Shown here in pieces: positions 1-64,000 of a stretch of DNA of 64,000 nt (its first letter is position 1; each line of letters opens with the position of its first letter). Below the pieces are notes generated by a model. That model saw nothing but the letters and a program-made list of their open reading frames with translations, had not been told where the DNA came from and did not search any database. Location: NCBI GenBank assembly GCA_021794275.1, contig JAJYRD010000021.1:1-64000 (forward strand). The letters are read 5' to 3'. This DNA is from Pseudomonadota bacterium. Lineage in GTDB: Bacteria > Pseudomonadota > Gammaproteobacteria > Acidiferrobacterales > Acidiferrobacteraceae. A program made the position numbers and the translations under genes.

Positions 1-27
1 AAATCCCGGGGTTTCCCGCGCAAACTA

Positions 28-777
28 ATGAAGACGCTTGCGATCATAGGCGGCAGCGGCCTTACCCATTTGCGCAACCTCACGGTGCGCGAACGTCGCG
101 TCATGCGCACACCCTACGGCGAGCCGTCGGCGCCCCTGGTCTATGGCCTGGTGGGTGGGCACGAGGTGATATTCCTGCCGCGTCATGGCCACGGACACAC
201 CATACCGCCGCATAGCGTGAATTATCAGGCCAATATGTGGGCCCTGAAGGAATGCGGCGTGAACCACGTCGTGGCGGTGAACGCGGTCGGGGCCATCAAT
301 ACCGATCTCGCCCCCGGGACCCTCGTGTTACCCGATCAGATCATCGATTACACCTACGGACGGGCGCATACCTTTTTCGGGAGCCATCCGGAGCCCGTTA
401 CACACATCGATTTCACCCACCCTTACTGCGAGGCCTTGCGTGAGGTGTTGCGTGACGGTGCCTCGCGCGCGGGTCTTGCGCTCGCGCCCGAAGGCACATA
501 CGCGGCCACCCAAGGGCCGCGCTTCGAGACCGCGGCCGAGATCCTGAGGCTCGAGCGCGACGGGGCCGACATCGTGGGCATGACGGGTATGCCGGAGGCG
601 GCGCTTGCGCGCGAACTCGGCCTTTGCTACGCGTCACTGTCGGTGGTCGCCAATTACGCCGCCGGCAAATCCGAGGAGCAGATCGATCTGCGCGCGATCG
701 AGCGCTATCTCGAAAGCGGGATGGCCGAGGTCCGCACGCTGCTCGAGCACGCGATACCGCGGCTGCACGCCGTCTGA
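28..777 (+). CDS. S-methyl-5'-thioinosine phosphorylase (MTAP/PNP family)
   Basis: This 249-residue protein belongs to the purine nucleoside/methylthioadenosine phosphorylase family, which splits a nucleoside with phosphate during purine and methionine salvage. The N-terminal phosphate-binding GGSGL lies at residues 8-12. The block starting RHGHGH is at 52-69, VAVNAVGAI at 82-90 and MTGMPEA at 185-191. Near residue 209 the sequence reads ANYAAG. Methylthioadenosine phosphorylases carry Asp around here to bind the 6-amino group, whereas 6-oxopurine enzymes have Asn, so methylthioinosine is the likelier substrate (inference from family knowledge). The length is typical. The ATG at 28 is the first start in the window and only 27 bases are visible upstream, so its promoter and any preceding gene cannot be judged. 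Confidence 0.88.
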   Translation: MKTLAIIGGSGLTHLRNLTVRERRVMRTPYGEPSAPLVYGLVGGHEVIFLPRHGHGHTIPPHSVNYQANMWALKECGVNHVVAVNAVGAINTDLAPGTLVLPDQIIDYTYGRAHTFFGSHPEPVTHIDFTHPYCEALREVLRDGASRAGLALAPEGTYAATQGPRFETAAEILRLERDGADIVGMTGMPEAALARELGLCYASLSVVANYAAGKSEEQIDLRAIERYLESGMAEVRTLLEHAIPRLHAV

Positions 778-808
778 TCTTGCCGGATGCAAGGCCCGCA
801 AGGATGTC

Positions 809-1456
809 TCAGCGGGGCGCGGTCAACGGTCCCTTGTAAGGTACGATCCGCACGAGCACGCCGAATTTCGGGTGATCGAAGTAATTGGTCCGGCGCAGCG
901 CGATTGGCCGCGACTCGATCATCTGATAGCCCGGTACGGGGTTCGATGAGGCGGACGACGACGAGAGGGATGATGACGAGGCGGACGAGCGGGATGACGA
1001 TCCGGGCAAGAGGGACGACGACGAGTCGCCGGGCGGCGTGTAGCGCAGATCGAGCGCCACATGCATGAGTCGCCACTGGAAGACGCGGATGACGCCCTTC
1101 AGTCGCCCACCGTCGCGACGGCTCGTGATACGCACGGGTTTGGTCTTGCTCAAGGTGACGGCGTTTTGCACCCAGCTGCGCGCCGCCAGGATCGTGTAGC
1201 TCGGGTGACTGGATAGTATCGACTGCGCGAGCGCGAGCTGTGAACGCGCAGGCAGGCCGTGGCTTGGCGAGAGCGCCTTCTTGAAACCCGCGATATGGTT
1301 GATCTTCTCCTGGTTCCATCGCTCACCCCCATCGAGTTTATGCAGGTGGTTCGCGAAAACGAGTACGTCGACTTCGTAGAGGCGTGGGGCGGGCGCCGCC
1401 CAAGCCTGCGCGGCGAGACCCAGGGCGGAGAGGGCAATCAGGGTTATGCGACGCAC
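809..1456 (-). CDS. CsiV-family secreted protein with serine-rich insertion
   Basis: I start this protein at the GTG at 1456, which has an AAAGGAG ribosome site seven bases upstream; the reading frame stays open further up without a better site. The first 20 residues or so form a signal peptide ending in AQAWA. The mature part begins with a YEVDVLVFAN strand and later shows LKGVIRVFQWRLMHVALDLRY, the pattern of the CsiV (peptidoglycan-binding) family that affects cell-wall or division processes. Between this strand and the C-terminal part, which ends VRIVPYKG, sits a low-complexity run of serines encoded by repeated GACGACGAG-type triplets near 950-1030. It diverges from def, with about 60 bp between the starts. 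Family assignment is from pattern, function is inference. Confidence 0.75.
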   Translation of the reverse strand: MRRITLIALSALGLAAQAWAAPAPRLYEVDVLVFANHLHKLDGGERWNQEKINHIAGFKKALSPSHGLPARSQLALAQSILSSHPSYTILAARSWVQNAVTLSKTKPVRITSRRDGGRLKGVIRVFQWRLMHVALDLRYTPPGDSSSSLLPGSSSRSSASSSSLSSSSASSNPVPGYQMIESRPIALRRTNYFDHPKFGVLVRIVPYKGPLTAPR

Positions 1457-1515
1457 AAAACGCTCCTTTGGTACAATGCCTCTAGTATGGGACGGAATGG
1501 ACGAGGGGTAAAGGC

Positions 1516-2052
1516 ATGGCGGTAAGGTCGGTCCGGCGTATGGGCGATCCCTTGCTGTGGGCGCGCGCTCAGGAAGTGACGGACGTTTCGGCGGCGAGTC
1601 TCGTCGATCTCGTCTGCGATATGAAAGACACAATGGCGGCGCTCCAGGGCGCGGGACTTGCCGCGCCGCAGATCGGCGTGCCCCTGCGGGTCGTAATATT
1701 CGGCGTCCGCGTCAATCCCCGCTATCCGGGCGCCTCCGAGGTCCCGGAGACGGTCCTCATTAATCCGATCGTCGAGCCCTTGGGCGACGAAGAGGAGGAG
1801 GGCTGGGAGGGTTGTCTGAGCGTCCCCGGGCTGCGTGGACTGGTTCCCCGTTACAAGCGCGTGCGCTACCGCGGCTACACCATGGACGGCGGTTCGGTCG
1901 ACCGCGAGGCGGAGGGCTTTCATGCGCGGGTCGTGCAGCACGAGTGCGATCATTTGGATGGCATCCTCTACCCCACGCGCATCCGCGATCTCAAGTTCTT
2001 CGGTTACGAGAGCGTATTGTTCCCGGAAGGTTTCGTCGGAGATGATGCTTGA
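1516..2052 (+). CDS. def: Peptide deformylase
   Basis: This enzyme removes the N-formyl group from nascent proteins in the cytoplasm. All three metal-site motifs are present: [10 protein letters not shown] at 45-54, EGCLSVPG at 98-105 (Cys100 ligand) and HECDHLDG at 142-149 (His142 and His146 ligands, Glu143 catalytic). At 178 residues it has the usual length. The ATG at 1516 follows a GAGGGG-like ribosome site. It stands alone without fmt beside it and is divergent from the CsiV-like gene. The C-terminal tail (GFVGDDA) is ordinary. Many genomes carry more than one deformylase; whether this is the essential copy cannot be told from the window. Confidence 0.93.
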
Positions 2053-2380
2053 GTGACGGGGCGTCTCGGTCGGCAAGGGGCGGATGGCCGCACTGCGTTG
2101 ATCCCGCAACGAGCGCGGGTATTTCGCTGGCGTGTGCCACGCGAAGGCGCGCGCGGGGTGTCGCGTTTCCATAAGGTTCGGCCCGCGACGGGGCCATTGC
2201 GCCACCATTAAATAAATGGCGGGTCACAGGGAACGCCCTTGTTTGCCGGGCTCTGCGCTCGAGCCTTCGCTTCAGGGGCTGCTCAATTTTTGGAGTTCCT
2301 CCGAATCACCCTTTTCCTTGTTGGGCCTTCAGGCGTTTGTGTGGCCAACCGGGGTATTGGGCTTGCATCAGGCGCCCCCG
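2053..2380. other. Intergenic stretch without a recognised gene
   Basis: I see no convincing coding frame, RNA gene or strong terminator here. It leads into the decayed transposase fragment that follows, so it may be part of an old insertion. Confidence 0.4.
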
Positions 2381-2403
2381 CAAGCCGAGCATGGCACCCC
2401 TAC

Positions 2404-2640
2404 GCTTGACATTGAACTGTACCAAAAGATCTTGGGATTTACGGCGCCGCGGCGAGTCACGGCAGTAGTGGTGAAAGAAGCCTCAGGCGATACGCTCCTG
2501 GGCGAGATTACGGTGCGCGCGGGACGGCCGCCGGGTCGCCACTATCGCCGCTGTACCCTCCGGGCGGTTTCGGAAACCTGGAAACTTGCGTGATGTCGCC
2601 GTACGTGCGGGGTGTGGGATGACGCCATATTGGGATGCGC
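2404..2640 (+). pseudogene. Possible ISL3-type transposase N-terminal remnant
   Basis: An open frame here reads ELYQKILGFTAP followed by RVTAVVVKEASGD, which resembles the start of ISL3-family transposases (typically LYQ.LLGL..PW.V..V). Shortly downstream, in another frame, GNLETCVMSPYVR resembles the family's WRHLDTC...V.AR segment. No intact frame joins the two and the catalytic part is absent, so this would be a frameshifted leftover. Resemblance is by eye only and the fragment is short; it could be chance. Confidence 0.35.
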
Positions 2641-2772
2641 GCTGGTTGCGGCAAGCCTTGATCCCGCTCATATCCGACCGTCCCCGCATGATCTATTATC
2701 TAACCTTGTGGCGCGATGTCGACGACGATGCGATCGTCGAGGGTTGGGCGCGACTCATACAAGGGGCGCGGT

Positions 2773-3978
2773 ATGAGCAAGCCGGTAGCAACCAAGGTAA
2801 ACGTCACCATTGTCGGGAACGGCTTTGCGTCCTTGTTTTTCCTCATGTATCTCCTTGATCGGCGATTGTTTCCCATGCCCGCCGCGCGACGGCGTCGGCC
2901 CCGGTCGGGCATGGATATAACTCTCATAGGTCCAGGTGATTTCACTTACTTTCCCGCAATCCCGGAATTCCTGACTGGAAAACGCACGCGCCCCGATATC
3001 ACAGTCGACATCAAGCCGTTTCTTCGCCGTCGCGGGATCCGATTCATCGAGGATCGGGTCGTCGCGGTTCAGGACGGTGGGCGTACGGTGCGTACCGCGA
3101 CCGGCGCCGCCTTTCATAATGACATGTTGTTTCTCGGTACCGGACCCACGTTTCGCAAGGACGACATCGCGGGGACGCGTGAATTCACATACTCCCCATG
3201 CTATGGGCCCGAGGACATGGAGCGTTTCAAGGGCCGGGTGGACGGCCTGTCGAGCGGCATCATCTATATCGGGTTCAAGATTAACAAGGAGGACGGTTTC
3301 GTGGCGGGTCGTACCGGACCTATGTACGAATGCGCCTGCCTCCTGGATTTTGCCCTGCGCAAGCGCGGGGTGCGCGACGATTTCGAGATCCATTTCTTCT
3401 CTGCGGATCGGGCGGCCGGTGAGAAGGGCGTGCTGACCGATAGACTCGCGGAGCGTGGGATCATTATGGATGACGGTTATGGGCCCACGGCCTTCGTGGA
3501 TGGTGGGATGATCGATCCGGACGGCGGGTTCCGTCGCGCGGACGCGATTTTGTACTCGCCGCCCATGACGGGGCCGGTATACGCCCGCGCGAGCACCCTG
3601 CCGGTCACGAAAGGCGGGCACATCGCAGTCGACCGCTACGGGCAGGTCCCGGGGTTTGCCAAGGTTTTTGCCGCAGGCGATTGCGCGGGGCACGAGGCCC
3701 CGCCCCCGTGGGTACCGCATCAGGCCCATATGGCGCAGCTGCGTGCCCAGGCGGCGGCCGCCAACGTACGGGCGATCCTTCAGGGATCGTCCCCGTCTCA
3801 TCGCTACCGTCATGAGTTGTCGTGCATTCTCGATATGGAAAACGATGGTCTTTGGATGCATCGATCCGAGGATGGGGCGCCGCCATTTTGGAATCTCTTC
3901 CCGCGTCGTTCGCGGCAGCTCGTGCGCGTCAAATCGGTGTTTGAAAAGGTGTTCTTGTTTTACCTTCGGCGCCTATAA
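2773..3978 (+). CDS. SQR-like FAD-dependent pyridine nucleotide-disulfide oxidoreductase
   Basis: This is a flavoprotein of the sulfide:quinone oxidoreductase / type-II NADH dehydrogenase superfamily, about 401 residues from the ATG at 2773. An in-frame start at 2716 is possible, but the later one has AAGGGG upstream and begins just before the dinucleotide-binding fold. The N-terminus has VTIVGNGFAS (Rossmann FAD loop, GxGxxS/A form). Near the end are FAAGDCAGHEAPP, the second FAD-binding block, and a hydrophobic-basic tail (FEKVFLFYLRRL) suited to monotopic membrane attachment. Cysteines occur in SPCYGPED, in MYECAC and in GDCAG. Classical SQR has three redox cysteines in comparable places; here the one normally just before the GPxYE motif is replaced, so sulfide as substrate is uncertain. 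The family is clear, the electron donor is inference. Confidence 0.72.
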   Translation: MSKPVATKVNVTIVGNGFASLFFLMYLLDRRLFPMPAARRRRPRSGMDITLIGPGDFTYFPAIPEFLTGKRTRPDITVDIKPFLRRRGIRFIEDRVVAVQDGGRTVRTATGAAFHNDMLFLGTGPTFRKDDIAGTREFTYSPCYGPEDMERFKGRVDGLSSGIIYIGFKINKEDGFVAGRTGPMYECACLLDFALRKRGVRDDFEIHFFSADRAAGEKGVLTDRLAERGIIMDDGYGPTAFVDGGMIDPDGGFRRADAILYSPPMTGPVYARASTLPVTKGGHIAVDRYGQVPGFAKVFAAGDCAGHEAPPPWVPHQAHMAQLRAQAAAANVRAILQGSSPSHRYRHELSCILDMENDGLWMHRSEDGAPPFWNLFPRRSRQLVRVKSVFEKVFLFYLRRL

Positions 3979-4130
3979 CGCGCTCAGACTCAGGAGGAGT
4001 CGCCACCGGAGTACAGATCGGTGGAGTGGTAGCGTGCCGCCTTAGCTGCAAATTCCTGGCGACCTAAAGAGGTCATGGTATGAGGGAGGTTCCCGTAACA
4101 AACCTCGCGCCCCGTAGGAGGAACCACATC

Positions 4131-4610
4131 ATGGCCGCAAAGAAGCATAACACTGGGGAAACAACCCGGAAGCGGTGGTCGCCGAGGACCGGGATCCCTC
4201 GAAGACGCTGATGAAACAGGCTTTGCGGGAGATCCTGGAGGCCAAGATGGCGGAACTCCCGGGGTCTGCCCTCATGAACGTCAGGAGAGTCGTCAGGGCT
4301 ACCGGTAGACCGCGAGCACGGACTTATGACCCGTACCGGGAAGCTTGGGCTCCGCGAGCCGCGTGATCGCGGAGACCCGTTCCCGGCTGTGTTGTTTGAG
4401 CGCTACAAGCACTCGGAGACGGTCTTCGTCGCGGCCCTGGCGGAGATGCGCGTGCGAGGTGTCTCTGCCCGGAAGGCGCGCGCCATCGGCCGTCGACTCC
4501 GCGGGCACAAGCTTCTCGACCTCCGCTTTCAGTGCTGTCAACAAAGGTCTCGATGAGGCGTTCACACAGCTTGTCGAATAGCGCCTCGAAGAGCGCTTAC
4601 CTACTTCCGG
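4131..4610 (+). pseudogene. IS256 (Mutator) family transposase, frameshifted 5' remnant
   Basis: A GGAGGAACC ribosome site precedes the ATG at 4131. The first frame reads MAAKKHNTGE, then shifts to VVAEDRDPSKTLMKQALREI, and again to GKLGLREPRDRG...LFERYKHSETVFVAALAEM, then to FSAVNKGLDEAFTQL, a stop and RLEER. These blocks appear in the order of IS256-type transposases (FERY.RSE...ALAEMY..GVS..., INKGLDE, RRLEE). The fragment covers roughly the N-terminal third or more, with several frameshifts and a stop. The catalytic DDE region is missing downstream, where a minus-strand gene begins to be read in from 4672. It is a dead insertion sequence lying between two sulfur-related genes. Confidence 0.75.
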
Positions 4611-4671
4611 CCGTTACCCGCCCGGCGCTCCCGTGCATACGCACGTGGTGCCCTAAAAGCTGGGCGAACTC

Positions 4672-5178
4672 TCAATAAAACGGGACCAGCGCATACCCCT
4701 TAGCCTGGTAACCAATGGCCGATATAAAGCCGTTCCCTACGGCATGAACCTGTGGAATAAGATCATGAGGATTGATATCCACCTCGTCGGCCAGCGAAAC
4801 ACCGCAGGCTTCAAAGCGGATCCCCTCGTGAGTCATTTCCTTTACCTCGTTCTGTAGATGGGCCGCCGCCTCCCGCTGCCCGTACGATAGACCCACCATA
4901 TTCTTTGTGAGAAACGCCACGTCCGGCCCGATGATCACCATGACGAAATGCGGCTTGACGCCCTGACGCGCCATGCTCGTATACGCCATGTTCGCGACCC
5001 GCACAACGTTTGCTAGAACCTGCGGTTTCTTGACATTGATAAGAAAGACCGCTTTGGCCGCATGGAGGCCGCGCAGCGCGTGGGCGTCGTTTAACACGGC
5101 CGCCGATACAGGCTTCCCGTAGATAGCACAGATCGACAACAACAAAGTAAGTGAAAGACTTTTCGCGATAGCTCTCAT
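4672..5178 (-). CDS. Exported DsrE-like family protein
   Basis: From the ATG at 5178, which has an AAGGAG ribosome site, this is a 168-residue protein with a signal peptide (hydrophobic core at residues 8-20, likely cleavage after VSA near residue 26). The mature part has the alternating alpha/beta pattern of the DsrE/DsrF/YchN fold: KAVFLINVKKPQVLANVVRVA, then a VMVIIGPDVAFL strand, and RFEACGVSLAD with a single cysteine at 125. In DsrE-like proteins the cysteine near this position carries or senses sulfane sulfur. Export to the periplasm fits handling of reduced sulfur outside the cytoplasm. Its neighbours on both sides are IS remnants, then an SQR-like flavoprotein and a sulfur operon. The precise reaction is unknown. 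Confidence 0.75.
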   Translation of the reverse strand: MRAIAKSLSLTLLLSICAIYGKPVSAAVLNDAHALRGLHAAKAVFLINVKKPQVLANVVRVANMAYTSMARQGVKPHFVMVIIGPDVAFLTKNMVGLSYGQREAAAHLQNEVKEMTHEGIRFEACGVSLADEVDINPHDLIPQVHAVGNGFISAIGYQAKGYALVPFY

Positions 5179-5347
5179 GTTAACTCCTTTTCCGTTTTGT
5201 CGGAATTGTATGCCATATCCACAGCGTTTCCACCGAGGCTGACGCCGCAAACCTTACGGTGGCCGACAGCCCAACAGAATCGCCTTCCAAAACACATCAC
5301 GGTGAGCGTCCCGCGCGTCTGTTGCCCAAAGCGAGGTGAAGCAAGTC

Positions 5348-5451
5348 CGTCGCTTCCGACAATTTCTCCTCCGAGGGTTCCGGAAGGTGCGAGGGAGTGG
5401 GACCTGATATGCGCCGCCCACAATCTCGTGAAGCTGAGGAGCGCCATGGGT
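5348..5451 (+). pseudogene. IS1182-like transposase C-terminal scrap
   Basis: Reading RRFRQFLLRGFRKVRG and, after one frameshift, REWDLICAAHNLVKLRSA gives a close visual match to the end of IS1182-family (DDE) transposases, which finish with FLLRGLEKV..EW.LICTAHNL.KL. Only about 35 codons remain. I recognise nothing else in the roughly 370 bp between the DsrE-like gene and the ArsR/rhodanese gene. Confidence 0.6.
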
Positions 5452-5551
5452 CGACTCTCCGCCACGCCGCAACTATATCTTGCTCACCCAAGTCGTCCGC
5501 CAGCCGGGCGCTGCCCCGGGCCGACATAAAAACCGTTGCTCGGACATCCTC

Positions 5552-6247
5552 TTAGGTCTTACGCCGCTCCGCCGTTTCGTCTGACCCGACGGCGAACGGC
5601 AGGCGGTCGGCCTTCCATTCCGGGTAGCCCGCATGCAAGCGCCGCGCGCGAAATCCGTGTTGGCGGAGCTTGCGCACTGCTTCGTAGGCGAGTAAGCAGT
5701 AAGGTCCGCGACAATAGGCGACTACTTCGTGGTCTTTCGAGAGCGATGGCAGTTGGCGGGAGAGGCGGTCGAGAGGAACATTGATGGCCCCCTTGACGTG
5801 CCCAGCCTGGTATTCGGATTCCGGCCGTACGTCGATGACCGTGACTTGGTCTTGCTGCAAGAGTTGCAGTAATTCTTGGTGGCCGACTGGCGTAAGATTG
5901 TCAAAGGTCGCGAAGTGTTGGCGCACGATTTGCTCGATCTCCGCTACATGGCGTTCGCCCATGTCCTTGAGTGCCGTTAAGAGCGTCGTGACCTCGTCGC
6001 CACTCAAGCGATAATAGACCTGGACTCCGCTCTTGCGGGATTCGACAAATCCACCGTCGCGCAGAATTTGGAGGTGGTGCGAGGTATTGGCGACGGACAT
6101 CCCACAAACGCGCGCCAAGTTCTCGACACCGCGCTCTCCCTGGCTGAGAGCCTCTAGGAGTTCAAGGCGGTTTGATTGGGCCACTGCCTTGGCGACCCGC
6201 GCCAGCTGTTCGAATATCAATCGCTTGGGTTGCTTATCGTCGGCCAT
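5552..6247 (-). CDS. ArsR-family regulator fused to a rhodanese domain
   Basis: I start this at the ATG at 6247 (231 residues); the longer open frame upstream runs into the preceding gene. Residues 10-95 form an ArsR/SmtB winged helix with recognition region SVANTSHHLQILRDGGFV (51-68) and a cysteine at 48. Residues 120-220 form a rhodanese domain (VIDVRPESEYQAGHVKGAINVPL) with the active-site loop YCRGPYC holding Cys179 and Cys184. This two-domain layout is known in sulfur-responsive repressors; I infer that persulfidation of the cysteines alters DNA binding. It is the last gene after tauE, the transsulfuration enzyme and the cysteine desulfurase, but has its own possible promoter 43 bp behind the preceding stop. 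Autoregulation is likely but not shown. Confidence 0.88.
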   Translation of the reverse strand: MADDKQPKRLIFEQLARVAKAVAQSNRLELLEALSQGERGVENLARVCGMSVANTSHHLQILRDGGFVESRKSGVQVYYRLSGDEVTTLLTALKDMGERHVAEIEQIVRQHFATFDNLTPVGHQELLQLLQQDQVTVIDVRPESEYQAGHVKGAINVPLDRLSRQLPSLSKDHEVVAYCRGPYCLLAYEAVRKLRQHGFRARRLHAGYPEWKADRLPFAVGSDETAERRKT

Positions 6248-6250
6248 GGT

Positions 6251-6280
6251 TCTATTCGATATTGTCTTACGAACATTATA
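6251..6280 (-). promoter_or_regulatory. Candidate promoter/operator of the ArsR-rhodanese gene
   Basis: On the minus strand a perfect TATAAT (6280 to 6275) stands about 30 bases before the ATG. It is followed by TTCG and CGAA half-sites separated by about 11 bases, inside the likely transcribed start region. This is a plausible self-operator for an ArsR-type protein. No good -35 box is visible. Confidence 0.35.
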
Positions 6281-6290
6281 ACACAGGGCG

Positions 6291-7421
6291 TTAGGCCAAT
6301 CCGGCCCAGGCCTTGACCAAGGCGGCAGTGGCGTCCTCGATATCGGCGACTGTCGTGGACCGCCCAAGAGAGAGACGCACGGCGCCTCGTTGGCGCTCGG
6401 GAGGGAGCCCCATGGCCGCCAATGCATCGCGCTGTGACGAATGCGCGTGGCAGGCGGAGCCGGTCGAGGCTGCAACGTCGCGCTCCGAGGCCGCCAAGAG
6501 GTCGCGGCCCGTGACCCCGGGGAAAGAGATGTTCAGGGTGTTGGGAAGGCCACCGTCCGGATCTCCGTTTACGGCGAGGCCCGGTATGGCCTGCGTGAGG
6601 CGTCGCCTGAGGAGGTCGCGGCGCGCGCGCAGGCGTAGTGTCAACTTGGGTAGGCGGATGCGGGCGAGACGGGCCGTCTCCCCAAGACCCAGGATGGCAG
6701 GCACGTTTTCGGTGCCCGGCCGCAAGCCCCGCTCCTGACCGGCGCCGACGAGGACCGGTACCAAGGGAGTGCCAGCGCGGACGTAGAGGGCGCCCACCCC
6801 CTTGGGTGCCCCGAACTTGTGACCTGCGAGAGTCAGGAGGTCGACGCCCAAGTCCTTGACGCTAAGCGGGATCTTGCCAGCCGACTGTGCGGCGTCGGTG
6901 TGCGTGAGTATGCCGCGCCGGCGCGCAACCGCCGTGATTGCGGCGATGTCTTGCACGCTCCCGATTTCGTTGTGCGCATGTATCACCGAGATCATGGTGG
7001 TGTCGGGGCGTAAAGCGTCGACGATGGCTTGCACGGATACGTGCCCGTGGGCGTCCACGCCGACTGTGGTTATAGTAAAGCCGTGTTCCGAAAGCCAATG
7101 GCAAGGTGCCGCTACCGACGGATGTTCCACGACGCTCGTCACGATATGGCGGCCGCGCGAGGCCATCGCGAAGGCGGCGCCACGGATCGCCAGATTGTTG
7201 GCCTCGGTGGCGCCGCTCGTGAAAATCACCTCCTCGGGCAAGGCCTGGATGAGGGCCGCGACCTCGGCCCGCGCTTCAGCAACCGCCGCGTGGGCCGTCT
7301 TGCCGTAAGCATGGGCGGATGAGGGGTTGCCGAAGATCTTTAGGGCACGGGCCACGACGCGTACAACCTGCGGATCAACGGGTGTCGTGGCGTTGTGATC
7401 GAGATAGATCGGGGCCCTCAT
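6291..7421 (-). CDS. Cysteine desulfurase (NifS/IscS family)
   Basis: This 376-residue pyridoxal-phosphate enzyme converts cysteine to alanine and an enzyme persulfide that feeds Fe-S, thio-cofactor or sulfur-relay pathways. The start YLDHNATTPVDP, TSGATEANN at 68-76, HTDAAQS at 174-180, the PLP lysine in AGHKFGAPKG (Lys202) and the catalytic cysteine in STGSACHAHSS (Cys324) are all in place. The short loop after the cysteine suggests the NifS/IscS group rather than SufS. It overlaps the upstream transsulfuration gene by 4 bp (ATGA), so the two are translationally coupled. There is no iscU, iscR or sufBCD beside it, so a role in sulfane-sulfur handling within this operon is more likely than general Fe-S assembly (inference). 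Confidence 0.9.
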   Translation of the reverse strand: MRAPIYLDHNATTPVDPQVVRVVARALKIFGNPSSAHAYGKTAHAAVAEARAEVAALIQALPEEVIFTSGATEANNLAIRGAAFAMASRGRHIVTSVVEHPSVAAPCHWLSEHGFTITTVGVDAHGHVSVQAIVDALRPDTTMISVIHAHNEIGSVQDIAAITAVARRRGILTHTDAAQSAGKIPLSVKDLGVDLLTLAGHKFGAPKGVGALYVRAGTPLVPVLVGAGQERGLRPGTENVPAILGLGETARLARIRLPKLTLRLRARRDLLRRRLTQAIPGLAVNGDPDGGLPNTLNISFPGVTGRDLLAASERDVAASTGSACHAHSSQRDALAAMGLPPERQRGAVRLSLGRSTTVADIEDATAALVKAWAGLA

Positions 7422-8599
7422 GTCAGGGCCTGGTCAAGATCCGCCATGAGGTCGGCGGCGTCTTCGAGGCCGACGGATAAGCGAATGGATGAGTCGGTGA
7501 TTCGACGCCGCGTCCGTTCGGCCTGATCGAGGCCTCGATGGGTGGTGGTGACGGGTTGGGTGGCGAGGCTCTCCACGCCCCCGAGGCTTGGCGCGCGCGC
7601 GAACAGCATCAGGCGGTCCATCACCCCGACGGTGTCGGCGTAGTCCCCGTCGATTTCGAGCGCGATCATGCCACCGAACCCGGTCATCTGGCGCTTGGCT
7701 ATGGCGTGCGACGGGTGATGGGTAAGCCCCGGGTATCGGACATGACGGATGCGGGGGTGGCCATCAAGGTATTCGGCGAGTGTTTGGGCGTTTGCGTTAT
7801 GGCGTTCGATGCGTACGACGAGAGTGCGCAGGCTGCGGGCGAGAAGCGCGCAGGTCTCGGGGGCAGGCGTTTGGCCCAGGTCCGAACGCCACGCGCGCAA
7901 AGGCGTCAAGAGGGCTCGCGAGCCCATGACGGCTCCTGCGGTCAGGTCGCTGTGCCCACCCAGATATTTGGTCGCGCTGTGGACTACGAAGTCGGCATTA
8001 TGGCGAAGCGGTTGCTGATTGACCGGCGAGGCGAATGTGCTATCGACGGCGACAAGCGCCCCGTGAGCATGGGCTATGGTGGCAATGGAGGCGATATCCA
8101 GGACCTCCAGGTTGGGATTGCTTGGCGTTTCGAAGAACACCAGGCGGGCGCCTGCAGCAAGGTGCGCCTTGAGCTCAGAAAAATCCGTGCCTGATAGAAA
8201 CGTGGTGGCGCGCCCGAGCTTTGGTAAAGATTGGGCCAGGAGGCTCAGGGTGCCACCGTAAGCATCACCCAGACAGACGATGCCATCTTGCCCATGAGCG
8301 ATGAACAACGCGCACTCTGCGGCCATGCCGGACGCGAAAAGGAGTGCCGCTTCCGCCCCCTCGATGGCTGCGAGCTTGGTCTCGACACTTTGAATCGTGG
8401 GATTCGAACCGTAGCGAGTATAAAGGGAACCGGGGCGGTGACCGTCGACCACCTCCAAGAGATCCGCGGTTGAGGGGAACGCGAAGGTGGTCGTATTGTA
8501 AAGCGGCGTATGTGGGGCGCCCGCATTGTTGGCCAATTCGCCGGCATGGATACAGCGCGTGGCAAGGCCCGAGCCGTCAAGATCCGTGGTGTTTTTCAT
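7418..8599 (-). CDS. Cys/Met-metabolism PLP enzyme (cystathionine gamma-lyase/synthase type)
   Basis: A 393-residue member of the trans-sulfuration PLP family, counted from the ATG at 8599, which has AGAG eight bases before it; a GTG two codons earlier is also possible. Diagnostic parts are YTRYGSNPT (60-68, binds the neighbouring subunit's PLP phosphate), ETPSNPNLEVLD (157-168), VAVDSTFASP (PLP-ring Asp186) and SATKYLGGHSD with the PLP lysine at 211. The family makes or breaks C-S bonds in cysteine, homocysteine and cystathionine; the exact reaction cannot be read from motifs. It lies nine bases after tauE and overlaps the desulfurase, so one transcript probably produces both. Generating cysteine, or releasing sulfide, for the desulfurase would fit the operon. 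Confidence 0.85.
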   Translation of the reverse strand: MKNTTDLDGSGLATRCIHAGELANNAGAPHTPLYNTTTFAFPSTADLLEVVDGHRPGSLYTRYGSNPTIQSVETKLAAIEGAEAALLFASGMAAECALFIAHGQDGIVCLGDAYGGTLSLLAQSLPKLGRATTFLSGTDFSELKAHLAAGARLVFFETPSNPNLEVLDIASIATIAHAHGALVAVDSTFASPVNQQPLRHNADFVVHSATKYLGGHSDLTAGAVMGSRALLTPLRAWRSDLGQTPAPETCALLARSLRTLVVRIERHNANAQTLAEYLDGHPRIRHVRYPGLTHHPSHAIAKRQMTGFGGMIALEIDGDYADTVGVMDRLMLFARAPSLGGVESLATQPVTTTHRGLDQAERTRRRITDSSIRLSVGLEDAADLMADLDQALT

Positions 8600-8608
8600 G
8601 ATCACGCT

Positions 8609-9355
8609 CTAGTGGTTTACGTTTTGCCAAATCATATAGGTTGCGGCCATGGCCAGGAACGCGCCCAGCGCGAGCTTGATCACGCCGCTCGCCAGGTATT
8701 TGTGCAAGGCGCTGCCGGCGAAGGTCCCGGCGATCGCCGTACCGGCGAATAGCGCCATGATCCGATAACTGACCACGGCCGTGCCGGCATAGCCCGCGAA
8801 ACCGGAGAGGGAATTGGCTGCCACCGCCACAAGGGAGGTTCCCACCGCCCGCTCAAGCGGGAGTTGCCACAAGAGGATCAGTGCCGGCACGATCAGGAAG
8901 CCGCCACCCACGCCGACCAGCCCCGCAAAGCCGCCGATCGCAAAACCATAGGCTGCCACAAAAGGCAGGCGCTCCGAGCGGGCCGTGGACTCCCGGCTCG
9001 TGGTCTTTGCTAACAGCAGGCGGTAGGCCGAGTAATACATGACAAGGGCGAACGCGAGCAAATGGATAGGCGCCGGGACCAGGGCCCCGGCGCGGGCCCC
9101 TATGTAAGCGCCGCAGACGCCGGATATCCCGAAGAGACCGGCGACCGACAGCTCAATCGTGCCGCGACGCCAGTAACCGAAGGCTGCGATGGCGGCCGTG
9201 AGGGCGATAATGCCGAACCCCATGGCGATGGCGCTCCGGGTCGGGACATGAAGAATGAAGTGCAAGGCCGGCATGGCAATCAAGGTGCCACCGCTTCCGA
9301 ATAAACCCAATAAAATACCCGTTCCGATTCCGACTAGGGCGGTCAGGATTGGCAT
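8609..9355 (-). CDS. TauE/SafE-family (UPF0721) membrane anion exporter
   Basis: This 248-residue inner-membrane protein has about seven to eight hydrophobic segments and the two repeated family signatures: GLFGSGGTLIAMPAL near residues 18-32 and GFAGLVGVGGGFLIVPAL near 143-160. The family exports sulfite, sulfoacetate or similar sulfur anions and is often found with sulfane-sulfur-responsive repressors. It is the first gene of the minus-strand sulfur set and lies just downstream of an AT-rich imperfect palindrome that is probably its operator. The start ATG at 9355 is preceded by GGAGAGC-like sequence. The substrate is inferred from context (sulfite or thiosulfate-like). Confidence 0.85.
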   Translation of the reverse strand: MPILTALVGIGTGILLGLFGSGGTLIAMPALHFILHVPTRSAIAMGFGIIALTAAIAAFGYWRRGTIELSVAGLFGISGVCGAYIGARAGALVPAPIHLLAFALVMYYSAYRLLLAKTTSRESTARSERLPFVAAYGFAIGGFAGLVGVGGGFLIVPALILLWQLPLERAVGTSLVAVAANSLSGFAGYAGTAVVSYRIMALFAGTAIAGTFAGSALHKYLASGVIKLALGAFLAMAATYMIWQNVNH

Positions 9356-9390
9356 GAGGAGAGCTCCGCTGGACCATTATTTAAACAGTA

Positions 9391-9416
9391 AATACTATAC
9401 TACATAATATAATATT
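9391..9416. promoter_or_regulatory. AT-rich imperfect palindrome, candidate operator of the tauE operon
   Basis: Twenty of 26 positions match their reverse complement (AATA-TATA-TA ... TA-TATA-TATT), in an otherwise GC-rich region, 36 bases before the tauE start. TATAGT inside it could serve as a -10 box for the minus strand. AT-rich dyads of this type are the usual targets of ArsR/SmtB repressors such as BigR/SqrR, and an ArsR-rhodanese gene ends this operon. Binding is inferred. Confidence 0.45.
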
Positions 9417-9745
9417 TGAGTACGTGTCCTGTCCAGGGTGTCGGGCGGCTGCGCCTCCAAGGGCGCAAGGCTGCCCGTTCGCGCTCTGGTAGGGAGGTAC
9501 GAGAAGGGCGCGGCGAACCTGAACGACGTGCTTTTGTTGAAAAGGGATGGGGTCCGGGCGCCTCGCGCCTGCCCCTGCGGAGCATCGTTTCTGCGAAACG
9601 CGTCGGGGGTCACGCCGGTCCTGACTGTTCGGAACGCCTCATGCTCGCAGCGGCTCGTCGGATCTTTAATGAATGTCTAGCAAGCATGGTGGTGGCTGCC
9701 ACTCCAGAGCGTGAAAGAAACTTCCCGATGAGCGGGAGTGGGGCA
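9417..9745. other. Intergenic stretch without a recognised gene
   Basis: Open frames on both strands are short, arginine-rich and look like non-coding GC-rich sequence. I see no RNA gene. It separates the sulfur operon promoter from IS remnants. Confidence 0.4.
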
Positions 9746-9779
9746 GGGGCCTGACATTTCGTTGGCGCCTCGACACCCG

Positions 9780-10013
9780 TGCTTTACGCCGACCTCTGCG
9801 TTCTGGCTCGACCGGGTGGAGCACGTCTTTCGGGATATCACCATCGGGCCCCTACGGCGCGGCGTTTTTTGGTGGCGCCCCCGAACTCACGACCGCCATA
9901 GAAGATATAGATATATCGCGGTGCAAATCGAGAGCCTTAAACTTGTCATCGGGACCAGCCAGGGCTGGGGGTATCGCCCAGAAAGTGATCCGGGCCCACC
10001 GGCGCTTAAGTTC
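9780..10013 (+). pseudogene. IS630-family transposase C-terminal remnant
   Basis: The frame reads CFTPTSAFWLDRVEHVFRDI and RRGVF, matching the last catalytic block of IS630 transposases (HFTPTSASWLN.VE..F..L....RRG.F). After a frameshift, APELTTAIEDIDI and then AQKVIRAHRRLSS correspond to the family's helical C-terminus. The N-terminal two thirds are missing. The order of blocks makes this a confident recognition of a dead IS end. Confidence 0.72.
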
Positions 10014-10235
10014 TAAACAGAATGAAGCGTTACACTAGCCCTCGACGGCGGATCCCTGCGGTCGTAGCAGACGAGGGCCATTGAACACAGCGAGCAGGCC
10101 TGTGTAGGGATAACGAGCCACGCCGTGTTTTGCGGGGACTCGAACATGTATCTGTGGGGGTCCCTCATGAATCCGCAGGTTTTACGAAACGACCGAACTG
10201 ATATTCATCGACCACTTCAACCAGTTTGCGCGGGA

Positions 10236-10260
10236 ATCCCTGCCGCTCAGGGCGGGGAGG
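10236..10260. repeat. Hairpin resembling an IS605-type element end
   Basis: The arms CCCTGCC and GGGCGGGG flank a short loop, followed by AGGGAT. IS605/IS1341 elements commonly end with such a GC hairpin, which is also the 3' part of the associated guide RNA. It probably marks the end of an earlier element just upstream of the tnpB remnant. Confidence 0.35.
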
Positions 10261-10347
10261 GATCCCACAGGGACTTCCTTCGGTCGTAGCGCCGCCGCGT
10301 AGCGGCGATATTTCACAAATGCCTGATATTTTTTTATAGTCGTGAAT

Positions 10348-11094
10348 ATGGGCGAATTGCCGACCACTCAGGTGTTGACCTGCAAACTGAAACTGCTGCT
10401 GGACAAGGAGCAGGTCGACGCTGTCCGGTGCATGGCATGGGCTTACCGTAATGCCCTGAACCACGCATCTGCCGTGGTTTTCGCCAACGGTAAGATATCG
10501 CAGGGAATGAAACTGCAAACCATGGTTTACAAGGACTTGCGTGAGCGGTTCGATCTGCCGTCCCAAATGGCCTGCAATACGCCCCGGCAGGTGGCGGCCT
10601 ACAAAACCCTCTGGGAGCGGGCCCGCTCCAACGCCGCCCACAAGACGAAAGGCTGGACCAAACGCCGGTACAAGGGTCTGGATAAAGCGCCGAAATTCAC
10701 CGCGCTGACCGTCACCTTGAACCCTCGCAGGGATTGGGCCTTGGGAAAGGAACAAACCGTCAAGGGCGTGGACCTGAGCCGCCGCAATATCGCGGTGGAA
10801 TCCAAGACGCGCGGCAAATGTCGTTTTTATCATGGCGGGCACCAAAAGCATCTTGCCGAACGTGCCGCCAGTGCACGCAGTGCGCTGCAAGCGAAGGGCG
10901 CTCGCGGGGCCAAGGCGGTTTTGAGGAAACTGGCGTTGCGAGTCAGTATGCGAACGCTCCTCATCTGGCAAGACTGGCTGAGGACGGGGCGCTTGTCGAC
11001 CGCCCCTGAAGCCCCAGGTGACGAAGCCAAAGCCGCGCGTCTCTCGAGATACGCGGAATTGCGGTGGAGCCTAGAGGCAAGCTCCGTCCTTTAG
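10348..11094 (+). pseudogene. IS605 OrfB/TnpB-family protein, internally deleted
   Basis: About 248 residues from the ATG at 10348, whereas intact relatives have around 400 or more. The N-terminal half is well preserved (LTCKLKLLLDKEQ, LPSQMACNTPRQVAAYK, KKRYKGLD-type segment). After TLNPRRDW the sequence jumps straight to VKGVDLSRRNIAVES, the first RuvC strand with its Asp, dropping the wedge of about 70 residues between them. After RGAKAVLRKLALR it leaves the family: the second RuvC carboxylate, the zinc ribbon (CxxC...CxxC) and the last RuvC Asp are absent. The final LRWSLEASSVL matches the usual end of these frames where they run into the element's terminal hairpin. A nuclease is not possible; I treat it as a pseudogene. 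Confidence 0.7.
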
Positions 11095-11101
11095 GGCGGA
11101 G
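11082..11101 (+). repeat. Terminal hairpin of the tnpB element (guide-RNA scaffold end)
   Basis: CTCCGTCC and GGGCGGAG pair around a TTTA-type loop and are followed by TTGTTGAC. This overlaps the stop codon of the tnpB remnant, exactly where IS605-type elements place their right end and the 3' part of the omega RNA. The sequence immediately after it would be the guide segment if a transcript were still made. Confidence 0.5.
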
Positions 11102-11184
11102 TTGTTGACGCGAATGTCTTCAGGGTCCGACAGTATTCTGGTGGGCGGCCCGGTGTTGCGGGCGTCGCCAGATCGAGTTACAGA

Positions 11185-11394
11185 TTATGCCGGCCCTTCG
11201 CGATAGGTATGGCATCGTGTACAGACAACGAGAACCCATCGTTGGTTATGCGTTTGCCGGGGGGGGGGGTCGTCGTTGCCGACCGGCGGGCGTAACCCGA
11301 GATCGCGGCGTTCCACGCGTCCTCCGCATCTCGGGCAGGTGTCGAGACCGGCGGGATGCGCAAGCAAGCGAAATTCTTGTTCTGTAAAAAACAT
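11185..11394 (-). CDS. Small putative zinc-ribbon protein containing a homopolymer tract
   Basis: A 69-residue frame starts at the ATG at 11394 with an AGGGA ribosome site seven bases upstream. It holds two CxxC pairs, CPRCGG near residue 20 and CTRCH near residue 58, the arrangement of a treble-clef or zinc-ribbon mini-protein. A run of eleven Cs on the coding strand (Gs at 11259-11269 on the plus strand) encodes the DDPPPR segment between the pairs. I do not recognise a family. The frame would be broken by any one-base change in the tract, so it is either a phase-variable gene or a chance frame. Its surroundings are decayed IS sequence, which lowers confidence. Confidence 0.42.
   Translation of the reverse strand: MFFTEQEFRLLAHPAGLDTCPRCGGRVERRDLGLRPPVGNDDPPPRQTHNQRWVLVVCTRCHTYREGPA
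11259..11269 (+). repeat. G11 homopolymer tract
   Basis: Eleven consecutive Gs, counted from the sequence, lie inside the small minus-strand zinc-ribbon frame. Tracts of this length slip readily during replication. Confidence 0.9.
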
Positions 11395-11648
11395 CGCGGG
11401 TTCCCTGTTTTATGAAGTCTCAAGCGATGCCATGAGCAGCAGTATCTCCGCGCGTTATTGAGCGCTCGCCGTGTCTGGAGGTCAACCGCGTAATGGGGAT
11501 GCGATAACCGTCGCGTGGGAGAGCGTGGGGTGCGGAGGCTTCCCGGGGCATGGCCAATGACGGCGTACCCCTTATGCGCCTTGAGTCCCACACCGGAAAA
11601 GTCTAGGGTCTGTAGGAAGGGGCAGGGGCTGCCGGGGGAGTGGGCTGT
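11395..11648. other. Region without a recognised gene upstream of the C/G tract
   Basis: Frames here are short and have no family signature that I recognise. A GGGGGAG-like ribosome site occurs just before an ATG at 11649, whose frame runs into the C14/G26 tract. Confidence 0.35.
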
Positions 11649-11720
11649 ATGCCGGAAACCAAAAAAGCTCGGTTGAAACGGCGGGGTGTTGCGCATCCCG
11701 GATTCGGAGAAGGAATTTCA

Positions 11721-11760
11721 CCCCCCCCCCCCCCGGGGGGGGGGGGGGGGGGGGGGGGGG
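11721..11760. repeat. C14/G26 homopolymer inverted repeat upstream of the EAL gene
   Basis: Fourteen Cs are followed directly by twenty-six Gs, bracketed by TTTCA on the left and TGAAA on the right, so the whole forms an inverted repeat with unequal arms. The G run could form quadruplex structures and the tract must be slippage-prone. Its exact length may also be an assembly guess. It sits 67 bp before the TTG I use for the EAL gene, whose own frame is open right up to the tract. Confidence 0.85.
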
Positions 11761-11827
11761 TGAAACACTCCCCTGCGTCTCTCTGGAACCTGGCACCGTC
11801 CCATGGCCCGGCCTTCTGCTTGAGGCC

Positions 11828-12541
11828 TTGGCGCAGAGTCGGATCCGGGCGGCCTATCAGCCGATCGTGACGCTCACGCCGCCGCGTACCATGGTCGGTG
11901 AGGAGGCCTTGGTGCGACTGGTCACGACCGAGGGCGCGGTGATCCCGGCCGGGGCCTTCATCGCCGCGGCCCACACGGCGGGACTGGTGCCTGCGCTCGA
12001 CGAGGTCGTGCTGACGGAGACATTGGCGCGGTGCGTGGCCTGGACGGGTCCGCCACGGCTGTACTTTATCAACGTGTCGACGGCCCTTCTGACGGCCCCG
12101 GACCGTCTGGACGCGCTGATCCGTGCGGTGGTGCCCGGTGGGCGCTGTCGTACGGACGATCCTTATCTGCGCTCGGTCGTGTTCGAGATCACCGAGCGTG
12201 AGCTGCTGTCCGACCTCGCGGCTGTCCGCAAGGCCCTAAACCCTTTGCTGGACGCGGGTGTGCGGCTGGCGCTCGATGATTTTGGGAGCGGATACTCGTC
12301 GTTTCTGTATCTGGCTGATCTCCCTGTCAGCTTTCTGAAGATCGAGCAGGCGTTGATCCGGCGCCTGGGGCGTGACCGGCGGGTCACGGTCATGGTCGCG
12401 GCCGTGACACGCATGGCCGCCGACCTCGGCATCACCGTGATCGCCGAGGGCATTGAGTCGGCGAGGGTTGCCCGTGAGGTCCGGGCTCTCGGAATCCCAT
12501 GGGGTCAGGGGTACTATTTCGGGCGACCGGGCTGGGGGTAG
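11828..12541 (+). CDS. EAL-domain protein, likely cyclic-di-GMP phosphodiesterase, N-terminus uncertain
   Basis: The protein is essentially a bare EAL domain, 237 residues from a TTG at 11828. The frame is open upstream to the C14/G26 tract (reading ETLPCVSLEPG...GLLLEAL), so the domain's first helix lies before this start and the true N-terminus is unclear. Catalytic elements are present: EAL at 26-28, Asn82 in FINVST, Glu120 in FEITERE, DDFGSGYSS from Asp150, Lys171 and EGIE at 207-210, then GQGYYF. The usual KxD after the barrel strand reads LKIE, a mild deviation. It likely hydrolyses cyclic di-GMP. No start codon lies in its own frame between an upstream stop at 11582 and the tract. It may be a truncated GGDEF-EAL gene or a phase-variable one. 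Confidence 0.75.
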   Translation: MAQSRIRAAYQPIVTLTPPRTMVGEEALVRLVTTEGAVIPAGAFIAAAHTAGLVPALDEVVLTETLARCVAWTGPPRLYFINVSTALLTAPDRLDALIRAVVPGGRCRTDDPYLRSVVFEITERELLSDLAAVRKALNPLLDAGVRLALDDFGSGYSSFLYLADLPVSFLKIEQALIRRLGRDRRVTVMVAAVTRMAADLGITVIAEGIESARVAREVRALGIPWGQGYYFGRPGWG

Positions 12542-12634
12542 GGGTGCTGCGCATGGGTATCCCGTCCAGCAACGGTCCTCAATCGCGTTTGCCGTCGCAG
12601 CGACCATGCGACTCTTTTCAGTCCGGGAGATTCT

Positions 12635-14509
12635 TTGACCGCATCCGATGCCCGCCCGGGCATGCTTGTTCAAGCGGAACGCGAGGCCGTGACTGCGGCG
12701 CTCCTGCAAGCGACGGGGCATCTGGCCCAGGGTCAGGACGCCGAGGCTATCCTGCGGCCATTTTGCGAGGCGCTGGTGGCGGCATCGAGCCACATCCGGC
12801 TTGCCTGGATGTGGCTTGGGACCCCGGATACCACGATCATCCGCCCCACTTACGCGGTGGGTCCCGCCCGCGAGTACGCCCAGGCCCTGGTCTTGGGGGC
12901 CGACCAGGCCACGCGTCCCTTGAGCCCGGGGTTGCGGGCATTGGCCACGGGGCGCCCCGTGATGGCCACCGTCCGATCGGACCCGGCCTTCGCGCCTTGG
13001 CGCGACGAGGCCTTGCGTCATGGCTTGGAGGTGACGGCCAGCTTCCCGTTTGGCGAGGCGGGTGATGGCAAGCAGGGCGTCGTGGCGGTCTATGCTGATG
13101 AGGCGGATTATTTTGCGCGCTTGGGCTGGGGCCCCTTCGTGGCGTTTCAACACCTGGCTCAGGTGGCGCTGACTCAGGCGGCGTTGCGCGAGCGCCTGAA
13201 TATTATTGCCACCTTCGACAGTCTCACGGGTCTTCTGAACCGGGGCGCCATGCAGGACGCGCTGGAACGTGTGCATGGTGAAGCGAGGCGACGGCACGAG
13301 ACCTATGGTGTGTTGCTCCTCGACATCGATCGCTTCAAGCTCATTAATGATGGCTATGGTCACGGGGTCGGCGATGCGGTGATCCGCGGCATGGCTCGCA
13401 TCCTCGAGGGGTCGCTACGCCCAGGAGATCGGGCCGGGCGTTGGGGTGGCGAGGAATTCTTGTGCCTCTTGCCGGGCGCGGACCAAGCGACCGCCACGGC
13501 CATCGCCGAGCGCCTGCGTGCGGATATCATGCACCACCCATTCGTGGCGAGCGGGGGGCGGATCATGTATGCGACGGCAAGTCTCGGGGTGGCCTGTTTT
13601 CCGGCGGATGGGGGCAGCGTGCAGGCACTGCTGAACCACGCCGATATGGGACTCTATGAGGCCAAGCGCGATGGGCGCAACCGGGTGGCCCGAGCAAGCG
13701 ACCGGGGCCGCAGCCTGTTTGCCACCGCCCAGCAACTCGAGGCGGCGCTCACGTCAGGACGGGTGCGTCCGGCTTACCAACCGATCGTGGCCTTAAGCGA
13801 TGGCCGCATCATGGCCAAGGAGGCCTTGGCGCGCATCGTCACGGCCCAGGGCGTGCTCGAGGCCGAACACTTCATCGAGGCGGCCGATCGTTTCCAGTGG
13901 CTCCACAGGCTCGATCACGACATGATCTGCCAAGTCATCGAGCATTGCGCGGCCGTGCGTAAGGCCCAAGGCATGCCCACCGCCTATTTCGTCAACGTGT
14001 CGACTGATCTCCTGCACCACGCCGAGCGGGTGCAGGACCTCCTTGAGCGCATCACGCGCACGACGATGCCATGCTGCACGGATGCGGATACGGAAAAGCC
14101 CTTGGTCATCGAGATCACCGAAGGGCAGTTTCTAGGCGACTTCGATGCCGTGCGCCGGACGCTCGCGCCGTTTCTCTCCTTCGGCATCCGCCTCGCCCTG
14201 GATGACTTTGGCAACGGCTACTCGTCCATTCGCTACCTGACCGAACTGCCGTTTGCTTTCGTCAAGCTTGATAAGACGCTCGTGAATCGGGTCCAGACGG
14301 TGCAAGGCCGGCGCATCCTCCGCGGCCTCCAGGACCTCGCGCGCGACCTCGGGTTTCGCACGATCGCCGAGGGCGTCGAGGACGAGGCATGTGCGGACGC
14401 CCTGGCCGCGCTTGGGGTCGACTGGGCGCAAGGCCACTACTTCGCATCCCCACGATTCGAGGATGCGCCCGAGGCGCTCGGGAAGAGCCCGGACGATGCG
14501 GCGTCCTAG
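12635..14509 (+). CDS. GAF-GGDEF-EAL cyclic-di-GMP enzyme
   Basis: This 624-residue cytoplasmic protein starts at a TTG with GGGAGA upstream. Residues about 20-180 look like a GAF sensor domain. A diguanylate cyclase domain covers about 190-350 (FDSLTGLLNRGAM, LLLDIDRFKLINDGYGH, GGEEF at 271-275), with an RxxD product-inhibition site at 262-265. An EAL phosphodiesterase domain covers about 365-610 (KEALAR with Glu396, FVNVST, EITEGQ, LDDFGNGYSS, VKLDK, EGVE, QGHYF). Both catalytic signatures are intact, so it could make or break cyclic di-GMP depending on its GAF input. It follows the EAL-only gene by 93 bp and its EAL part is similar in layout, which suggests the pair arose by duplication. 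Cyclic di-GMP commonly controls EPS production, and an EPS locus lies 13 kb away. Confidence 0.9.
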   Translation: MTASDARPGMLVQAEREAVTAALLQATGHLAQGQDAEAILRPFCEALVAASSHIRLAWMWLGTPDTTIIRPTYAVGPAREYAQALVLGADQATRPLSPGLRALATGRPVMATVRSDPAFAPWRDEALRHGLEVTASFPFGEAGDGKQGVVAVYADEADYFARLGWGPFVAFQHLAQVALTQAALRERLNIIATFDSLTGLLNRGAMQDALERVHGEARRRHETYGVLLLDIDRFKLINDGYGHGVGDAVIRGMARILEGSLRPGDRAGRWGGEEFLCLLPGADQATATAIAERLRADIMHHPFVASGGRIMYATASLGVACFPADGGSVQALLNHADMGLYEAKRDGRNRVARASDRGRSLFATAQQLEAALTSGRVRPAYQPIVALSDGRIMAKEALARIVTAQGVLEAEHFIEAADRFQWLHRLDHDMICQVIEHCAAVRKAQGMPTAYFVNVSTDLLHHAERVQDLLERITRTTMPCCTDADTEKPLVIEITEGQFLGDFDAVRRTLAPFLSFGIRLALDDFGNGYSSIRYLTELPFAFVKLDKTLVNRVQTVQGRRILRGLQDLARDLGFRTIAEGVEDEACADALAALGVDWAQGHYFASPRFEDAPEALGKSPDDAAS

Positions 14510-14563
14510 GGGCCTGCGGCGAATTCCGCGTTACCATGGAGTCCCATCCCATGGAGGTCGCCC

Positions 14564-14902
14564 ATGAAGGTCGCCTATATCTTCACCACCCAAGGTCACA
14601 CCGTCTCTTACAAACTCGGCAAAATGATCCTGCCTCAGCTCGAGGCGGATGCCCACGGCGTGGACGTGGTCGGCATGTTTTTCTTTGAGGACAATAACTA
14701 CGTCCTGGTACGGGGCAACCCCTTGGGCGAGCGTCTGGCGGCGGTCGCCCGCGCGCAAGGGATGCTGTTGATGGGCTGCGATCAGTGCTGCCATGAGCGC
14801 GGGATTGCGGAATCCCTGGTGGAGGGGGCGGTTATCGGCTGTTTCCCCAACCTTTATCGGGCATTGGCCCCGCGCGCGCCGGACCATGTCATCAGCCTCT
14901 GA
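14564..14902 (+). CDS. SaoD/DsrE-like small cytoplasmic protein
   Basis: A 112-residue protein with a GGAGG ribosome site before the ATG. It opens MKVAYIFTTQGHTVSYKLGKM and continues VDVVGMFFFEDNNYVL, a DsrE-type fold of the group annotated SaoD/DsrE. Cysteines lie in MGCDQCCHERG near residues 71-75 and in VIGCFPNLY near 91-94. The family occurs in sulfur-metabolising bacteria, and the cysteines are probable persulfide carriers, but the partner is unknown. It stands alone between the GGDEF-EAL gene and the convergent mfd. A GC hairpin of the form CCGCA...TGCGG about ten bases after the stop may end transcription; it lacks a T run. Confidence 0.72.
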   Translation: MKVAYIFTTQGHTVSYKLGKMILPQLEADAHGVDVVGMFFFEDNNYVLVRGNPLGERLAAVARAQGMLLMGCDQCCHERGIAESLVEGAVIGCFPNLYRALAPRAPDHVISL

Positions 14903-15023
14903 ATAGGCCGCAAGGGCCCTGCGGGGAGTCGAGCGCTGATCGCGAATTGCCGGCGACGCCCCGGTAATGCTTGGAGGGCGTGCGCCGCGGGGCCCTTCCG
15001 GCGTCGGTCGATGCGTCGAGAGC

Positions 15024-18000
15024 TTAGCGACGCTGACGACGTGGCGGCGAGTCGGCGCGCGCCTGCGGGCCGCCGCCGAGGCCTTTTATGAGCGCCATGA
15101 CGCCCTCGATGCGGGCATCGGGGTCGGTCCATTCGGCCTGCACCCGCAGGCCGTTGGGTCCGTCCAAGCGGTATTGCTTGGGTGATGATTGCATGAGCGC
15201 GATGAGCTGGCCCGGGTCCAGCGCCGGATTGGGCGTGAACTGGATGCGCGCGCCCTTGGGGCCCGCATCGATACGCGTGATGCCGAGGGGCCGCGCAAGC
15301 CGTCTCAGGCGCGCAAGCCGAAAGAGGCGCATGGCGGCCTTCGGGGGCGCGCCGAAGCGATCGGTGAGCTCGCCCGCAAGGTCGTCGAGTTCCTCGTCGG
15401 AGGCGTTCGCGATACGCTTGTAGAACACGAGGCGCAGGTGTGGATCCGGGCAATAGTCCTCGGGGAGCAAAGCCGGCACATGCAGTTCGATGTCGGTCTG
15501 ACGGGTGAACAGGACCGCCTCGCCCGCCCCCTCGCGCCCCGCCCTCAAGGTGGCGACCGCGCGTTCCAGCAGTTCGCTGTAGAGACTGAAGCCCACTTCG
15601 TTGATCTGACCGCTCTGCGATTCGCCGAGGAGTTCGCCTGCGCCGCGGATCTCCAGGTCATGGGAGGCGAGCGCGAAGCCTGCGCCTAGGTCTTCGAGGG
15701 CGGCGATTGCGTCGAGGCGCTTGCGGGCATCGGCGGTCAAGGCCGCCGGGTCCGGGGTCAGGAGGTAGGCGTAGGCGCGATGGTGCGAGCGGCCGACGCG
15801 CCCCCGCAGCTGATGCAGCTGGGCGAGGCCGAAGCGATCGGCCCGCTCGATGATGATGGTGTTGGCGGTCGGGACATCGATGCCGGTCTCGATGATGGTG
15901 CTGCAGAGCAGGATATGAAAGCGCTGGTGATAGAAGTCGAGCATCACGCGCTCCAGCTCGCGCTCCGGCATCTGCCCGTGCGCCACGCGGATGTCGATCT
16001 CCGGCAAGAGCGCCTTCAGTTCGTGTTCGCGTCGCGTCATGGAGCGGACGTCATTGTGCAGGAAGTAGACCTGGCCTCCGCGGCGAATTTCGCGTAGGCA
16101 GGCCTCGCGGATCAAGGCCGTGTCCCACGGCGTCACGAAGGTCTTGATCGATAGACGGTCTTGGGGGGGTGTGCCGATCAAGGACACGTCGCGTAGTCCC
16201 GCGAGCGCCATGTTCAGGGTGCGCGGGAGTGGTGTCGCGGTCAGGGTCAGGATGTCGACATGGGCGCGCAGCGCCTTCATGCGCTCTTTCTGACGGACCC
16301 CGAAGCGGTGCTCCTCGTCGACGATGACGAGTCCCAGGGCCTTGAAACGCACGTCCTCTTGCAGGAGCCGGTGGGTCCCTATGACGATGTCGACGTGGCC
16401 CGCATCGAGGCGCTTCAATGCCTGCTCGATCTCCTGGCGACTGCGAAACCGTGACAAGAGCTCGATCTCCACCGGGATGTCGGCGAAGCGGTCGCGGAAG
16501 TTCTGATAGTGTTGCTGGGCGAGCAGGGTGGTGGGTACGAGGACCGCGACCTGCTTGTGGTCCTGGATTGCGAGGAAGGCCGCGCGCATGGCGACCTCGG
16601 TCTTGCCAAAGCCCACGTCGCCGCACACCAGGCGATCCATGGGACGCGGGCTTTCCATGTCGGTCAAGACCTCGGCTATGACGCGCGTTTGATCGGGCGT
16701 CTCCTCGAAAGGGAACGCATCGGCAAAGCGCGTGTACTCGAGACCCCGGGCCGCGAAGGCGTATCCGGGCTTGGCCGCGCGACGCGCGTAGATCTCGAGA
16801 AGTTCGGCCGCCGCGTCGCGGGCCTTCTCTTCGGCGCGGCGCTTGGCCTTGTCCCAGGCCTCGTTGCCAAGCTTGTGCAGGGGCGCGCGGTCAGGGTCGG
16901 TGCCGGTGTAGCGTCCGAGGAGATGGAGGTCCGTGACTGGCACGTAGAGCTTGTCCCCGCCCGCATATTCGAGTGCCAGAAACTCGTTTTCGATACCCGA
17001 GACGGAGAGCTTCACAAGCCCGAGATAGCGACCCACCCCATGGTCTTCGTGCACGACCGCGTCTCCGGCTTTGAGCTCGCCCAAACCTTTCAGGAGGGCC
17101 TGCTGGTCGCGGGTCTTCACGCGCCGCCGCCGCTGTTGCGCGCGTTCGCCATAGAGCTGTGATTCGACGATGACGCTTAAGGCCGGCTCGTCCAGTTCCA
17201 GGCCGCGGTCGAGAGGCGCGGACATGAGACCGAGCGGCGCATCATCATGGATGAAGGCGCGCCACGAATCGAACGGATGCGGGCGGTATCCGTGGGCGCC
17301 GAGCGTATCGCGCAAGGCCTCGCGTCGACCGGCGGTCTCGGCCACGAGCAGCGTTCGCCGGGTCCCCGTGGCGAGCGCCGCGAGCAAGGCCGCATAGGGC
17401 TCGGGTGCGCGCGTCTCTTGCGGCAGAAAGGGCGGCTCGCGGGTGGCAAAGCGCCGCACCACCCCTTCTCCTTGGTCGGCAAGCGAGATGGTCGCGAAAG
17501 GTTCCAGGCACTCATTCAGCTTTGTCGCGGTGAGGAACAGCCGCTCGGGAGGGAGGAGTGGTCGTTCTATGTGACCGCGGGCCACCTCGTAGCGTTCCAC
17601 TGCTTCTTTCTCGAAGTGCTCGGTCTGCGTTCGCGCCCCTTCCATGAATACCAGGATCGCGTGGGCCGGCAGGTAATCGACAAAGGTCGCGGTCTCGGAA
17701 AAAAAGAGCGGCAGATAGTATTCGATGCCGGCCGGGCTTCGGCCTTCACTCACTTCCCGGTAAATGAGGCTCGCGCGCGGATCGCCCGCGAAGGCCGCAC
17801 GGTAGTTCGAGCGGAACGCCTGGATGGCATCGGCTGTGAGCGGGTGTTCGCGCGCCGGCAGTACGCGGATCTCGGAAAGCGTCGTTTGCGAGCGCTGTGT
17901 CTCCGGGTCGAAGGTACGGATCGACTCGATGGTGTCGTCGAAGAGGTCTATGCGGTAGGCCGTGTCGGCCCCCATGGGAAACAAATCTACGAGCCCCCCG

Positions 18001-18542
18001 CGGATGGCGAACTCGCCGGCCTCCATGACCTGGCCCACGGAATGGTAGGCGGCCTGCACGAGGCGTTCGCGGAAGCGGTCGATATCGAGTCTGTCACCTG
18101 CGCGCAAAAGGAAACTGTGGCCAAGGAGGTGCGATGAGGGCGGCAGAAAATGCATGAGCGTGGCTGCGGCCGTGAGCACGATGCCATGGGCCAGGTGCGG
18201 GAGGGCAGCGAGCGTCGCTAGGCGTTCGGACACGATGTCCGGGTGTGGCGAGAAGCGGTCGTAGGGCAAGCACTCCCAGTCGGGAAAGGTGAGGACCGGC
18301 GGACCCTGCAGGTCCCGGTAAAACGCGATCTCATCTTCGAGGCGCTCGCGAGAACGTACGTCTTGCGTGACGACGATGAGGAGGCGGCCGCTTTCGGCGA
18401 GGCGCGCGAGCGCAAGCCCGCGGGCGCTCGCATTGAGCCCCACCCAATGCTCCCGTCCGGACGGCGCCGGCGGATTCAAGGGGGAATAGGATGCGTTCGA
18501 TTCGGGGGTGGACATCACCATAGGGTCGGCATTGTAATGCAA
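15024..18542 (-). CDS. mfd: Transcription-repair coupling factor Mfd
   Basis: This large DNA translocase pushes stalled RNA polymerase off damaged DNA and recruits UvrA. The 1172-residue frame has the UvrB-like N-terminal damage-recognition module (to about 450), the CarD-like RNA-polymerase-interacting domain at about 486-550 (KAGDAVVHEDHGVGRYLGL), Walker A GDVGFGKT at 641-648, a DEEH box in VDEEHRFGVRQ, helicase motifs TATPLPRTL and QLRGRVGRS, and a C-terminal TRCF domain. The start is uncertain: internal ATGs at 18521 and 18515 (MSTPES) are equally likely, since a TACAAT -10-like box lies between. Length is normal. It is divergent from carD, whose product shares the polymerase-binding domain. 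Confidence 0.96.
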   Translation of the reverse strand: MHYNADPMVMSTPESNASYSPLNPPAPSGREHWVGLNASARGLALARLAESGRLLIVVTQDVRSRERLEDEIAFYRDLQGPPVLTFPDWECLPYDRFSPHPDIVSERLATLAALPHLAHGIVLTAAATLMHFLPPSSHLLGHSFLLRAGDRLDIDRFRERLVQAAYHSVGQVMEAGEFAIRGGLVDLFPMGADTAYRIDLFDDTIESIRTFDPETQRSQTTLSEIRVLPAREHPLTADAIQAFRSNYRAAFAGDPRASLIYREVSEGRSPAGIEYYLPLFFSETATFVDYLPAHAILVFMEGARTQTEHFEKEAVERYEVARGHIERPLLPPERLFLTATKLNECLEPFATISLADQGEGVVRRFATREPPFLPQETRAPEPYAALLAALATGTRRTLLVAETAGRREALRDTLGAHGYRPHPFDSWRAFIHDDAPLGLMSAPLDRGLELDEPALSVIVESQLYGERAQQRRRRVKTRDQQALLKGLGELKAGDAVVHEDHGVGRYLGLVKLSVSGIENEFLALEYAGGDKLYVPVTDLHLLGRYTGTDPDRAPLHKLGNEAWDKAKRRAEEKARDAAAELLEIYARRAAKPGYAFAARGLEYTRFADAFPFEETPDQTRVIAEVLTDMESPRPMDRLVCGDVGFGKTEVAMRAAFLAIQDHKQVAVLVPTTLLAQQHYQNFRDRFADIPVEIELLSRFRSRQEIEQALKRLDAGHVDIVIGTHRLLQEDVRFKALGLVIVDEEHRFGVRQKERMKALRAHVDILTLTATPLPRTLNMALAGLRDVSLIGTPPQDRLSIKTFVTPWDTALIREACLREIRRGGQVYFLHNDVRSMTRREHELKALLPEIDIRVAHGQMPERELERVMLDFYHQRFHILLCSTIIETGIDVPTANTIIIERADRFGLAQLHQLRGRVGRSHHRAYAYLLTPDPAALTADARKRLDAIAALEDLGAGFALASHDLEIRGAGELLGESQSGQINEVGFSLYSELLERAVATLRAGREGAGEAVLFTRQTDIELHVPALLPEDYCPDPHLRLVFYKRIANASDEELDDLAGELTDRFGAPPKAAMRLFRLARLRRLARPLGITRIDAGPKGARIQFTPNPALDPGQLIALMQSSPKQYRLDGPNGLRVQAEWTDPDARIEGVMALIKGLGGGPQARADSPPRRQRR

Positions 18543-18903
18543 AGCGCGGTGTCATGAGGAGCGCCACGCCGTCCGGCGCGTTCGCGCGCCGCTCACGCCT
18601 CCTGTCCCTGGGCGCGCGGTTGGCGGGATGTGTGTGTGGCCACATCCTCGTACAATGTATTGCGTGGCGATATCCGGAGCGCCGAGTTGGTGTCTGCGGG
18701 CGCAATGGAGATGGGCGTTGGAGGTCTCTTCGTTGTCCGCCTTCGGCCCTTCAGGGCATAATAGGGGTCCAGCGTGGGTTTACGGTGATGATGACAGGAC
18801 GACAAGCCAAGAGCGCAAGGATCGGAATGGCGGTGCAAGGCGGTCGTCGAGGGAGAGGCTCTGTGGGCACGACGTCTGCCGGAGGTCGGTCCGCGAAGCG
18901 CGT
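18543..18903. other. Intergenic region between mfd and carD
   Basis: This 361-bp divergent region must hold promoters for both genes. I see a GGATGTG/CACATCC dyad at 18626-18647, followed by TACAAT at 18651, but no clear -35 partner. No coding frame is convincing. Confidence 0.4.
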
Positions 18904-19404
18904 ATGAAAAAAGATGAATTCAAGATCGGACAGGATGTCTTTTACCCCACGGCCGGTGTCGGGGTCATAGAAGGCATGGAGGAAGTGGTCTTCGGGGTCG
19001 AGCATGAACTCTGCTACGTTATACGGATCCCCGAGAACCGCGTCACGATCAAGGTTCCGAAGACCCGGGCCGTGAGCAACGGTCTGCGTCCGCTCTTGCA
19101 CGGCAAGGGCGTGAAGGATCTCCTAGCGGTCCTGGCCGACAAGAGTAGCGCGCGACCGGCCGGTCCCTGGGCCGAGCACTACAAGGATCTCGAGCGCCGC
19201 ATTCAGTCCGGTGGGGTTCTGCAGGTGGGTTCGGCGGTGCGCGACCTCTTGCGCCTGAAGGCCGACGCCGGCTTGTCGTTTGAAGAGGCGCGCCTCTTGG
19301 AGTTGGCCGACGGTTATCTTACCCGGGAACTTGCCGTAGCACAGGGCGTGAGCCTCGAAGCCGCGCGCGAGATCATCCGCGCATCAGTGGGACTGGGAAC
19401 CTAG
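18904..19404 (+). CDS. carD: CarD/CdnL-family RNA polymerase-binding regulator
   Basis: A 166-residue cytoplasmic regulator. Residues about 5-65 form the CarD/TRCF-type polymerase-interaction domain (FKIGQDVFYPTAGVGVIEG, then VIRIPENRVTIKVP). The helical C-terminal part (about 80-165) resembles the CarD DNA-contacting domain. CarD-like proteins bind the beta subunit and stabilise open promoter complexes, often at ribosomal or stress promoters. I use the ATG at 18904 because the conserved domain begins straight after it; the longer frame upstream has no family sequence. The ribosome site is weak (GCGAAGCG). ispD follows after 5 bp, so carD probably leads an operon carD-ispD-ispF. Confidence 0.86.
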   Translation: MKKDEFKIGQDVFYPTAGVGVIEGMEEVVFGVEHELCYVIRIPENRVTIKVPKTRAVSNGLRPLLHGKGVKDLLAVLADKSSARPAGPWAEHYKDLERRIQSGGVLQVGSAVRDLLRLKADAGLSFEEARLLELADGYLTRELAVAQGVSLEAAREIIRASVGLGT

Positions 19405-19409
19405 GACAA

Positions 19410-20117
19410 GTGTCGTCTCCGAGCGTCTTTGTCGTCGTGCCAGCCGCTGGCCGCGGTATGCGATTTGGGGCCTCGCGCCCGAAGCAATATCTGCCGCTTG
19501 CGGGCGCCACCGTCATCGCCCAGACCTTGCAACGACTCGATTGTCTGGGCGCGCGCGCCATCGCGGTAGGCCTTGCGCCCGACGATTCCTATTGGGCGGG
19601 GGCGCGGCCGACACTTGGCACACCGCTTCTGACCTTCACAGGCGGCGCCGAACGGGCGCTTACGGTCCTGAACGGACTCGCGGCCTTAGGGGGTGAGGCC
19701 GCGTCCGACGATCTCGTGTTTGTACATGACGCCGCGCGCCCCTGCGTGCGCGCAGCCGATCTGCTGCGACTCCACGAGGCGGCGCTCGAGTCGCTCGACG
19801 GCGCGCTCCTCGCGCGCCCCGTGGCCGACACGGTCAAGCGGGGTGATATGAAGCGCGAGGTCGTTGTGACCGTCGATCGTCGCGACCTCTGGCTCGCCCA
19901 GACGCCGCAAGTCTTCCGATTCGAGCGGCTCTATGCGGCGCTGTCGGCTGCCGTCGCAGCGAACGATCTCGTGACCGACGAGGCGGCGGCCGTCGAACGC
20001 CTGGGGGGCCATCCCCGGCTCGTGGCCGGCAGCCACGACAATATCAAGATCACCATGCCCGAGGATCTCGCCTTGGCGGAGATCTATCTGGCGCAACAAG
20101 ATTCTCGGAGCGGATGA
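19410..20117 (+). CDS. ispD: 2-C-methyl-D-erythritol 4-phosphate cytidylyltransferase
   Basis: IspD couples CTP to methylerythritol phosphate in the non-mevalonate isoprenoid route. The nucleotide-binding start VVPAAGRGMRFG...RPKQY lies at residues 9-27, and VHDAARPCV and VTVDRRDLWLAQTPQVF follow, all typical. It is 235 residues long, with a GTG start and an AGGA ribosome site overlapping the end of carD. Four bases separate it from ispF, matching the common ispDF pair. Confidence 0.94.
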   Translation: MSSPSVFVVVPAAGRGMRFGASRPKQYLPLAGATVIAQTLQRLDCLGARAIAVGLAPDDSYWAGARPTLGTPLLTFTGGAERALTVLNGLAALGGEAASDDLVFVHDAARPCVRAADLLRLHEAALESLDGALLARPVADTVKRGDMKREVVVTVDRRDLWLAQTPQVFRFERLYAALSAAVAANDLVTDEAAAVERLGGHPRLVAGSHDNIKITMPEDLALAEIYLAQQDSRSG

Positions 20118-20121
20118 CGTT

Positions 20122-20600
20122 ATGCGGATAGGGCACGGGTTCGATGCGCACGGGCTGGTCGAGGGCCGGCCGCTTATCTTGGGCGGCGTAACCATCCCGC
20201 ACCCGCGCGGTCTCGGGGGTCATTCCGATGCCGATGTGCTGACCCACGCGGTGACGAGCGCCTGTCTCGGGGCGGCCGCTTTAGGTGATCTGGGCCGGCA
20301 TTTCCCGGCCAAGGATCCCCGCTATCGAGATTGCGACAGCCGCATGTTGCTGCGTACCGTGGTCGCCATGATCAAGGAGCGGGGGCTGTTCGTGGTCAAC
20401 ATGGATGCCACTATCGTGGCCGAGGCCCCGCGTCTCGCGCCCTTCGTGGGGCAGATGGTCGAGCACCTCGCCGCCGACCTCGAGGTCACGCCCGACTGCG
20501 TGAACGTCAAGGCGACGACGACCGAAGGGATGGGTTATACGGGACGGGCCGAGGGCATGAGCGCGCATGCCGTCGTCCTCTTGGATCAGCGGCGAGGGCC

Positions 20601-20604
<4 letters not shown>
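20122..20604 (+). CDS. ispF: 2-C-methyl-D-erythritol 2,4-cyclodiphosphate synthase
   Basis: IspF closes the cyclodiphosphate ring in the same pathway as IspD. The metal ligands are visible: Asp8 and His10 in GHGFDAHGL, and His42 in GHSDADVLTHA. The C-terminal block KATTTEGMGYTGRAEGMSAHA is also diagnostic. The length of 160 residues is standard. Its stop overlaps by 4 bp with the stop of the convergent Smr gene, leaving no room for a separate terminator. Confidence 0.95.
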
Positions 20605-22150
<1,546 letters not shown>

Positions 22151-22218
22151 GGCGCGGATCAACGTGCCGTGGCGGGCTCGTCCAAAGCCCGTTAGACTGG
22201 CAAGGATCGGAGGATCGT

Positions 22219-23283
22219 ATGCGCATAGGGATACCACGGGAAGTGAAGCCATGGGAGGCGCGGGTCGCGCTGGTGCCGCACGCGGTGGCAGTCCTGGTCC
22301 AGGAGGGGCATGAGGTCTTCTTCGAAGCGGGCGCCGGTTGCGGCAGCGGCTTCCGTGATGAGGAGTATGCGGTGCACGGCGCGCGTATCGTCCCTGACGC
22401 CGAGACGCTCTTTCGGTCCGCGCAACTCATCGTGAAGGTCAAGGAACCGATTGGTGAGGAGTTGGGCCGATTCCGGTCCGATCATATCCTGTTTTCCTAC
22501 CTGCACCTCGCCGCGAACCGTCCATTGACCGAGGCCCTTCAGGGGCTTGGCCTCACCGCGGTCGCTTTCGAGACCGTCGTGCATGATGGCCAGCTCCCCC
22601 TGCTCGCGCCCATGAGCGATATCGCCGGTCGGCTCGCGGTCCAGATCGGGGCGCAGCTCCTGCATGCCGGGGCCGGTGGCCGGGGCATCCTCTTGGGTGG
22701 CCTGCCGGGGGCCGAGCGCGGCCATGTGGTCGTGGTGGGCGCGGGGGAGGCGGGAGGGAATGCCGTACGCCTCGCGGCCGCGCTCGGTGCGCGGGTCACC
22801 GTCTTTGATCGCCTACGGGCCCGTTTGAGTGCCATGATGGCCGTAGGTCCCAATGTCACGGCCTTGCCGGCCTACGAGGAGACGATCGCGGCGGCTGCCC
22901 GCGAGGCCGATCTACTCATTGGCGCCGTCCTCGTGGCAGGTGCGCGTGCCCCGCGCGTCGTGACCCGCTCGATGGTGCGTGGGATGCGACGGGGCGCGGT
23001 CATTGTCGATATCGCGATCGACCAAGGCGGGTGCGTGGAGACGATGCACCCGACCGATTACGGGCATCCGGCCTATGTCGAAGAGGGCGTCATCCATTTC
23101 GGTGTGACCAATATGCCAGGTGCGGTGCCGCGCACCGCGTCGCAGGCGCTATCGGCAGTGCTCCTGCCTTATGTGCAGATCCTGGCGGCGCATGGGGTCG
23201 ATGACTCGCGGCTCGCCGGTGGCCTCAATGTGTGCGAGGGCCGCATCATCCACGACGCAGTCGCGTCCGCCATGTCATCGTGA
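22219..23283 (+). CDS. ald: Alanine dehydrogenase
   Basis: This 354-residue enzyme interconverts alanine with pyruvate and ammonia using NAD. The N-terminal domain has MRIGIPREVKPWEARVAL, the substrate-binding KVKEP near residue 75 and YLHLAANRPL (catalytic His near 96). The NAD fold starts at VVVVGAGEAGGNAVRLAAALGA near 174. VIVDIAIDQGGCVE and FGVTNMPGAVPRTAS complete the family signature. A GGAGG ribosome site precedes the ATG. It is a single gene between trxB and ftsK. Confidence 0.92.
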   Translation: MRIGIPREVKPWEARVALVPHAVAVLVQEGHEVFFEAGAGCGSGFRDEEYAVHGARIVPDAETLFRSAQLIVKVKEPIGEELGRFRSDHILFSYLHLAANRPLTEALQGLGLTAVAFETVVHDGQLPLLAPMSDIAGRLAVQIGAQLLHAGAGGRGILLGGLPGAERGHVVVVGAGEAGGNAVRLAAALGARVTVFDRLRARLSAMMAVGPNVTALPAYEETIAAAAREADLLIGAVLVAGARAPRVVTRSMVRGMRRGAVIVDIAIDQGGCVETMHPTDYGHPAYVEEGVIHFGVTNMPGAVPRTASQALSAVLLPYVQILAAHGVDDSRLAGGLNVCEGRIIHDAVASAMSS

Positions 23284-23325
23284 GGCGCGAGGTGTCGATT
23301 CTCCGTCGCGGGGGGCTCTGCGCGT

Positions 23326-25581
23326 ATGAGTCAGGCGCGATTTAAGCGCGAGCGGGCGGCGCTTGCGCCCGCCGCCTCGCGTCTCGTACGCGAGGCCTTG
23401 CTATTTGTAGTGCTGGCGCTCGCCCTTTATATGGCGCTCGCGATCGCGACCTTCCACGGAGATGATCCCGGTTGGTCGCACACAGGCGGCGCCGTGGTGC
23501 GTAACGCGGGCGGCCTCGCCGGGGCCTGGCTCTCGGACAGTCTTTTGGCGCTGCTCGGTCTACCCTCCTATGTGATCCCGATCCTCGTAGCCTGGGGCGG
23601 CGTGCGTCTCTTGCGTCCGCGCGCCGCGGCCCCCGGACATTCCCTGAAAGTGGCGGCACTTGGCGTGGCGCTTGCCTTTGTTGGTGCCTGTGGCTTGGCG
23701 AGCCTGGATTTCCGTGGCCCGCTATTTCTACCGTTTCGCGCCGGCGGCCTTTTAGGAGGGCTCGTGTCGAGCGCGCTATCGCGCATCATAGATCCCGTGG
23801 GGGCCACGTTGTTCCTGCTTGCCGTATTTCTGGCCGGCTTCACGCTCGCGACAGGTCTCTCTTGGTTTGGGGTCATGGATCGTGTCGGGGATGCGGCCTT
23901 CGACGTGGTGCTTGGGATCAGGGCGCGCCTCGGGGCCCTGGCCGACCGCGCACGTGGCCGACGCGCACGGCACGAACGCGAGGAGACGGTACAGAAGGGC
24001 CGGAAGGCCTTGAAGCGGCCCGCGCCGCCGCGTATCGAGCCTGCCGTGGGACCGGTCGAGGCACTCCCGGTCGCGCGCAGCCGTCAGACCAGCTTTCTCG
24101 AGCCGGCCGATCCGGCATTGCCTTCACTGTCTCTGCTCGATATGCCGTCCGGGGAGAAGGCGAGTTTTTCCGAGGAATCGCTACATGCCATGTCGCGTCT
24201 CCTCGAAAAGAAGCTGCTCGATTTCCATATCGAGGTCAAGGTGGAGGCGGTCCACCCGGGTCCTGTCATCACGCGCTTCGAGATCGAGCCTGCCCCCGGC
24301 ATCAAGGCGAGCCAGATCACAGGTCTTCAGCGGGACCTGGCGCGCGCATTGTCGGTGGTGAGCGTGCGTGTCGTCGAGAACATACCCGGGAAGACCTATA
24401 TCGGGATCGAAGTCCCCAACGAGCGGCGCGAGGTGGTGCGACTACGCGAGATCCTGTCGTCCAGCGCCTACGAGGCGGTTGCCTCGCCGCTTGCGCTTGC
24501 GCTTGGGAAGGATATAAGCGGCCAGCCCATCGTGACGGATCTCGCGCGCATGCCGCACCTCCTGATCGCGGGGACCACCGGGTCCGGAAAGTCTGTATGC
24601 CTAAACGCCGTGATCTTGAGTTTCGTCTATAAGGCGACGCCCGCCGACGTGCGTCTCATCCTCATCGATCCCAAGATGCTCGAACTCGCGGTCTATGACG
24701 GGCTGCCGCACCTCCTGGCACCTGTGGTTACGGATATGAAACAGGCCGCCCAGGCCTTGCGTTGGTGCATAGGCGAGATGGATCGCCGCTACCGGGCCAT
24801 GGCCTCCCTCGGTGTGCGCAACCTCGCGGGCTACAATAAGCGCTATGACGACGCGCACGCACGCGGCGAGATATTGAATGACCCTCAGGCGCCCGAGGGG
24901 GAGGTACGCGAGATGGGTCGGCTCCCCTATGTCGTCATCGTCATCGATGAGTTGGCGGACCTCATGATGGTGGTCGGCAAGAAGGTCGAGGAGTTGATCG
25001 CGCGTCTTGCGCAGAAGGCGCGTGCAGCGGGTCTGCATCTCGTGCTTGCCACGCAGAGGCCATCGGTCGACGTGATTACCGGGCTCATCAAGGCCAACAT
25101 TCCGGCGCGCATCGCCTTCCAGGTATCGGCCAAAGTCGATTCGCGCACGGTCTTGGATCAGATGGGGGCGGAACAATTGCTGGGCCACGGCGATATGCTG
25201 TTTTTGCAGGCGGGGACAGGATTCCCGCATCGTGTTCACGGCGCCTTCGTGGCCGACGCCGAGGTGCATAAGGTGGTCTCGGCCCTGAAGAAGACCGGAA
25301 CGCCTGTGTATGACGAGCGCATATTCGCCTCCGACGAGGGTGGCGAAGGGCTCGTGGAAGGCGGGTCGGAAGATGGTGAGGCCGACGATTTGTATGATGA
25401 GGCCCTGCGTATCGTGACGGAGACCCGGCGCGCGTCGGTGTCGGGCGTGCAACGGCGCCTGCGTATAGGTTACAACCGGGCCGCGCGGCTCATCGAGCAG
25501 ATGGAGCGTTCGGGCGTGGTCGGCCCACTCCAGTCGAACGGCAGTCGCGAGGTGCTCGCGCCGCCCCCACCGGAGGATTGA
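23326..25581 (+). CDS. ftsK: DNA translocase FtsK
   Basis: FtsK pumps chromosomal DNA through the division septum and activates XerCD at dif. The 751-residue protein has an N-terminal membrane part with about four helices (first at 23-45), a short basic linker near 205-240, then alpha and beta motor domains. Walker A is TTGSGKS near 415-421 and Walker B reads VVIVIDELADLM. The C-terminal gamma winged helix (about 690-735, YDEALRIVTETRRASVSGVQ) reads the KOPS sequence. The linker is short compared with the E. coli protein, as in many bacteria. lolA follows after 3 bp. Confidence 0.95.
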   Translation: MSQARFKRERAALAPAASRLVREALLFVVLALALYMALAIATFHGDDPGWSHTGGAVVRNAGGLAGAWLSDSLLALLGLPSYVIPILVAWGGVRLLRPRAAAPGHSLKVAALGVALAFVGACGLASLDFRGPLFLPFRAGGLLGGLVSSALSRIIDPVGATLFLLAVFLAGFTLATGLSWFGVMDRVGDAAFDVVLGIRARLGALADRARGRRARHEREETVQKGRKALKRPAPPRIEPAVGPVEALPVARSRQTSFLEPADPALPSLSLLDMPSGEKASFSEESLHAMSRLLEKKLLDFHIEVKVEAVHPGPVITRFEIEPAPGIKASQITGLQRDLARALSVVSVRVVENIPGKTYIGIEVPNERREVVRLREILSSSAYEAVASPLALALGKDISGQPIVTDLARMPHLLIAGTTGSGKSVCLNAVILSFVYKATPADVRLILIDPKMLELAVYDGLPHLLAPVVTDMKQAAQALRWCIGEMDRRYRAMASLGVRNLAGYNKRYDDAHARGEILNDPQAPEGEVREMGRLPYVVIVIDELADLMMVVGKKVEELIARLAQKARAAGLHLVLATQRPSVDVITGLIKANIPARIAFQVSAKVDSRTVLDQMGAEQLLGHGDMLFLQAGTGFPHRVHGAFVADAEVHKVVSALKKTGTPVYDERIFASDEGGEGLVEGGSEDGEADDLYDEALRIVTETRRASVSGVQRRLRIGYNRAARLIEQMERSGVVGPLQSNGSREVLAPPPPED

Positions 25582-25584
25582 TTC

Positions 25585-26196
25585 ATGGGCCGCAGGTTCT
25601 TGTTGGTCGCGTCGTGGCTCGCGGTTCTGGTTCCGTCCCAGGTCCTGGGCGCCGATCTCGCGCGATTCTTCGCCACCGTCCACACCCTGCATGGGCGATT
25701 CACGCAGACCGTGCGTGACCACCGCGGACAGGTCGTGAGCCGCGGCCATGGACAGCTCTGGCTGAAACGCCCAGGGCGATTCCGCTGGGATTATTCCGCA
25801 CCCTATCGGGAGCAGATCGTGGGGCATGGGCATAGTGTCTGGCTGTACGATCCGGGGCTTGCGCAGGCCACGCACTACAGCGCAAGCGCGGCCCTGGGCC
25901 GCACCCCGGCATTGCTGCTTGCGGGCGACGGCCACCTCAAGGGCCTCTTCTCCGTACGGACGCTTGCAAGTCATGGCGGTCTTACGTGGATAAGGCTCGC
26001 CCCGCACGGACGCGGCCAGGGCTTTCGCTGGATCCGCATCGGTTACCGGGGGGTGCGTATCCGGCGTATCGTCGTGGAAGACGCCATGGATCAGACGACC
26101 GACATCCGCTTGCACGGTCTGCACTGGAACATGCGGCTTCCGACCTCCACCTTCCGGTTCCGGCCGCCGCCGCACACGGCCATCGTCTACCAGTAG
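25585..26196 (+). CDS. lolA: Outer-membrane lipoprotein carrier LolA
   Basis: LolA is a periplasmic chaperone that ferries lipoproteins from LolCDE to LolB. The 203-residue product has a signal peptide (residues 1-22, ending QVLG) and the LolA fold: TLHGRFTQTVRDHRGQ, GQLWLKRPGRFRWDY, YREQIVGHGHSVWLYDPGL. The ftsK-lolA-rarA order is common in gammaproteobacteria. Its stop TAG overlaps the GTG start of rarA. Confidence 0.9.
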   Translation: MGRRFLLVASWLAVLVPSQVLGADLARFFATVHTLHGRFTQTVRDHRGQVVSRGHGQLWLKRPGRFRWDYSAPYREQIVGHGHSVWLYDPGLAQATHYSASAALGRTPALLLAGDGHLKGLFSVRTLASHGGLTWIRLAPHGRGQGFRWIRIGYRGVRIRRIVVEDAMDQTTDIRLHGLHWNMRLPTSTFRFRPPPHTAIVYQ

Positions 26197-27485
26197 TGCG
26201 TACCCCGCTCGCGGAACGGCTGCGCCCCCGGACTCTCGTCGAGTTTGTGGGGCAGGAGTCGCTCTTGGCGGCGGACGCGCCGCTGCGCGTGGCCTATCAG
26301 CGCGGCCATCCCTACCCCATGATCCTCTATGGCCCCCCAGGAAGCGGCAAGACCACGCTCGCGCGCCTTTTGGCGCAGGCCTCGGGCGAGGAGTTCGTCG
26401 CTTTGAGCGCGCTTTCGAGTGGCGTGCGGGAACTGAAGGATCTGGAGGAGCGCGGACGGGAGGCGCGCGACCAGGGCCGCGGCCTCATCGCGTTCATAGA
26501 CGAGATCCACCGCTATACGCGCGCCCAGCAGGATGCGCTCCTGCGACCCTTGGAGGAGGGCACCGTGGTGCTGATCGGGGCCACGACCGAGAACCCGGCC
26601 TTCGCGCTCACCGCGGCCATTCTTTCGCGCTTGAGGCTCCATGTCCTGGAGCCCTTGACGGAGCAGGATCTGAGGGCACTCCTGGATCGGGCCCTGGAGG
26701 CGCCGGAGGGTTTGGCGCGTGCCTTTACCGCGTCCGACGAGGCGCTCGCCTTCATCGCGGAACTGGCCGATGGCGATGCGCGTCGAGCCCTCACCTTGCT
26801 CGACATGGCGGCGGAGCTCGCGGAAGAGGCGGGTGTTGGGGTGATCGAAGAGCCGCACGTACGCCGCGCAGCGGGGACGCGTTACCGACGCTTCGATAAA
26901 GGCGGGGATCTCTTTTATGACCAGATCTCCGCCCTGCACAAGGCAGTCCGCGGTTCGAGCCCCGACGGCGCCTTGTACTGGCTCGCGCGCTTGCTCGACG
27001 GGGGCTGCGACCCACGCTATGTCGCCCGGCGTTTGGTGCGGGCGGCGAGCGAGGATATCGGCAACGCCGACCCGAGGGCACTCACCATCGCCCTGGACGC
27101 GTGGCAGGCCTTTGATCGCCTCGGGCGCCCGGAGGGGGAACTCGCACTCGCCCACGCGGCGGCCTATCTGGCCTCGGCGCCGAAGAGCAATGCCGTATAC
27201 AGGGCCTTCCAGGCCGCCGAACGTGATGTGCGAACCCATGGGACACGTCCCGTCCCCGCGCATCTGCGGAACGCCCCGACCAACTTGGCGCGCAGCATGG
27301 GCCATGGCCGCGATTACCGCTATCCCCACGATGAACCCGAGGCCTATGCCGCCGGCGTGTCGTATTTTCCTGATGGCATGAGGCCTGCGGTTTACTACGA
27401 ACCCACCGACCGTGGCCTGGAGGCCCGCATCAAGGAGCGCTTCACGCGCCTGCGTGTCCGGGACCGGGAGGAGCGTGGGTCGTAG
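26196..27485 (+). CDS. rarA: Replication-associated recombination protein A (AAA+ ATPase)
   Basis: RarA/MgsA acts at stalled replication forks. I start it at the GTG at 26196, which overlaps the lolA stop codon; the frame before it has no family sequence. Walker A is GPPGSGKT at 46-53 and Walker B FIDEIHRY near 98-105, with sensor sequence GATTENPAF. The C-terminal tetramerisation part contains DPRYVARRLVRAASEDIGNADP and AYLASAPKSNAVY, then HLRNAPTN, all typical. About 429 residues, normal length. Translation is probably coupled to lolA since no separate ribosome site is visible. Confidence 0.94.
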   Translation: MRTPLAERLRPRTLVEFVGQESLLAADAPLRVAYQRGHPYPMILYGPPGSGKTTLARLLAQASGEEFVALSALSSGVRELKDLEERGREARDQGRGLIAFIDEIHRYTRAQQDALLRPLEEGTVVLIGATTENPAFALTAAILSRLRLHVLEPLTEQDLRALLDRALEAPEGLARAFTASDEALAFIAELADGDARRALTLLDMAAELAEEAGVGVIEEPHVRRAAGTRYRRFDKGGDLFYDQISALHKAVRGSSPDGALYWLARLLDGGCDPRYVARRLVRAASEDIGNADPRALTIALDAWQAFDRLGRPEGELALAHAAAYLASAPKSNAVYRAFQAAERDVRTHGTRPVPAHLRNAPTNLARSMGHGRDYRYPHDEPEAYAAGVSYFPDGMRPAVYYEPTDRGLEARIKERFTRLRVRDREERGS

Positions 27486-27567
27486 CAGGCCGCGTACGGT
27501 CGAGCCTGGTTTGGGCGCGATGGTGAGCGGCGTCCTTGCTCGGCAAGAATGTTTCAGGAGAAGAGCC

Positions 27568-27627
27568 ATGCGCGGACGACGGTTTGCTCGCGGTTTTGCG
27601 GACCGGCCCCGCACCTCGGGCGCTTAA
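27568..27627 (+). CDS. Possible short leader peptide before the EPS operon
   Basis: A strong AGGAGAAGAG ribosome site precedes an ATG at 27568 whose frame encodes 19 residues, rich in arginine, ending ...RTSGA. It lies about 80 bp before the first EPS gene in an otherwise empty gap. It might be a leader peptide or chance. Confidence 0.25.
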   Translation: MRGRRFARGFADRPRTSGA

Positions 27628-27706
27628 CCAGCCGACCGAAGTCGGATTGTGTCCCGGCGGCCGCCGCCGCTAAATGGCGACAGCTGAGCCGTTACAGGGA
27701 CGTAAC

Positions 27707-29092
27707 ATGATTCGCATCTTCAGGCATTATCTGCCCAAGGGTCTCCTGATCCTTGGCTTTTCCGAAATATTGGTTCTGTGGGGTGCGCTTTACCTGGGCG
27801 CGCAGGTTCGCTATGGCGGATTCGCCGAGCGGGCGCAATTGGGCGCGACGTCAGGCAAGGCTCTGCTGTTCGTTCTCGTGATGTTGATCGTCATGACCGC
27901 GCTTGGCCTCTATCAGCGCGAGCTGAAGGAGGGCCAGTGGGGTTACTTCCCGCGCCTTATCGTAAGCCTCTCCTTGGGCTTCCTCGTTTTCTGTGTCCTG
28001 CTACCCGTGCTTCCCTCGCTCGTCCTGCCGCCTGCAGTACTCGCCTCCGTCGTGCTCGTGGCCTTGTGCGGGATGATGCTTACCCGAATCCTGTATTTAG
28101 CGATGGCAAACCACGCGGCGATCAACCGTCAGGTGCTGGTGTTGGGCACCGGCCGCCGGGCGCGCGCAATCCACGCCCTCGCCAAAGGCGGCCCCGGGCG
28201 GCCCGGGTTCCGGATCGTAGGTTTCGTTCCGTGCGGCGAGCGGGAGGAGATGGACGGTCCTCTGGTCCTCCGGGGTGACCAGTCCATAGCGGCCATCGCA
28301 AGGAATAATCGCGTCACGGAAATCGTGGTCGGAAGCCGTGACCGCAGGCTTGCGCTGCCGGTCAATGAGTTGCTTGAGTGCAAGCTCGCGGGCACCCGCG
28401 TCATGGATCTCACGACCTTCTTCGAGCGCGAGAGCGGGCGCATCGAGCTTGAGTCGCTCAATACGAGCTGGCTCGTATTCGCTGATGGATTCGAACAAAG
28501 TCTCGTCAAGGCCTGGATCAAGCGCGCCTTCGATGTGATCATGAGCGCAGCCTTGCTGGTTCTGTGCATGCCCATCATGGTCATCACGGCCGTCCTGATA
28601 AAGCTCGAGGACAATGGCCCGGTGTTTTATCGGCAGGATCGCGTGGGGCAAGGGGGGCGCGTCTTCCCCTTGCTCAAGTTCCGCAGCATGCGCGTCAACG
28701 CCGAGAAGGATGGGACGCCGCAGTGGGCCCGCCAGAACGACACCCGCGTGACGCGGCTTGGCGCCTTCATCCGCAAGGTCCGCATCGACGAGCTGCCGCA
28801 AGCCTTCAATGTCCTGCGCGGGGACATGAGTTTCGTGGGGCCGCGCCCCGAGCGGCCGTTCTTCGTGGACCAACTCGCGCGGGACATCCCCTACTACAGT
28901 TATCGTCACGCCATAAAGCCCGGCATCACGGGCTGGGCCCAGGTGCGCTACCCCTACGGCGCATCCGTCGAAGACGCCATAGAGAAGCTCAAATACGACC
29001 TCTATTACGTAAAAAACAACACGCTGTTTCTGGACCTGATAATTCTCTTTCAGACGATCCAGGTCGTCATTTTCCAAGACGGCGCACGCTAG
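27707..29092 (+). CDS. EPS-priming polyprenyl-phosphate sugar transferase (EpsB_2 type)
   Basis: This 461-residue inner-membrane enzyme starts repeat-unit assembly by moving a sugar-1-phosphate to undecaprenyl phosphate. I use the ATG at 27707 (AGGGA six bases before) rather than the upstream ATG at 27674. Four N-terminal helices are followed by a nucleotide-binding-like domain (VLVLGTGRRARAIHALA), a fifth helix near 270-300, and the bacterial sugar transferase domain at about 275-461 with KRAFDV, LLKFRSMRVNAE, RKVRIDELPQ, LRGDMSFVGPRPE. It resembles the TIGR03013 group that heads exosortase-A-associated EPS loci. It is first of a 20-gene same-strand run. Confidence 0.9.
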   Translation: MIRIFRHYLPKGLLILGFSEILVLWGALYLGAQVRYGGFAERAQLGATSGKALLFVLVMLIVMTALGLYQRELKEGQWGYFPRLIVSLSLGFLVFCVLLPVLPSLVLPPAVLASVVLVALCGMMLTRILYLAMANHAAINRQVLVLGTGRRARAIHALAKGGPGRPGFRIVGFVPCGEREEMDGPLVLRGDQSIAAIARNNRVTEIVVGSRDRRLALPVNELLECKLAGTRVMDLTTFFERESGRIELESLNTSWLVFADGFEQSLVKAWIKRAFDVIMSAALLVLCMPIMVITAVLIKLEDNGPVFYRQDRVGQGGRVFPLLKFRSMRVNAEKDGTPQWARQNDTRVTRLGAFIRKVRIDELPQAFNVLRGDMSFVGPRPERPFFVDQLARDIPYYSYRHAIKPGITGWAQVRYPYGASVEDAIEKLKYDLYYVKNNTLFLDLIILFQTIQVVIFQDGAR

Positions 29093-29196
29093 TTACCCGG
29101 GTCTTGCGGGCGGACCTTGGTCGGATATAAGGGATGAGCCCGTAGCGATAAGGTTGAGTTGGTCTCACAAGGAAGATGCACCCAAGGATGAAACAG

Positions 29197-29823
29197 ATGA
29201 AGCCAAAGCTATTAGTCGCCACTTTCGCGCTGGCCGGGCTAAGCGCTTGCGCGCAGACCCCGATGCCGGCAGGCGGCGGGGCGCCGCGCACGGCCACCCT
29301 CGCCCGCGCCACCATTCCCCATTACCGTCTAGCCGTTGCCGACGTCATTGAGGTGTCCGTGTGGCATAACAAGCGGTTGTCGGAGACCGTTCCCGTGCGG
29401 CCGGATGGCCGCATATCGATGCCTCTGATCGGTGCCGTACCGGTGGCTGGGCATACCGCATCGGCGGTCGCGCGGACGATCAAGACCAAGCTTGCATACT
29501 ACGTCCGGGACCCGCAGGTGACGGTGATTGTGAAGCGCGTCGTTCAGGACAGCTACGAGGACATGGTGCGCGTGACCGGGGCCGTTCAGCATCCCGCATC
29601 GCTTCACTACGAGCCCGGCATGACCGTACTCGACGCGGTATTGGACGCAGGCGGGGTTAACTCCTTCGCGGCGGCCAATGACACCGAGATCCATCGCGTC
29701 GTAGGCCATTCCGAGCGCGTGATTCACGTGAAGCTCGGCAACATACTGAGCGAGGGGCGGCTCGGCACCAACTACCGTCTACGCCCAGGGGATATCGTCA
29801 CCGTCCCTGAGCGCCTCCTCTAA
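29197..29823 (+). CDS. Polysaccharide export lipoprotein (Wza/PES type)
   Basis: Starting at the ATG at 29197 (AAGGA eight bases upstream; in-frame ATGs at 29176 and 29188 are alternatives), the product has a lipoprotein signal ending LSAC, so it is anchored by lipid. The polysaccharide-export motif region IEVSVWHNKRLSETVPVRPDG is followed by an SLBB repeat (VRVTGAVQHPASLHYEPGMTVLDAVLDAGG) and RPGDIVTVPE. It should form part of the outer-membrane export channel. About 208 residues, the size of XrtA-system export proteins, shorter than Wza. Confidence 0.88.
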   Translation: MKPKLLVATFALAGLSACAQTPMPAGGGAPRTATLARATIPHYRLAVADVIEVSVWHNKRLSETVPVRPDGRISMPLIGAVPVAGHTASAVARTIKTKLAYYVRDPQVTVIVKRVVQDSYEDMVRVTGAVQHPASLHYEPGMTVLDAVLDAGGVNSFAAANDTEIHRVVGHSERVIHVKLGNILSEGRLGTNYRLRPGDIVTVPERLL

Positions 29824-29852
29824 GTCACCCGCATCTGAAATAAGGACAACGT

Positions 29853-31382
29853 ATGAGACTGACATTCGAGCAAAACGCTCAGATTCTCGGCAAGGAGGCG
29901 TTCTCGCACCGCCGCTTCGTTGCCGGAACATTCATCGCGGTGACGGCACTCGCGACCGTGGCGGGGCTTTTATGGCCCAGGACCTATCAGTCCACCTCAC
30001 TTATTCTCGTGAACAATAAGCGCCTCATAGCGCCGCTTATCAAGGGCGCAGCCTATCAGCCGGACGTGGGGCAGCAGCGGGCCAAGATCGCCCAGGATCT
30101 CATAACGAGCCACGAGATCCTCATGCCGGCCCTCGCCAAGGCAGGCCTGTTCAAAAAGTCCATGTCTTTGCGTAAAAAGGCCGCGATCCTGAAAGGCATC
30201 CGCAGTCAGGCGTCGGTCATGGATCTTGGCAAGAACCTCATAAGCGTGTCGTTCAAGGATTCGGACCCGGCGCGCGCCCACCGTCTGACGCAGGCAGTCG
30301 TCGCGCAGTTCATAGCGCAAGACCAATCGGCCGCCTTGGACCAGGCGCAGGGAGCGTACTCCTTCTTGAATACCGAGGTCGTCCAGTATCGCCACAGGCT
30401 CGCGAGCGAGGCCGCCGAGATCAAGAAACTGAAGGCGAATACCATGGAGGCCAACCATACGTTCGCGCGCTATGAACGGCGCCGAATCGCTCATCTACGC
30501 ATGGCCTATGACAAGAGCCGCATAGAGCTCAAAGAAGACGAAGGGCGTGTGCGCGTGCTGGAACAGGAGCTTACGGGCCAGGGCCACAGCAACTCGATCC
30601 TCGCCCAGGAAGGTGTCGACCGCTCGCGGCTCATCGCAGACGAGGCGCAGTTGCAGAAACTGAGGCTCTACTATCGTCGTACCTATCCGGGTATTCAGGC
30701 GCTTGACACCGAGGTCAACGGGCTGCGCACGAAGCTTGCGCATCTCCAGGCGCGCGAGAAGGCCTTGCATCCCGGTCAGCAGTCATTCGCCTTCGCGGTA
30801 GGTTCGGGGCGCTTCTTCCAGAAGTTGGAACATGAGTTGGACGAAACCCAGGCGCGGGTCGCCACCTTGCAGGCGGAGACCGCCGAGTCCCAGGCCTTGT
30901 TACGTTCGCAGATGACCGCTCTGCGGAATTCCCAAGGCTCATCCGCCGTGTCCACACTCCTGCGCGACTATGAAGTGAACCAGAGGACCCTGGAAGGCCT
31001 TCTGAAGCGCCGTGAGCAGGCCCGCGTATCCTTGAATCTGGACAAGGCGCAGCAGGCCCTTTCGTTCCGGATCTACCAACCGGCCACGCGCCCCATCAAC
31101 CCCATAGGACCTCCGTTTGCGCTCTTCGTGATCGGCGGCATCGTCTTGGGCCTCCTGCTTCCGTTTGGGCTGCTCTACGGCCGTAATCAGATGGATGCCC
31201 GAGTCCGCGCCGAGGCCGTGATTCCGGAGACCCTGAATCTGCCGTTGCTCGCGGTCGTGCCGCACCTCTATGCCCCGAGCGAGGCACTATCGGCCCGCCG
31301 TAGCGTTCATTGGCTCGGGGTTCTTGTGTTTAGCGTGTTGTTTATCGCAGTCAGCATCGTCCTTTCAGGTAGAACACTATGA
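29853..31382 (+). CDS. Wzz/GumC-type chain-length determinant
   Basis: A 509-residue inner-membrane co-polymerase controlling polysaccharide length. A first membrane helix lies at about 24-42, a long periplasmic coiled-coil region covers about 150-400 (many Glu/Lys/Leu heptads), and further helices lie at about 415-440 and 485-505. LYYRRTYPGIQALDTEV matches the YP..P block of the family. It resembles the TIGR03007 group in exosortase-A EPS loci. The 3' end overlaps the next gene by 4 bp, coupling it to its usual partner kinase. Confidence 0.87.
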   Translation: MRLTFEQNAQILGKEAFSHRRFVAGTFIAVTALATVAGLLWPRTYQSTSLILVNNKRLIAPLIKGAAYQPDVGQQRAKIAQDLITSHEILMPALAKAGLFKKSMSLRKKAAILKGIRSQASVMDLGKNLISVSFKDSDPARAHRLTQAVVAQFIAQDQSAALDQAQGAYSFLNTEVVQYRHRLASEAAEIKKLKANTMEANHTFARYERRRIAHLRMAYDKSRIELKEDEGRVRVLEQELTGQGHSNSILAQEGVDRSRLIADEAQLQKLRLYYRRTYPGIQALDTEVNGLRTKLAHLQAREKALHPGQQSFAFAVGSGRFFQKLEHELDETQARVATLQAETAESQALLRSQMTALRNSQGSSAVSTLLRDYEVNQRTLEGLLKRREQARVSLNLDKAQQALSFRIYQPATRPINPIGPPFALFVIGGIVLGLLLPFGLLYGRNQMDARVRAEAVIPETLNLPLLAVVPHLYAPSEALSARRSVHWLGVLVFSVLFIAVSIVLSGRTL

Positions 31383-32218
31383 GCAAAGTCGAAAAAGCAT
31401 TGCAAAAAGCCCGGGCCATGGATGAAGTCGCCCAGCCGGTGCCCACCGTAGCCTCGGTCGCCGCACAGGAAAAGCCCATCGTGTTGAGCGCCAAGGACTT
31501 GTCGGCCTACACGGCGCAGATCCCGCGCATGACCCAAAAGTATCAGATGGAGAAATCCGATCTGAGTGAGGCCAAGATCATCTACCAAGACATGGAGGAC
31601 GCCCGAGTGGTGGAATCGTTCCGGCACATGCGGACCCACATCTTGCAGAACGCAGGCCCCAAAAACTGCGTGATTCTTGTGACCTCGGTCGTTCCGGACG
31701 GCGGGGCAAGCTTCGTGGCCCTGAACCTCGCCGCCTCGTTCGCGTTCGACGAGACCAAGACCGCGCTTTTGATCGACTGCCGGCTTCGTGATCCCCAGCA
31801 AGATCGACTCGTCGCGGGCGACATCCACTACGGCTTGACGGATTACCTCGAGGCCGAGGATGTCGATGTGGGCCAGATCATCCACGAGGGCGGGCTGCCG
31901 CGTTTCCGGCTGATCCCGGCGGGGCGTCGGAGTGATGCTGGAACCGAGCACCTCGACTCGCGGCGCATGCGGGACCTTATAAGCCATTTGCGAGACCGTT
32001 ACCCGGACCGGTACATCATACTCGATGCCGCATCGCCTTCGGAGTCCGCGGACGCAGCCGTGCTCGCGGAGGTCGCCGACTTCGTGTTGCTCGTCGTACC
32101 TTATGGAAAGGCAACAGAGTCGCAGATCTGGGGCGCCGCAAAGGGGATCGACGAGCAGAAGTTTCTCGGTGTTGTATTCAACGACGAGCCGCAACCGCGT
32201 CGCGTCATTTGGAATTAA
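31379..32218 (+). CDS. EPS tyrosine-autokinase-like ATPase with degenerate Walker A
   Basis: This 279-residue protein has the MinD-like fold of bacterial tyrosine kinases (CapB/EpsG, TIGR03018-like). The N-terminal MSKVEKALQKARAMDE helix, the YQ..ED..VVESFRHMRTHI segment (69-87), Walker A-prime ALLIDCRLRDP (Asp133) and Walker B IILDAA (Asp216) are in order. Yet the Walker A loop at 104-112 reads VVPDGGASF where kinases have GEGKS/T: the invariant lysine is missing. There is also no C-terminal tyrosine cluster. It is therefore probably not an active kinase but a structural or regulatory partner of the chain-length protein (inference). It overlaps that gene by 4 bp. Confidence 0.83.
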   Translation: MSKVEKALQKARAMDEVAQPVPTVASVAAQEKPIVLSAKDLSAYTAQIPRMTQKYQMEKSDLSEAKIIYQDMEDARVVESFRHMRTHILQNAGPKNCVILVTSVVPDGGASFVALNLAASFAFDETKTALLIDCRLRDPQQDRLVAGDIHYGLTDYLEAEDVDVGQIIHEGGLPRFRLIPAGRRSDAGTEHLDSRRMRDLISHLRDRYPDRYIILDAASPSESADAAVLAEVADFVLLVVPYGKATESQIWGAAKGIDEQKFLGVVFNDEPQPRRVIWN

Positions 32219-32222
32219 GAGC

Positions 32223-33614
32223 GTGCGTACATCAAAACGATCTGCCCGCATCGCCCGGATGCTGGGCATGGGGTCCTGCGCCCTTATGGCTTTGTCCGTA
32301 AGGGCCCAGGCGGCCCATATCGAATACGGGCTCGGGTACAACGGGATCTATACCAACAACATCTTTAGATCGCCGACGTACAAAAAGAACGAGTACATCA
32401 ACATATTCCGTGGGCTGTTCTCCTATCAGAAACATGGTAGGCGACTCGATACCCATCTGGACCTGGAGGCCATGGGGCGGGTATTCACCCTAGGAAGGTA
32501 CAACAACGACGTGCTTTTCGGGGTGAACTCCCTCACTCATTACGTCGTCATGCCGAAGGCGTTCAGCTTGTCGGAAAGGGATATCTTCACGCAGGCACCG
32601 ATCGATCCGCTGTTTGTGATGGCGCCGACCAACCTGCAGAATACAAACGCCTTTTCGGCAGGGCCGAATTTCTCGTGGTATGTCGACCCGATCGATGCGT
32701 TCAAGGTCGATCTGCGCTATAGGAACTTCTATTACCAGAAGGAGCCGTCGACCTTTCCGCCGACGTACTCGACCAGCAATTACCGCTGGGTGGCGGAGAC
32801 GCGCTTCGTGCATGCGTTCTCGCGTCGCACGAAGGCGTCAATAAACTATGTGCCGGAAGTGGTGCGCTACCAGAATACCCTGGTGAACCCGGATTACAGG
32901 CGGCAGGACGTCTTTCTTGGCGTCGACACTCGTCTTGGCAATCTCGGGCTCACCGCGCAAGGTGGGCGCACGCGTATTGAGCAGACCGGGCAGTCGCACG
33001 CGCTGAACGGGACCTTGGCGCGCATCGCCCTGACCGACGCCTTGGGGCCGAGGTCGAGGGTCACGGCCTCTGCCGACCGGAGTTATGGAGACGCAGGGCG
33101 CTACGCGCTTCTAGAGGCGCCGGCGCAGAACCTTATAGTCCCTGTCGCCACGAACCCGGGGCAGATCGCGGGCGGCGGCCTATATTATGGGCGCATGGCG
33201 GATCTCGCCTACGAGTACAGACGCCCCTACGGCGTCGATCGGATCAGCGCATTTTGGCAGCATCTTCACTACTTGACTGCGACACTGAGCCAGCAGCTCG
33301 AGGGCGGGGTTTTCAACCTGGGTTACGACTTTTCAGACCGTCTCTCGGATTCGATATTTGGCGACTACGTCAAGGTGCATTATTTCAACTACAACGCCAA
33401 CACGCGCGACTTCGGCGGGGGTATGCGCGTCCGCTACCGCCTGTCGCCGGATCTGAGTGTGAGTCTTGAGGGCATGTATGACCGCGGCATCAGTACGGAT
33501 CCTGTGTTGTCGTACAACGAGTGGAGGGCGATCGTGGGCATATCGTATCTGACGAACCCAAACCGCATGCGGACGGATCCCTTCGTCCATTACACCAACG
33601 CCATATTTTATTAG
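32223..33614 (+). CDS. Outer-membrane beta-barrel protein of the EPS locus
   Basis: I start this at the GTG at 32223, five bases after the preceding stop; the signal peptide follows at once (basic RTSKRSARIAR, hydrophobic stretch, cleavage after RAQA). The mature part, about 430 residues, consists of alternating amphipathic strands rich in Tyr, Phe and Arg with no cysteine, and ends in ...HYTNAIFY with a C-terminal aromatic as in outer-membrane barrels. Its position between the kinase-like gene and the ATPase matches the TIGR03016-type barrel protein of exosortase-A EPS loci. A role as a secretion pore or surface anchor is inference. Confidence 0.78.
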   Translation: MRTSKRSARIARMLGMGSCALMALSVRAQAAHIEYGLGYNGIYTNNIFRSPTYKKNEYINIFRGLFSYQKHGRRLDTHLDLEAMGRVFTLGRYNNDVLFGVNSLTHYVVMPKAFSLSERDIFTQAPIDPLFVMAPTNLQNTNAFSAGPNFSWYVDPIDAFKVDLRYRNFYYQKEPSTFPPTYSTSNYRWVAETRFVHAFSRRTKASINYVPEVVRYQNTLVNPDYRRQDVFLGVDTRLGNLGLTAQGGRTRIEQTGQSHALNGTLARIALTDALGPRSRVTASADRSYGDAGRYALLEAPAQNLIVPVATNPGQIAGGGLYYGRMADLAYEYRRPYGVDRISAFWQHLHYLTATLSQQLEGGVFNLGYDFSDRLSDSIFGDYVKVHYFNYNANTRDFGGGMRVRYRLSPDLSVSLEGMYDRGISTDPVLSYNEWRAIVGISYLTNPNRMRTDPFVHYTNAIFY

Positions 33615-33616
33615 CC

Positions 33617-34699
33617 ATGTACCTCGACCATTTTCGCCTGAAAGAGCATCCGTTCCAGATCACACCGGATTCGGATTTCCTATATATGAGCGCGGCGCAC
33701 TCGCGGGCCAAGGCTTATATGGACTACAGCATCCGTAACCGCGACGGTTTCGTCATCATAACCGGCGAGGTGGGGGCTGGTAAGACGACGCTCATACGTA
33801 AACTCCTGTCGGAGTTCGATGACAACGTGCTGGTGGCGAAGATCTTCCAGACCCAACTGGACGAGACGCAGTTTCTGCAGGCGGTGCTCGTTGAGTTCGG
33901 CCTAAACCCATTCAATGCGGGCAAGGTCGAGCTCATGGACATGTTGTCCTCGTTCCTTGTCGAGAGCTTTTTGAAAAGAAAGCAGCTCGTTCTCATCGTG
34001 GATGAGGCGCAGAACCTGAATCGGCGGGTGTTGGAAGAGATACGCATGCTTTCAGGCCTTGAAACCGAGAAACAAAAGATCCTGCATGTCATTCTGGTGG
34101 GTCAACCGGAGCTGAACGAGACGTTGGATGCGCCGGGGCTCGAGCAGCTTACGCAAAGGGTTCGTCTACGGTTCCATATCGCCGCGCTGACCGAGGCCGA
34201 GTCCGCAGACTACATCTATCACAGGCTGCGCGTGGCGGGCGCCGCGGATCCAGAGGCGCTTTTTGCGCGCGAGGCGATCCCGCCCATCTACGAGTACACG
34301 GGTGGCATACCGCGCCTTATAAATACCTTGTGCGATACGGCGCTCACGTGTGCCTTTGCAGACGATAGTCCATGTGTAGACGACGGGATCGTGAAGTCGG
34401 CCATCCTGGAACTGCAATGGAAGCCATTCAACACCCGCTCCCGTCAAAGCCCGCGGCCGTCGCCGTCTCCATTCGGCGATGCGGGTGCCGCGGACAGTCG
34501 CGATCTGAAGGACCTTGCGCGCGCGGTGGCGGCGATCGAGCCGCGCCTTGATGGGATGGAATCGCTGTTGAAAAGCATGGTGACCATCCTTCAGGCGCGT
34601 AACCGCATCTCCGTGCGTGTAAGCCAGAGTCAGGTTGCGCAATTTCTGAAGCAGGTCAGCGCCGAGATCGGAAAGCTTCAGACCAACCACGACGCCTAG
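33617..34699 (+). CDS. EPS-associated AAA ATPase (ExeA-like, XrtA-system type)
   Basis: A 360-residue cytoplasmic ATPase from the ATG at 33617, 3 bp after the barrel gene. It starts MYLDHFRLKEHPFQITPDSDFLYMS, a block shared with ExeA and TIGR03015 proteins. Walker A GEVGAGKT is at 50-57 and Walker B is VLIVDEAQNL, then a GQPEL sensor and YIYHRLRVAG. Residues about 265-330 are a charged, flexible linker, and the C-terminus has helix-forming heptads. It probably powers assembly or positioning of the export complex. Confidence 0.87.
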   Translation: MYLDHFRLKEHPFQITPDSDFLYMSAAHSRAKAYMDYSIRNRDGFVIITGEVGAGKTTLIRKLLSEFDDNVLVAKIFQTQLDETQFLQAVLVEFGLNPFNAGKVELMDMLSSFLVESFLKRKQLVLIVDEAQNLNRRVLEEIRMLSGLETEKQKILHVILVGQPELNETLDAPGLEQLTQRVRLRFHIAALTEAESADYIYHRLRVAGAADPEALFAREAIPPIYEYTGGIPRLINTLCDTALTCAFADDSPCVDDGIVKSAILELQWKPFNTRSRQSPRPSPSPFGDAGAADSRDLKDLARAVAAIEPRLDGMESLLKSMVTILQARNRISVRVSQSQVAQFLKQVSAEIGKLQTNHDA

Positions 34700-34710
34700 A
34701 GGGACGACCT

Positions 34711-36684
34711 ATGTGCGGGATCGCGGGAATAGTGGCTTTTTCTGGAGGCAAGCCTCCGGCGGCGCGTGAGGTCGATGCGATGGTGGCGCGCATTCACCAC
34801 CGCGGACCGGACGGGCAGGGATGTTATGTGGACGGCCGGTGCTGCCTTGGCCATGCGCGGCTTAGCATCATCGACCTTGCCGGGGGCACGCAGCCTTTGG
34901 CGAATGAGGATCGCACTGTTTGGGTGACATTCAATGGAGAGATCTTCAACTATATAGAGCTCCGGAGGCTCCTCAAGAAACGCGGCCACGCTTTCTCCAC
35001 GCAAAGCGACACCGAGGTCATAGTGCACCTCTACGAGGAGTACGGTGAGGGTTTTGCGCGCCACCTGAATGGCCAGTTCTCTATAGCTTTGTGGGATGCG
35101 AGACAGAGGAAGTTGCTGCTCGCGCGGGACAGGGTTGGGATACGGCCACTGTTTTTCCACAAGGGGCGCGATCGCCTCTATTTCGGATCGGAGGCCAAGG
35201 CGCTCTTTGCATGCCCAGAGATCCCTCGCGCGCTTGATTGGCGGGGGGTCGCGCGGGTTTTCACGTACTGGGGTGCGCCCGAGCCCGGGACTGTCTTTGC
35301 GGGTATCGAGAGCGTGCGCCCGGGATCTATCGTGATTTTCTCCGAGGACGGCCGCCGAGAGGATCGGCAGTACTGGGATTGGAAATTTCCGGATCGGGGA
35401 AGCTATGATCCACGCGATTTCGAGGAATGCCTGGGCGGCCTCGATCAGGCCCTTCGGGGCGCCGTGGGGCGCCAGGTCCGATCCGACGTGCCCGTGGGCG
35501 CCTATATAAGCGGTGGGATCGATTCGGCCATGATCGTGTCTTACATGGCGAACATCTTGGACGGCCCGCTGCCGACCTTCTCTCTACGTTTCGCGGACCG
35601 GGAGTTCGATGAGGGAAGCTATCAGAAGGCGGTCGCCTCCCGTTTTGGCACGCACCATACCGAAATCACGGTGACCACGGCCGATATCGGTCGGGCATTC
35701 GCGCGCGCCGTGTGGCATGCGGAAAGTCCGATCCTGCGCACGGCGCCCGTGCCGATGATGTTGTTGTCGCAGCGGGTGCGCGAGGCCGGCATCAAGGTGG
35801 TCCTCACGGGCGAAGGAGCGGATGAGGTGCTGGCCGGGTACGATATCTTTCGGGAGGCCCGCGTGCGCCGCTTCTGGGCACGCCATCCTGGATCACGCAT
35901 GCGCCCGGCGCTGCTCGGGCGTCTCTATCCCTACCTCAATGCCAACCCGGCAACATCCCAGGCCTATGCGCAAAAGTTCTTCGGTCAGGATCTTGAGTCT
36001 GCGGGGCATCCAGGCTTCGGGCATTGGCCGCGGTGGCAGACCACCCAGCGCGCCCTGCAGTTCTTGCACCCGGATATCCGCGCCGAGGTTGGCTTTGACT
36101 ACAAATCGGAAGGGGGCACGCCTTTGCCGGCCCACCACGAGTTCTGGGACAAACTTTGTGTCGACCAGTATGTCGAGGCGCATACGCTCTTGTCAGGCTA
36201 CCTCCTCTGCTCGCAGGGCGACCGCGTGGCCCTTGCCAATAGCGTAGAGACGCGCGTGCCGTTCCTGGATAACAAAGTGGTCGAGTACGCGAACGAGCTC
36301 CCGGCGCGCTACAAGCTCATGGGTCTGAAGGAGAAGTACATTCTCAAGCGCCTAGGGCGCGGGCGCATCCCGGACGCCGTGTGCGATAGGCCGAAGCAGC
36401 CCTATAGGGCGCCGGATAGCGCGAGTTTCTTTCAAAGGGGCGCGGCCGATGAGGGTGTGGCGCACGCTTTTGAAAAAAGGCGACTGCTGGAAGTCGGATA
36501 TTTCGATGCTGAGGCTGCTGGTAAGCTCTTCGATAAGTGCCGTCGCGGAAAGGCGATAGGGTTTGCGGACAACATGGCCTTTGTTGGGATCTATTCGACC
36601 ATGCTGCTCCATGAACAATTCGTCGAGCGCGACGGCTCGGAGCCTTGCGCGACAGACGCGCTGCCCAGGGTCTTGGCTGGTTGA
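34711..36684 (+). CDS. Asparagine synthase-like amidotransferase (EPS type)
   Basis: A 657-residue class-II glutamine amidotransferase fused to an ATP-pyrophosphatase domain. The processed N-terminus MCGIAG exposes Cys2, the glutaminase nucleophile. RIHHRGPDGQG and FNGEIFNY follow. The synthetase part has the P-loop SGGIDSA near 267-273 and GEGADEVLAGYD. Members of this subgroup (TIGR03108-like) sit in exosortase-A EPS loci and are thought to amidate a sugar carboxylate or a carrier-bound acid rather than make asparagine. Here an AMP-ligase, an acyl carrier protein and an NAD-synthetase-like ligase follow immediately, hinting at a shared modification. The stop overlaps the next frame. Confidence 0.88.
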   Translation: MCGIAGIVAFSGGKPPAAREVDAMVARIHHRGPDGQGCYVDGRCCLGHARLSIIDLAGGTQPLANEDRTVWVTFNGEIFNYIELRRLLKKRGHAFSTQSDTEVIVHLYEEYGEGFARHLNGQFSIALWDARQRKLLLARDRVGIRPLFFHKGRDRLYFGSEAKALFACPEIPRALDWRGVARVFTYWGAPEPGTVFAGIESVRPGSIVIFSEDGRREDRQYWDWKFPDRGSYDPRDFEECLGGLDQALRGAVGRQVRSDVPVGAYISGGIDSAMIVSYMANILDGPLPTFSLRFADREFDEGSYQKAVASRFGTHHTEITVTTADIGRAFARAVWHAESPILRTAPVPMMLLSQRVREAGIKVVLTGEGADEVLAGYDIFREARVRRFWARHPGSRMRPALLGRLYPYLNANPATSQAYAQKFFGQDLESAGHPGFGHWPRWQTTQRALQFLHPDIRAEVGFDYKSEGGTPLPAHHEFWDKLCVDQYVEAHTLLSGYLLCSQGDRVALANSVETRVPFLDNKVVEYANELPARYKLMGLKEKYILKRLGRGRIPDAVCDRPKQPYRAPDSASFFQRGAADEGVAHAFEKRRLLEVGYFDAEAAGKLFDKCRRGKAIGFADNMAFVGIYSTMLLHEQFVERDGSEPCATDALPRVLAG

Positions 36685-36698
36685 TGAGGGGAGTGGGA

Positions 36699-38309
36699 AT
36701 GCTTTTGCAGGATGCGTTCTTGGAAAGGGCGGCTGAACACCCGGACGCCGAGGCCTTGGTGTGCGCGGGCGAACGGCTAAGCTATCGGGATATCGATGTG
36801 CGTAGCGACGCCCTGGCGGCCACTTTCATCGAACGGGGTGTGGTTCGGGGTGACCGCGTGGCCTTGTTCATGGACAACTCGTCTGCGGCCGTCATCGCGA
36901 TCTACGCGATCTTGAAGGCCGGTGCCGCCATGGTGCCCGTGAATCCGCTCACGAAATCCGAGAAGCTCGCCTTCATTCTCGAAGACGCGCAGGCCAAGGC
37001 CTTCGTGAGCGACCGGCATCTTCGGCCGGTGTACGCCCTGGCGCTTAAGACCTACATGCCACCCGTGGTCATCGTGAGCGGCGCCGACGAGTCTGATCGG
37101 GAGTGGGGCGCGATGGACTGGTCGACTGCGACGACATCGGGGGTCCGTCCAAACGTGCCCACCATCGATCAGGATCTGGCCGCCATCATCTACACGTCGG
37201 GTTCCACAGGCCAGCCCAAGGGGGTGATGCTTACCCACCTCAATATGGTGAGCGCGGCGCGTTCGGTCTCGGGCTACCTGGGTCTTTCTGCGGCCGACAG
37301 GATCCTCTGCTGCCTGCCGTTGGCCTTCGACTACGGTCTCTACCAGGTCCTCATGGCCTTGACGGTAGGGGCCTGCGTCGTTCTCGAGCGATCCTTCGCC
37401 TTTCCGGCGGCGGTTGTAAGGGTCATGGCGCAGGAGCGCGTGACGGTCTTTCCTGGCGTCCCCACGATTTTTTCGATATTGCTGGGTCGCGAGGGCATTC
37501 TCGACACCCATGATTGCTCGCATGTCCGCACCATAACCAATACCGCCGCGAGTCTTCCGCCCGTACACATACAGCGATTGAAGACGCGGTTCCCGAATGC
37601 GCGCATATTCTCGATGTACGGGCTCACCGAATGTAAGCGCGTGACCTATCTGCCGCCGGAGGACCTTGAGCGCCGACCGACGAGCGTCGGCCGGGGCATG
37701 CCCAACGAGGAGGTCTATCTTGTCGATCCGGATGGGCAGAGGCTGCCTCCAGGCTCGGTAGGGGAACTCGTGGTGCGCGGCAGCCACGTCATGCGTGGTT
37801 ACTGGCGGCGACCGGATGAGACCGCGCAACGCCTGAAGCCCGGGCCTTACCCTGGCGAGATGGTTCTGTACTCGGGTGACATATTCCGCATGGATGAGGA
37901 AGGCTACCTGTATTTCGTCGGGCGCTCGGATGACATCATCAAGAGCCGCGGCGAAAAGGTGAGCCCGAAGGAGGTCGAGAACGTCCTGTATGGCATGCCC
38001 GCGGTCCTGGAGGCGGCGGTCGTCGGTGTAGATGATGAGGTCCTGGGCCAGGCGGTCCATGCCTTTGTCGTCGTTGATGCCGGGGCGGCGGTCGTGGAGC
38101 GGGATGTCGTGCGGCACTGCAACGAGCATCTAGAGAGTTACATGGTTCCCAAGGTCGTCCACATCGTGTCCGCGCTGCCCAAGACGGATACGGGGAAGAT
38201 ACGAAAAACAGGTCTTGCCTCGCTGGCCCGGGAAAGGATGAAGGAAGCGGCGAATGGCATGGCAGGCATAAAGCAACCCCTTAAGGAAGAGCGGGAGTAT
38301 ATTCGATGA
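36699..38309 (+). CDS. AMP-forming acyl-CoA/acyl-ACP ligase (EPS associated)
   Basis: A 536-residue adenylate-forming enzyme. I choose the ATG at 36699 because AGGGGAG lies five bases before it; an ATG at 36684 overlaps the previous stop. The ATP-binding loop YTSGSTGQPKGV is near 164-176. MYGLTECKR, YLYFVGRSDDIIKSRGEKVSP and the terminal catalytic lysine in PKTDTGKIRK are present. It should activate a carboxylic acid as its AMP ester and pass it to the acyl carrier protein encoded next, with which it overlaps by 4 bp. It resembles the TIGR03098 group of exosortase-A loci. The acid is unknown. Confidence 0.88.
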   Translation: MLLQDAFLERAAEHPDAEALVCAGERLSYRDIDVRSDALAATFIERGVVRGDRVALFMDNSSAAVIAIYAILKAGAAMVPVNPLTKSEKLAFILEDAQAKAFVSDRHLRPVYALALKTYMPPVVIVSGADESDREWGAMDWSTATTSGVRPNVPTIDQDLAAIIYTSGSTGQPKGVMLTHLNMVSAARSVSGYLGLSAADRILCCLPLAFDYGLYQVLMALTVGACVVLERSFAFPAAVVRVMAQERVTVFPGVPTIFSILLGREGILDTHDCSHVRTITNTAASLPPVHIQRLKTRFPNARIFSMYGLTECKRVTYLPPEDLERRPTSVGRGMPNEEVYLVDPDGQRLPPGSVGELVVRGSHVMRGYWRRPDETAQRLKPGPYPGEMVLYSGDIFRMDEEGYLYFVGRSDDIIKSRGEKVSPKEVENVLYGMPAVLEAAVVGVDDEVLGQAVHAFVVVDAGAAVVERDVVRHCNEHLESYMVPKVVHIVSALPKTDTGKIRKTGLASLARERMKEAANGMAGIKQPLKEEREYIR

Positions 38310-38578
38310 AAAGCGTAAGGGATCACGTCAAGGAGTACATCTCCGAGAATTTTCTGATGGGCCTAAAGGACTCGGCCATCACCGACGATGCGTCGTTCCT
38401 GGATCTCGGGATAATTGACTCCACTGGGGTGATCGAGCTCATAGCGTTTCTCGAGGAAAGCTACGGGATACGAGTCGAGGATGCGGAGATGGTTCCGGAT
38501 AATCTGGATAGCCTCGACGCGATTGATCGATTCATTGCCCGCAAGACCTTTGCGCGGGCCTCATCGATGACGGCGTAG
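38306..38578 (+). CDS. Acyl carrier protein
   Basis: A 90-residue carrier protein with the phosphopantetheine attachment motif LGIIDSTGV, Ser39 being the modified residue. Surrounding helices are acidic (VIELIAFLEESYGIRVEDAEM) as usual. It overlaps the adenylating ligase and precedes the NAD-synthetase-like gene by 10 bp, so it is probably the carrier on which an acyl or aminoacyl group is built before transfer to the polysaccharide by one of the acyltransferases downstream. Confidence 0.9.
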   Translation: MKSVRDHVKEYISENFLMGLKDSAITDDASFLDLGIIDSTGVIELIAFLEESYGIRVEDAEMVPDNLDSLDAIDRFIARKTFARASSMTA

Positions 38579-38588
38579 GAGCGGCAAC

Positions 38589-39563
38589 GTGGAATTGGCC
38601 AAGGACCTGAATGGTAGTTCGCTACTCGCCATCGACTATGACCGGGCGATAGAGGATATCTCGAGGCAGTTCAAAGAGACCGTCGTCAGATTTCGTCGGC
38701 GCGGAGCGGTAGTGGCCGTCTCGGGGGGCGTCGACAGCGCGGTGTGTTGCGCACTCGCGGTGCGCGCCCTGGGGCCACAGCGCGTGATTGCGCTGTTGCT
38801 TCCAGAACGGGAGTCGTCGGGGGATTCAGAGCGTCTTGCCATGCAGGTGGTGGAGATGCTCGGGGTGCCGTACGAAAGAAAGGACATCACGGGGGCCTTG
38901 GAGGCGCTCGGTTGTTATGAGCGACGCGATGCCGCGATCCGTTCGGTCGTGCCCGAGTACGACCGCGGCTGGCGGAATAAGCTCGTCATCGCAGGCGGCC
39001 TGTCTGGCCAGTTCAACCATTTTTACTTGATTGCCGCGGGGCCCGGCGGCCAGCGGGTCGAAAGACGCTTGGGTCTCAAGGAGTATCTGGAGATCGTGGC
39101 GGCGACCAATTTCAAGCAAAGGACCCGCAAGAACGTCGAGTATTACCACGCCGATCGCCTGAACTACGTGGTGGTGGGGACCCCTAACAAGCTGGAGTAC
39201 GACCAGGGGTTCTTCGTCAAAAACGGTGATGGGGCGGCCGATATCAAGCCGATAGCCCATCTCTACAAGACCCAGATATACGGGCTCGCCCGTCACATGG
39301 GGTTGCCACGCGAGATCGTCGAATCGACGCCGACGAGTGACACCTATAGCCTGCCGCAGGAACAGGAAGACTTTTACTTTGCTCTGCCTTATGCGGAGCT
39401 GGACGTGGCGCTCGCCTATCTCGATTCGGGTCGCACTGCGGCCGAACTTGCCGGCGCCCTCGGGATCGATGAGTTGGCTGCGAAGCGCATCTATGCCGAT
39501 ATTGCCGCCAAGCGCCGTACGACTCGTTACTTACATGAAGCCCCGGTCCTCATCAAGGGGTAG
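38589..39563 (+). CDS. NAD-synthetase-like ATP-dependent amide ligase in the EPS operon
   Basis: A 324-residue N-type ATP-pyrophosphatase of the NadE family, starting at a GTG with GGAG eight bases upstream. The P-loop SGGVDSA lies at 45-51. The later blocks NFKQRTRKN (about 174), VVVGTPNKLEYDQGFFVKNGDG and DIKPIAHLYKTQI match NadE's ATP and substrate loops. It has no glutaminase domain, so ammonia must come from solution or from a partner such as the asparagine-synthase-like protein. A segment of about 45 residues (near 95-150, ending LSGQFNHFYLIAAGPGG) is not typical of NadE. Its place between an acyl carrier protein and an acyltransferase suggests a role in glycan modification rather than NAD synthesis (inference). 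Confidence 0.82.
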   Translation: MELAKDLNGSSLLAIDYDRAIEDISRQFKETVVRFRRRGAVVAVSGGVDSAVCCALAVRALGPQRVIALLLPERESSGDSERLAMQVVEMLGVPYERKDITGALEALGCYERRDAAIRSVVPEYDRGWRNKLVIAGGLSGQFNHFYLIAAGPGGQRVERRLGLKEYLEIVAATNFKQRTRKNVEYYHADRLNYVVVGTPNKLEYDQGFFVKNGDGAADIKPIAHLYKTQIYGLARHMGLPREIVESTPTSDTYSLPQEQEDFYFALPYAELDVALAYLDSGRTAAELAGALGIDELAAKRIYADIAAKRRTTRYLHEAPVLIKG

Positions 39564-39573
39564 TGGGAACAGT

Positions 39574-40176
39574 ATGCGATACCGGATGAAGGCCGTGACA
39601 GTGTGGGTGGCCCACTTCTTCACATGGCCTTTTTGGGTTCCCTCGATCGTGGCTTATCGCGGATTCGGGTCGGAACGGCTTTTTGATGTCTCGGCGAAAC
39701 TGTTAAGCCTTTGGCCAGGACGCATCGGTCAGTTTCTACGCGCATCCTTTTACATGCGCACGCTCAAGGCCTGTCATTACGATCTTGCAGTCGGGTTCGG
39801 TTCGTTTTTTTCGCATCCCGAGGCGGAGGTCGGAAAGGGGGTTGGCATAGGAAGCTTTAGTATCGTCGGAACCGCGCGGCTCGGGGACGGGGTCATGGTG
39901 GCGAGCCGAGTGTCGGTGTTGAGCGGGAAATATCAGCACGGCGGTGGCCGACGTGGGCGAGATTTCCGGGGTAATGAGCTCAAGTTGGAGCCGGTCCGGG
40001 TGGGTGATGGATCTTGGCTTGGTGAGGGTTCTCTCATCATGGCGGATATCGGTTGTCGATGCATCGTATCGGCCGGGAGTGTCGTGACCAAGCCCATGCC
40101 CGACGACTCGACGGCCGTGGGGAATCCAGCGCGATTCTTGCGCTACACGGACAAGCCCGAGGCCGTGGCGGGCTAG
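39574..40176 (+). CDS. Left-handed beta-helix (hexapeptide) acyltransferase
   Basis: A 200-residue protein from the ATG at 39574. Its N-terminus has a hydrophobic segment (AHFFTWPFWVPSIVAY) that may associate with the membrane. From about residue 75 it shows hexapeptide repeats (VGKGVGIGSFSIVGTARLGDGVMV), VGDGSWLGEG and IVSAGSVVTKPMP followed by VGNPAR, the WcaF/maltose-acetyltransferase pattern. The catalytic histidine is probably in KYQHGG. It likely transfers an acyl group, perhaps from the acyl carrier protein two genes upstream, to a sugar of the repeat unit. Confidence 0.83.
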   Translation: MRYRMKAVTVWVAHFFTWPFWVPSIVAYRGFGSERLFDVSAKLLSLWPGRIGQFLRASFYMRTLKACHYDLAVGFGSFFSHPEAEVGKGVGIGSFSIVGTARLGDGVMVASRVSVLSGKYQHGGGRRGRDFRGNELKLEPVRVGDGSWLGEGSLIMADIGCRCIVSAGSVVTKPMPDDSTAVGNPARFLRYTDKPEAVAG

Positions 40177-40286
40177 TAGGCTGCTTTAGCCCACGGATGG
40201 GCGGAGAAGATTATGGATAGCAGACGGGCGGGATGCCTGGTAGGTCAGGGTGGGGCGGCAGGCCGCCGTACCGAAGCGGGGGTCGG

Positions 40287-41651
40287 GTGACGCTCCGAGA
40301 GATCATTCGTTACGCTGGCACCCTGTATGGGGCGAGCGTCGCGGCTTCGGTCGTGACTTTTGGATTGACGATCCTCATAAGCCGGGACATTTCGCGCGCG
40401 GATCTCGGGGTGTATGGCCTTTTTCAGGCCTACTTCCTGTTTGGCGCCTACGCATCGAGCTTCGGCCTCGCACCTGCGACCGTGAGATGGGTCGCAGGGG
40501 GTACGGTGGATGATGGCGAGTTCCTGGCGTTCATTTCCTTGCGTCTGCTCGGAATATCCGTGCTGCTGTATGTGGCGGCGGCGATCGCCTACGTATTGGC
40601 ATTCAAGATCCTGGCGGCGGCGCTCTTTGCTCTGCCCGCCTACCAGATATTCAATGTCGGCTTGAGTGCGGCCCGCGCCCGCTTATGGAGGCGCCGCGAG
40701 GCCGCGCTGCTCGTGTTCGCGTCACTTGCGACGTCCGCCTGGATATTCGCGCTGCTCATGACCGACCATAGTTATTGGGCGCCTATCGTAGGTCAGGTTC
40801 TGGGGGCCTACACCACCGCTTTGGTGATGGTGGTCTATATGCTCATGCAGGGTCTGCCGCGATTGCGTTGGCCGGGGGCGTGGCGGCGGGCGTTTTGGGG
40901 GACGGCGCTGCCGGTGTTCCTGGGTTCGTCCGTGTTTGCCGTAGGCGAGCTCGCCGACCGGCTCGTCATCCGCCATGTTCTTGGTTTGCGGGCGCTCGGC
41001 GTCTATGTGTTGGCGCTCACCCTGTTCAATCTGTTGAACAAGCCCGTCCATATGCTGTCGCGCGTCTTGCTGTCGCATTTTTCGCAAGCCGGCGACGGCC
41101 AGGGCCACGCCAAGGCGCTGGAGATCGTGCGCATCAACTTGGCCGTGCTTCCGCTCATGGGGCTTGCCGCGGCTGCCATCTTGCCGTGGGCCATGCCGCT
41201 TGTGCTGAATCGCAATTACGGGCAGGCCTTTCCTGTCTTCGCCGCCTTGACCGCCGTGATCCTGGTCAAGGCCGTCGAACTCGTGCAGTCGAGTGTGGCG
41301 GTGGCCCGGGACTCGGCCATGAGCAATTTTCGCGCCCAGGTAGTCGCGCTCGTCGCGTATGCCGTGCCCGTATTCTTCCTGGCGCGGAGTTTCGGTCTGA
41401 TCGGTGTCGCGTGGGCCGTCGTCCTGCGATGGACCGTGCTCGCCGTGGTCCAGAGGTTCGACATGAAGCGCCGCGGTGTCGAAGTGCCGCCATCCCATCT
41501 GTTGGTGCGTGCGAGCGTGGCTTATCTCGTGGCACTCGCGTTTTTCCCGGTCGCCCCGTGGTTCATGGGTATTGCTTACCTGGGGCTTGGAATGGCGCTG
41601 CGGGTCTGGTCCGCACCACGTTCCTGGCGCCCCGCTATGCGCCGGATCTAG
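40287..41651 (+). CDS. Polysaccharide flippase (Wzx, MOP superfamily)
   Basis: A 454-residue integral membrane protein of about 12 helices. I choose the GTG at 40287, directly before TLREIIRYAGTLYGASVAASVV, the usual Wzx start; GGGGGTC lies just upstream. LTILISRDISRADLGVYGLFQAY is typical of the family's first periplasmic turn and second helix. It should move the lipid-linked repeat unit across the inner membrane. It precedes the O-antigen-ligase-like gene, which would polymerise the exported units. Confidence 0.84.
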   Translation: MTLREIIRYAGTLYGASVAASVVTFGLTILISRDISRADLGVYGLFQAYFLFGAYASSFGLAPATVRWVAGGTVDDGEFLAFISLRLLGISVLLYVAAAIAYVLAFKILAAALFALPAYQIFNVGLSAARARLWRRREAALLVFASLATSAWIFALLMTDHSYWAPIVGQVLGAYTTALVMVVYMLMQGLPRLRWPGAWRRAFWGTALPVFLGSSVFAVGELADRLVIRHVLGLRALGVYVLALTLFNLLNKPVHMLSRVLLSHFSQAGDGQGHAKALEIVRINLAVLPLMGLAAAAILPWAMPLVLNRNYGQAFPVFAALTAVILVKAVELVQSSVAVARDSAMSNFRAQVVALVAYAVPVFFLARSFGLIGVAWAVVLRWTVLAVVQRFDMKRRGVEVPPSHLLVRASVAYLVALAFFPVAPWFMGIAYLGLGMALRVWSAPRSWRPAMRRI

Positions 41652-41678
41652 AGCTGAATCGATAAGGAGGGACAAGAA

Positions 41679-42962
41679 ATGCTGATGCCACAAATGGCGC
41701 GAACGAAATCCGGACCGGGCGGCACGTCTCGTCCCTGGGAGGTGGGTCGCGTCATAGAGACGCCCCTGGCAAATCGACTCACGTTGGCCTCGATGTTCGT
41801 ATTTCTGGCGAAGATCGGGAATCTGCCGCATCTAGGCCATTTCGAGATCGGCAAAATCCTGATCGGGCTCTCGGTTCTCGCCTTGCTCTTTGAGGGTGGT
41901 GGCTGGAAGGAGGGTGTGCTGGGCCACCCCATAATGCGGTCGTATCTCGGGCTCTTTACCATCGGTCTCTTGACGATCCCCATAGCTGTTTGGCCAGGCG
42001 GAAGTGCGCACTTTCTGTTTGGAAACTATTTGAAGGACATGGTCCTCGTGATCTTGTTGATCGTGACCACGCGCACCCCGCGTGATGTGCGCCGCATGTT
42101 GTGGACGGTCATAGTGAATACTCTGATATTGGATGCGATCTTGCTGCATTATGGCGATCAAAAGATCACGATCGTTCATCTTGGGAAAAACGAGATCGCC
42201 ATGACCTCGGTGATCGCATTCGGCATGCTCCTTGGGCTGCCGGCTGCGGGTATAGGCAAGATCCTGAAATGGGCTGCTGGCATCATGCTGGTCGTGGGCA
42301 TATTCATGAGCGTCTCGCGCGGAAGCTATCTGGGCGTGTCGGCGGTCCTTATGCTCTATATGTTCATGCGCTTTGGGCGGCGCGCAGGCCTTGCCGTGGC
42401 GGGATCGGCCGTGGTTGCGTTCTCACTGCTCGTGGGCGCCTACCAATTCGGGCCGCCCAAGGTTCACCACGCGATAAGCACCCTAATACACATCAATAGG
42501 GACTACAACCTGACCGCACGCACCGGTCGTATAGCAATCTGGAAGCGCGGCCTCAAGATCGTCAAAGAGCATCCCTTGGGCGTCGGCATGCGCAACTTCC
42601 CGATCGCCGAAGGGCATTTGGTCGAAGACGTGATAGGGGAACGGTGGATGGATGCCCATAACGCGCTTCTCGAAGTGACGGCGGAGCTTGGGATACTGGG
42701 CGGCATAGTCTTCCTGACCCTGTTGAAGCGGGGCATGCAGGCCGCCAACAGGCTCCGTAAGAACGAGGAGATGGAGGAGATGGCGCGCGTCGGACTTTCG
42801 ATGGTGTTGGCGCTTTTCGGATACTTCGTGACCGCGTCGTTCCTGTCGGAGGCCTATGCCGTGATCTTGTATATCCAGATGGCGGCGATCATCTCCGCCG
42901 ACCGCGTGTACAGCTATATGATGATGAGGAAAGGCCATGTCGTATCTCGATCGGGTGCGTAG
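41679..42962 (+). CDS. O-antigen ligase/polymerase-like membrane protein (Wzy/WaaL type)
   Basis: A 427-residue membrane protein with an AAGGAGG ribosome site. About ten to twelve hydrophobic segments are seen, with a large periplasmic loop near residues 265-330 containing TARTGRIAIWKRGLKIVKEHPLGVGMRNF and WMDAHNALLEVTAELGILG, the Wzy_C signature whose His and Arg residues are needed for glycan transfer. SVSRGSYLGV just before is also typical. It may correspond to the PEP_O_lig_1 position of exosortase-A loci. It overlaps the next gene by 26 bp. Confidence 0.84.
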   Translation: MLMPQMARTKSGPGGTSRPWEVGRVIETPLANRLTLASMFVFLAKIGNLPHLGHFEIGKILIGLSVLALLFEGGGWKEGVLGHPIMRSYLGLFTIGLLTIPIAVWPGGSAHFLFGNYLKDMVLVILLIVTTRTPRDVRRMLWTVIVNTLILDAILLHYGDQKITIVHLGKNEIAMTSVIAFGMLLGLPAAGIGKILKWAAGIMLVVGIFMSVSRGSYLGVSAVLMLYMFMRFGRRAGLAVAGSAVVAFSLLVGAYQFGPPKVHHAISTLIHINRDYNLTARTGRIAIWKRGLKIVKEHPLGVGMRNFPIAEGHLVEDVIGERWMDAHNALLEVTAELGILGGIVFLTLLKRGMQAANRLRKNEEMEEMARVGLSMVLALFGYFVTASFLSEAYAVILYIQMAAIISADRVYSYMMMRKGHVVSRSGA

Positions 42963-43662
42963 GCGCGAAGGGCGCGTGGCAGACGCTCTGTATCGTGGCT
43001 ACAAGGGGATGCAGCGGATGAACATGCCCGAGATCCCGTTTCTCTATGGAGTATTGGCCAAGGAGCGAATGGCGCGCCGGCATGTCGGAGGGTGGCTCAA
43101 GCGGAAGTTCTACGACGAACCGCTGTTCCGTCGGCAATGCCACTCCTGCGGACATGGACTATGCCTGTTCGATGGAATCCCGTCGGTCTGGGGCGGCCTC
43201 TGCGTCGAGCTCGGTGACAACGTTGTGATGCACGGAACCTCCACCCTGGTCGGCGCGAAGGTGTTTGATAATCCCCGGCTCGTGATCGGGGACCGGAGTC
43301 ATTGCGGATCGTACTTCTCGGTATCAGTAGGCGCGGACATCATCATAGGCTCGGATGTGCTGATCGCAAACAGGGTGTCTCTGTTCGCCTATGACAGCCA
43401 CCCGCGGGATGCGGTCGCGAGGGCCGCGGGTCTGCCCGCCGAGCCTGCAAGCAGCCGACCGATAGTCATCGAGGATGGGGCGTGGATTTGCATGGGATCC
43501 ATCATTCTGAAGGGTGTGACGGTCGGGGAAAATGCGATCGTCGCGGCGGGCTCTGTGGTGGTGGAGGATGTCCCGCCCAACAGCGTGGTGGGCGGCAATC
43601 CTGCGCGCGTGCTCGCGGGTCCCTCGGGCACATCGCGGCAGGCGCGAACAAGGCGAGTTTGA
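42937..43662 (+). CDS. Hexapeptide-repeat acyltransferase
   Basis: A 241-residue protein with AGGAAAGG before the ATG, overlapping the polymerase gene. The N-terminal 70 residues are basic and helical. The beta-helix domain (about 80-230) runs VELGDNVVMHGTSTLVGAKVFDNP, GADIIIGSDVLIANRVSLFAYDSHP with the probable catalytic His, VIEDGAWICMGSIILKGV and VVGGNPARV. This is the second such enzyme in the operon, so the polysaccharide probably bears more than one acyl substituent. A CHSCGHG motif before the helix is unusual; whether it binds zinc is open. Confidence 0.82.
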   Translation: MSYLDRVRRREGRVADALYRGYKGMQRMNMPEIPFLYGVLAKERMARRHVGGWLKRKFYDEPLFRRQCHSCGHGLCLFDGIPSVWGGLCVELGDNVVMHGTSTLVGAKVFDNPRLVIGDRSHCGSYFSVSVGADIIIGSDVLIANRVSLFAYDSHPRDAVARAAGLPAEPASSRPIVIEDGAWICMGSIILKGVTVGENAIVAAGSVVVEDVPPNSVVGGNPARVLAGPSGTSRQARTRRV

Positions 43663-43663
43663 C

Positions 43664-44818
43664 ATGAGCGTGCCGATACTCGCGCGTTATCCACGGATAG
43701 GCACGGTGCCACGTATCGTCGTCCTGATATCGACGCGCATCGTGGGTGGCCCGGCGAAAGGGCTTTTGCAGGTCATTCCGGAGTTGCGCAGGCGCGGACG
43801 TTTTGAGGTGGTTTTGTGCACATTTGCCGATCGGAAGGGGCCGGATTCGCCGTTCATGCTCGCGGCGCGGGAACGGGGCATCCGCGTCAACGTCCTGCAT
43901 CAGCGGCATCACTGGGATCTTGGGCCGTTAAAGGAGCTGCGGGAACTCGTTGAACCGGCGGGGACGATCATTCAGACCCACGGCTACAAGGAGGCGGTGT
44001 TCGGGCTTGCGGTAAAGCGGCTCTCCGGACGCCCCTGGATCGCCTTCCTGCACGGCACAACCGAGGAGAATCTCAAAGTGCGTCTTTATCACCGCCTTGA
44101 TCAAGAGCTGACCAAGCACGCAGACGCGATAGTGTCGGTTTCGCGGGAGCTCGCCGAACGGACGGTCGGGCCCCGCCATAGAGCCAAGCTCACGATCATA
44201 GAGAACGCTGTTGAGCGCCCGCCCCAGGAATCGCTCGTGCCGCGCCGGACCCTGCGGCAGGCATGGCAGGCTAAGGGGTGGGTGATCGGCTGTATAGGGC
44301 GACTGAGTCATGAAAAGGGCCAGGCGCAGCTCATCGAGGCCGCGGGAAGACTCGTAAGGCAGGGCGCGCTTTTTACGCTTGTATTGGCGGGGGACGGGCC
44401 GGATCGCGATCTATTGCAGGAAAAGGCTCAGACCGAAGGTGTAGGCGCGCATGTGCGGTTTCTCGGGCATATGCCGCGCATGGACGAGATCTATGCCAAC
44501 CTCGATATGTTGGTGCTGCCGTCGCATCGGGAGGGCATGCCGAATGTCATATTGGAGGCCATGCAATGGCGCCTGCCGATCGTGTCGACCGCGGTGGGCG
44601 CCGTCCCGGAGATGCTCGTGAACGGGGTCTCTGGCTTGTTGGTGCGCCCAGGGGATCCCATATCGCTCGCGCGGGCGATCGCGGCCTTTATGGGCGATCC
44701 GGAGAAGGCCGCACGTATGGGGCGCAAGGCCTATGAGGCGCTCTATCCGCGCTTCTCGCCCGAGCGCCGCGCCGAAAAATTCGAGAGCCTTTATAATCGT
44801 GTTTTGGAGGCGGTATGA
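43664..44818 (+). CDS. Glycosyltransferase, GT4 family
   Basis: A 384-residue GT-B retaining glycosyltransferase from the ATG at 43664, which directly follows the preceding stop codon. The N-terminal acceptor domain starts PRIVVLISTRIVGGPAKGLLQVIPEL. The donor domain has IGCIGRLSHEKGQAQLIEAA and HREGMPNVILEAMQWRLP, containing the E-x7-E motif that binds the nucleotide sugar, then TAVGAVPEMLVNG. It adds one sugar of the repeat unit on the cytoplasmic face. It overlaps the next gene by 4 bp. Confidence 0.88.
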   Translation: MSVPILARYPRIGTVPRIVVLISTRIVGGPAKGLLQVIPELRRRGRFEVVLCTFADRKGPDSPFMLAARERGIRVNVLHQRHHWDLGPLKELRELVEPAGTIIQTHGYKEAVFGLAVKRLSGRPWIAFLHGTTEENLKVRLYHRLDQELTKHADAIVSVSRELAERTVGPRHRAKLTIIENAVERPPQESLVPRRTLRQAWQAKGWVIGCIGRLSHEKGQAQLIEAAGRLVRQGALFTLVLAGDGPDRDLLQEKAQTEGVGAHVRFLGHMPRMDEIYANLDMLVLPSHREGMPNVILEAMQWRLPIVSTAVGAVPEMLVNGVSGLLVRPGDPISLARAIAAFMGDPEKAARMGRKAYEALYPRFSPERRAEKFESLYNRVLEAV

Positions 44819-45939
44819 GCGTGGTCTTTTGGGCCGCTCTTGGTTTTACGGTCTATACGTATGCGGGTTATCCCTGTCTGTTATGGGTCTTGGCGCGGCT
44901 AAAGCGCCCCCCGACCACCTACCTGTGGGGTGACTCGCTCCCCAGGGTCGCAGTCGTGATTCCGGCGTATAACGAGGAATCTGTGATCGCCGATAAGTTA
45001 CGCATGGTGCTTGCCTCGCGCTACCCGCACGATCTTCTGCGGGTGCTCGTGGTGTCCGATGGTTCTGCCGACGGAACCCTCGCCGCCGCCCAGTCGGTGT
45101 CCGACCCGCGCCTCACCGTGATCGGGAAGACGATGCGGTCGGGCAAGATGGCGACCGTCAACTACGCCATGAGTCTTGTCTCCGAGCCCATAGTCATCAT
45201 GACCGATGCCGGGGAACAGTTCGACGAAGATACCATTCCGCGTCTTGTCGCGCGCTTTGCAGACCCGTCCATGGGCGCGGTCTCCGGGGAACTCGGGCTT
45301 GTGGCCTTGCATACCGGATTTAGTCGCAGCCTCGGGGCTTATTGGCGCTACGAGAAGGCGATTCGCGCCCTGGAGGCGATCGTAGGGTCGGTGGTCGGGG
45401 TGACAGGGCCGGTTTACGCCATGCGCCGCGCGCTGTTTCGGCCCATGCCGACTGACACCATTCTGGATGATCTCGCAATTCCGCTTGAGGTCATAAAGCA
45501 GGGTTATCGGGTGGGCTACGAGCGCACCGCATTGGCTTTCGAGAGGGCCACGCAGCTTAGCAGTCACGAGTTCGTGCGTAAGCGCCGCACACTCGCCGGA
45601 AACTATCAGGCCATAGGGCGTTACTGGCGCCTCTTATTGCCAGGGAGCCCGATCGCTTGGCAGTTTTGGTCACACAAGGTGTTCCGGCTGCTGGTACCCT
45701 ATGCGCTCGTCACCATGCTCTTGACCACGGCCGGCCTGCCCGCGGCCATGCGCGTCATCGTGTTTGCCGCCCAAGGCCTCTTCTATGGTCTTGCGCTCAC
45801 GGCAGTCTTCGTGCGTCGCTCTGAGCGGCCTTGGCTTAATATTCCTTATACGTTCTGCGTGTTGAACTGGGCCGCCATCGCCGGTTCCTACCACTATCTC
45901 GCGGGACGCATGTCGGTGCAGTGGGAGAAGGTCAAGTGA
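44815..45939 (+). CDS. Membrane glycosyltransferase, GT2 family
   Basis: A 374-residue processive-type or membrane-anchored GT2. A first helix lies at about 3-22, the GT-A domain at about 42-260 (VVIPAYNEESVIADKL, VVSDGSADGTL, VIMTDAGEQFDEDT with acidic metal ligands, VTGPVYAMRR, ILDDLAIP) and three or four helices after 285. The layout recalls cellulose/hyaluronan synthase-like enzymes, but the size suggests single-sugar transfer. ATGA overlap with the GT4 gene and TGATG overlap with the next gene show tight coupling. Confidence 0.87.
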   Translation: MSVVFWAALGFTVYTYAGYPCLLWVLARLKRPPTTYLWGDSLPRVAVVIPAYNEESVIADKLRMVLASRYPHDLLRVLVVSDGSADGTLAAAQSVSDPRLTVIGKTMRSGKMATVNYAMSLVSEPIVIMTDAGEQFDEDTIPRLVARFADPSMGAVSGELGLVALHTGFSRSLGAYWRYEKAIRALEAIVGSVVGVTGPVYAMRRALFRPMPTDTILDDLAIPLEVIKQGYRVGYERTALAFERATQLSSHEFVRKRRTLAGNYQAIGRYWRLLLPGSPIAWQFWSHKVFRLLVPYALVTMLLTTAGLPAAMRVIVFAAQGLFYGLALTAVFVRRSERPWLNIPYTFCVLNWAAIAGSYHYLAGRMSVQWEKVK

Positions 45940-47150
45940 TGGATAGGGAGCGGTGTCTGTTCATAGCCGCAGGTCCCGACTGGGGGCGGCATCCTTGCAG
46001 TCTTTCCCATATCATGGATGTCGTGGTACGCGAGCACCCCGTGATCTGGATCAATAGCATAGCTCAGCGCGCCCCGCGCCTGTCGCGCCAGGATCTGGTG
46101 CGCGCCGTGCATAAGGCGATGGCATCGATCCGATCAACAAACTGCTACAAAACCGATGGACCGCTCGTGATACATCCGCGCGCCGTGCCCTACCACAAGT
46201 ACGCGCCCGTTCGTTCAGTCAACGGTTGGCTCATCACGCGCCAGTTGAAGCCGCTGCTCGCCCGTTTTGCAGGCCACAAAGTCGTATTAGTGGCCACCAA
46301 TCCCGCGGCGGTGGCGCTTGCCAACAGTCTGCGGCCCGATGCCACAATTTATTTCTGCATGGATGATTACGCGCGTATGCAGGATTCGGATACGCGCCTG
46401 ATAGAGGTGTGCGAGCAATTGATGTTAGCGCGCGCGGATGCCACCGTGGTGACGGCGCGGACCCTCGTGGAAAGCAAGACTTGGCGCGGCAAGACCCCCA
46501 TATACCTGCCCCAGGGTGTCGACGCTGGGCATTTCCAAAGGCGCGCAGAGCCGCAGGCGCGCCTTGCGGCTCTGCCCCGCCCGATCATAGGATTCCAGGG
46601 CATCATCGGCGCCCGTGTCGACATCGAGCTTCTTGAGAAGATCGCACGGGCATTCCCGTGGGCCTCGCTCGTCCTTGTAGGGAAGGAGGAGGTGGACATA
46701 ACGCCCCTGAAACGCCTTCCCAATGTGCATGCCGTGGGGCCCGTCCCCTATGCCGATCTGCCCTCTGTCATACAGATCTTCGACGTGGGGCTCGTGGCCT
46801 ATCGCAACGATGCCCATGTGGCAAGCGTCAATCCCTTGAAGCTGCTGGAATACCTCGCGCTGGGCCAGGAGGTTGTATCGGTTTATCTTCCCGAGCTCGT
46901 GGCGCACGGGGAATATGTGCGCTGGGCGCGTAGCCACGACGAGTACCTGGCCGTTCTCGGCGAGCTGCTGGGCCGCCACCCATTCGACCCCGCGGACAAG
47001 GCCCGGCGGGTGGCCTATGCGACGTCGCACTCCTGGGCGGCGCGGGCCCGCGACTTTCTCGCCCTGTGCGCCAATCTTCTGGCTATGCCAGGCTCCGCCA
47101 CCCCCACCCAAGACGGCACCGAAGAGGGTCGCCAAAGGACGCTCGTATGA
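45939..47150 (+). CDS. Glycosyltransferase, GT-B fold (TuaH/GT1-like)
   Basis: A 403-residue enzyme from the ATG at 45939, which overlaps the previous stop (TGATG). The N-terminus CLFIAAGPDWGRHPCSLSHIMDVVV and the central IYFCMDDYARM and VVTARTLVESK blocks resemble TuaH/WcaI-like transferases. The donor domain has IIGFQGIIGARVDIELLEKIA, LPNVHAVGPVPYADLPSVIQIFDVGLVAY and SVNPLKLLEYLALGQEVV. It probably adds another sugar of the EPS repeat. The C-terminal tail is Pro/Thr/Glu-rich, without a domain. It overlaps the deacetylase gene by 4 bp. Confidence 0.84.
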   Translation: MDRERCLFIAAGPDWGRHPCSLSHIMDVVVREHPVIWINSIAQRAPRLSRQDLVRAVHKAMASIRSTNCYKTDGPLVIHPRAVPYHKYAPVRSVNGWLITRQLKPLLARFAGHKVVLVATNPAAVALANSLRPDATIYFCMDDYARMQDSDTRLIEVCEQLMLARADATVVTARTLVESKTWRGKTPIYLPQGVDAGHFQRRAEPQARLAALPRPIIGFQGIIGARVDIELLEKIARAFPWASLVLVGKEEVDITPLKRLPNVHAVGPVPYADLPSVIQIFDVGLVAYRNDAHVASVNPLKLLEYLALGQEVVSVYLPELVAHGEYVRWARSHDEYLAVLGELLGRHPFDPADKARRVAYATSHSWAARARDFLALCANLLAMPGSATPTQDGTEEGRQRTLV

Positions 47151-47914
47151 CTGTGGTTTTCATGCATCATGATGTGATCGACGCGTCCAAAAGCCCGAAG
47201 TCGGGGTTCTACGGGGCGGGGGCCGAGGTTTATAAGGTCACGCTTGCGCGTTTTCGCGAACAGATCGCGGGGCTTGCCGCCGCGTTTCCCGGCAAAGTCC
47301 CGGCGCTCGAGGCGGACGCCCCCTTCGCGCTCACGTTCGACGACGGCGGGCTGTCTGCTACCGAGGTGGTGGCGGAGGCGCTTGCGGAGCGTGGATGGAA
47401 GGCGCACTTTTTCGTGACGACGGGGCTGCTTGGCATGCCTGGTTTCGTGTCGGTCTCGGGGTTGCGGACGCTCGTCGCGCACGGCCATACGGTAGGGACG
47501 CACACGGTGACCCATCCGCACCGGCTTCAGGCGCTGCCATATCCCCATATCGTGCGTGAATGGCAGGATAGCCGCGCGCGCCTCGCGGATCTGCTCGGTA
47601 GGCCCGTGGTCTGCGGTTCGGTGCCCGGAGGTTATTGCAATCGCGCCGTGCGCAGGGCGGCGGCGCAGGCCGGCCTGTCCTTGCTTTTCACCTCAGAGCC
47701 CACGATCCGGCGCTACGAGAGCGATGGGGTGACCGTATGGGGTCGCTTCGCGGTATTGGGACGCGATCCTGCAGAAAGCGCGGTACGGATCGCGCAGCGG
47801 GCCTCGGCGCGAGGGGTGAGGGCGTTACGCTGGCAGGCCCTAGGTGTGGCCAAGAACGCCCTCGGGCCCGCTTATCCCGCCCTGCGTGAAGGGCTCTTGC
47901 GATTGCGGGCTTAA
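47147..47914 (+). CDS. Polysaccharide deacetylase (NodB/CE4-type)
   Basis: A 255-residue protein from the ATG at 47147 with AAAGGA upstream. NodB motif 1 is LTFDDGG with Asp65 and Asp66. Motif 2 is THTVTHPHRL with His119 and His123 as metal ligands. VPGGYCNRAVRRAA, corresponding to motif 3, has Gly-Gly-Tyr where Arg is usual in many members. No signal peptide is visible, so it would act in the cytoplasm, perhaps on a lipid-linked precursor, as suggested for XrtA-system deacetylases. The deviation in motif 3 makes activity somewhat uncertain. Confidence 0.83.
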   Translation: MTVVFMHHDVIDASKSPKSGFYGAGAEVYKVTLARFREQIAGLAAAFPGKVPALEADAPFALTFDDGGLSATEVVAEALAERGWKAHFFVTTGLLGMPGFVSVSGLRTLVAHGHTVGTHTVTHPHRLQALPYPHIVREWQDSRARLADLLGRPVVCGSVPGGYCNRAVRRAAAQAGLSLLFTSEPTIRRYESDGVTVWGRFAVLGRDPAESAVRIAQRASARGVRALRWQALGVAKNALGPAYPALREGLLRLRA

Positions 47915-47920
47915 AGAGGG

Positions 47921-49039
47921 ATGACCAAAAGCATGAAGCGACAAGATGTGGTAGTGGAGGTTATCTACGCACCGCTCGTGGGTGGCTCGGAGATGCTCGC
48001 TTTCAATCTCTGTAGGGAGTGGCAGGCAAGTGGCATCAAGGCGCGTATCTGTTGTCTCTATGAGCGCTCCGGCGCCCTGACGAGCTCCTTTGACGAGGCC
48101 GGGATTCCCTACGACCTCCTCGATATCGGCGGACACGGTCTCCTGGGCCGCTGGCTGCGCACGACGCGGTATTTTCTGCGCGTACGGCCCCGCGCGATTC
48201 ATGTGCATCATCTGGGGTCGCTCGTGAACGTCCTGCTGCCTGCCTATGTCGCCGGGTGCTTCAATATCGTCTATACCGAGCACTCCGCTTATGCGATCGC
48301 GCGTACGCGGTGGATGCAGCGCGCGCTGCCGATCGTGAGCCGGCTTGTGAAACGTTTCACTTGCGTATCGCGCAACCTCGCGGACTTCTTCACGACGCTC
48401 GGTGTACCCAAGGATCGGATGCTCACTATTTATAACGGTGTGGATGTCGAGCGCTACAAGCCCGGTACGCCACGTCCCGAGGTGTGTCCCGTTGTGCGCA
48501 TAGGCGCAGTAGGCAGGCTCGTGGGAGAAAAGGATTACCCGACGCTGCTTTCGGCGCTCGCCATCCTGAAGGAAAAGAACGTGCGCTTTTTCGCCGAAAT
48601 CGCGGGAGACGGGCCGCTTGCCGACGAGTTGAAGGAGCGCGCCCAGGCCTTGGGCCTGCGGGACGTTCTTGCGTTTCGCGGCTCCTGCGACAACGTGCCG
48701 GCATTCCTGCGTGATCTCGACATCTATGTCCTGAGTTCGCGCCACGAGGGTATGCCGATCGCCGTGCTGGAGGCCATGGCGACAGCATTGCCGGTGGTGG
48801 CGACGCGCATCACTGCCATTCCCGAAATCATAGAGGACGGACGCACGGGGGTCTTGGTACCGCCCGGGGATCCCTTGGCCATGGCTGAGGCCATCGCCGC
48901 CCTGGCCGCCGACGGAATCCGGCGGCGGGCGCTCGGGGAAGCGGCGCGCGACGTTGTGCGGCTCCAGTATACGATTGCCGGCACGAGTCGGTCCTATGCC
49001 GCGGAGCTTGGCATGCGGGTGCGGAGGAAGATAGGATGA
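47921..49039 (+). CDS. Glycosyltransferase, GT4 family
   Basis: A 372-residue GT-B glycosyltransferase. The acceptor half starts VVVEVIYAPLVGGSEMLAFNL, resembling the glycine-rich GGxE loop that binds the donor, and contains IVYTEHSAYAIAR and FTCVSRNLADFF. The donor half has IGAVGRLVGEKDYPTLLSAL and HEGMPIAVLEAMATALPVV with the E-x7-E motif. It is the fourth transferase of the operon. The start at 47921 has only a compressed GAGGG before it; an ATG four codons later (47933) is an alternative. It overlaps the DUF4091 gene by 4 bp. Confidence 0.87.
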   Translation: MTKSMKRQDVVVEVIYAPLVGGSEMLAFNLCREWQASGIKARICCLYERSGALTSSFDEAGIPYDLLDIGGHGLLGRWLRTTRYFLRVRPRAIHVHHLGSLVNVLLPAYVAGCFNIVYTEHSAYAIARTRWMQRALPIVSRLVKRFTCVSRNLADFFTTLGVPKDRMLTIYNGVDVERYKPGTPRPEVCPVVRIGAVGRLVGEKDYPTLLSALAILKEKNVRFFAEIAGDGPLADELKERAQALGLRDVLAFRGSCDNVPAFLRDLDIYVLSSRHEGMPIAVLEAMATALPVVATRITAIPEIIEDGRTGVLVPPGDPLAMAEAIAALAADGIRRRALGEAARDVVRLQYTIAGTSRSYAAELGMRVRRKIG

Positions 49040-50751
49040 GGCAGGTACTCCTGGCGAGTTGTCTTTTATGGACGGTCGTGGCGCAGGCGCATCTGGCCGT
49101 TTGGTTGAGCCATAGCACCCACAAGATCCGTCCGGATACGCGCGCCGTCGCGCGCCCGGCGATTCGTTTGTTTGCCGCGCACGGGGAATACGCGGCCATG
49201 CAGATATCTCTGAGGGCGGATCATCCCCTAAAAGTGTTACGCATCGTGCCAAGCGCCCTCGAGGATGGCCAATCCGTCATCGGCCGCTGGCAGATGACGG
49301 TCTATCGCGAGGCCTTTATCAGGACAATCCACCCGACCAATGTCGTCGCACCGGTCGGCTTATGGCCGGACGCCCTCATACCGACCGTCGACAACTACTA
49401 CCATGAGCGACGCGACGCGCTGCCATGGCGAGTTCCTAGGCGGTTCACCCAAAGCTTTTGGATCGACATCTACGTGCCTCGTACAGCGGGGTCCGGACAT
49501 TATCGCGGGACCGTCGCGGTAACGGTCCACGCCCATGGCCGCGATGAGGTGCGCGTTCTGCGCGTACGTCTGCGCGTGCTTCCGTTCGCCATTCCCGCGA
49601 CGTCCTCACTACCATCAAGCTTCGGCTTCGATGGGGCACCGCTTTCCCTTGTGTTCCGTGGACGCTACGGCGCGCTTTCGAATGCAAAACTCATGCATCT
49701 CACGCAGCTTTTCGATACCGCCGCGCTCAAGGATCGCATTGCCTTGGGCGGCGGGTCCGGGATACCGGCACCGATGCGCTGGAGGCATGGTCACCTCTTC
49801 GTCAATTGGCACGAGTATGACGAGGAAGTCCGGCCGTTCATGACCGGTTGCAAGGCTGCGCACGGCGCACGGTGGCGCGAGACCGACGTCCGGTGGCTTA
49901 CGCACGTGTTCTATCACAAAATGCCCCGTCGCGAGCAGATCGCGTATTTCCGTGCATGGGCGCGGCACTTCCGGCGCGAGCATTGGCATGTGGGCCTCTA
50001 CGCGCTCGGTTTAGACGAACCGCACTCGCGCAAGCAGTTTGCGCTGGCCGACCGTCGCGCCGCTGTCATGCGCCGCGCCACGCGGGCGGTTCGGCCGATG
50101 GTCACGAGCGCGAGCGTCCATAAGCTCGATCTAAAGAACTTCGGCATCCTTTGCCCCGTCATAAACGACGTGGAAGGTCTGAACAACGTGAATAAAAGGG
50201 GGATGCTCGGTCTCTATGCCAAAAAATATCACCTGAAGCTCTGGTGGTACCAGTCGTGCATGAGTCACGGCTGCTGGATCGTCGGCAGAAGAAGCAGCCT
50301 TGGATGGCCGAGCTATATGATAGACCAGCCCGCGATCTACAATCGTATAATGCCCTGGCTTACGTGGAAGTATCACATGCAGGGCGAGCTGTATTACGAC
50401 ACCGACATAGGCTTTAGCATGGGTCATAAGAACCCATGGACGGATCAGTACCATTTCGGGGGCAATGGCGATGGGACGCTCTTTTACCCCGGTCGCCCGT
50501 CGGTCATAGGGGGTAAGCGCGATATTCCCATCCAGAGCATCCGTCTGATGATGATACGCGCCGGCTACCAAGACTACGAATACCTGCACATGGCCTCGCG
50601 CCTCTATGGACGCGAGGCGGTTTTGCGGGTCATAGACGGCGCGATCCGCTCTACGCACAGCTGGACCAAGAAGCCGGCGGTCCTGCGCGCGCTCAAATGG
50701 AAGATCGCTACAATGATCATGCGACGGCTGGGCGGGAAATCTGCTCACTGA
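49036..50751 (+). CDS. Secreted DUF4091-domain protein, possible glycan-active enzyme
   Basis: A 571-residue exported protein with a signal peptide (residues 1-18, ending VAQA). The first part (about 20-200) is a beta-rich domain (VYREAFIRTIHPTNV, FWIDIYVPRTAGSGHYRGTVAVTV). The rest shows the DUF4091 pattern: LYALGLDEPH, LWWYQSCMSHGCW, QGELYYDTDIGF, NGDGTLFYPGRPS and SIRLMMIRAGYQDYEYL. DUF4091 proteins resemble glycoside hydrolases of TIM-barrel type, and acidic residues in the LDEPH and YYDTD blocks could be catalytic. As last gene of the EPS operon it may trim or process the exported polysaccharide. This is inference. Confidence 0.78.
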   Translation: MRQVLLASCLLWTVVAQAHLAVWLSHSTHKIRPDTRAVARPAIRLFAAHGEYAAMQISLRADHPLKVLRIVPSALEDGQSVIGRWQMTVYREAFIRTIHPTNVVAPVGLWPDALIPTVDNYYHERRDALPWRVPRRFTQSFWIDIYVPRTAGSGHYRGTVAVTVHAHGRDEVRVLRVRLRVLPFAIPATSSLPSSFGFDGAPLSLVFRGRYGALSNAKLMHLTQLFDTAALKDRIALGGGSGIPAPMRWRHGHLFVNWHEYDEEVRPFMTGCKAAHGARWRETDVRWLTHVFYHKMPRREQIAYFRAWARHFRREHWHVGLYALGLDEPHSRKQFALADRRAAVMRRATRAVRPMVTSASVHKLDLKNFGILCPVINDVEGLNNVNKRGMLGLYAKKYHLKLWWYQSCMSHGCWIVGRRSSLGWPSYMIDQPAIYNRIMPWLTWKYHMQGELYYDTDIGFSMGHKNPWTDQYHFGGNGDGTLFYPGRPSVIGGKRDIPIQSIRLMMIRAGYQDYEYLHMASRLYGREAVLRVIDGAIRSTHSWTKKPAVLRALKWKIATMIMRRLGGKSAH

Positions 50752-50913
50752 TCTATGGCGTGTCGCGCGCCGCCCGATCCCTTGCGGGGCCCTGCGCGCC
50801 AAACCCTGCGCCGGCCCGCATCATCTGGGGCCTATTGTCTGCGAGGGACGGGGTTCACGGAACGGGAGGGGGGTGTGGAAAGCCTGCGCGGCCGGATCGG
50901 CCGCGCCTTCACC

Positions 50914-51282
50914 TTACGAGGATTTACCGCCCTTCGATCCGCCGTGGTGCGCGGCCGTCGGCTCGCCGGTGTCGCTTTCGCCGCGTTTTACTTGCGGTTC
51001 GGCTTTGTGGCCTTCCGAGTATTCCTCGCCGCTTTGGCGCGCCCGCGTGTCCCATCCGCCATGGGAACTCTCGCCGCCTTTGCGTCCTATGGCAGCCATA
51101 TGCTCGCGATTCTGACTCACCGCCTCGCCGCCTTTGCGTCCCGCCTCGCGCGCCTCCTCGGGCGTAAACTCGTGAGCGGTGCCCTTCTCGTGCGCCGCTT
51201 TGCCGCCCTTGCTGGCGATCTCGCGTTGCTTGTTGGCGTCCATCGCCGCAAAGCCACGCTTACTTTTTCGCTCGTTCGGCAT
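50914..51282 (-). CDS. KGG-repeat stress protein (GsiB/Con-10 type)
   Basis: A 122-residue, highly hydrophilic protein with an AAGGAG ribosome site. It opens with KRGFAAMDANKQREIASKGGKAAHEKG and repeats the KGG motif (GRKGGEAVSQN, GRKGGESSHGG), ending with SKGGKSS. Such proteins are intrinsically disordered and accumulate in desiccation, salt or general stress in other bacteria. The promoter region has a CCTCC/GGAGG dyad at 51325-51338 in the transcribed leader. It is convergent with the EPS operon end and lies between EPS synthesis and sugar-precursor genes. Confidence 0.88.
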   Translation of the reverse strand: MPNERKSKRGFAAMDANKQREIASKGGKAAHEKGTAHEFTPEEAREAGRKGGEAVSQNREHMAAIGRKGGESSHGGWDTRARQSGEEYSEGHKAEPQVKRGESDTGEPTAAHHGGSKGGKSS

Positions 51283-51797
51283 GAAGTCTGTCTCCTTGTC
51301 GTCTGAATTGATACACGAAATGAACCTCCTGCGGGAGGCGAATAACGATGGAGGCAGTCTAGGAGATGCGCTTTAGGCCGTCATCGGACAAAGGCCCGAT
51401 ATTGTGTGGAGAGCCGGAAAAAACCACAAATTAATGGTTTGGGACCACTACTAAGGGCGTTGATAGAACTAGGACCGTGGAAATAACGACTCCAGGAAAA
51501 CCCTGGGGTTTGTTTGCGGCGCCCTCTGGACGAAAAAAAACCTCCGGACTAGGGGGGGAAAGCCGGAGGTCGTAAAGGCCTTAATAGGTTTAAGGCGCCG
51601 CTCAGGGAGGAGGACGAGCGGAATCGTCATTATTGGGAAACGGGGCCGGCGGAACATCGGACGAAAGTCGGAGCGCTGGCGGCGCCAGGCGCCTGGTGTA
51701 TGGCTCGTGGTGCGGCCTTACGGTCGGACGTGAAAGCGGCGGGATGGTGGTGGTGAAAGGGGCAGCCGCCCACACGCGGGCGGCTGCGGGCAGAGAA
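51283..51797. other. 515-bp gap with hairpins, no gene seen
   Basis: It holds the promoter of the KGG gene, an AAACCA/TGGTTT dyad near 51425-51442, a weak CCAGG/CCTGG hairpin at 51492-51506 followed by a T-rich stretch, and a good minus-strand terminator. No coding frame is convincing. Confidence 0.5.
51533..51570 (-). terminator. Rho-independent terminator of the epimerase transcript
   Basis: On the minus strand ACCTCCGG (51570-51563) pairs with CCGGAGGT (51547-51540) around a 15-base loop and is followed by eight Ts. It lies about 230 bp beyond the epimerase stop. Confidence 0.72.
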
Positions 51798-52742
51798 TCA
51801 GGTGCCGCAGCGCCCGAGGGGCGCGCGGTCGCCCAGCAGGTGGCCGAGACCCACAGGCAGGGGGGTGGCGGGCGCGAGGCCCAGAAGGGTGCGCAGGCGC
51901 GTGATATCGGCGCAGGAGCGCCGTATGTCGCCGGGCCGGTCCGGGCGGAATTCCCGGAGGATGCGCCGCCCGGCCAGACCCTCGAACGCGTCTATGAGCG
52001 CGAGGAGGTCTTGCTCGATGCCGGTGCCGACGTTCATGACCGCGCAGGAGAGGTCGCCGCGCATCAGGGCGCGCACTAGGACCTCGACCAAGTCATCGAC
52101 ATAGACGAAGTCGCGCGTCTGGCGGCCGTCGCCATAGACCACGAATGGGGCGCCCGCCGCCAGCCGATCGGCAAAGAGGCTTATGACGCCCGAGTAGGGC
52201 GAACTTGCATCCTGCCTCGGGCCATAAATGTTGAAGAAACGAAAGGCCGTTGTATTCAGGCTCCGCGTACGGGCGAAATACGAGAGGTAATGCTCGCCCG
52301 CGAGCTTGTCGGCGGCATAGGGGGACAGTGGCGCGGGTGTCGCAGTCTCGGAGACCGGCGTCGGCGCCTCGTCGCCGTAAACCGCGGCGGAACTGGCATA
52401 GAGTACGCGGCCGACATCGCAGGACGCGGCCGCCATCAGGCAATTCAAGGTCCCGCCGAGGTTCGTGGCATGGGTCCCGAGTGGATCTTGCATGCTTGCC
52501 TGCACTGACGCCACCGCGGCCAGATGCACGATGGCATCCATGCCACGCGTGGCGGACGCGAGCGCCTCCCCGTCGCGGACGTCCGCCACGAGCAGACGCG
52601 CGGCGGACGCGGGGCCCCGCAGGTTTTCTCGCTTGCCCGTGGAGAGATTGTCGAAAAGCGTTACAGAGTGCCCATCGACCACGAGGCGGTCGGCGAGGTG
52701 GGAGCCGATAAATCCGGCGCCCCCTGTTATCAAGACCTTCAT
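51798..52742 (-). CDS. NAD-dependent nucleotide-sugar epimerase/dehydratase (GalE-like SDR)
   Basis: A 314-residue extended short-chain dehydrogenase from the ATG at 52742 (AAGGTG upstream). GGAGFIGSH at 7-15 binds NAD, and the catalytic set is Ser118 in YASSAAVYG with Tyr142 and Lys146 in SPYAADK. FRFFNIYGPRQD and YGDGRQTRDFVYVDD are typical of UDP-glucose 4-epimerase relatives. The likely product is a UDP-galactose or UDP-GalNAc donor for the EPS. It is read opposite to the dehydrogenase gene, with a gap of about 190 bp between them. Confidence 0.87.
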   Translation of the reverse strand: MKVLITGGAGFIGSHLADRLVVDGHSVTLFDNLSTGKRENLRGPASAARLLVADVRDGEALASATRGMDAIVHLAAVASVQASMQDPLGTHATNLGGTLNCLMAAASCDVGRVLYASSAAVYGDEAPTPVSETATPAPLSPYAADKLAGEHYLSYFARTRSLNTTAFRFFNIYGPRQDASSPYSGVISLFADRLAAGAPFVVYGDGRQTRDFVYVDDLVEVLVRALMRGDLSCAVMNVGTGIEQDLLALIDAFEGLAGRRILREFRPDRPGDIRRSCADITRLRTLLGLAPATPLPVGLGHLLGDRAPLGRCGT

Positions 52743-52935
52743 GACTACACCTTTTAGGGCCGTGCGCCCGTAGATTTTAGAAAGACGGCACTCATGGTGG
52801 GGGCGCACGGCTTAGCACGCTATCCAGCTTTCGGCGTATTGCCGTGGAAGCTTCTGGCCAGTAGCGTGGCGGCCTGAAGCGTTCGCCCATCGGGGCGATT
52901 CGCATGGAAAATTCATGGATGAATAGGGACGTTCT

Positions 52936-54216
52936 ATGCGCACAGTGGCGGTGGTGGGATTGGGCTATGTCGGTCTACCCTTGGCGGTGGCCTTCGGCAA
53001 AAAGGGTCGAACGATAGGCTTTGATCTCGACGAGAGCAAAGTCGACAGCTATCGGCATTATTGCGATCCAACGGGCGAGGTGACAAGCGACGAATTGCGT
53101 GAGGCGCGCCACCTGTCGGTGACCACCGACCCGAGCGCGTTGGCGGAGGCAGATTTTGTTGTGGTCGCTGTGCCGACCCCGATTGATGCCGCACATCAGC
53201 CTGATTTCGGACCGCTCGTACGCTCGAGTCGCACAGTGGGGGACCACTTAAAAAAGGGTGCCGTGGTCGTCTATGAGTCCACCGTCTACCCGGGCGCCAC
53301 GGAGGAGATCTGTGTCCCCATCCTCGAGCAGCGCTCGGGCCTGAGTTTTCGGCGCGATTTTCATGTCGGCTACTCGCCTGAACGGATCAACCCGGGCGAC
53401 CGCGAGCATACGCTCACGCGCATAACGAAAATCGTCGCAGGCGATGATGCCGAGACCTTGGAGAAGGTCGCGGGCCTGTATGGATCGATCATCGAGGCGG
53501 GCGTCTACCGGGCCTCGTCCATCAAGGTGGCTGAGGCCGCCAAGGTGATCGAAAACACGCAGCGCGATCTCAATATCGCGCTCATGAACGAATTGTCGAT
53601 CTTGTTCCACAAGCTCGATCTTGATACCGGGGAAGTCTTGGCGGCAGCCGGCACGAAGTGGAATTTCCTGCCATTCCGTCCCGGGCTTGTGGGCGGCCAT
53701 TGCATCGGCGTAGATCCGTATTATCTGACCCACAAGGCCGATAAGGTGGGCTACCACCCGCAAGTCATCCTCGCCGGGCGGCGCATCAACGACGGCATGG
53801 GAAAATATGTGGCCGAGCAGACCATCAAGCAGATGATACGCACAGGGAGTGCGGTGAAGGGCGCCCGCGTCAATGTGCTCGGGCTCACTTTCAAGGAGAA
53901 CTGCCCGGATCTGCGCAATTCACGTGTCATAGACGTCATAAATGAACTCCGCTCCTACGGCGTCGAGGTCTTCGTGCACGATCCGGTGCCGGAACAGGAG
54001 GAGGCCAAGGAAGAGTACGGGATCACGCTTTCACCGTGGGAGGATCTGCCAGTGGCCGATGCCATGATCGTGGCGGTGGCTCATAAGGACTTTCTCGCCC
54101 GCGACACCGAGTCATTGGCGACCAAAATCAAGCCGGGCGGGGTATTTTCCGACGTGAAGTCGCAATTCGACGTTGGGGCACTCTCGGCATGCGGCTTGAC
54201 GGTGTGGCGGCTATAA
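52936..54216 (+). CDS. tviB: UDP-sugar 6-dehydrogenase (TviB/WbpA type)
   Basis: A 426-residue enzyme that oxidises C6 of a UDP-hexose or UDP-HexNAc to a uronate in two NAD-dependent steps. The N-terminal NAD fold is VAVVGLGYVGLPLAVAFG, then VAVPTPID, STVYPGATEE and SPERINPGD. The catalytic cysteine is Cys256 in GGHCIGVDPYYL. The C-terminal domain has VLGLTFKENCPDLRNSRV. The wording of these blocks matches the TviB group, which acts on UDP-GlcNAc. AGGGACG precedes the ATG. With the downstream epimerase it would give a galacturonic or N-acetylgalactosaminuronic donor. Confidence 0.9.
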   Translation: MRTVAVVGLGYVGLPLAVAFGKKGRTIGFDLDESKVDSYRHYCDPTGEVTSDELREARHLSVTTDPSALAEADFVVVAVPTPIDAAHQPDFGPLVRSSRTVGDHLKKGAVVVYESTVYPGATEEICVPILEQRSGLSFRRDFHVGYSPERINPGDREHTLTRITKIVAGDDAETLEKVAGLYGSIIEAGVYRASSIKVAEAAKVIENTQRDLNIALMNELSILFHKLDLDTGEVLAAAGTKWNFLPFRPGLVGGHCIGVDPYYLTHKADKVGYHPQVILAGRRINDGMGKYVAEQTIKQMIRTGSAVKGARVNVLGLTFKENCPDLRNSRVIDVINELRSYGVEVFVHDPVPEQEEAKEEYGITLSPWEDLPVADAMIVAVAHKDFLARDTESLATKIKPGGVFSDVKSQFDVGALSACGLTVWRL

Positions 54217-54260
54217 TGACGCCACGGCATAATGCCCGCGTATGACACAAGGACGATGAC

Positions 54261-55295
54261 ATGCATATTCTGATTACCGGAGCGGCCGGCTTTATCGGCT
54301 CGACGCTGGCCCACAGGTTGCTTGCGCGCGGTGATACCGTGACGGGCGTGGACAATCTGAACGATTATTACTCGGTGGACCTGAAAAAGGCGCGGCTTGC
54401 GCGTCTACAGGCCCTGCCTGGCTTCACGTTCAAATATCTGGACATCGCGGATCGCAAGGCCACGGCTGAGCTTTTTCGAGCCGAGCACTTCGACGCGGTC
54501 ATGAATCTTGCTGCGCAGGCCGGCGTTCGGCACTCCCTGAAGGATCCGCATGCCTATGTGGATGCCAACATCGTGGGTTTCGTGAATCTGCTCGAGGGCG
54601 CCCGTCACACCGAGGTCGGCCACTTCGTCTACGCCTCGTCGAGTTCGGTGTATGGATCCAACAGCCGGCAGCCGTTCTCGGAGCACGACTCGGTGGGCCA
54701 TCCGGTTTCGCTCTACGCGGCCAGTAAGCGCGCCAACGAACTCATGGCCCACAGTTATGCCCACCTGTTTCGTCTGCCATGCACGGGATTGCGGTTTTTT
54801 ACCGTGTACGGGCCCTGGGGGCGCCCCGACATGGCGCTCTTCTTGTTTACGAAGGGGATACTCGAAGGCACGCCCATCAAGGTATTCAATCACGGCCAAA
54901 TGGTGCGCGACTTCACATACATCGATGATATCGTCGAGGGTGTCGTGCGGGTGATCGACAAGCCGGCGCGCCCGGCTGAAGGCTGGTCGCCATCGAATCC
55001 CGATCCAGCTACGAGCAACGCGCCATTCCGGCTCTACAATATCGGGAACAACAAGCCAGTCGAGCTCATGCATTACCTCCGGGTTCTTGAAGAGTGCCTC
55101 GGTCGCAAGGCCCGGATCGAGATGTTGCCCATGCAGCCGGGGGATGTGCCGTCGACGATAGCGAGCGTCGATGACCTCGCCGCCGACCTGGGCTTTAGGC
55201 CCACCACGTCGGTCGAGACTGGCATCGCCCGTTTCGTTGAATGGTATCTCGAGCATATGCACACGCCGGCGGCGGAGCTGCGCGAGCCTGCGTAG
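54261..55295 (+). CDS. UDP-glucuronate 4-epimerase-like SDR
   Basis: A 344-residue extended [11 protein letters not shown] at 7-14 binds [39 protein letters not shown] and [10 protein letters not shown] are the characteristic blocks of UDP-glucuronate 4-epimerases, and the catalytic Tyr152 and Lys156 lie in [23 protein letters not shown] and [12 protein letters not shown] follow. It probably converts UDP-GlcA to UDP-GalA (or the HexNAcA equivalents), using the product of the preceding dehydrogenase, 44 bp upstream. Confidence 0.9.
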
Positions 55296-55345
55296 GGGCC
55301 GGCGTCGCCCGCGCCATTTCTTTTCGGGTATAACCACCATCATCG

Positions 55346-55385
55346 GCGGCCAAGCCTGGCCCGAGGCCCGGGCTTGGTAGGCCGC
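55346..55385. terminator. GC hairpin between convergent genes
   Basis: GCGGCCAAGCC pairs with GGGCTTGG...GGCCGC across a short loop. It lies between the epimerase (+) and the thioredoxin-like gene (-). No T run follows on either strand, so a bidirectional terminator or RNA-end stabiliser is only a guess. Confidence 0.35.
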
Positions 55386-55501
55386 GGGGCCGGTGTCGGG
55401 GGTTGAGCGAAGCGCGGGATCGCACCCGAGGCCGGGTCCGCGCCCCCGCCGCACTGATGCATGCGGACAAGCCGATGGTGGCGCGGGCTTGGCGAGGCCC
55501 T

Positions 55502-56365
55502 CTATGTGATCGCGGCGGCGAGCAGGGCGCGGTAGCGCCGTACGAGTTCGCTTGTGCCGCCAAGCAGCGTGAAGGCGGCTACCAAGGCCCGACGCCCGGC
55601 ATCGTTGCCGAAGCGCCTGTCGGCGCGCGCAATGGCAAGCCATTGTTCCAGGGCCTGTTCGTGGCGCCCGGCGAGGAGGTAGCGGGCCCCTAAGGCAAGC
55701 CGGGCGCTCATATCGCCCGGATCCGAACCGACCCTTTGTTCAAGTTCTGAAAGGGGCGGGGCATCGGCCGCCATGCGGACGAATTCAAGGCGCGCGAGCA
55801 GGGCGCTGATTTCCGTGTCGCCCAGGGCGCGCGCCGATAGACCTTTCAAGACCATCTCACCATCGGCGATCCGGCCTTGCTCGCATAGCATCCGTCCGAG
55901 ATGGGCGGTCAAACGGTCGTTCGCGGGGTCGTCTTCACGGGCGGTCGTGAGGCGCGCAATGGCCCCTTCGCGATCGCCCGCCCGTTCGAGGTCCAAGGCG
56001 GCGCGCAAGACGGCGTCAGATGGGCGATCGATGTGGGCGTCGAGCAGCTCTCGGATCGTTCGCTCCGGCTGCGCGCCTACGAACTGGGCCACCTCCGCGC
56101 CGTTCTTGAAGAGTTTCACGGTCGGCAGACCACGTATGCCAAAGCGTCCGGACAGCCGTTGTTGTTCGTCGCTATTGACCTTGGCAAGGAAAAACCGGCC
56201 CTGGTACTCTTCAGCGAGCTTGGCGAGGAGAGGCATGAGCGTGCGGCACGGGGCGCACCATTCCGCCCAAAAGTCGACCAGCACGGGCACCTCGCGCGAG
56301 CGGGCCAAAACAGCGTGATCGAAATCATCCTCGGTGACGTCGGTGATAAAAGGCGACGCGGCCAT
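55502..56365 (-). CDS. cnoX: Thioredoxin-TPR chaperedoxin (CnoX/YbbN family)
   Basis: A 287-residue protein from the ATG at 56365, with GGAGGGAG upstream. Residues 1-115 form a thioredoxin domain with WCAPC (Cys37, Cys40) and cis-proline RGLPTVKLF. Residues about 120-287 are TPR-like helical repeats (RAALDLERAGDREGAIARL, LGRMLCEQGRIADGEMVL). CnoX binds unfolded proteins under oxidative stress and delivers them to GroEL. The E. coli version has SxxC and lacks reductase activity; here the full CxxC implies redox ability. It stands immediately downstream of the tRNA-Glu gene, on the same strand. Confidence 0.9.
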   Translation of the reverse strand: MAASPFITDVTEDDFDHAVLARSREVPVLVDFWAEWCAPCRTLMPLLAKLAEEYQGRFFLAKVNSDEQQRLSGRFGIRGLPTVKLFKNGAEVAQFVGAQPERTIRELLDAHIDRPSDAVLRAALDLERAGDREGAIARLTTAREDDPANDRLTAHLGRMLCEQGRIADGEMVLKGLSARALGDTEISALLARLEFVRMAADAPPLSELEQRVGSDPGDMSARLALGARYLLAGRHEQALEQWLAIARADRRFGNDAGRRALVAAFTLLGGTSELVRRYRALLAAAIT

Positions 56366-56437
56366 GCAGCTCCCTCCGAAGGTATCAGATAAGGGCCATA
56401 TGCGGTCAGACGGGACAAATGTCAAGCGAGGCGGTAA

Positions 56438-56513
56438 TGGCGCTCCCTAGGGGACTCGAACCCCTGTTACCGGCGTGAGAGGCCAGCGTCCTAGGCCACT
56501 AGACGAAGGGAGC
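56438..56513 (-). tRNA. tRNA-Glu (anticodon CUC)
   Basis: A 76-base cloverleaf on the minus strand including an encoded CCA. The acceptor stem GCTCCCT pairs with AGGGAGC. The D-arm region reads TCTAGTGGCCTAGGA, the anticodon loop is CTCTCAC (anticodon CTC) on a CTGGC/GCCGG stem, and the T-arm is AGGGG-TTCGAGT-CCCCT. It closely matches bacterial tRNA-Glu. Confidence 0.97.
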
Positions 56514-56703
56514 GGCGCGCGGCGGCTCTTAGGCGCTGCGAAGCAGTGGTATTATACAGCCGTCGTTCCCAATTGAACATATCTCCGCTTCCCCTTTCTT
56601 AGCGAGTACCGCGCCCAGAGAGGGTCAAGCGGAGGGTCTGTTTTAGGTGCGGCTGGTTCTCGAAAACCGCCATCGCTTCGCAAAGCAGGGTAATATAACG
56701 ACT

Positions 56704-57438
56704 ATGCAGATAGGTGCCCGTTTTCGCTGTTATCCGACCCACGCGCAGGCTCAGAGCCCGCTGCGGGGGATCGCGGCGCGACGGGTGCACGGGTCGGCGG
56801 GATGGGTGAAGGCCGCCTGCCGCGTGGACATGTGGCGCGCGGTGGTGTGCCAGATCAGCCATGTCCCCGCCACCGATCGGTGCTGCACGCTGTATGTGTT
56901 CGAGGCCCTGAAGATCCCGGCCAGGACCACCAGGCGCGGGCCAAGGAAGGGCGAGGGCGGTCGTTGGGTCAAAACCGGCACGGCCGCCAAATCCGGCCTC
57001 GACAAGGCCGTCATGGTCTCCATCCGGGGTCAGACCAAGACCTGTTTGCGGTATAAGGCGGGCTGTCGCGGCAAGCTTGTGATCGCCTCACCCGCGCCTT
57101 ATTGCTCGCATGAATGTGCCGCGTGCGGCCACATTCACCCAGACAATCGGGTCTCCCGCTGCGGGTTCGTCCGCCAGCGTTGCAACCATACCGTCCACGC
57201 CGACCATGATGGCGCCCAGGTGCTCGGCTGGCGGGGAGTCCGTGCAACATTGGCCGGGCGGTGGGCCCTGCAAGAGTCCAAATGGTGTCGGATCACGCGC
57301 GTCCAGGTAGGGGCGGAAGGCTCCGAACCGAGGGCCGCTGGCCGACCCTCAACGCGGGGTGAGATCACGGTAAGACGCAGAGGTGGAAACATCTCTGCGC
57401 GCGGGTCGTGGACCCTGGAAACCCCCCCAGGTCCATAA
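56704..57438 (+). pseudogene. IS605 OrfB/TnpB-family protein, internally deleted
   Basis: The frame starts with MQIGARFRCYPTHAQAQS, the usual TnpB N-terminal strand, then jumps after about 45 residues to the C-terminal half (VVCQISHVPATDRCC, SGLDKAVMVSIRGQTKTCLRYKA). The zinc ribbon reads CAACGHIHPDN but its second pair is RQRC rather than CxxC, and the last RuvC block is HADHDGAQV rather than ADxNAA. The central two thirds, including the first RuvC Asp, are gone. A nuclease is excluded; this is a decayed copy lying beside the tRNA-Glu gene. The tail after residue 200 is read-through sequence. Confidence 0.75.
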
Positions 57439-57495
57439 GGGCTTGAGCGGTGGGACGCTTTACACAAACCTAAGCTTGGGAGGGACCTTTTTCCT

Positions 57496-58764
57496 TTGAC
57501 TGACATGAGCAAGGCACCGAGGATCGTAGAAGCCGCGTCCTACGGTTTAGCGCCAGGGAGGATCAGCCCGCACGCGCGGCAGGTCATAGAGCGGCTGAAG
57601 GACGCGGGTTACAGCGCATATCTGGTCGGCGGCTGCGTGCGCGACCTCATTCTGGGTAAAGAGCCCAAGGATTTCGACGTGGTGACGCAGGCGCGGCCCG
57701 AGGAGATCCGCCAGGTGTTCCGCAATGCGCGCCTGATCGGGCGCCGCTTTCGTTTGGCCCATGTCCACTTTGGGCGCGAGATCGTCGAGGTCGCGACCTA
57801 TCGGGCGGCGCCCGCGGAGGCCCCGGAGGATGACGGCGGCAACGTCTTCGGAACTCTGGAAGAGGACGCCTTCCGGCGCGACTTCACGGTCAATGCCCTC
57901 TACTATGATCCGGACGAGGGCCTCATCACCGATTACGTGAACGGGCTCCAGGACCTCGCGCAGGGGGAGTTGCGGGTCATAGGTGACCCCGAGGCGCGAT
58001 TCCGCGAGGATCCGGTGCGCATGCTGCGGGCGGTCCGGTTCGCGGCCAAGCTGCGATTGCGTCTCACCGAGGACGGACGGCGGCTCGTGCCCGCCCTGGG
58101 GCCGCTCTTGCAGGGCGTGGCCCCGGCGCGGCTCTTTGAGGAGGTGTTGAAGCTCTTTCATACGGGCGACGCCGCCGCGACCTACGAGGCGCTCTGCGAA
58201 CACCGTTTGTTCGAGGTCTTGTTCCCGGGCGTCGCGGCGGTCCTGGGTCCGCACGCCGATCCCGACTCCCTGCTTTCGCGTGCGCTCGCCAATAGTGATT
58301 TGCGTATCGCGGAGGATAAGCCCGTAACCCCGGCATTCCTCTTTGCGGCCTTGCTTTGGGAGGCCGTCCAGGAGGAGGCCGTGCATAGCATCGCCGAAGG
58401 GGCGGCGCCGGCCGAGGCCTGGATGCAGGCTGCCGAACATGTGCTGCGCGAACAGCTGCGTATCGTGACCATCCCCAAGCGCTTTAGCGTGCCGATGCGT
58501 GAGATCTGGAGTCTACAGTCGCGTTTCGAGCGGCGCGCCGGGCGCCATGCCTTCCGATTCCTGGAGAGCAAGCGGTTTCGGGCGGCCTACGATTTTCTGG
58601 GGCTGCGGGTCGCCGCGGGCGAGGCGCAGGAGTCGCTGTTCGACTGGTGGACGCGTTTCCAGGAGGCCGCCGCGAGCGAGCAGGAAGCCATGGTGGAGGC
58701 CTTGAATGGGCAAGCCGAGAAGCGGCCGCGCAGGCGACGCAGGCGGCGCGCCGCGGGCGCTTGA
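57496..58764 (+). CDS. pcnB: Poly(A) polymerase I
   Basis: PcnB adds A-tails to RNAs and promotes their decay. The class-II nucleotidyltransferase core has VGGCVRDLILGKEPKDFDVVT, with catalytic Asp59 and Asp61. RRFRLAHVHFG, EEDAFRRDFTVNALYYD and DPVRMLRAVRFAAKL follow. The C-terminal tail is strongly basic (KRPRRRRRRR). The start is either the TTG at 57496, about ten bases after a GGGAGGGA site, or the ATG at 57505. 422 residues, normal size. The 3' end overlaps folK by 59 bp, as in the standard pcnB-folK operon. Confidence 0.93.
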   Translation: MTDMSKAPRIVEAASYGLAPGRISPHARQVIERLKDAGYSAYLVGGCVRDLILGKEPKDFDVVTQARPEEIRQVFRNARLIGRRFRLAHVHFGREIVEVATYRAAPAEAPEDDGGNVFGTLEEDAFRRDFTVNALYYDPDEGLITDYVNGLQDLAQGELRVIGDPEARFREDPVRMLRAVRFAAKLRLRLTEDGRRLVPALGPLLQGVAPARLFEEVLKLFHTGDAAATYEALCEHRLFEVLFPGVAAVLGPHADPDSLLSRALANSDLRIAEDKPVTPAFLFAALLWEAVQEEAVHSIAEGAAPAEAWMQAAEHVLREQLRIVTIPKRFSVPMREIWSLQSRFERRAGRHAFRFLESKRFRAAYDFLGLRVAAGEAQESLFDWWTRFQEAAASEQEAMVEALNGQAEKRPRRRRRRRAAGA

Positions 58765-59248
58765 GGCGGTCGTAGGGCTGGGTGCGAACGAGGGCGATAC
58801 CATAAGCGCGCTCTCGGCTGCGCGACGGGCCCTTGCGGGCCTGCCGGCGACCACCCTCGCCGCGTCGTCCTCCCTTTATCAAACCGCGCCTATCGGCTGG
58901 GAGGATCAGCCGGACTTTTTGAACGCCGTGTGCCTCTTGCGGACGGGGCTTGCGCCGGAGCTTTTGGCGGAGGCGCTCTTCGATCTCGAGCGGGTGCTCG
59001 GGCGGGTTCGCACGGGCGTGCGTAACGGGCCGCGCGCGATCGACATCGACCTTCTCTATTACGAGGGCGTCGTGCGGGACGGGCCGGCCTTGACCTTGCC
59101 ACACCCACGTCTGCACGAGCGCGCTTTCGTACTGTATCCTTGGGCGGAGATCATGCCGGGCTTTCGGATCCCCGGGCTTGGCACCTTGGACGATCTCTGC
59201 CTGGGCGTGCAAGGCCAGAAGGTGGAGAGGCTGGAGACAAAGTGGTGA
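58706..59248 (+). CDS. folK: Hydroxymethyldihydropteridine pyrophosphokinase
   Basis: FolK transfers pyrophosphate to 6-hydroxymethyl-dihydropterin in folate synthesis. The family blocks are VVGLGANEGD, SSLYQTAPIGWEDQPDFLNAV, RTGVRNGPRAIDIDLLYYEG (metal-binding Asp pair) and LPHPRLHERAFVLYPWAEI. The N-terminal 20 residues are an extension encoded within the overlap with pcnB, so the true start could be a few codons later. 180 residues is usual. Confidence 0.93.
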   Translation: MGKPRSGRAGDAGGAPRALEAVVGLGANEGDTISALSAARRALAGLPATTLAASSSLYQTAPIGWEDQPDFLNAVCLLRTGLAPELLAEALFDLERVLGRVRTGVRNGPRAIDIDLLYYEGVVRDGPALTLPHPRLHERAFVLYPWAEIMPGFRIPGLGTLDDLCLGVQGQKVERLETKW

Positions 59249-59258
59249 GGAGGTTGTC

Positions 59259-59936
59259 GTGAAGGAACGGGCGCCGGTACCGGCATCCATGTCTGCCGGG
59301 TCGTTTCTTGTCATCGAAGGACCGATAGGGGTCGGGAAAACGAGTCTCGCCCGCCGCCTGTCCTTGCATCTTGGTCTTGAGGGGCTGTTCGAGGAGCCGG
59401 AACAGAATCCGTTCCTGGCGCGTTTCTACGAGAATCGGAAGGCCTTCGCGCTCGCCACCCAGCTTTTTTTCCTCTTTCAGCGCCGACGATTACTCGATGA
59501 TCTGGCGCAGGCCGATTTTCTGCGCGCCGGTGTCGTCGCGGATTTCTTGTGGGCCAAGGATCGGGTGTTCGCCGGCATCACGCTGGATGACGATGAGTGG
59601 CGCCTCTATGAGCAGATCACGCAGTCGCTGTCGGAGCCTGTCCAGACACCCGACCTGGTCGTGTTTCTGCAGGCGCCCATCGATGTCTTGATGGAGCGTA
59701 TACGTAAGCGCGGTCGTGCCTATGAGCACATCGATCGCGCCTATCTTGCCTCCTTGGCCGAGGGCTACACCGAGTTCTTTCACCGCTACCAGGACTCGCC
59801 GCTCCTCATGGTGAACGCTGCCGAGGCCAACTTCGTCGAGAGCGACGAGGATCTCGCGGCGCTGGTAGAGTCGATCCGCGGCATCCACAACGGTCGGCAT
59901 TTCTTCAACCCCCTGGCATCGAGCACTGGCACATGA
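59259..59936 (+). CDS. Deoxynucleoside kinase (dGK/dAK family)
   Basis: A 225-residue kinase from the GTG at 59259, chosen because AGGAGG lies five bases before it. Walker A GPIGVGKT is at 21-28. EEPEQNPFLARFYENRKAFALATQLFFLFQRR and VVADFLWAKDRVFAG are the substrate-binding blocks of deoxyadenosine/deoxyguanosine kinases, and RIRKRGRAYE is the lid. It salvages deoxynucleosides. This gene often occurs between folK and panB in gammaproteobacteria. It overlaps panB by 4 bp. Confidence 0.88.
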   Translation: MKERAPVPASMSAGSFLVIEGPIGVGKTSLARRLSLHLGLEGLFEEPEQNPFLARFYENRKAFALATQLFFLFQRRRLLDDLAQADFLRAGVVADFLWAKDRVFAGITLDDDEWRLYEQITQSLSEPVQTPDLVVFLQAPIDVLMERIRKRGRAYEHIDRAYLASLAEGYTEFFHRYQDSPLLMVNAAEANFVESDEDLAALVESIRGIHNGRHFFNPLASSTGT

Positions 59937-60742
59937 GCGCGTCTTCTTCGGACATCGTCACGGCACCACGTCTAATTGCTATGAAGAGGGAGGGGGTCAG
60001 GATCGCGGCCATGACTGCCTATGACGCGAGCTTCGCGCGTGCCATGGACGAGGCGGGCATGGATGTGATCTTGGTCGGCGATTCGCTCGGGAACGTGGTG
60101 CAGGGACGCAAGAGTACAGTCCCCGTGACGCTTGAGGACATGGTCTACCATACACGCTGCGTGGCACGCGGGGTCGGCCGCGCGCTGCTCATGGCCGACA
60201 TGCCATTCTTAAGCTTTCAGGGCCCCGCCGAACAGGCCTTGCGCGACGCCGGAGCCTTGATGCGCGCTGGGGCGCATATGGTGAAGGGCGAGGGTGGCGG
60301 GCCGTTCGCGGCCAACGCCGCCTACCTTACCGCGCGCGGCGTACCGGTCTGTGGCCATATCGGCCTTACCCCCCAATTCGTGCATAGCCTGGGCGGCTAC
60401 CGCGTGCAGGGGCGCGGTGCCGAGGGCGCGCGTCTGCTCGCCGAGGCCAAGGAGCTCGCCTTGGCGGGGGTCTCGGCTTTGGTCCTTGAGGCGGTGCCCG
60501 CCGCGCTTGCTGCCGAAATCACGGCGAAGGTGGCGGTCCCCACGATCGGCATAGGCGCGGGTGCGTCGTGTGATGGGCAGGTCCTCGTTATGCATGATGC
60601 CCTGGGCCTGGGCGCCCGCCGCCCCCGTTTCGTACGCGATTTCCTGGCCGGCCAGGGTGGCATCGAGGCGGCCTTCGCGGCCTACGTTGAGGCCGTGCGC
60701 GACGGCAGTTTTCCCACGGCGGACGAGAGTTACGCCGAATGA
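59933..60742 (+). CDS. panB: 3-methyl-2-oxobutanoate hydroxymethyltransferase
   Basis: PanB makes ketopantoate, the first step to pantothenate. The 269-residue protein has MTAYDASFARAMDEAGMDVILVGDSLGNVVQG with metal ligand Asp in GDSLG, YHTRCVARG, VKGEGG and GHIGLTPQ, as expected. It overlaps the kinase upstream and panC downstream by 4 bp each, giving a compact folK-kinase-panB-panC unit. Confidence 0.96.
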   Translation: MSASSSDIVTAPRLIAMKREGVRIAAMTAYDASFARAMDEAGMDVILVGDSLGNVVQGRKSTVPVTLEDMVYHTRCVARGVGRALLMADMPFLSFQGPAEQALRDAGALMRAGAHMVKGEGGGPFAANAAYLTARGVPVCGHIGLTPQFVHSLGGYRVQGRGAEGARLLAEAKELALAGVSALVLEAVPAALAAEITAKVAVPTIGIGAGASCDGQVLVMHDALGLGARRPRFVRDFLAGQGGIEAAFAAYVEAVRDGSFPTADESYAE

Positions 60743-61575
60743 TCACGATCCGGACGCTCGCGGAACTCGCCGCGCAGAGGGCCCGGTGGCCGCAGGACGT
60801 AGGCTTCATTCCCACCATGGGCGGTCTCCATGAGGGGCATATGGCACTCGTGCGGCGGGCCCGGGAGGCCCACGAGGTGGTGGTGGCGAGCGTGTACGTG
60901 AATCCCCTGCAGTTTGGGCCAGCGGAGGATTTCGCCGCCTATCCGCGCACCGAGGACGTGGATTGTGACAAGCTTGCCCAGGCGTCCGTGGACGCCGTGT
61001 TCCTCCCCACGGATGCCGCGATCTACCCGCGCGGCCGCGAGTCGCAGACCCAGGTGCGGGTGCCCGGGCTCTCGGAGGACCTGTGCGGTCGCTACCGGCC
61101 CGGCCATTTCGAGGGGGTCACTACGGTGGTGGCGCGGCTCTTGGGCCTCGTGCAACCCCGGGCCTGCTACATGGGGAAGAAGGATTATCAGCAGTGGCGG
61201 ATTGTGGCGCGCATGGTGGAGGATCTTGGTCTTCCGACCACCATCGTGGGGGTCGATACGGTGCGCGAGGAGTCTGGGCTTGCCCTCAGCACCCGCAACG
61301 CCTACCTTGCGGAGGCGCAGCGCTCCCAAGCGCCCGACCTCTACCAGATTTTGACCGAGGGAGCGGAGCGAGTGGTCGCGGGCGTAGCCCTGGATCATGT
61401 CGAGGCCGCCTGCATGGAGCGCCTGAAGGCCTTGGGGTTTGCGCCCGATTACGTTGCCGTCCGTCGCGCAGGGGACCTCGCCATACCCCAGGCGGCCGAT
61501 TCCGAACTCGTGATTCTGGCGGCCGCGCGCCTTGGCCGCACCCGTCTCATCGACAACCGCGAATTCCGCAGGTAA
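60739..61575 (+). CDS. panC: Pantoate-beta-alanine ligase
   Basis: PanC joins pantoate and beta-alanine with ATP. The 278-residue product has the adenylate-forming signatures VGFIPTMGGLHEGHMALV (HxGH), VYVNPLQFGPAEDF, YMGKKDYQQW and the KMSKS-like EESGLALSTRNAYL. The start ATGA overlaps the panB stop. panD follows after 55 bp, completing the pathway locally. Confidence 0.96.
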   Translation: MITIRTLAELAAQRARWPQDVGFIPTMGGLHEGHMALVRRAREAHEVVVASVYVNPLQFGPAEDFAAYPRTEDVDCDKLAQASVDAVFLPTDAAIYPRGRESQTQVRVPGLSEDLCGRYRPGHFEGVTTVVARLLGLVQPRACYMGKKDYQQWRIVARMVEDLGLPTTIVGVDTVREESGLALSTRNAYLAEAQRSQAPDLYQILTEGAERVVAGVALDHVEAACMERLKALGFAPDYVAVRRAGDLAIPQAADSELVILAAARLGRTRLIDNREFRR

Positions 61576-61630
61576 GGGCTGACCGACGGCGGGCATTGGC
61601 AGCGTCGTCCGAAAACCGGATAATAGCCGC

Positions 61631-62014
61631 ATGCAAAGAACGATGCTTCATGCCAAATTGCACCGCGTGCGCGTGACCCAGGTCGAGATCGACTACGAAG
61701 GGTCGGTCGCCATTGATTCCGTCTTGCTCGACGCCGCCGGTATTCGTGAGTACGAGCGCATTGACGTCTTCAATGTGCGCAATGGTGAGCGCTTCAGCAC
61801 CTACGCCATCCGTGGCGAGCCCGGGTCTGGTCTCATATCTGTGAACGGCGCCGCGGCCCACAAGGCAAAGGTCGACGATCTCGTCATCATCTGTGCCTTC
61901 GGTGTATACGAGGAGCGCGAGGCCCGCGAGATGAAACCGCGCCTCATCTACGTCGATGCGTCCAATCGCATCGTGCGCAGCAGTCACGCCATCCCCATGC
62001 AGGTCGCCGGCTGA
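61631..62014 (+). CDS. panD: Aspartate 1-decarboxylase
   Basis: PanD makes beta-alanine for PanC. It is made as a proenzyme that self-cleaves between Gly24 and Ser25 (in [10 protein letters not shown]) to form the pyruvoyl cofactor. [27 protein letters not shown] and [16 protein letters not shown] are family blocks. The ATG at 61631 and the second ATG at 61643 are both possible starts. 127 residues, normal. Confidence 0.95.
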
Positions 62015-62164
62015 GCCGGCCCTTCACGCCAGATTTCCCTACGGTTCCTAGTCGCGGCCGCCCACGGATCACAAGCGGGGCCGGCGTTTGCGAAAGCGAG
62101 CCACCTCCCCGGCCGTGACATCGGGCGGCCGGTTCCAGCACTTGGCAGAGTCTCCCACGCGGAT

Positions 62165-62208
62165 GCGCGCGGTCCCGTGGGGGATGCATGCCCCACGGGA
62201 CCGCGCGC
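62165..62208. terminator. Perfect 18-bp hairpin between convergent genes
   Basis: An 18-base arm (62165-62182) is perfectly complementary to 62191-62208 around the loop GATGCATG. It separates panD (+) from the transporter gene (-), 8 bases from the latter's stop. It lacks a T run but is stable enough to act as a two-way transcription or processing barrier. Confidence 0.5.
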
Positions 62209-62215
62209 AGGCGCC

Positions 62216-63709
62216 TTACATGAGATCGATAGGCTCGCCGTGGTCGAGCGGGGTCTTGTGGGCTTGGTCTTTCTTGGCCGCGGACAGGAGGCCCGCCACG
62301 ATATTGATCACAAGCAGAGTGATCATGACTGGCGCGAAGCCGTGCAGAAAGGCCTCCTTGCGCAGCGCAACCGGCAGATCCTTGAAGATCGTCACTTTAT
62401 ACCCGTGGTCAAGGATGTACTGGTGCTCGAGAGACGTGAAGATTACGCCCGAGATGTCCACCCCAAAGATGAGTCCAAGTGCCCGCATCATGTTCAGGAT
62501 GCCGCCCGCGACGCCCAAGCGCTCCCTGGGAACGGAGCCCATGATGGCCGAATTGTTAGGCGGGGTGAAGAGCCCCATGCCGACCCCGAGCACAACGAGT
62601 TCGCCTATCAGGACGGCTATATTCGGGGAGCGCCCCGTGAAGATCAAAAGCAAGGTGGCGAGCGCGCATACGGCCATGCCCCACATGGTCATGACCCGGG
62701 ATCCGTACTTGTCGGATATGTGGCCGGCGAACGGGGCCACGATGGCCATGGCGAGCGGGATGGGCGTGAGGATCGAGCCTGTCACGGCCGGATTGTAGCC
62801 GGCGATCTTTTCGAGATAGAAGGGCATCAAAAAGAGTACGGCGAACAGAACATAATAGGACAAGAGGCCGGTGAGATTGCCGGCCCAGAAGGCGTAGCGC
62901 TTGAAGAGCGTGAGATCGATCATCGGGTGCTCGACACGGGCCTCCGTGATTAGGAAGGCCACGAGCAGGACCGCGCTCAGCGCGAAGTAGGTGAGAATGA
63001 TGGGCGCAGTCCAGCCAATGTGCTCACCCTCGTTCACTGCGAGTACGAGAAAGGCGAGTCCGGTGGCGAAGAGCGTGGTGCCAAGGTAATCGATCTTCTC
63101 GCGCTTATCCGAACGTTCAGCCGCAGGCAGACAGTAGAGGGCGGCGAAGGTGCCCAGGATGCCGATGGGTACGTTGACATAGAAGATCGCCCGCCAGCTC
63201 ACTATCGAGATGAGGATACCGCCGACGAAGGGACCGATCGACATGGCGACCGCCTGCACGGCGCCCTGGATGCCGATCGCACGCCCTCGCTCCTTGGCCG
63301 GGAAGGCCGCGGTGATGAGTGCAACCGAGTTGGCCTGCAGGAGGCCCGCACCGATCGCTTGCAGGATACGCGCGCCGATCAGGAAGCCAGCCGACGAGGC
63401 GAGTCCGCAGAAGGCGGAGCCGACCGTGAAGACCACGAAGCCTGTGTTGTACATCTTGGTGCGGCCGAAGATGTCGGCGAGTCGCCCAAAGAGCGGGAGG
63501 AATATCGTGAGGGTGAGCATATAGGCCATCGCCACCCACTCGATGACCGCCATATTGACCTTGAAGTCCCCTTGCAGGGTCGGTAGGGCGACATTCACGA
63601 TGCTCACGTCCAGGGCCGACATGGAGGCCCCGATCAGAACCGTGATGAGAATGAACCAACGCCATTTCGGATGCGAACTGATATAGGGGTGGGGAAACCG
63701 AGATTCCAC
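62216..63709 (-). CDS. MFS efflux transporter, DHA2 (EmrB/QacA) family
   Basis: A 497-residue inner-membrane transporter with about 14 hydrophobic segments, starting at a GTG with AGGA seven bases upstream. Motif D1 LDVSIVNVALPTLQG is near residue 33, motif A GRLADIFGRTKM near 75, and motif C-like GAVQAVAMSIGPFVGGILI near 150. Such proteins export drugs or toxic compounds by proton antiport, often with an EmrA-type partner; no partner gene is visible here. The substrate is unknown. No regulator gene is seen within the 290 bases remaining in the window. Confidence 0.9.
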   Translation of the reverse strand: MESRFPHPYISSHPKWRWFILITVLIGASMSALDVSIVNVALPTLQGDFKVNMAVIEWVAMAYMLTLTIFLPLFGRLADIFGRTKMYNTGFVVFTVGSAFCGLASSAGFLIGARILQAIGAGLLQANSVALITAAFPAKERGRAIGIQGAVQAVAMSIGPFVGGILISIVSWRAIFYVNVPIGILGTFAALYCLPAAERSDKREKIDYLGTTLFATGLAFLVLAVNEGEHIGWTAPIILTYFALSAVLLVAFLITEARVEHPMIDLTLFKRYAFWAGNLTGLLSYYVLFAVLFLMPFYLEKIAGYNPAVTGSILTPIPLAMAIVAPFAGHISDKYGSRVMTMWGMAVCALATLLLIFTGRSPNIAVLIGELVVLGVGMGLFTPPNNSAIMGSVPRERLGVAGGILNMMRALGLIFGVDISGVIFTSLEHQYILDHGYKVTIFKDLPVALRKEAFLHGFAPVMITLLVINIVAGLLSAAKKDQAHKTPLDHGEPIDLM

Positions 63710-64000
63710 GTAATGGTCCTCTCAAAGTCGGGGCCACAGGACGCCTTCGGCGCGCCTAGCAGCGAACCATAGCTTACGCCCGAGTCCAGCCAACGGAGTC
63801 AGGTCCACCTATCCGCTGAATTCACGCCCGGGCTACTCGTCGTCCCTTATCGGATGGCGTCTCGAACAAAGGGTTCGATGGGATCGCAAAAAGGCGACGA
63901 TTGGGTTCCGTAGTATACGCTCGGCCCTGGGGTGGCGCTACTGATTTTCAGCATAAACTGATATACCGAAAGAGAGGGGTCGCCTGCCGCCGCGCGGGAT
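63710..64000. other. Window end, no gene recognised
   Basis: Only the upstream region of the transporter is present. No reading frame, RNA or strong repeat could be supported before the sequence ends. Confidence 0.45.

Follow-up and report, generated by a model that had tools for sequence, protein, structure and literature searches.

The window, i.e. the whole 64,000-nt stretch of DNA analysed here, probably contains a translational contingency locus, in which slipped-strand phase variation at a C14/G26 tract would switch a c-di-GMP phosphodiesterase on and off (we put the probability at roughly 70%). Directly observed are the tract, the reading frames on both sides of it, tract and frame differences between homologs, purifying selection on the EAL domain and missing mismatch-repair genes. 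An earlier note on this DNA had proposed such a slippage switch, and the proposal gains support from relatives in which the two frames appear to form one gene, from recurring tracts of variable length, and from the selection and repair data. Tracts with mixed frame states recur also in a zinc-ribbon-like gene and in a glycosyltransferase gene.

The earlier note had described a run of 14 C directly abutting 26 G within a TTTCA/TGAAA frame, an ATG at 11649 with a GGGGGAG-type site opening a frame into the tract, and an EAL frame which reaches the tract with no upstream start of its own and is shifted by two bases against the first frame. All of this was borne out (Table 1). The flanks TTTCA (11716-11720) and TGAAA (11761-11765) extend the runs to an inverted repeat at 11716-11765, the 19-nt arms of which are 100% complementary. 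The leader frame, which starts at ATG 11649, extends across the tract as far as 11870. Upstream, the EAL frame stays open to 11585, and its first ATG, GTG or TTG is TTG 11828, which already lies inside the EAL profile (from profile position 10 of 236). The offset between leader and EAL frame is two positions modulo 3.

Table 1. Features of the candidate switch locus and its neighbourhood (positions in the window)
Feature	Position	Strand	Basis or remark
Divergent zinc-ribbon-like gene, 69 aa, two CxxC pairs	11185..11394	-	In frame as assembled
G11 tract (read as C11 in the coding direction of the divergent gene), separating its two CxxC pairs	11259..11269	+	Run count
Promoter-like element CTTGAG-N15-TCTA-N-GG	11580..11608	+	Also readable as TTGAGN-17 nt-TANGGT, sigma-70-like
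Shine-Dalgarno-like GGGGGAG, 8 nt 5' of ATG 11649	11634..11640	+	Relatives have a purine-rich site ahead of their aligned ATG
24 leader codons (MPETKKARLKRRGVAHPGFGEGIS) preceding the tract	11649..11720	+	Aligned MP[ED]-type start in relatives
Inverted repeat TTTCA-C14 / G14-TGAAA	11716..11765		Arms 11716-11734 and 11747-11765
C14 tract	11721..11734	+	Run count in the window
G26 tract	11735..11760	+	Run count; ortholog G006:C140 (G006a) has G23, then identical TGAAAC
EAL frame 3' of the tract: linker and EAL phosphodiesterase domain	11761..12541	+	Pfam EAL, 1.5e-52
Neighbouring GGDEF-EAL gene, without tract	12635..14509	+	Domain search

The length of C14/G26 is beyond chance, and its place is within the 5' portion of a coding sequence. 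In simulated 64-kb sequences (60 per model, models trained without the tracts), the longest G/C run had a mean of 9.2 and a maximum of 13 at order 1, and a mean of 7.85 and a maximum of 11 at order 4; in the window itself, the next longest G/C runs below 26 and 14 are 11 and 7. A C10G10 junction occurs a single time in the 2.68-Mb assembly to which the window belongs. The exact length of C14/G26 in this assembly may be wrong. As a side observation, a C37/G13 junction is present at L204 (703-752) in another genus of the order, in low-complexity surroundings near the 3' end of an ORF which we take to be transporter-like.

A perfect inverted repeat with 19-nt arms, in RNA which folds strongly (-115 kcal/mol, z -3.18), brings to mind attenuation of transcription by a hairpin or terminator in place of a frame switch. 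However, the terminator scan gave no terminator-like call at the tract, and the other three tract-bearing homologs contain one kind of long run and hence no such hairpin. Attenuation as a substitute for the frame switch is extremely improbable, although the repeat may hinder transcription in addition.

Relatives provide evidence for the slippage switch. The homolog set comprises ten sequences from the genus, including the window, with at least 56% identity and reaching into the leader; left out were the fragments G002:C1 (C-terminal part) and G008:C17 (49%), as well as many multi-domain EAL proteins of the same genomes. Each species is represented by one genome, so that the comparisons are between species and the on/off calls describe assemblies; since assembly tract lengths may be off by a base, every such call is provisional. 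With the leader frame judged from a start codon with a Shine-Dalgarno-like site, leader and EAL domain are in frame in five of the ten homologs, namely G009, G005b (the second copy in G005), G002 (later cut by the contig end), G006b (the second copy in G006) and G013. They are out of frame in four, namely the window, G006a, G005a (the first copy in G005) and G004, while G001 is not assignable. The leader start could be aligned in six (window, G009, G005b, G004, G002 and G005a), with the MP[ED]-type start aligned in G009, G005b, G004 and G002. No clear relation to this type was found for the leaders of G006a, G006b and G013; the leader start of G006a is uncertain, and in G005a a GTG within the EAL frame may serve as a start. 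G005 harbours in addition a third promoter-leader-EAL copy (L199, G005:C1:291900-294100) with an MP[ED]-type start and a stop soon after the beginning of the EAL part.

Long G/C tracts are present in four of the ten leaders: C14G26 in the window, G23 in G006a, C11 in G005a and C22-G-C8 in G005b. As assembled, three of these are out of frame and one is in frame. Of the remaining leaders, that of G001 has C7 and five have no tract. Under a uniform model based on the 20 sites with G/C runs of at least 11 in the 14 genus genomes, at least four long-tract sites in ten 200-bp leaders would arise by chance with P of about 5e-14. The close homologs G009 and G005b (dS 0.26) differ by 31 bases of tract, and both are in frame. 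Across relatives, tracts at the same spot thus have different lengths, bases and frame states. The earlier note had considered that a relative with a GGDEF part upstream would mark the gene as truncated. In nine of the ten homologs the EAL open frames of 213-373 codons are too short for such a part (the 213-codon frame is cut by the contig end inside EAL); the contig of G001 begins 183 nt upstream, so that a GGDEF part is not assessable there. Taken by their sequences, the relatives indicate that leader and EAL domain belong to one gene.

Long homopolymers are error-prone in sequencing, and three tracts in draft assemblies are no more than about 70 bases away from a contig end (G001:C13, G001:C110 and G007:C101). 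The gene in the window could therefore be a normal in-frame leader-EAL gene with a miscounted tract, or the tract could have been assembled from poly-G read artefacts. A miscount, however, would alter the frame call and not the presence of the tract, and different species have tracts at this point of the gene, with two such cases in one genome that is assembled as a single contig. Moreover, read-end poly-G artefacts on both flanks should, by our reasoning, place G before C and not C before G, and the right flank TGAAAC is common to the window and G006a. On balance, a sequencing or assembly error is a rather unlikely explanation.

Upstream of the leader ATG, comparison of the homologs uncovered a promoter-like element, which is seen only in this way, a plain sigma-70 scan giving no match at it. 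With the same spacing, 38-45 nt before the leader ATG, it occurs in five of the nine homologs scanned (window, G009, G005b, G004 and G002). One base is changed in G005a, a looser TTGAAT...TATAAA only is present in G013, and the element is absent from the two remaining of these nine, G006a and G006b. The bare pattern is not enriched: there is one match in the window's genome vs one reversed-control match, and in the 14 genus genomes 12 matches (in 9 genomes) vs 11. Five of these 12 matches are the leader-EAL genes. Among the other seven, three were read: the one in G005 precedes the third, truncated copy of the leader-EAL gene, and in the 700 nt after those at G011:C8 and G002:C111 no EAL protein was found. 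Given that bare matches are not unusual, what carries weight is the constant position and distance at the leader-EAL genes, and not the pattern alone.

The domain encoded 3' of the tract scores 178.8 bits against PF00563 (curated cut-off 31.3), and the solved EAL protein 2r6o/3n3t aligns over it (5e-31). Counted from TTG 11828, the residues E26, N82, E120, D150, D151, K171, E207 and Q227 are invariant in nine of nine homologs; we assume that they represent the catalytic motif (E of EAL, N, E, DD, K, E, Q) with the roles usually given to these residues. The gene product is thus predicted to be an EAL-domain c-di-GMP phosphodiesterase, and it is probably active as an enzyme. The distance between tract and first EAL residues is 67 nt in both the window and G006a, and mismatches between the two linkers, counted by EAL codon position, amount to 6/22, 5/21 and 10/23, which is a weak codon signal. 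The GGDEF-EAL neighbour is perhaps part of the same signalling locus: a gene 81% identical to it adjoins the EAL homolog in G001 and in no other compared locus, the contig of G006a ending soon after the EAL gene.

The earlier note had named gene decay as an alternative, in which the EAL gene would be a frameshifted pseudogene. The window copy is indeed out of frame as assembled, a stop cuts short the third G005 copy, and the frames of G004 do not match although it has no long tract, as would be expected after decay or after loss of a tract. Against decay, the EAL domain has a dN/dS of 0.21 (dS 0.79) between the window and G006a, both of which are out of frame as assembled. The frame in the window continues for 237 codons without a stop, and its catalytic residues are intact. 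Over all 36 pairs from nine sequences dN/dS lies between 0.14 and 0.37; dS reaches 1.9, which means that the far pairs are near saturation. Purifying selection on the EAL domain of two "off" copies makes decay unlikely.

In a further alternative, the EAL domain would be made at any tract length, by internal initiation at TTG 11828 or by slippage of RNA polymerase or ribosome, with the tract setting a graded level of expression. The TTG is present, long homopolymers can cause transcript slippage, and the strong RNA fold mentioned above could be counted in the same direction. However, the closest ortholog, G006a, has CTG where the window has TTG 11828, as does G001, and a protein starting there would lose the first nine EAL profile positions. 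We consider graded expression improbable, and the on/off switch by slippage remains our preferred reading.

A different kind of switch could be based on a 12-nt inverted repeat (CGGGATGCGCAA at 11352-11363 and TTGCGCATCCCG at 11689-11700), which flanks on both sides the divergent promoters of leader and zinc-ribbon-like gene. Recombination between its arms, which are perfect and 325 nt apart, would exchange promoters and initial codons between the two genes, and a repeat of this kind was found in none of 416 other 451-bp stretches of the window. This repeat was noticed after the fact, however, the matching region of G005b, G009 and G005a contains no inverted repeat of at least 10 nt, and inversion would leave the tracts unexplained. 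It is therefore a very unlikely mechanism at this locus.

The divergent zinc-ribbon-like gene also carries a tract, a G11 run which the earlier note had overlooked. We use the family name descriptively, since all Pfam matches of this gene are below cut-off. The gene is in frame with C11 in the window and with C14 in a second copy (contig C29), and out of frame with C48 in G005 and C8 in G009; remnants without a long tract are found at two more places in the window's genome and at one in G005. Among the compared loci, some on contigs that end early, it adjoins the EAL gene in the window, G005b and G009. On its other side in the window lies a transposase-like remnant (10342-11094; TIGR01765 below cut-off). 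The glycosyltransferase tract is G13 and in frame in G011, and G12 and out of frame in G001, on predicted start codons. More generally, runs of at least 11 G are present in 8 of the 14 genus genomes vs 5 of 46 other relatives (p 9e-4), and three of the long runs outside the genus sit at contig ends. Not all tracts of the genus are switch-like, several in G005 and G009 being intergenic or in unclear ORFs.

Some further observations concern the tracts of the genus and its relatives. At the genus loci, TGA directly follows 10 of 23 long G tracts (at least 10 G) vs 10 of 315 runs of 5-6 G at the same loci; after removal of five EAL-family arms the count is 5 of 18, for a motif which was chosen post hoc and for tracts some of which are related. 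At L071 (1660-1760) there is a 90-bp tandem duplication, the units of which bear C10 and C11. The 29-base tract at L077 (1986-2014), inside an ORF which is presumably alanine-dehydrogenase-like, is located 58 bases from a contig end and may be an assembly fault.

A missing mismatch repair would favour such tracts. MutS1 exceeded the curated cut-off in 0 of 14 genomes of the genus, 0 of 18 of the family and 2 of 57 of the order (nested counts, each including the smaller group), and the same was true for MutL, with the same two genomes positive. In three outgroups from the class, MutS1 was over the cut-off in one and MutL in all three, and of 14 well-known genomes used as controls, 11 were over the cut-off for each protein. 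Twelve of the 14 genomes of the genus encode a shorter protein with the MutS core only, which we take to be MutS2-like, and weak MutL-like stretches below the cut-off were found in two genomes of the genus. An assembly gap is an unlikely cause of the missing genes in G005, since this genome is a single contig of 3.4 Mb. In Campylobacter and Helicobacter, poly-G switching is likewise combined with missing MutS1 and MutL. Without these proteins, tracts in the genus should be unstable. Yet most of the order lacks MutS1 and MutL and has few long tracts, so that the loss of repair is at most permissive.

Based on these observations, we propose the following working model. Transcription would begin upstream of the leader ATG 11649, near 11615 if the promoter-like element is used, and ribosomes would translate 24 leader codons, then the hypermutable C/G tract and then the EAL domain. 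Slipped-strand mispairing, which may well be reversible in living cells, would alter the length of the tract, and either arm of the compound C/G inverted tract could slip. One of the three frame classes would yield a fused leader-EAL phosphodiesterase, the second would stop at the TGA directly after the tract, and the third would reach a short alternative end; the two off frames would thus give a short dead-end peptide and no enzyme. The absence of MutS1 and MutL would let the tracts grow and keep changing length, and cells of one population would differ in c-di-GMP turnover, with possible consequences for biofilm formation or attachment to minerals.

The host is presumably 'Acidiferrobacter' or near kin, with a probably acidophilic life style. 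As a tentative extension, about which we are more doubtful than confident, a free-living and probably acidophilic genus without MutS1 and MutL may run a small poly-G/C phasome, with a second-messenger enzyme, its divergent zinc-ribbon-like neighbour and a glycosyltransferase among the targets, by which clones would bet-hedge between the attached and the free state; the TGA context of the tracts may hint at a specific origin. Most known cases of phase variation by slippage of repeats concern host-associated bacteria and surface genes. If the proposed switch is true, an environmental organism lacking MutS1 and MutL would have a global lifestyle signal under random genetic control, outside any host. 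Should this organism live on minerals like its likely relatives, the switch could partly account for populations that mix attached with free cells.

In Campylobacter, the targets of poly-G/C switching are largely surface genes, whereas one of the targets proposed here is a second-messenger enzyme. No report on mismatch repair or phase variation in Acidiferrobacter, or on phase variation by homopolymeric tracts in acidophils, was found in the open-licence literature, and the portions of that literature dealing with phase variation and c-di-GMP, or with c-di-GMP in Acidiferrobacter, yielded no tract-switched c-di-GMP enzyme. According to excerpts of the PhasomeIt study (PMC6321876), Campylobacter contingency genes resemble the locus in having intragenic poly-G/C tracts which are present, shorter or absent among close homologs. 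In one isolate set described in these excerpts, 52% of the tracts were 9G and 30% were 10G, whereas the tracts of the genus analysed here are 8-48 long. Mismatch-repair-deficient Pseudomonas aeruginosa provides a second likeness, since tract indels and c-di-GMP functions are treated side by side in work on its adaptation (PMC8115180); in the excerpted parts of that report, the indels are intergenic and arose in laboratory mutators, and a dedicated phosphodiesterase tract is not described.

The closest functional parallels are phosphodiesterases which are phase-variable by other means. Parts of a 2025 review (PMC11868660) describe such enzymes switched by promoter inversion and by an epigenetic switch. 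The latter applies to the sfa-operon phosphodiesterase of E. coli (Zlatkov et al., as cited in sections of PMC11868660), which is phase-variable too, but without a repeat tract. In Clostridioides difficile, pdcB and pdcC encode phase-variable c-di-GMP phosphodiesterases (PMC9286219, PMC11868660, both in part), and the likeness to the locus in the window lies in a stochastic on/off phosphodiesterase and in heterogeneity within a population. The mechanisms differ, since pdcB and pdcC are, in the same parts of these sources, controlled by recombination-driven inversion upstream of the genes, whereas in the window the switch would operate by slippage of a tract inside the coding sequence.
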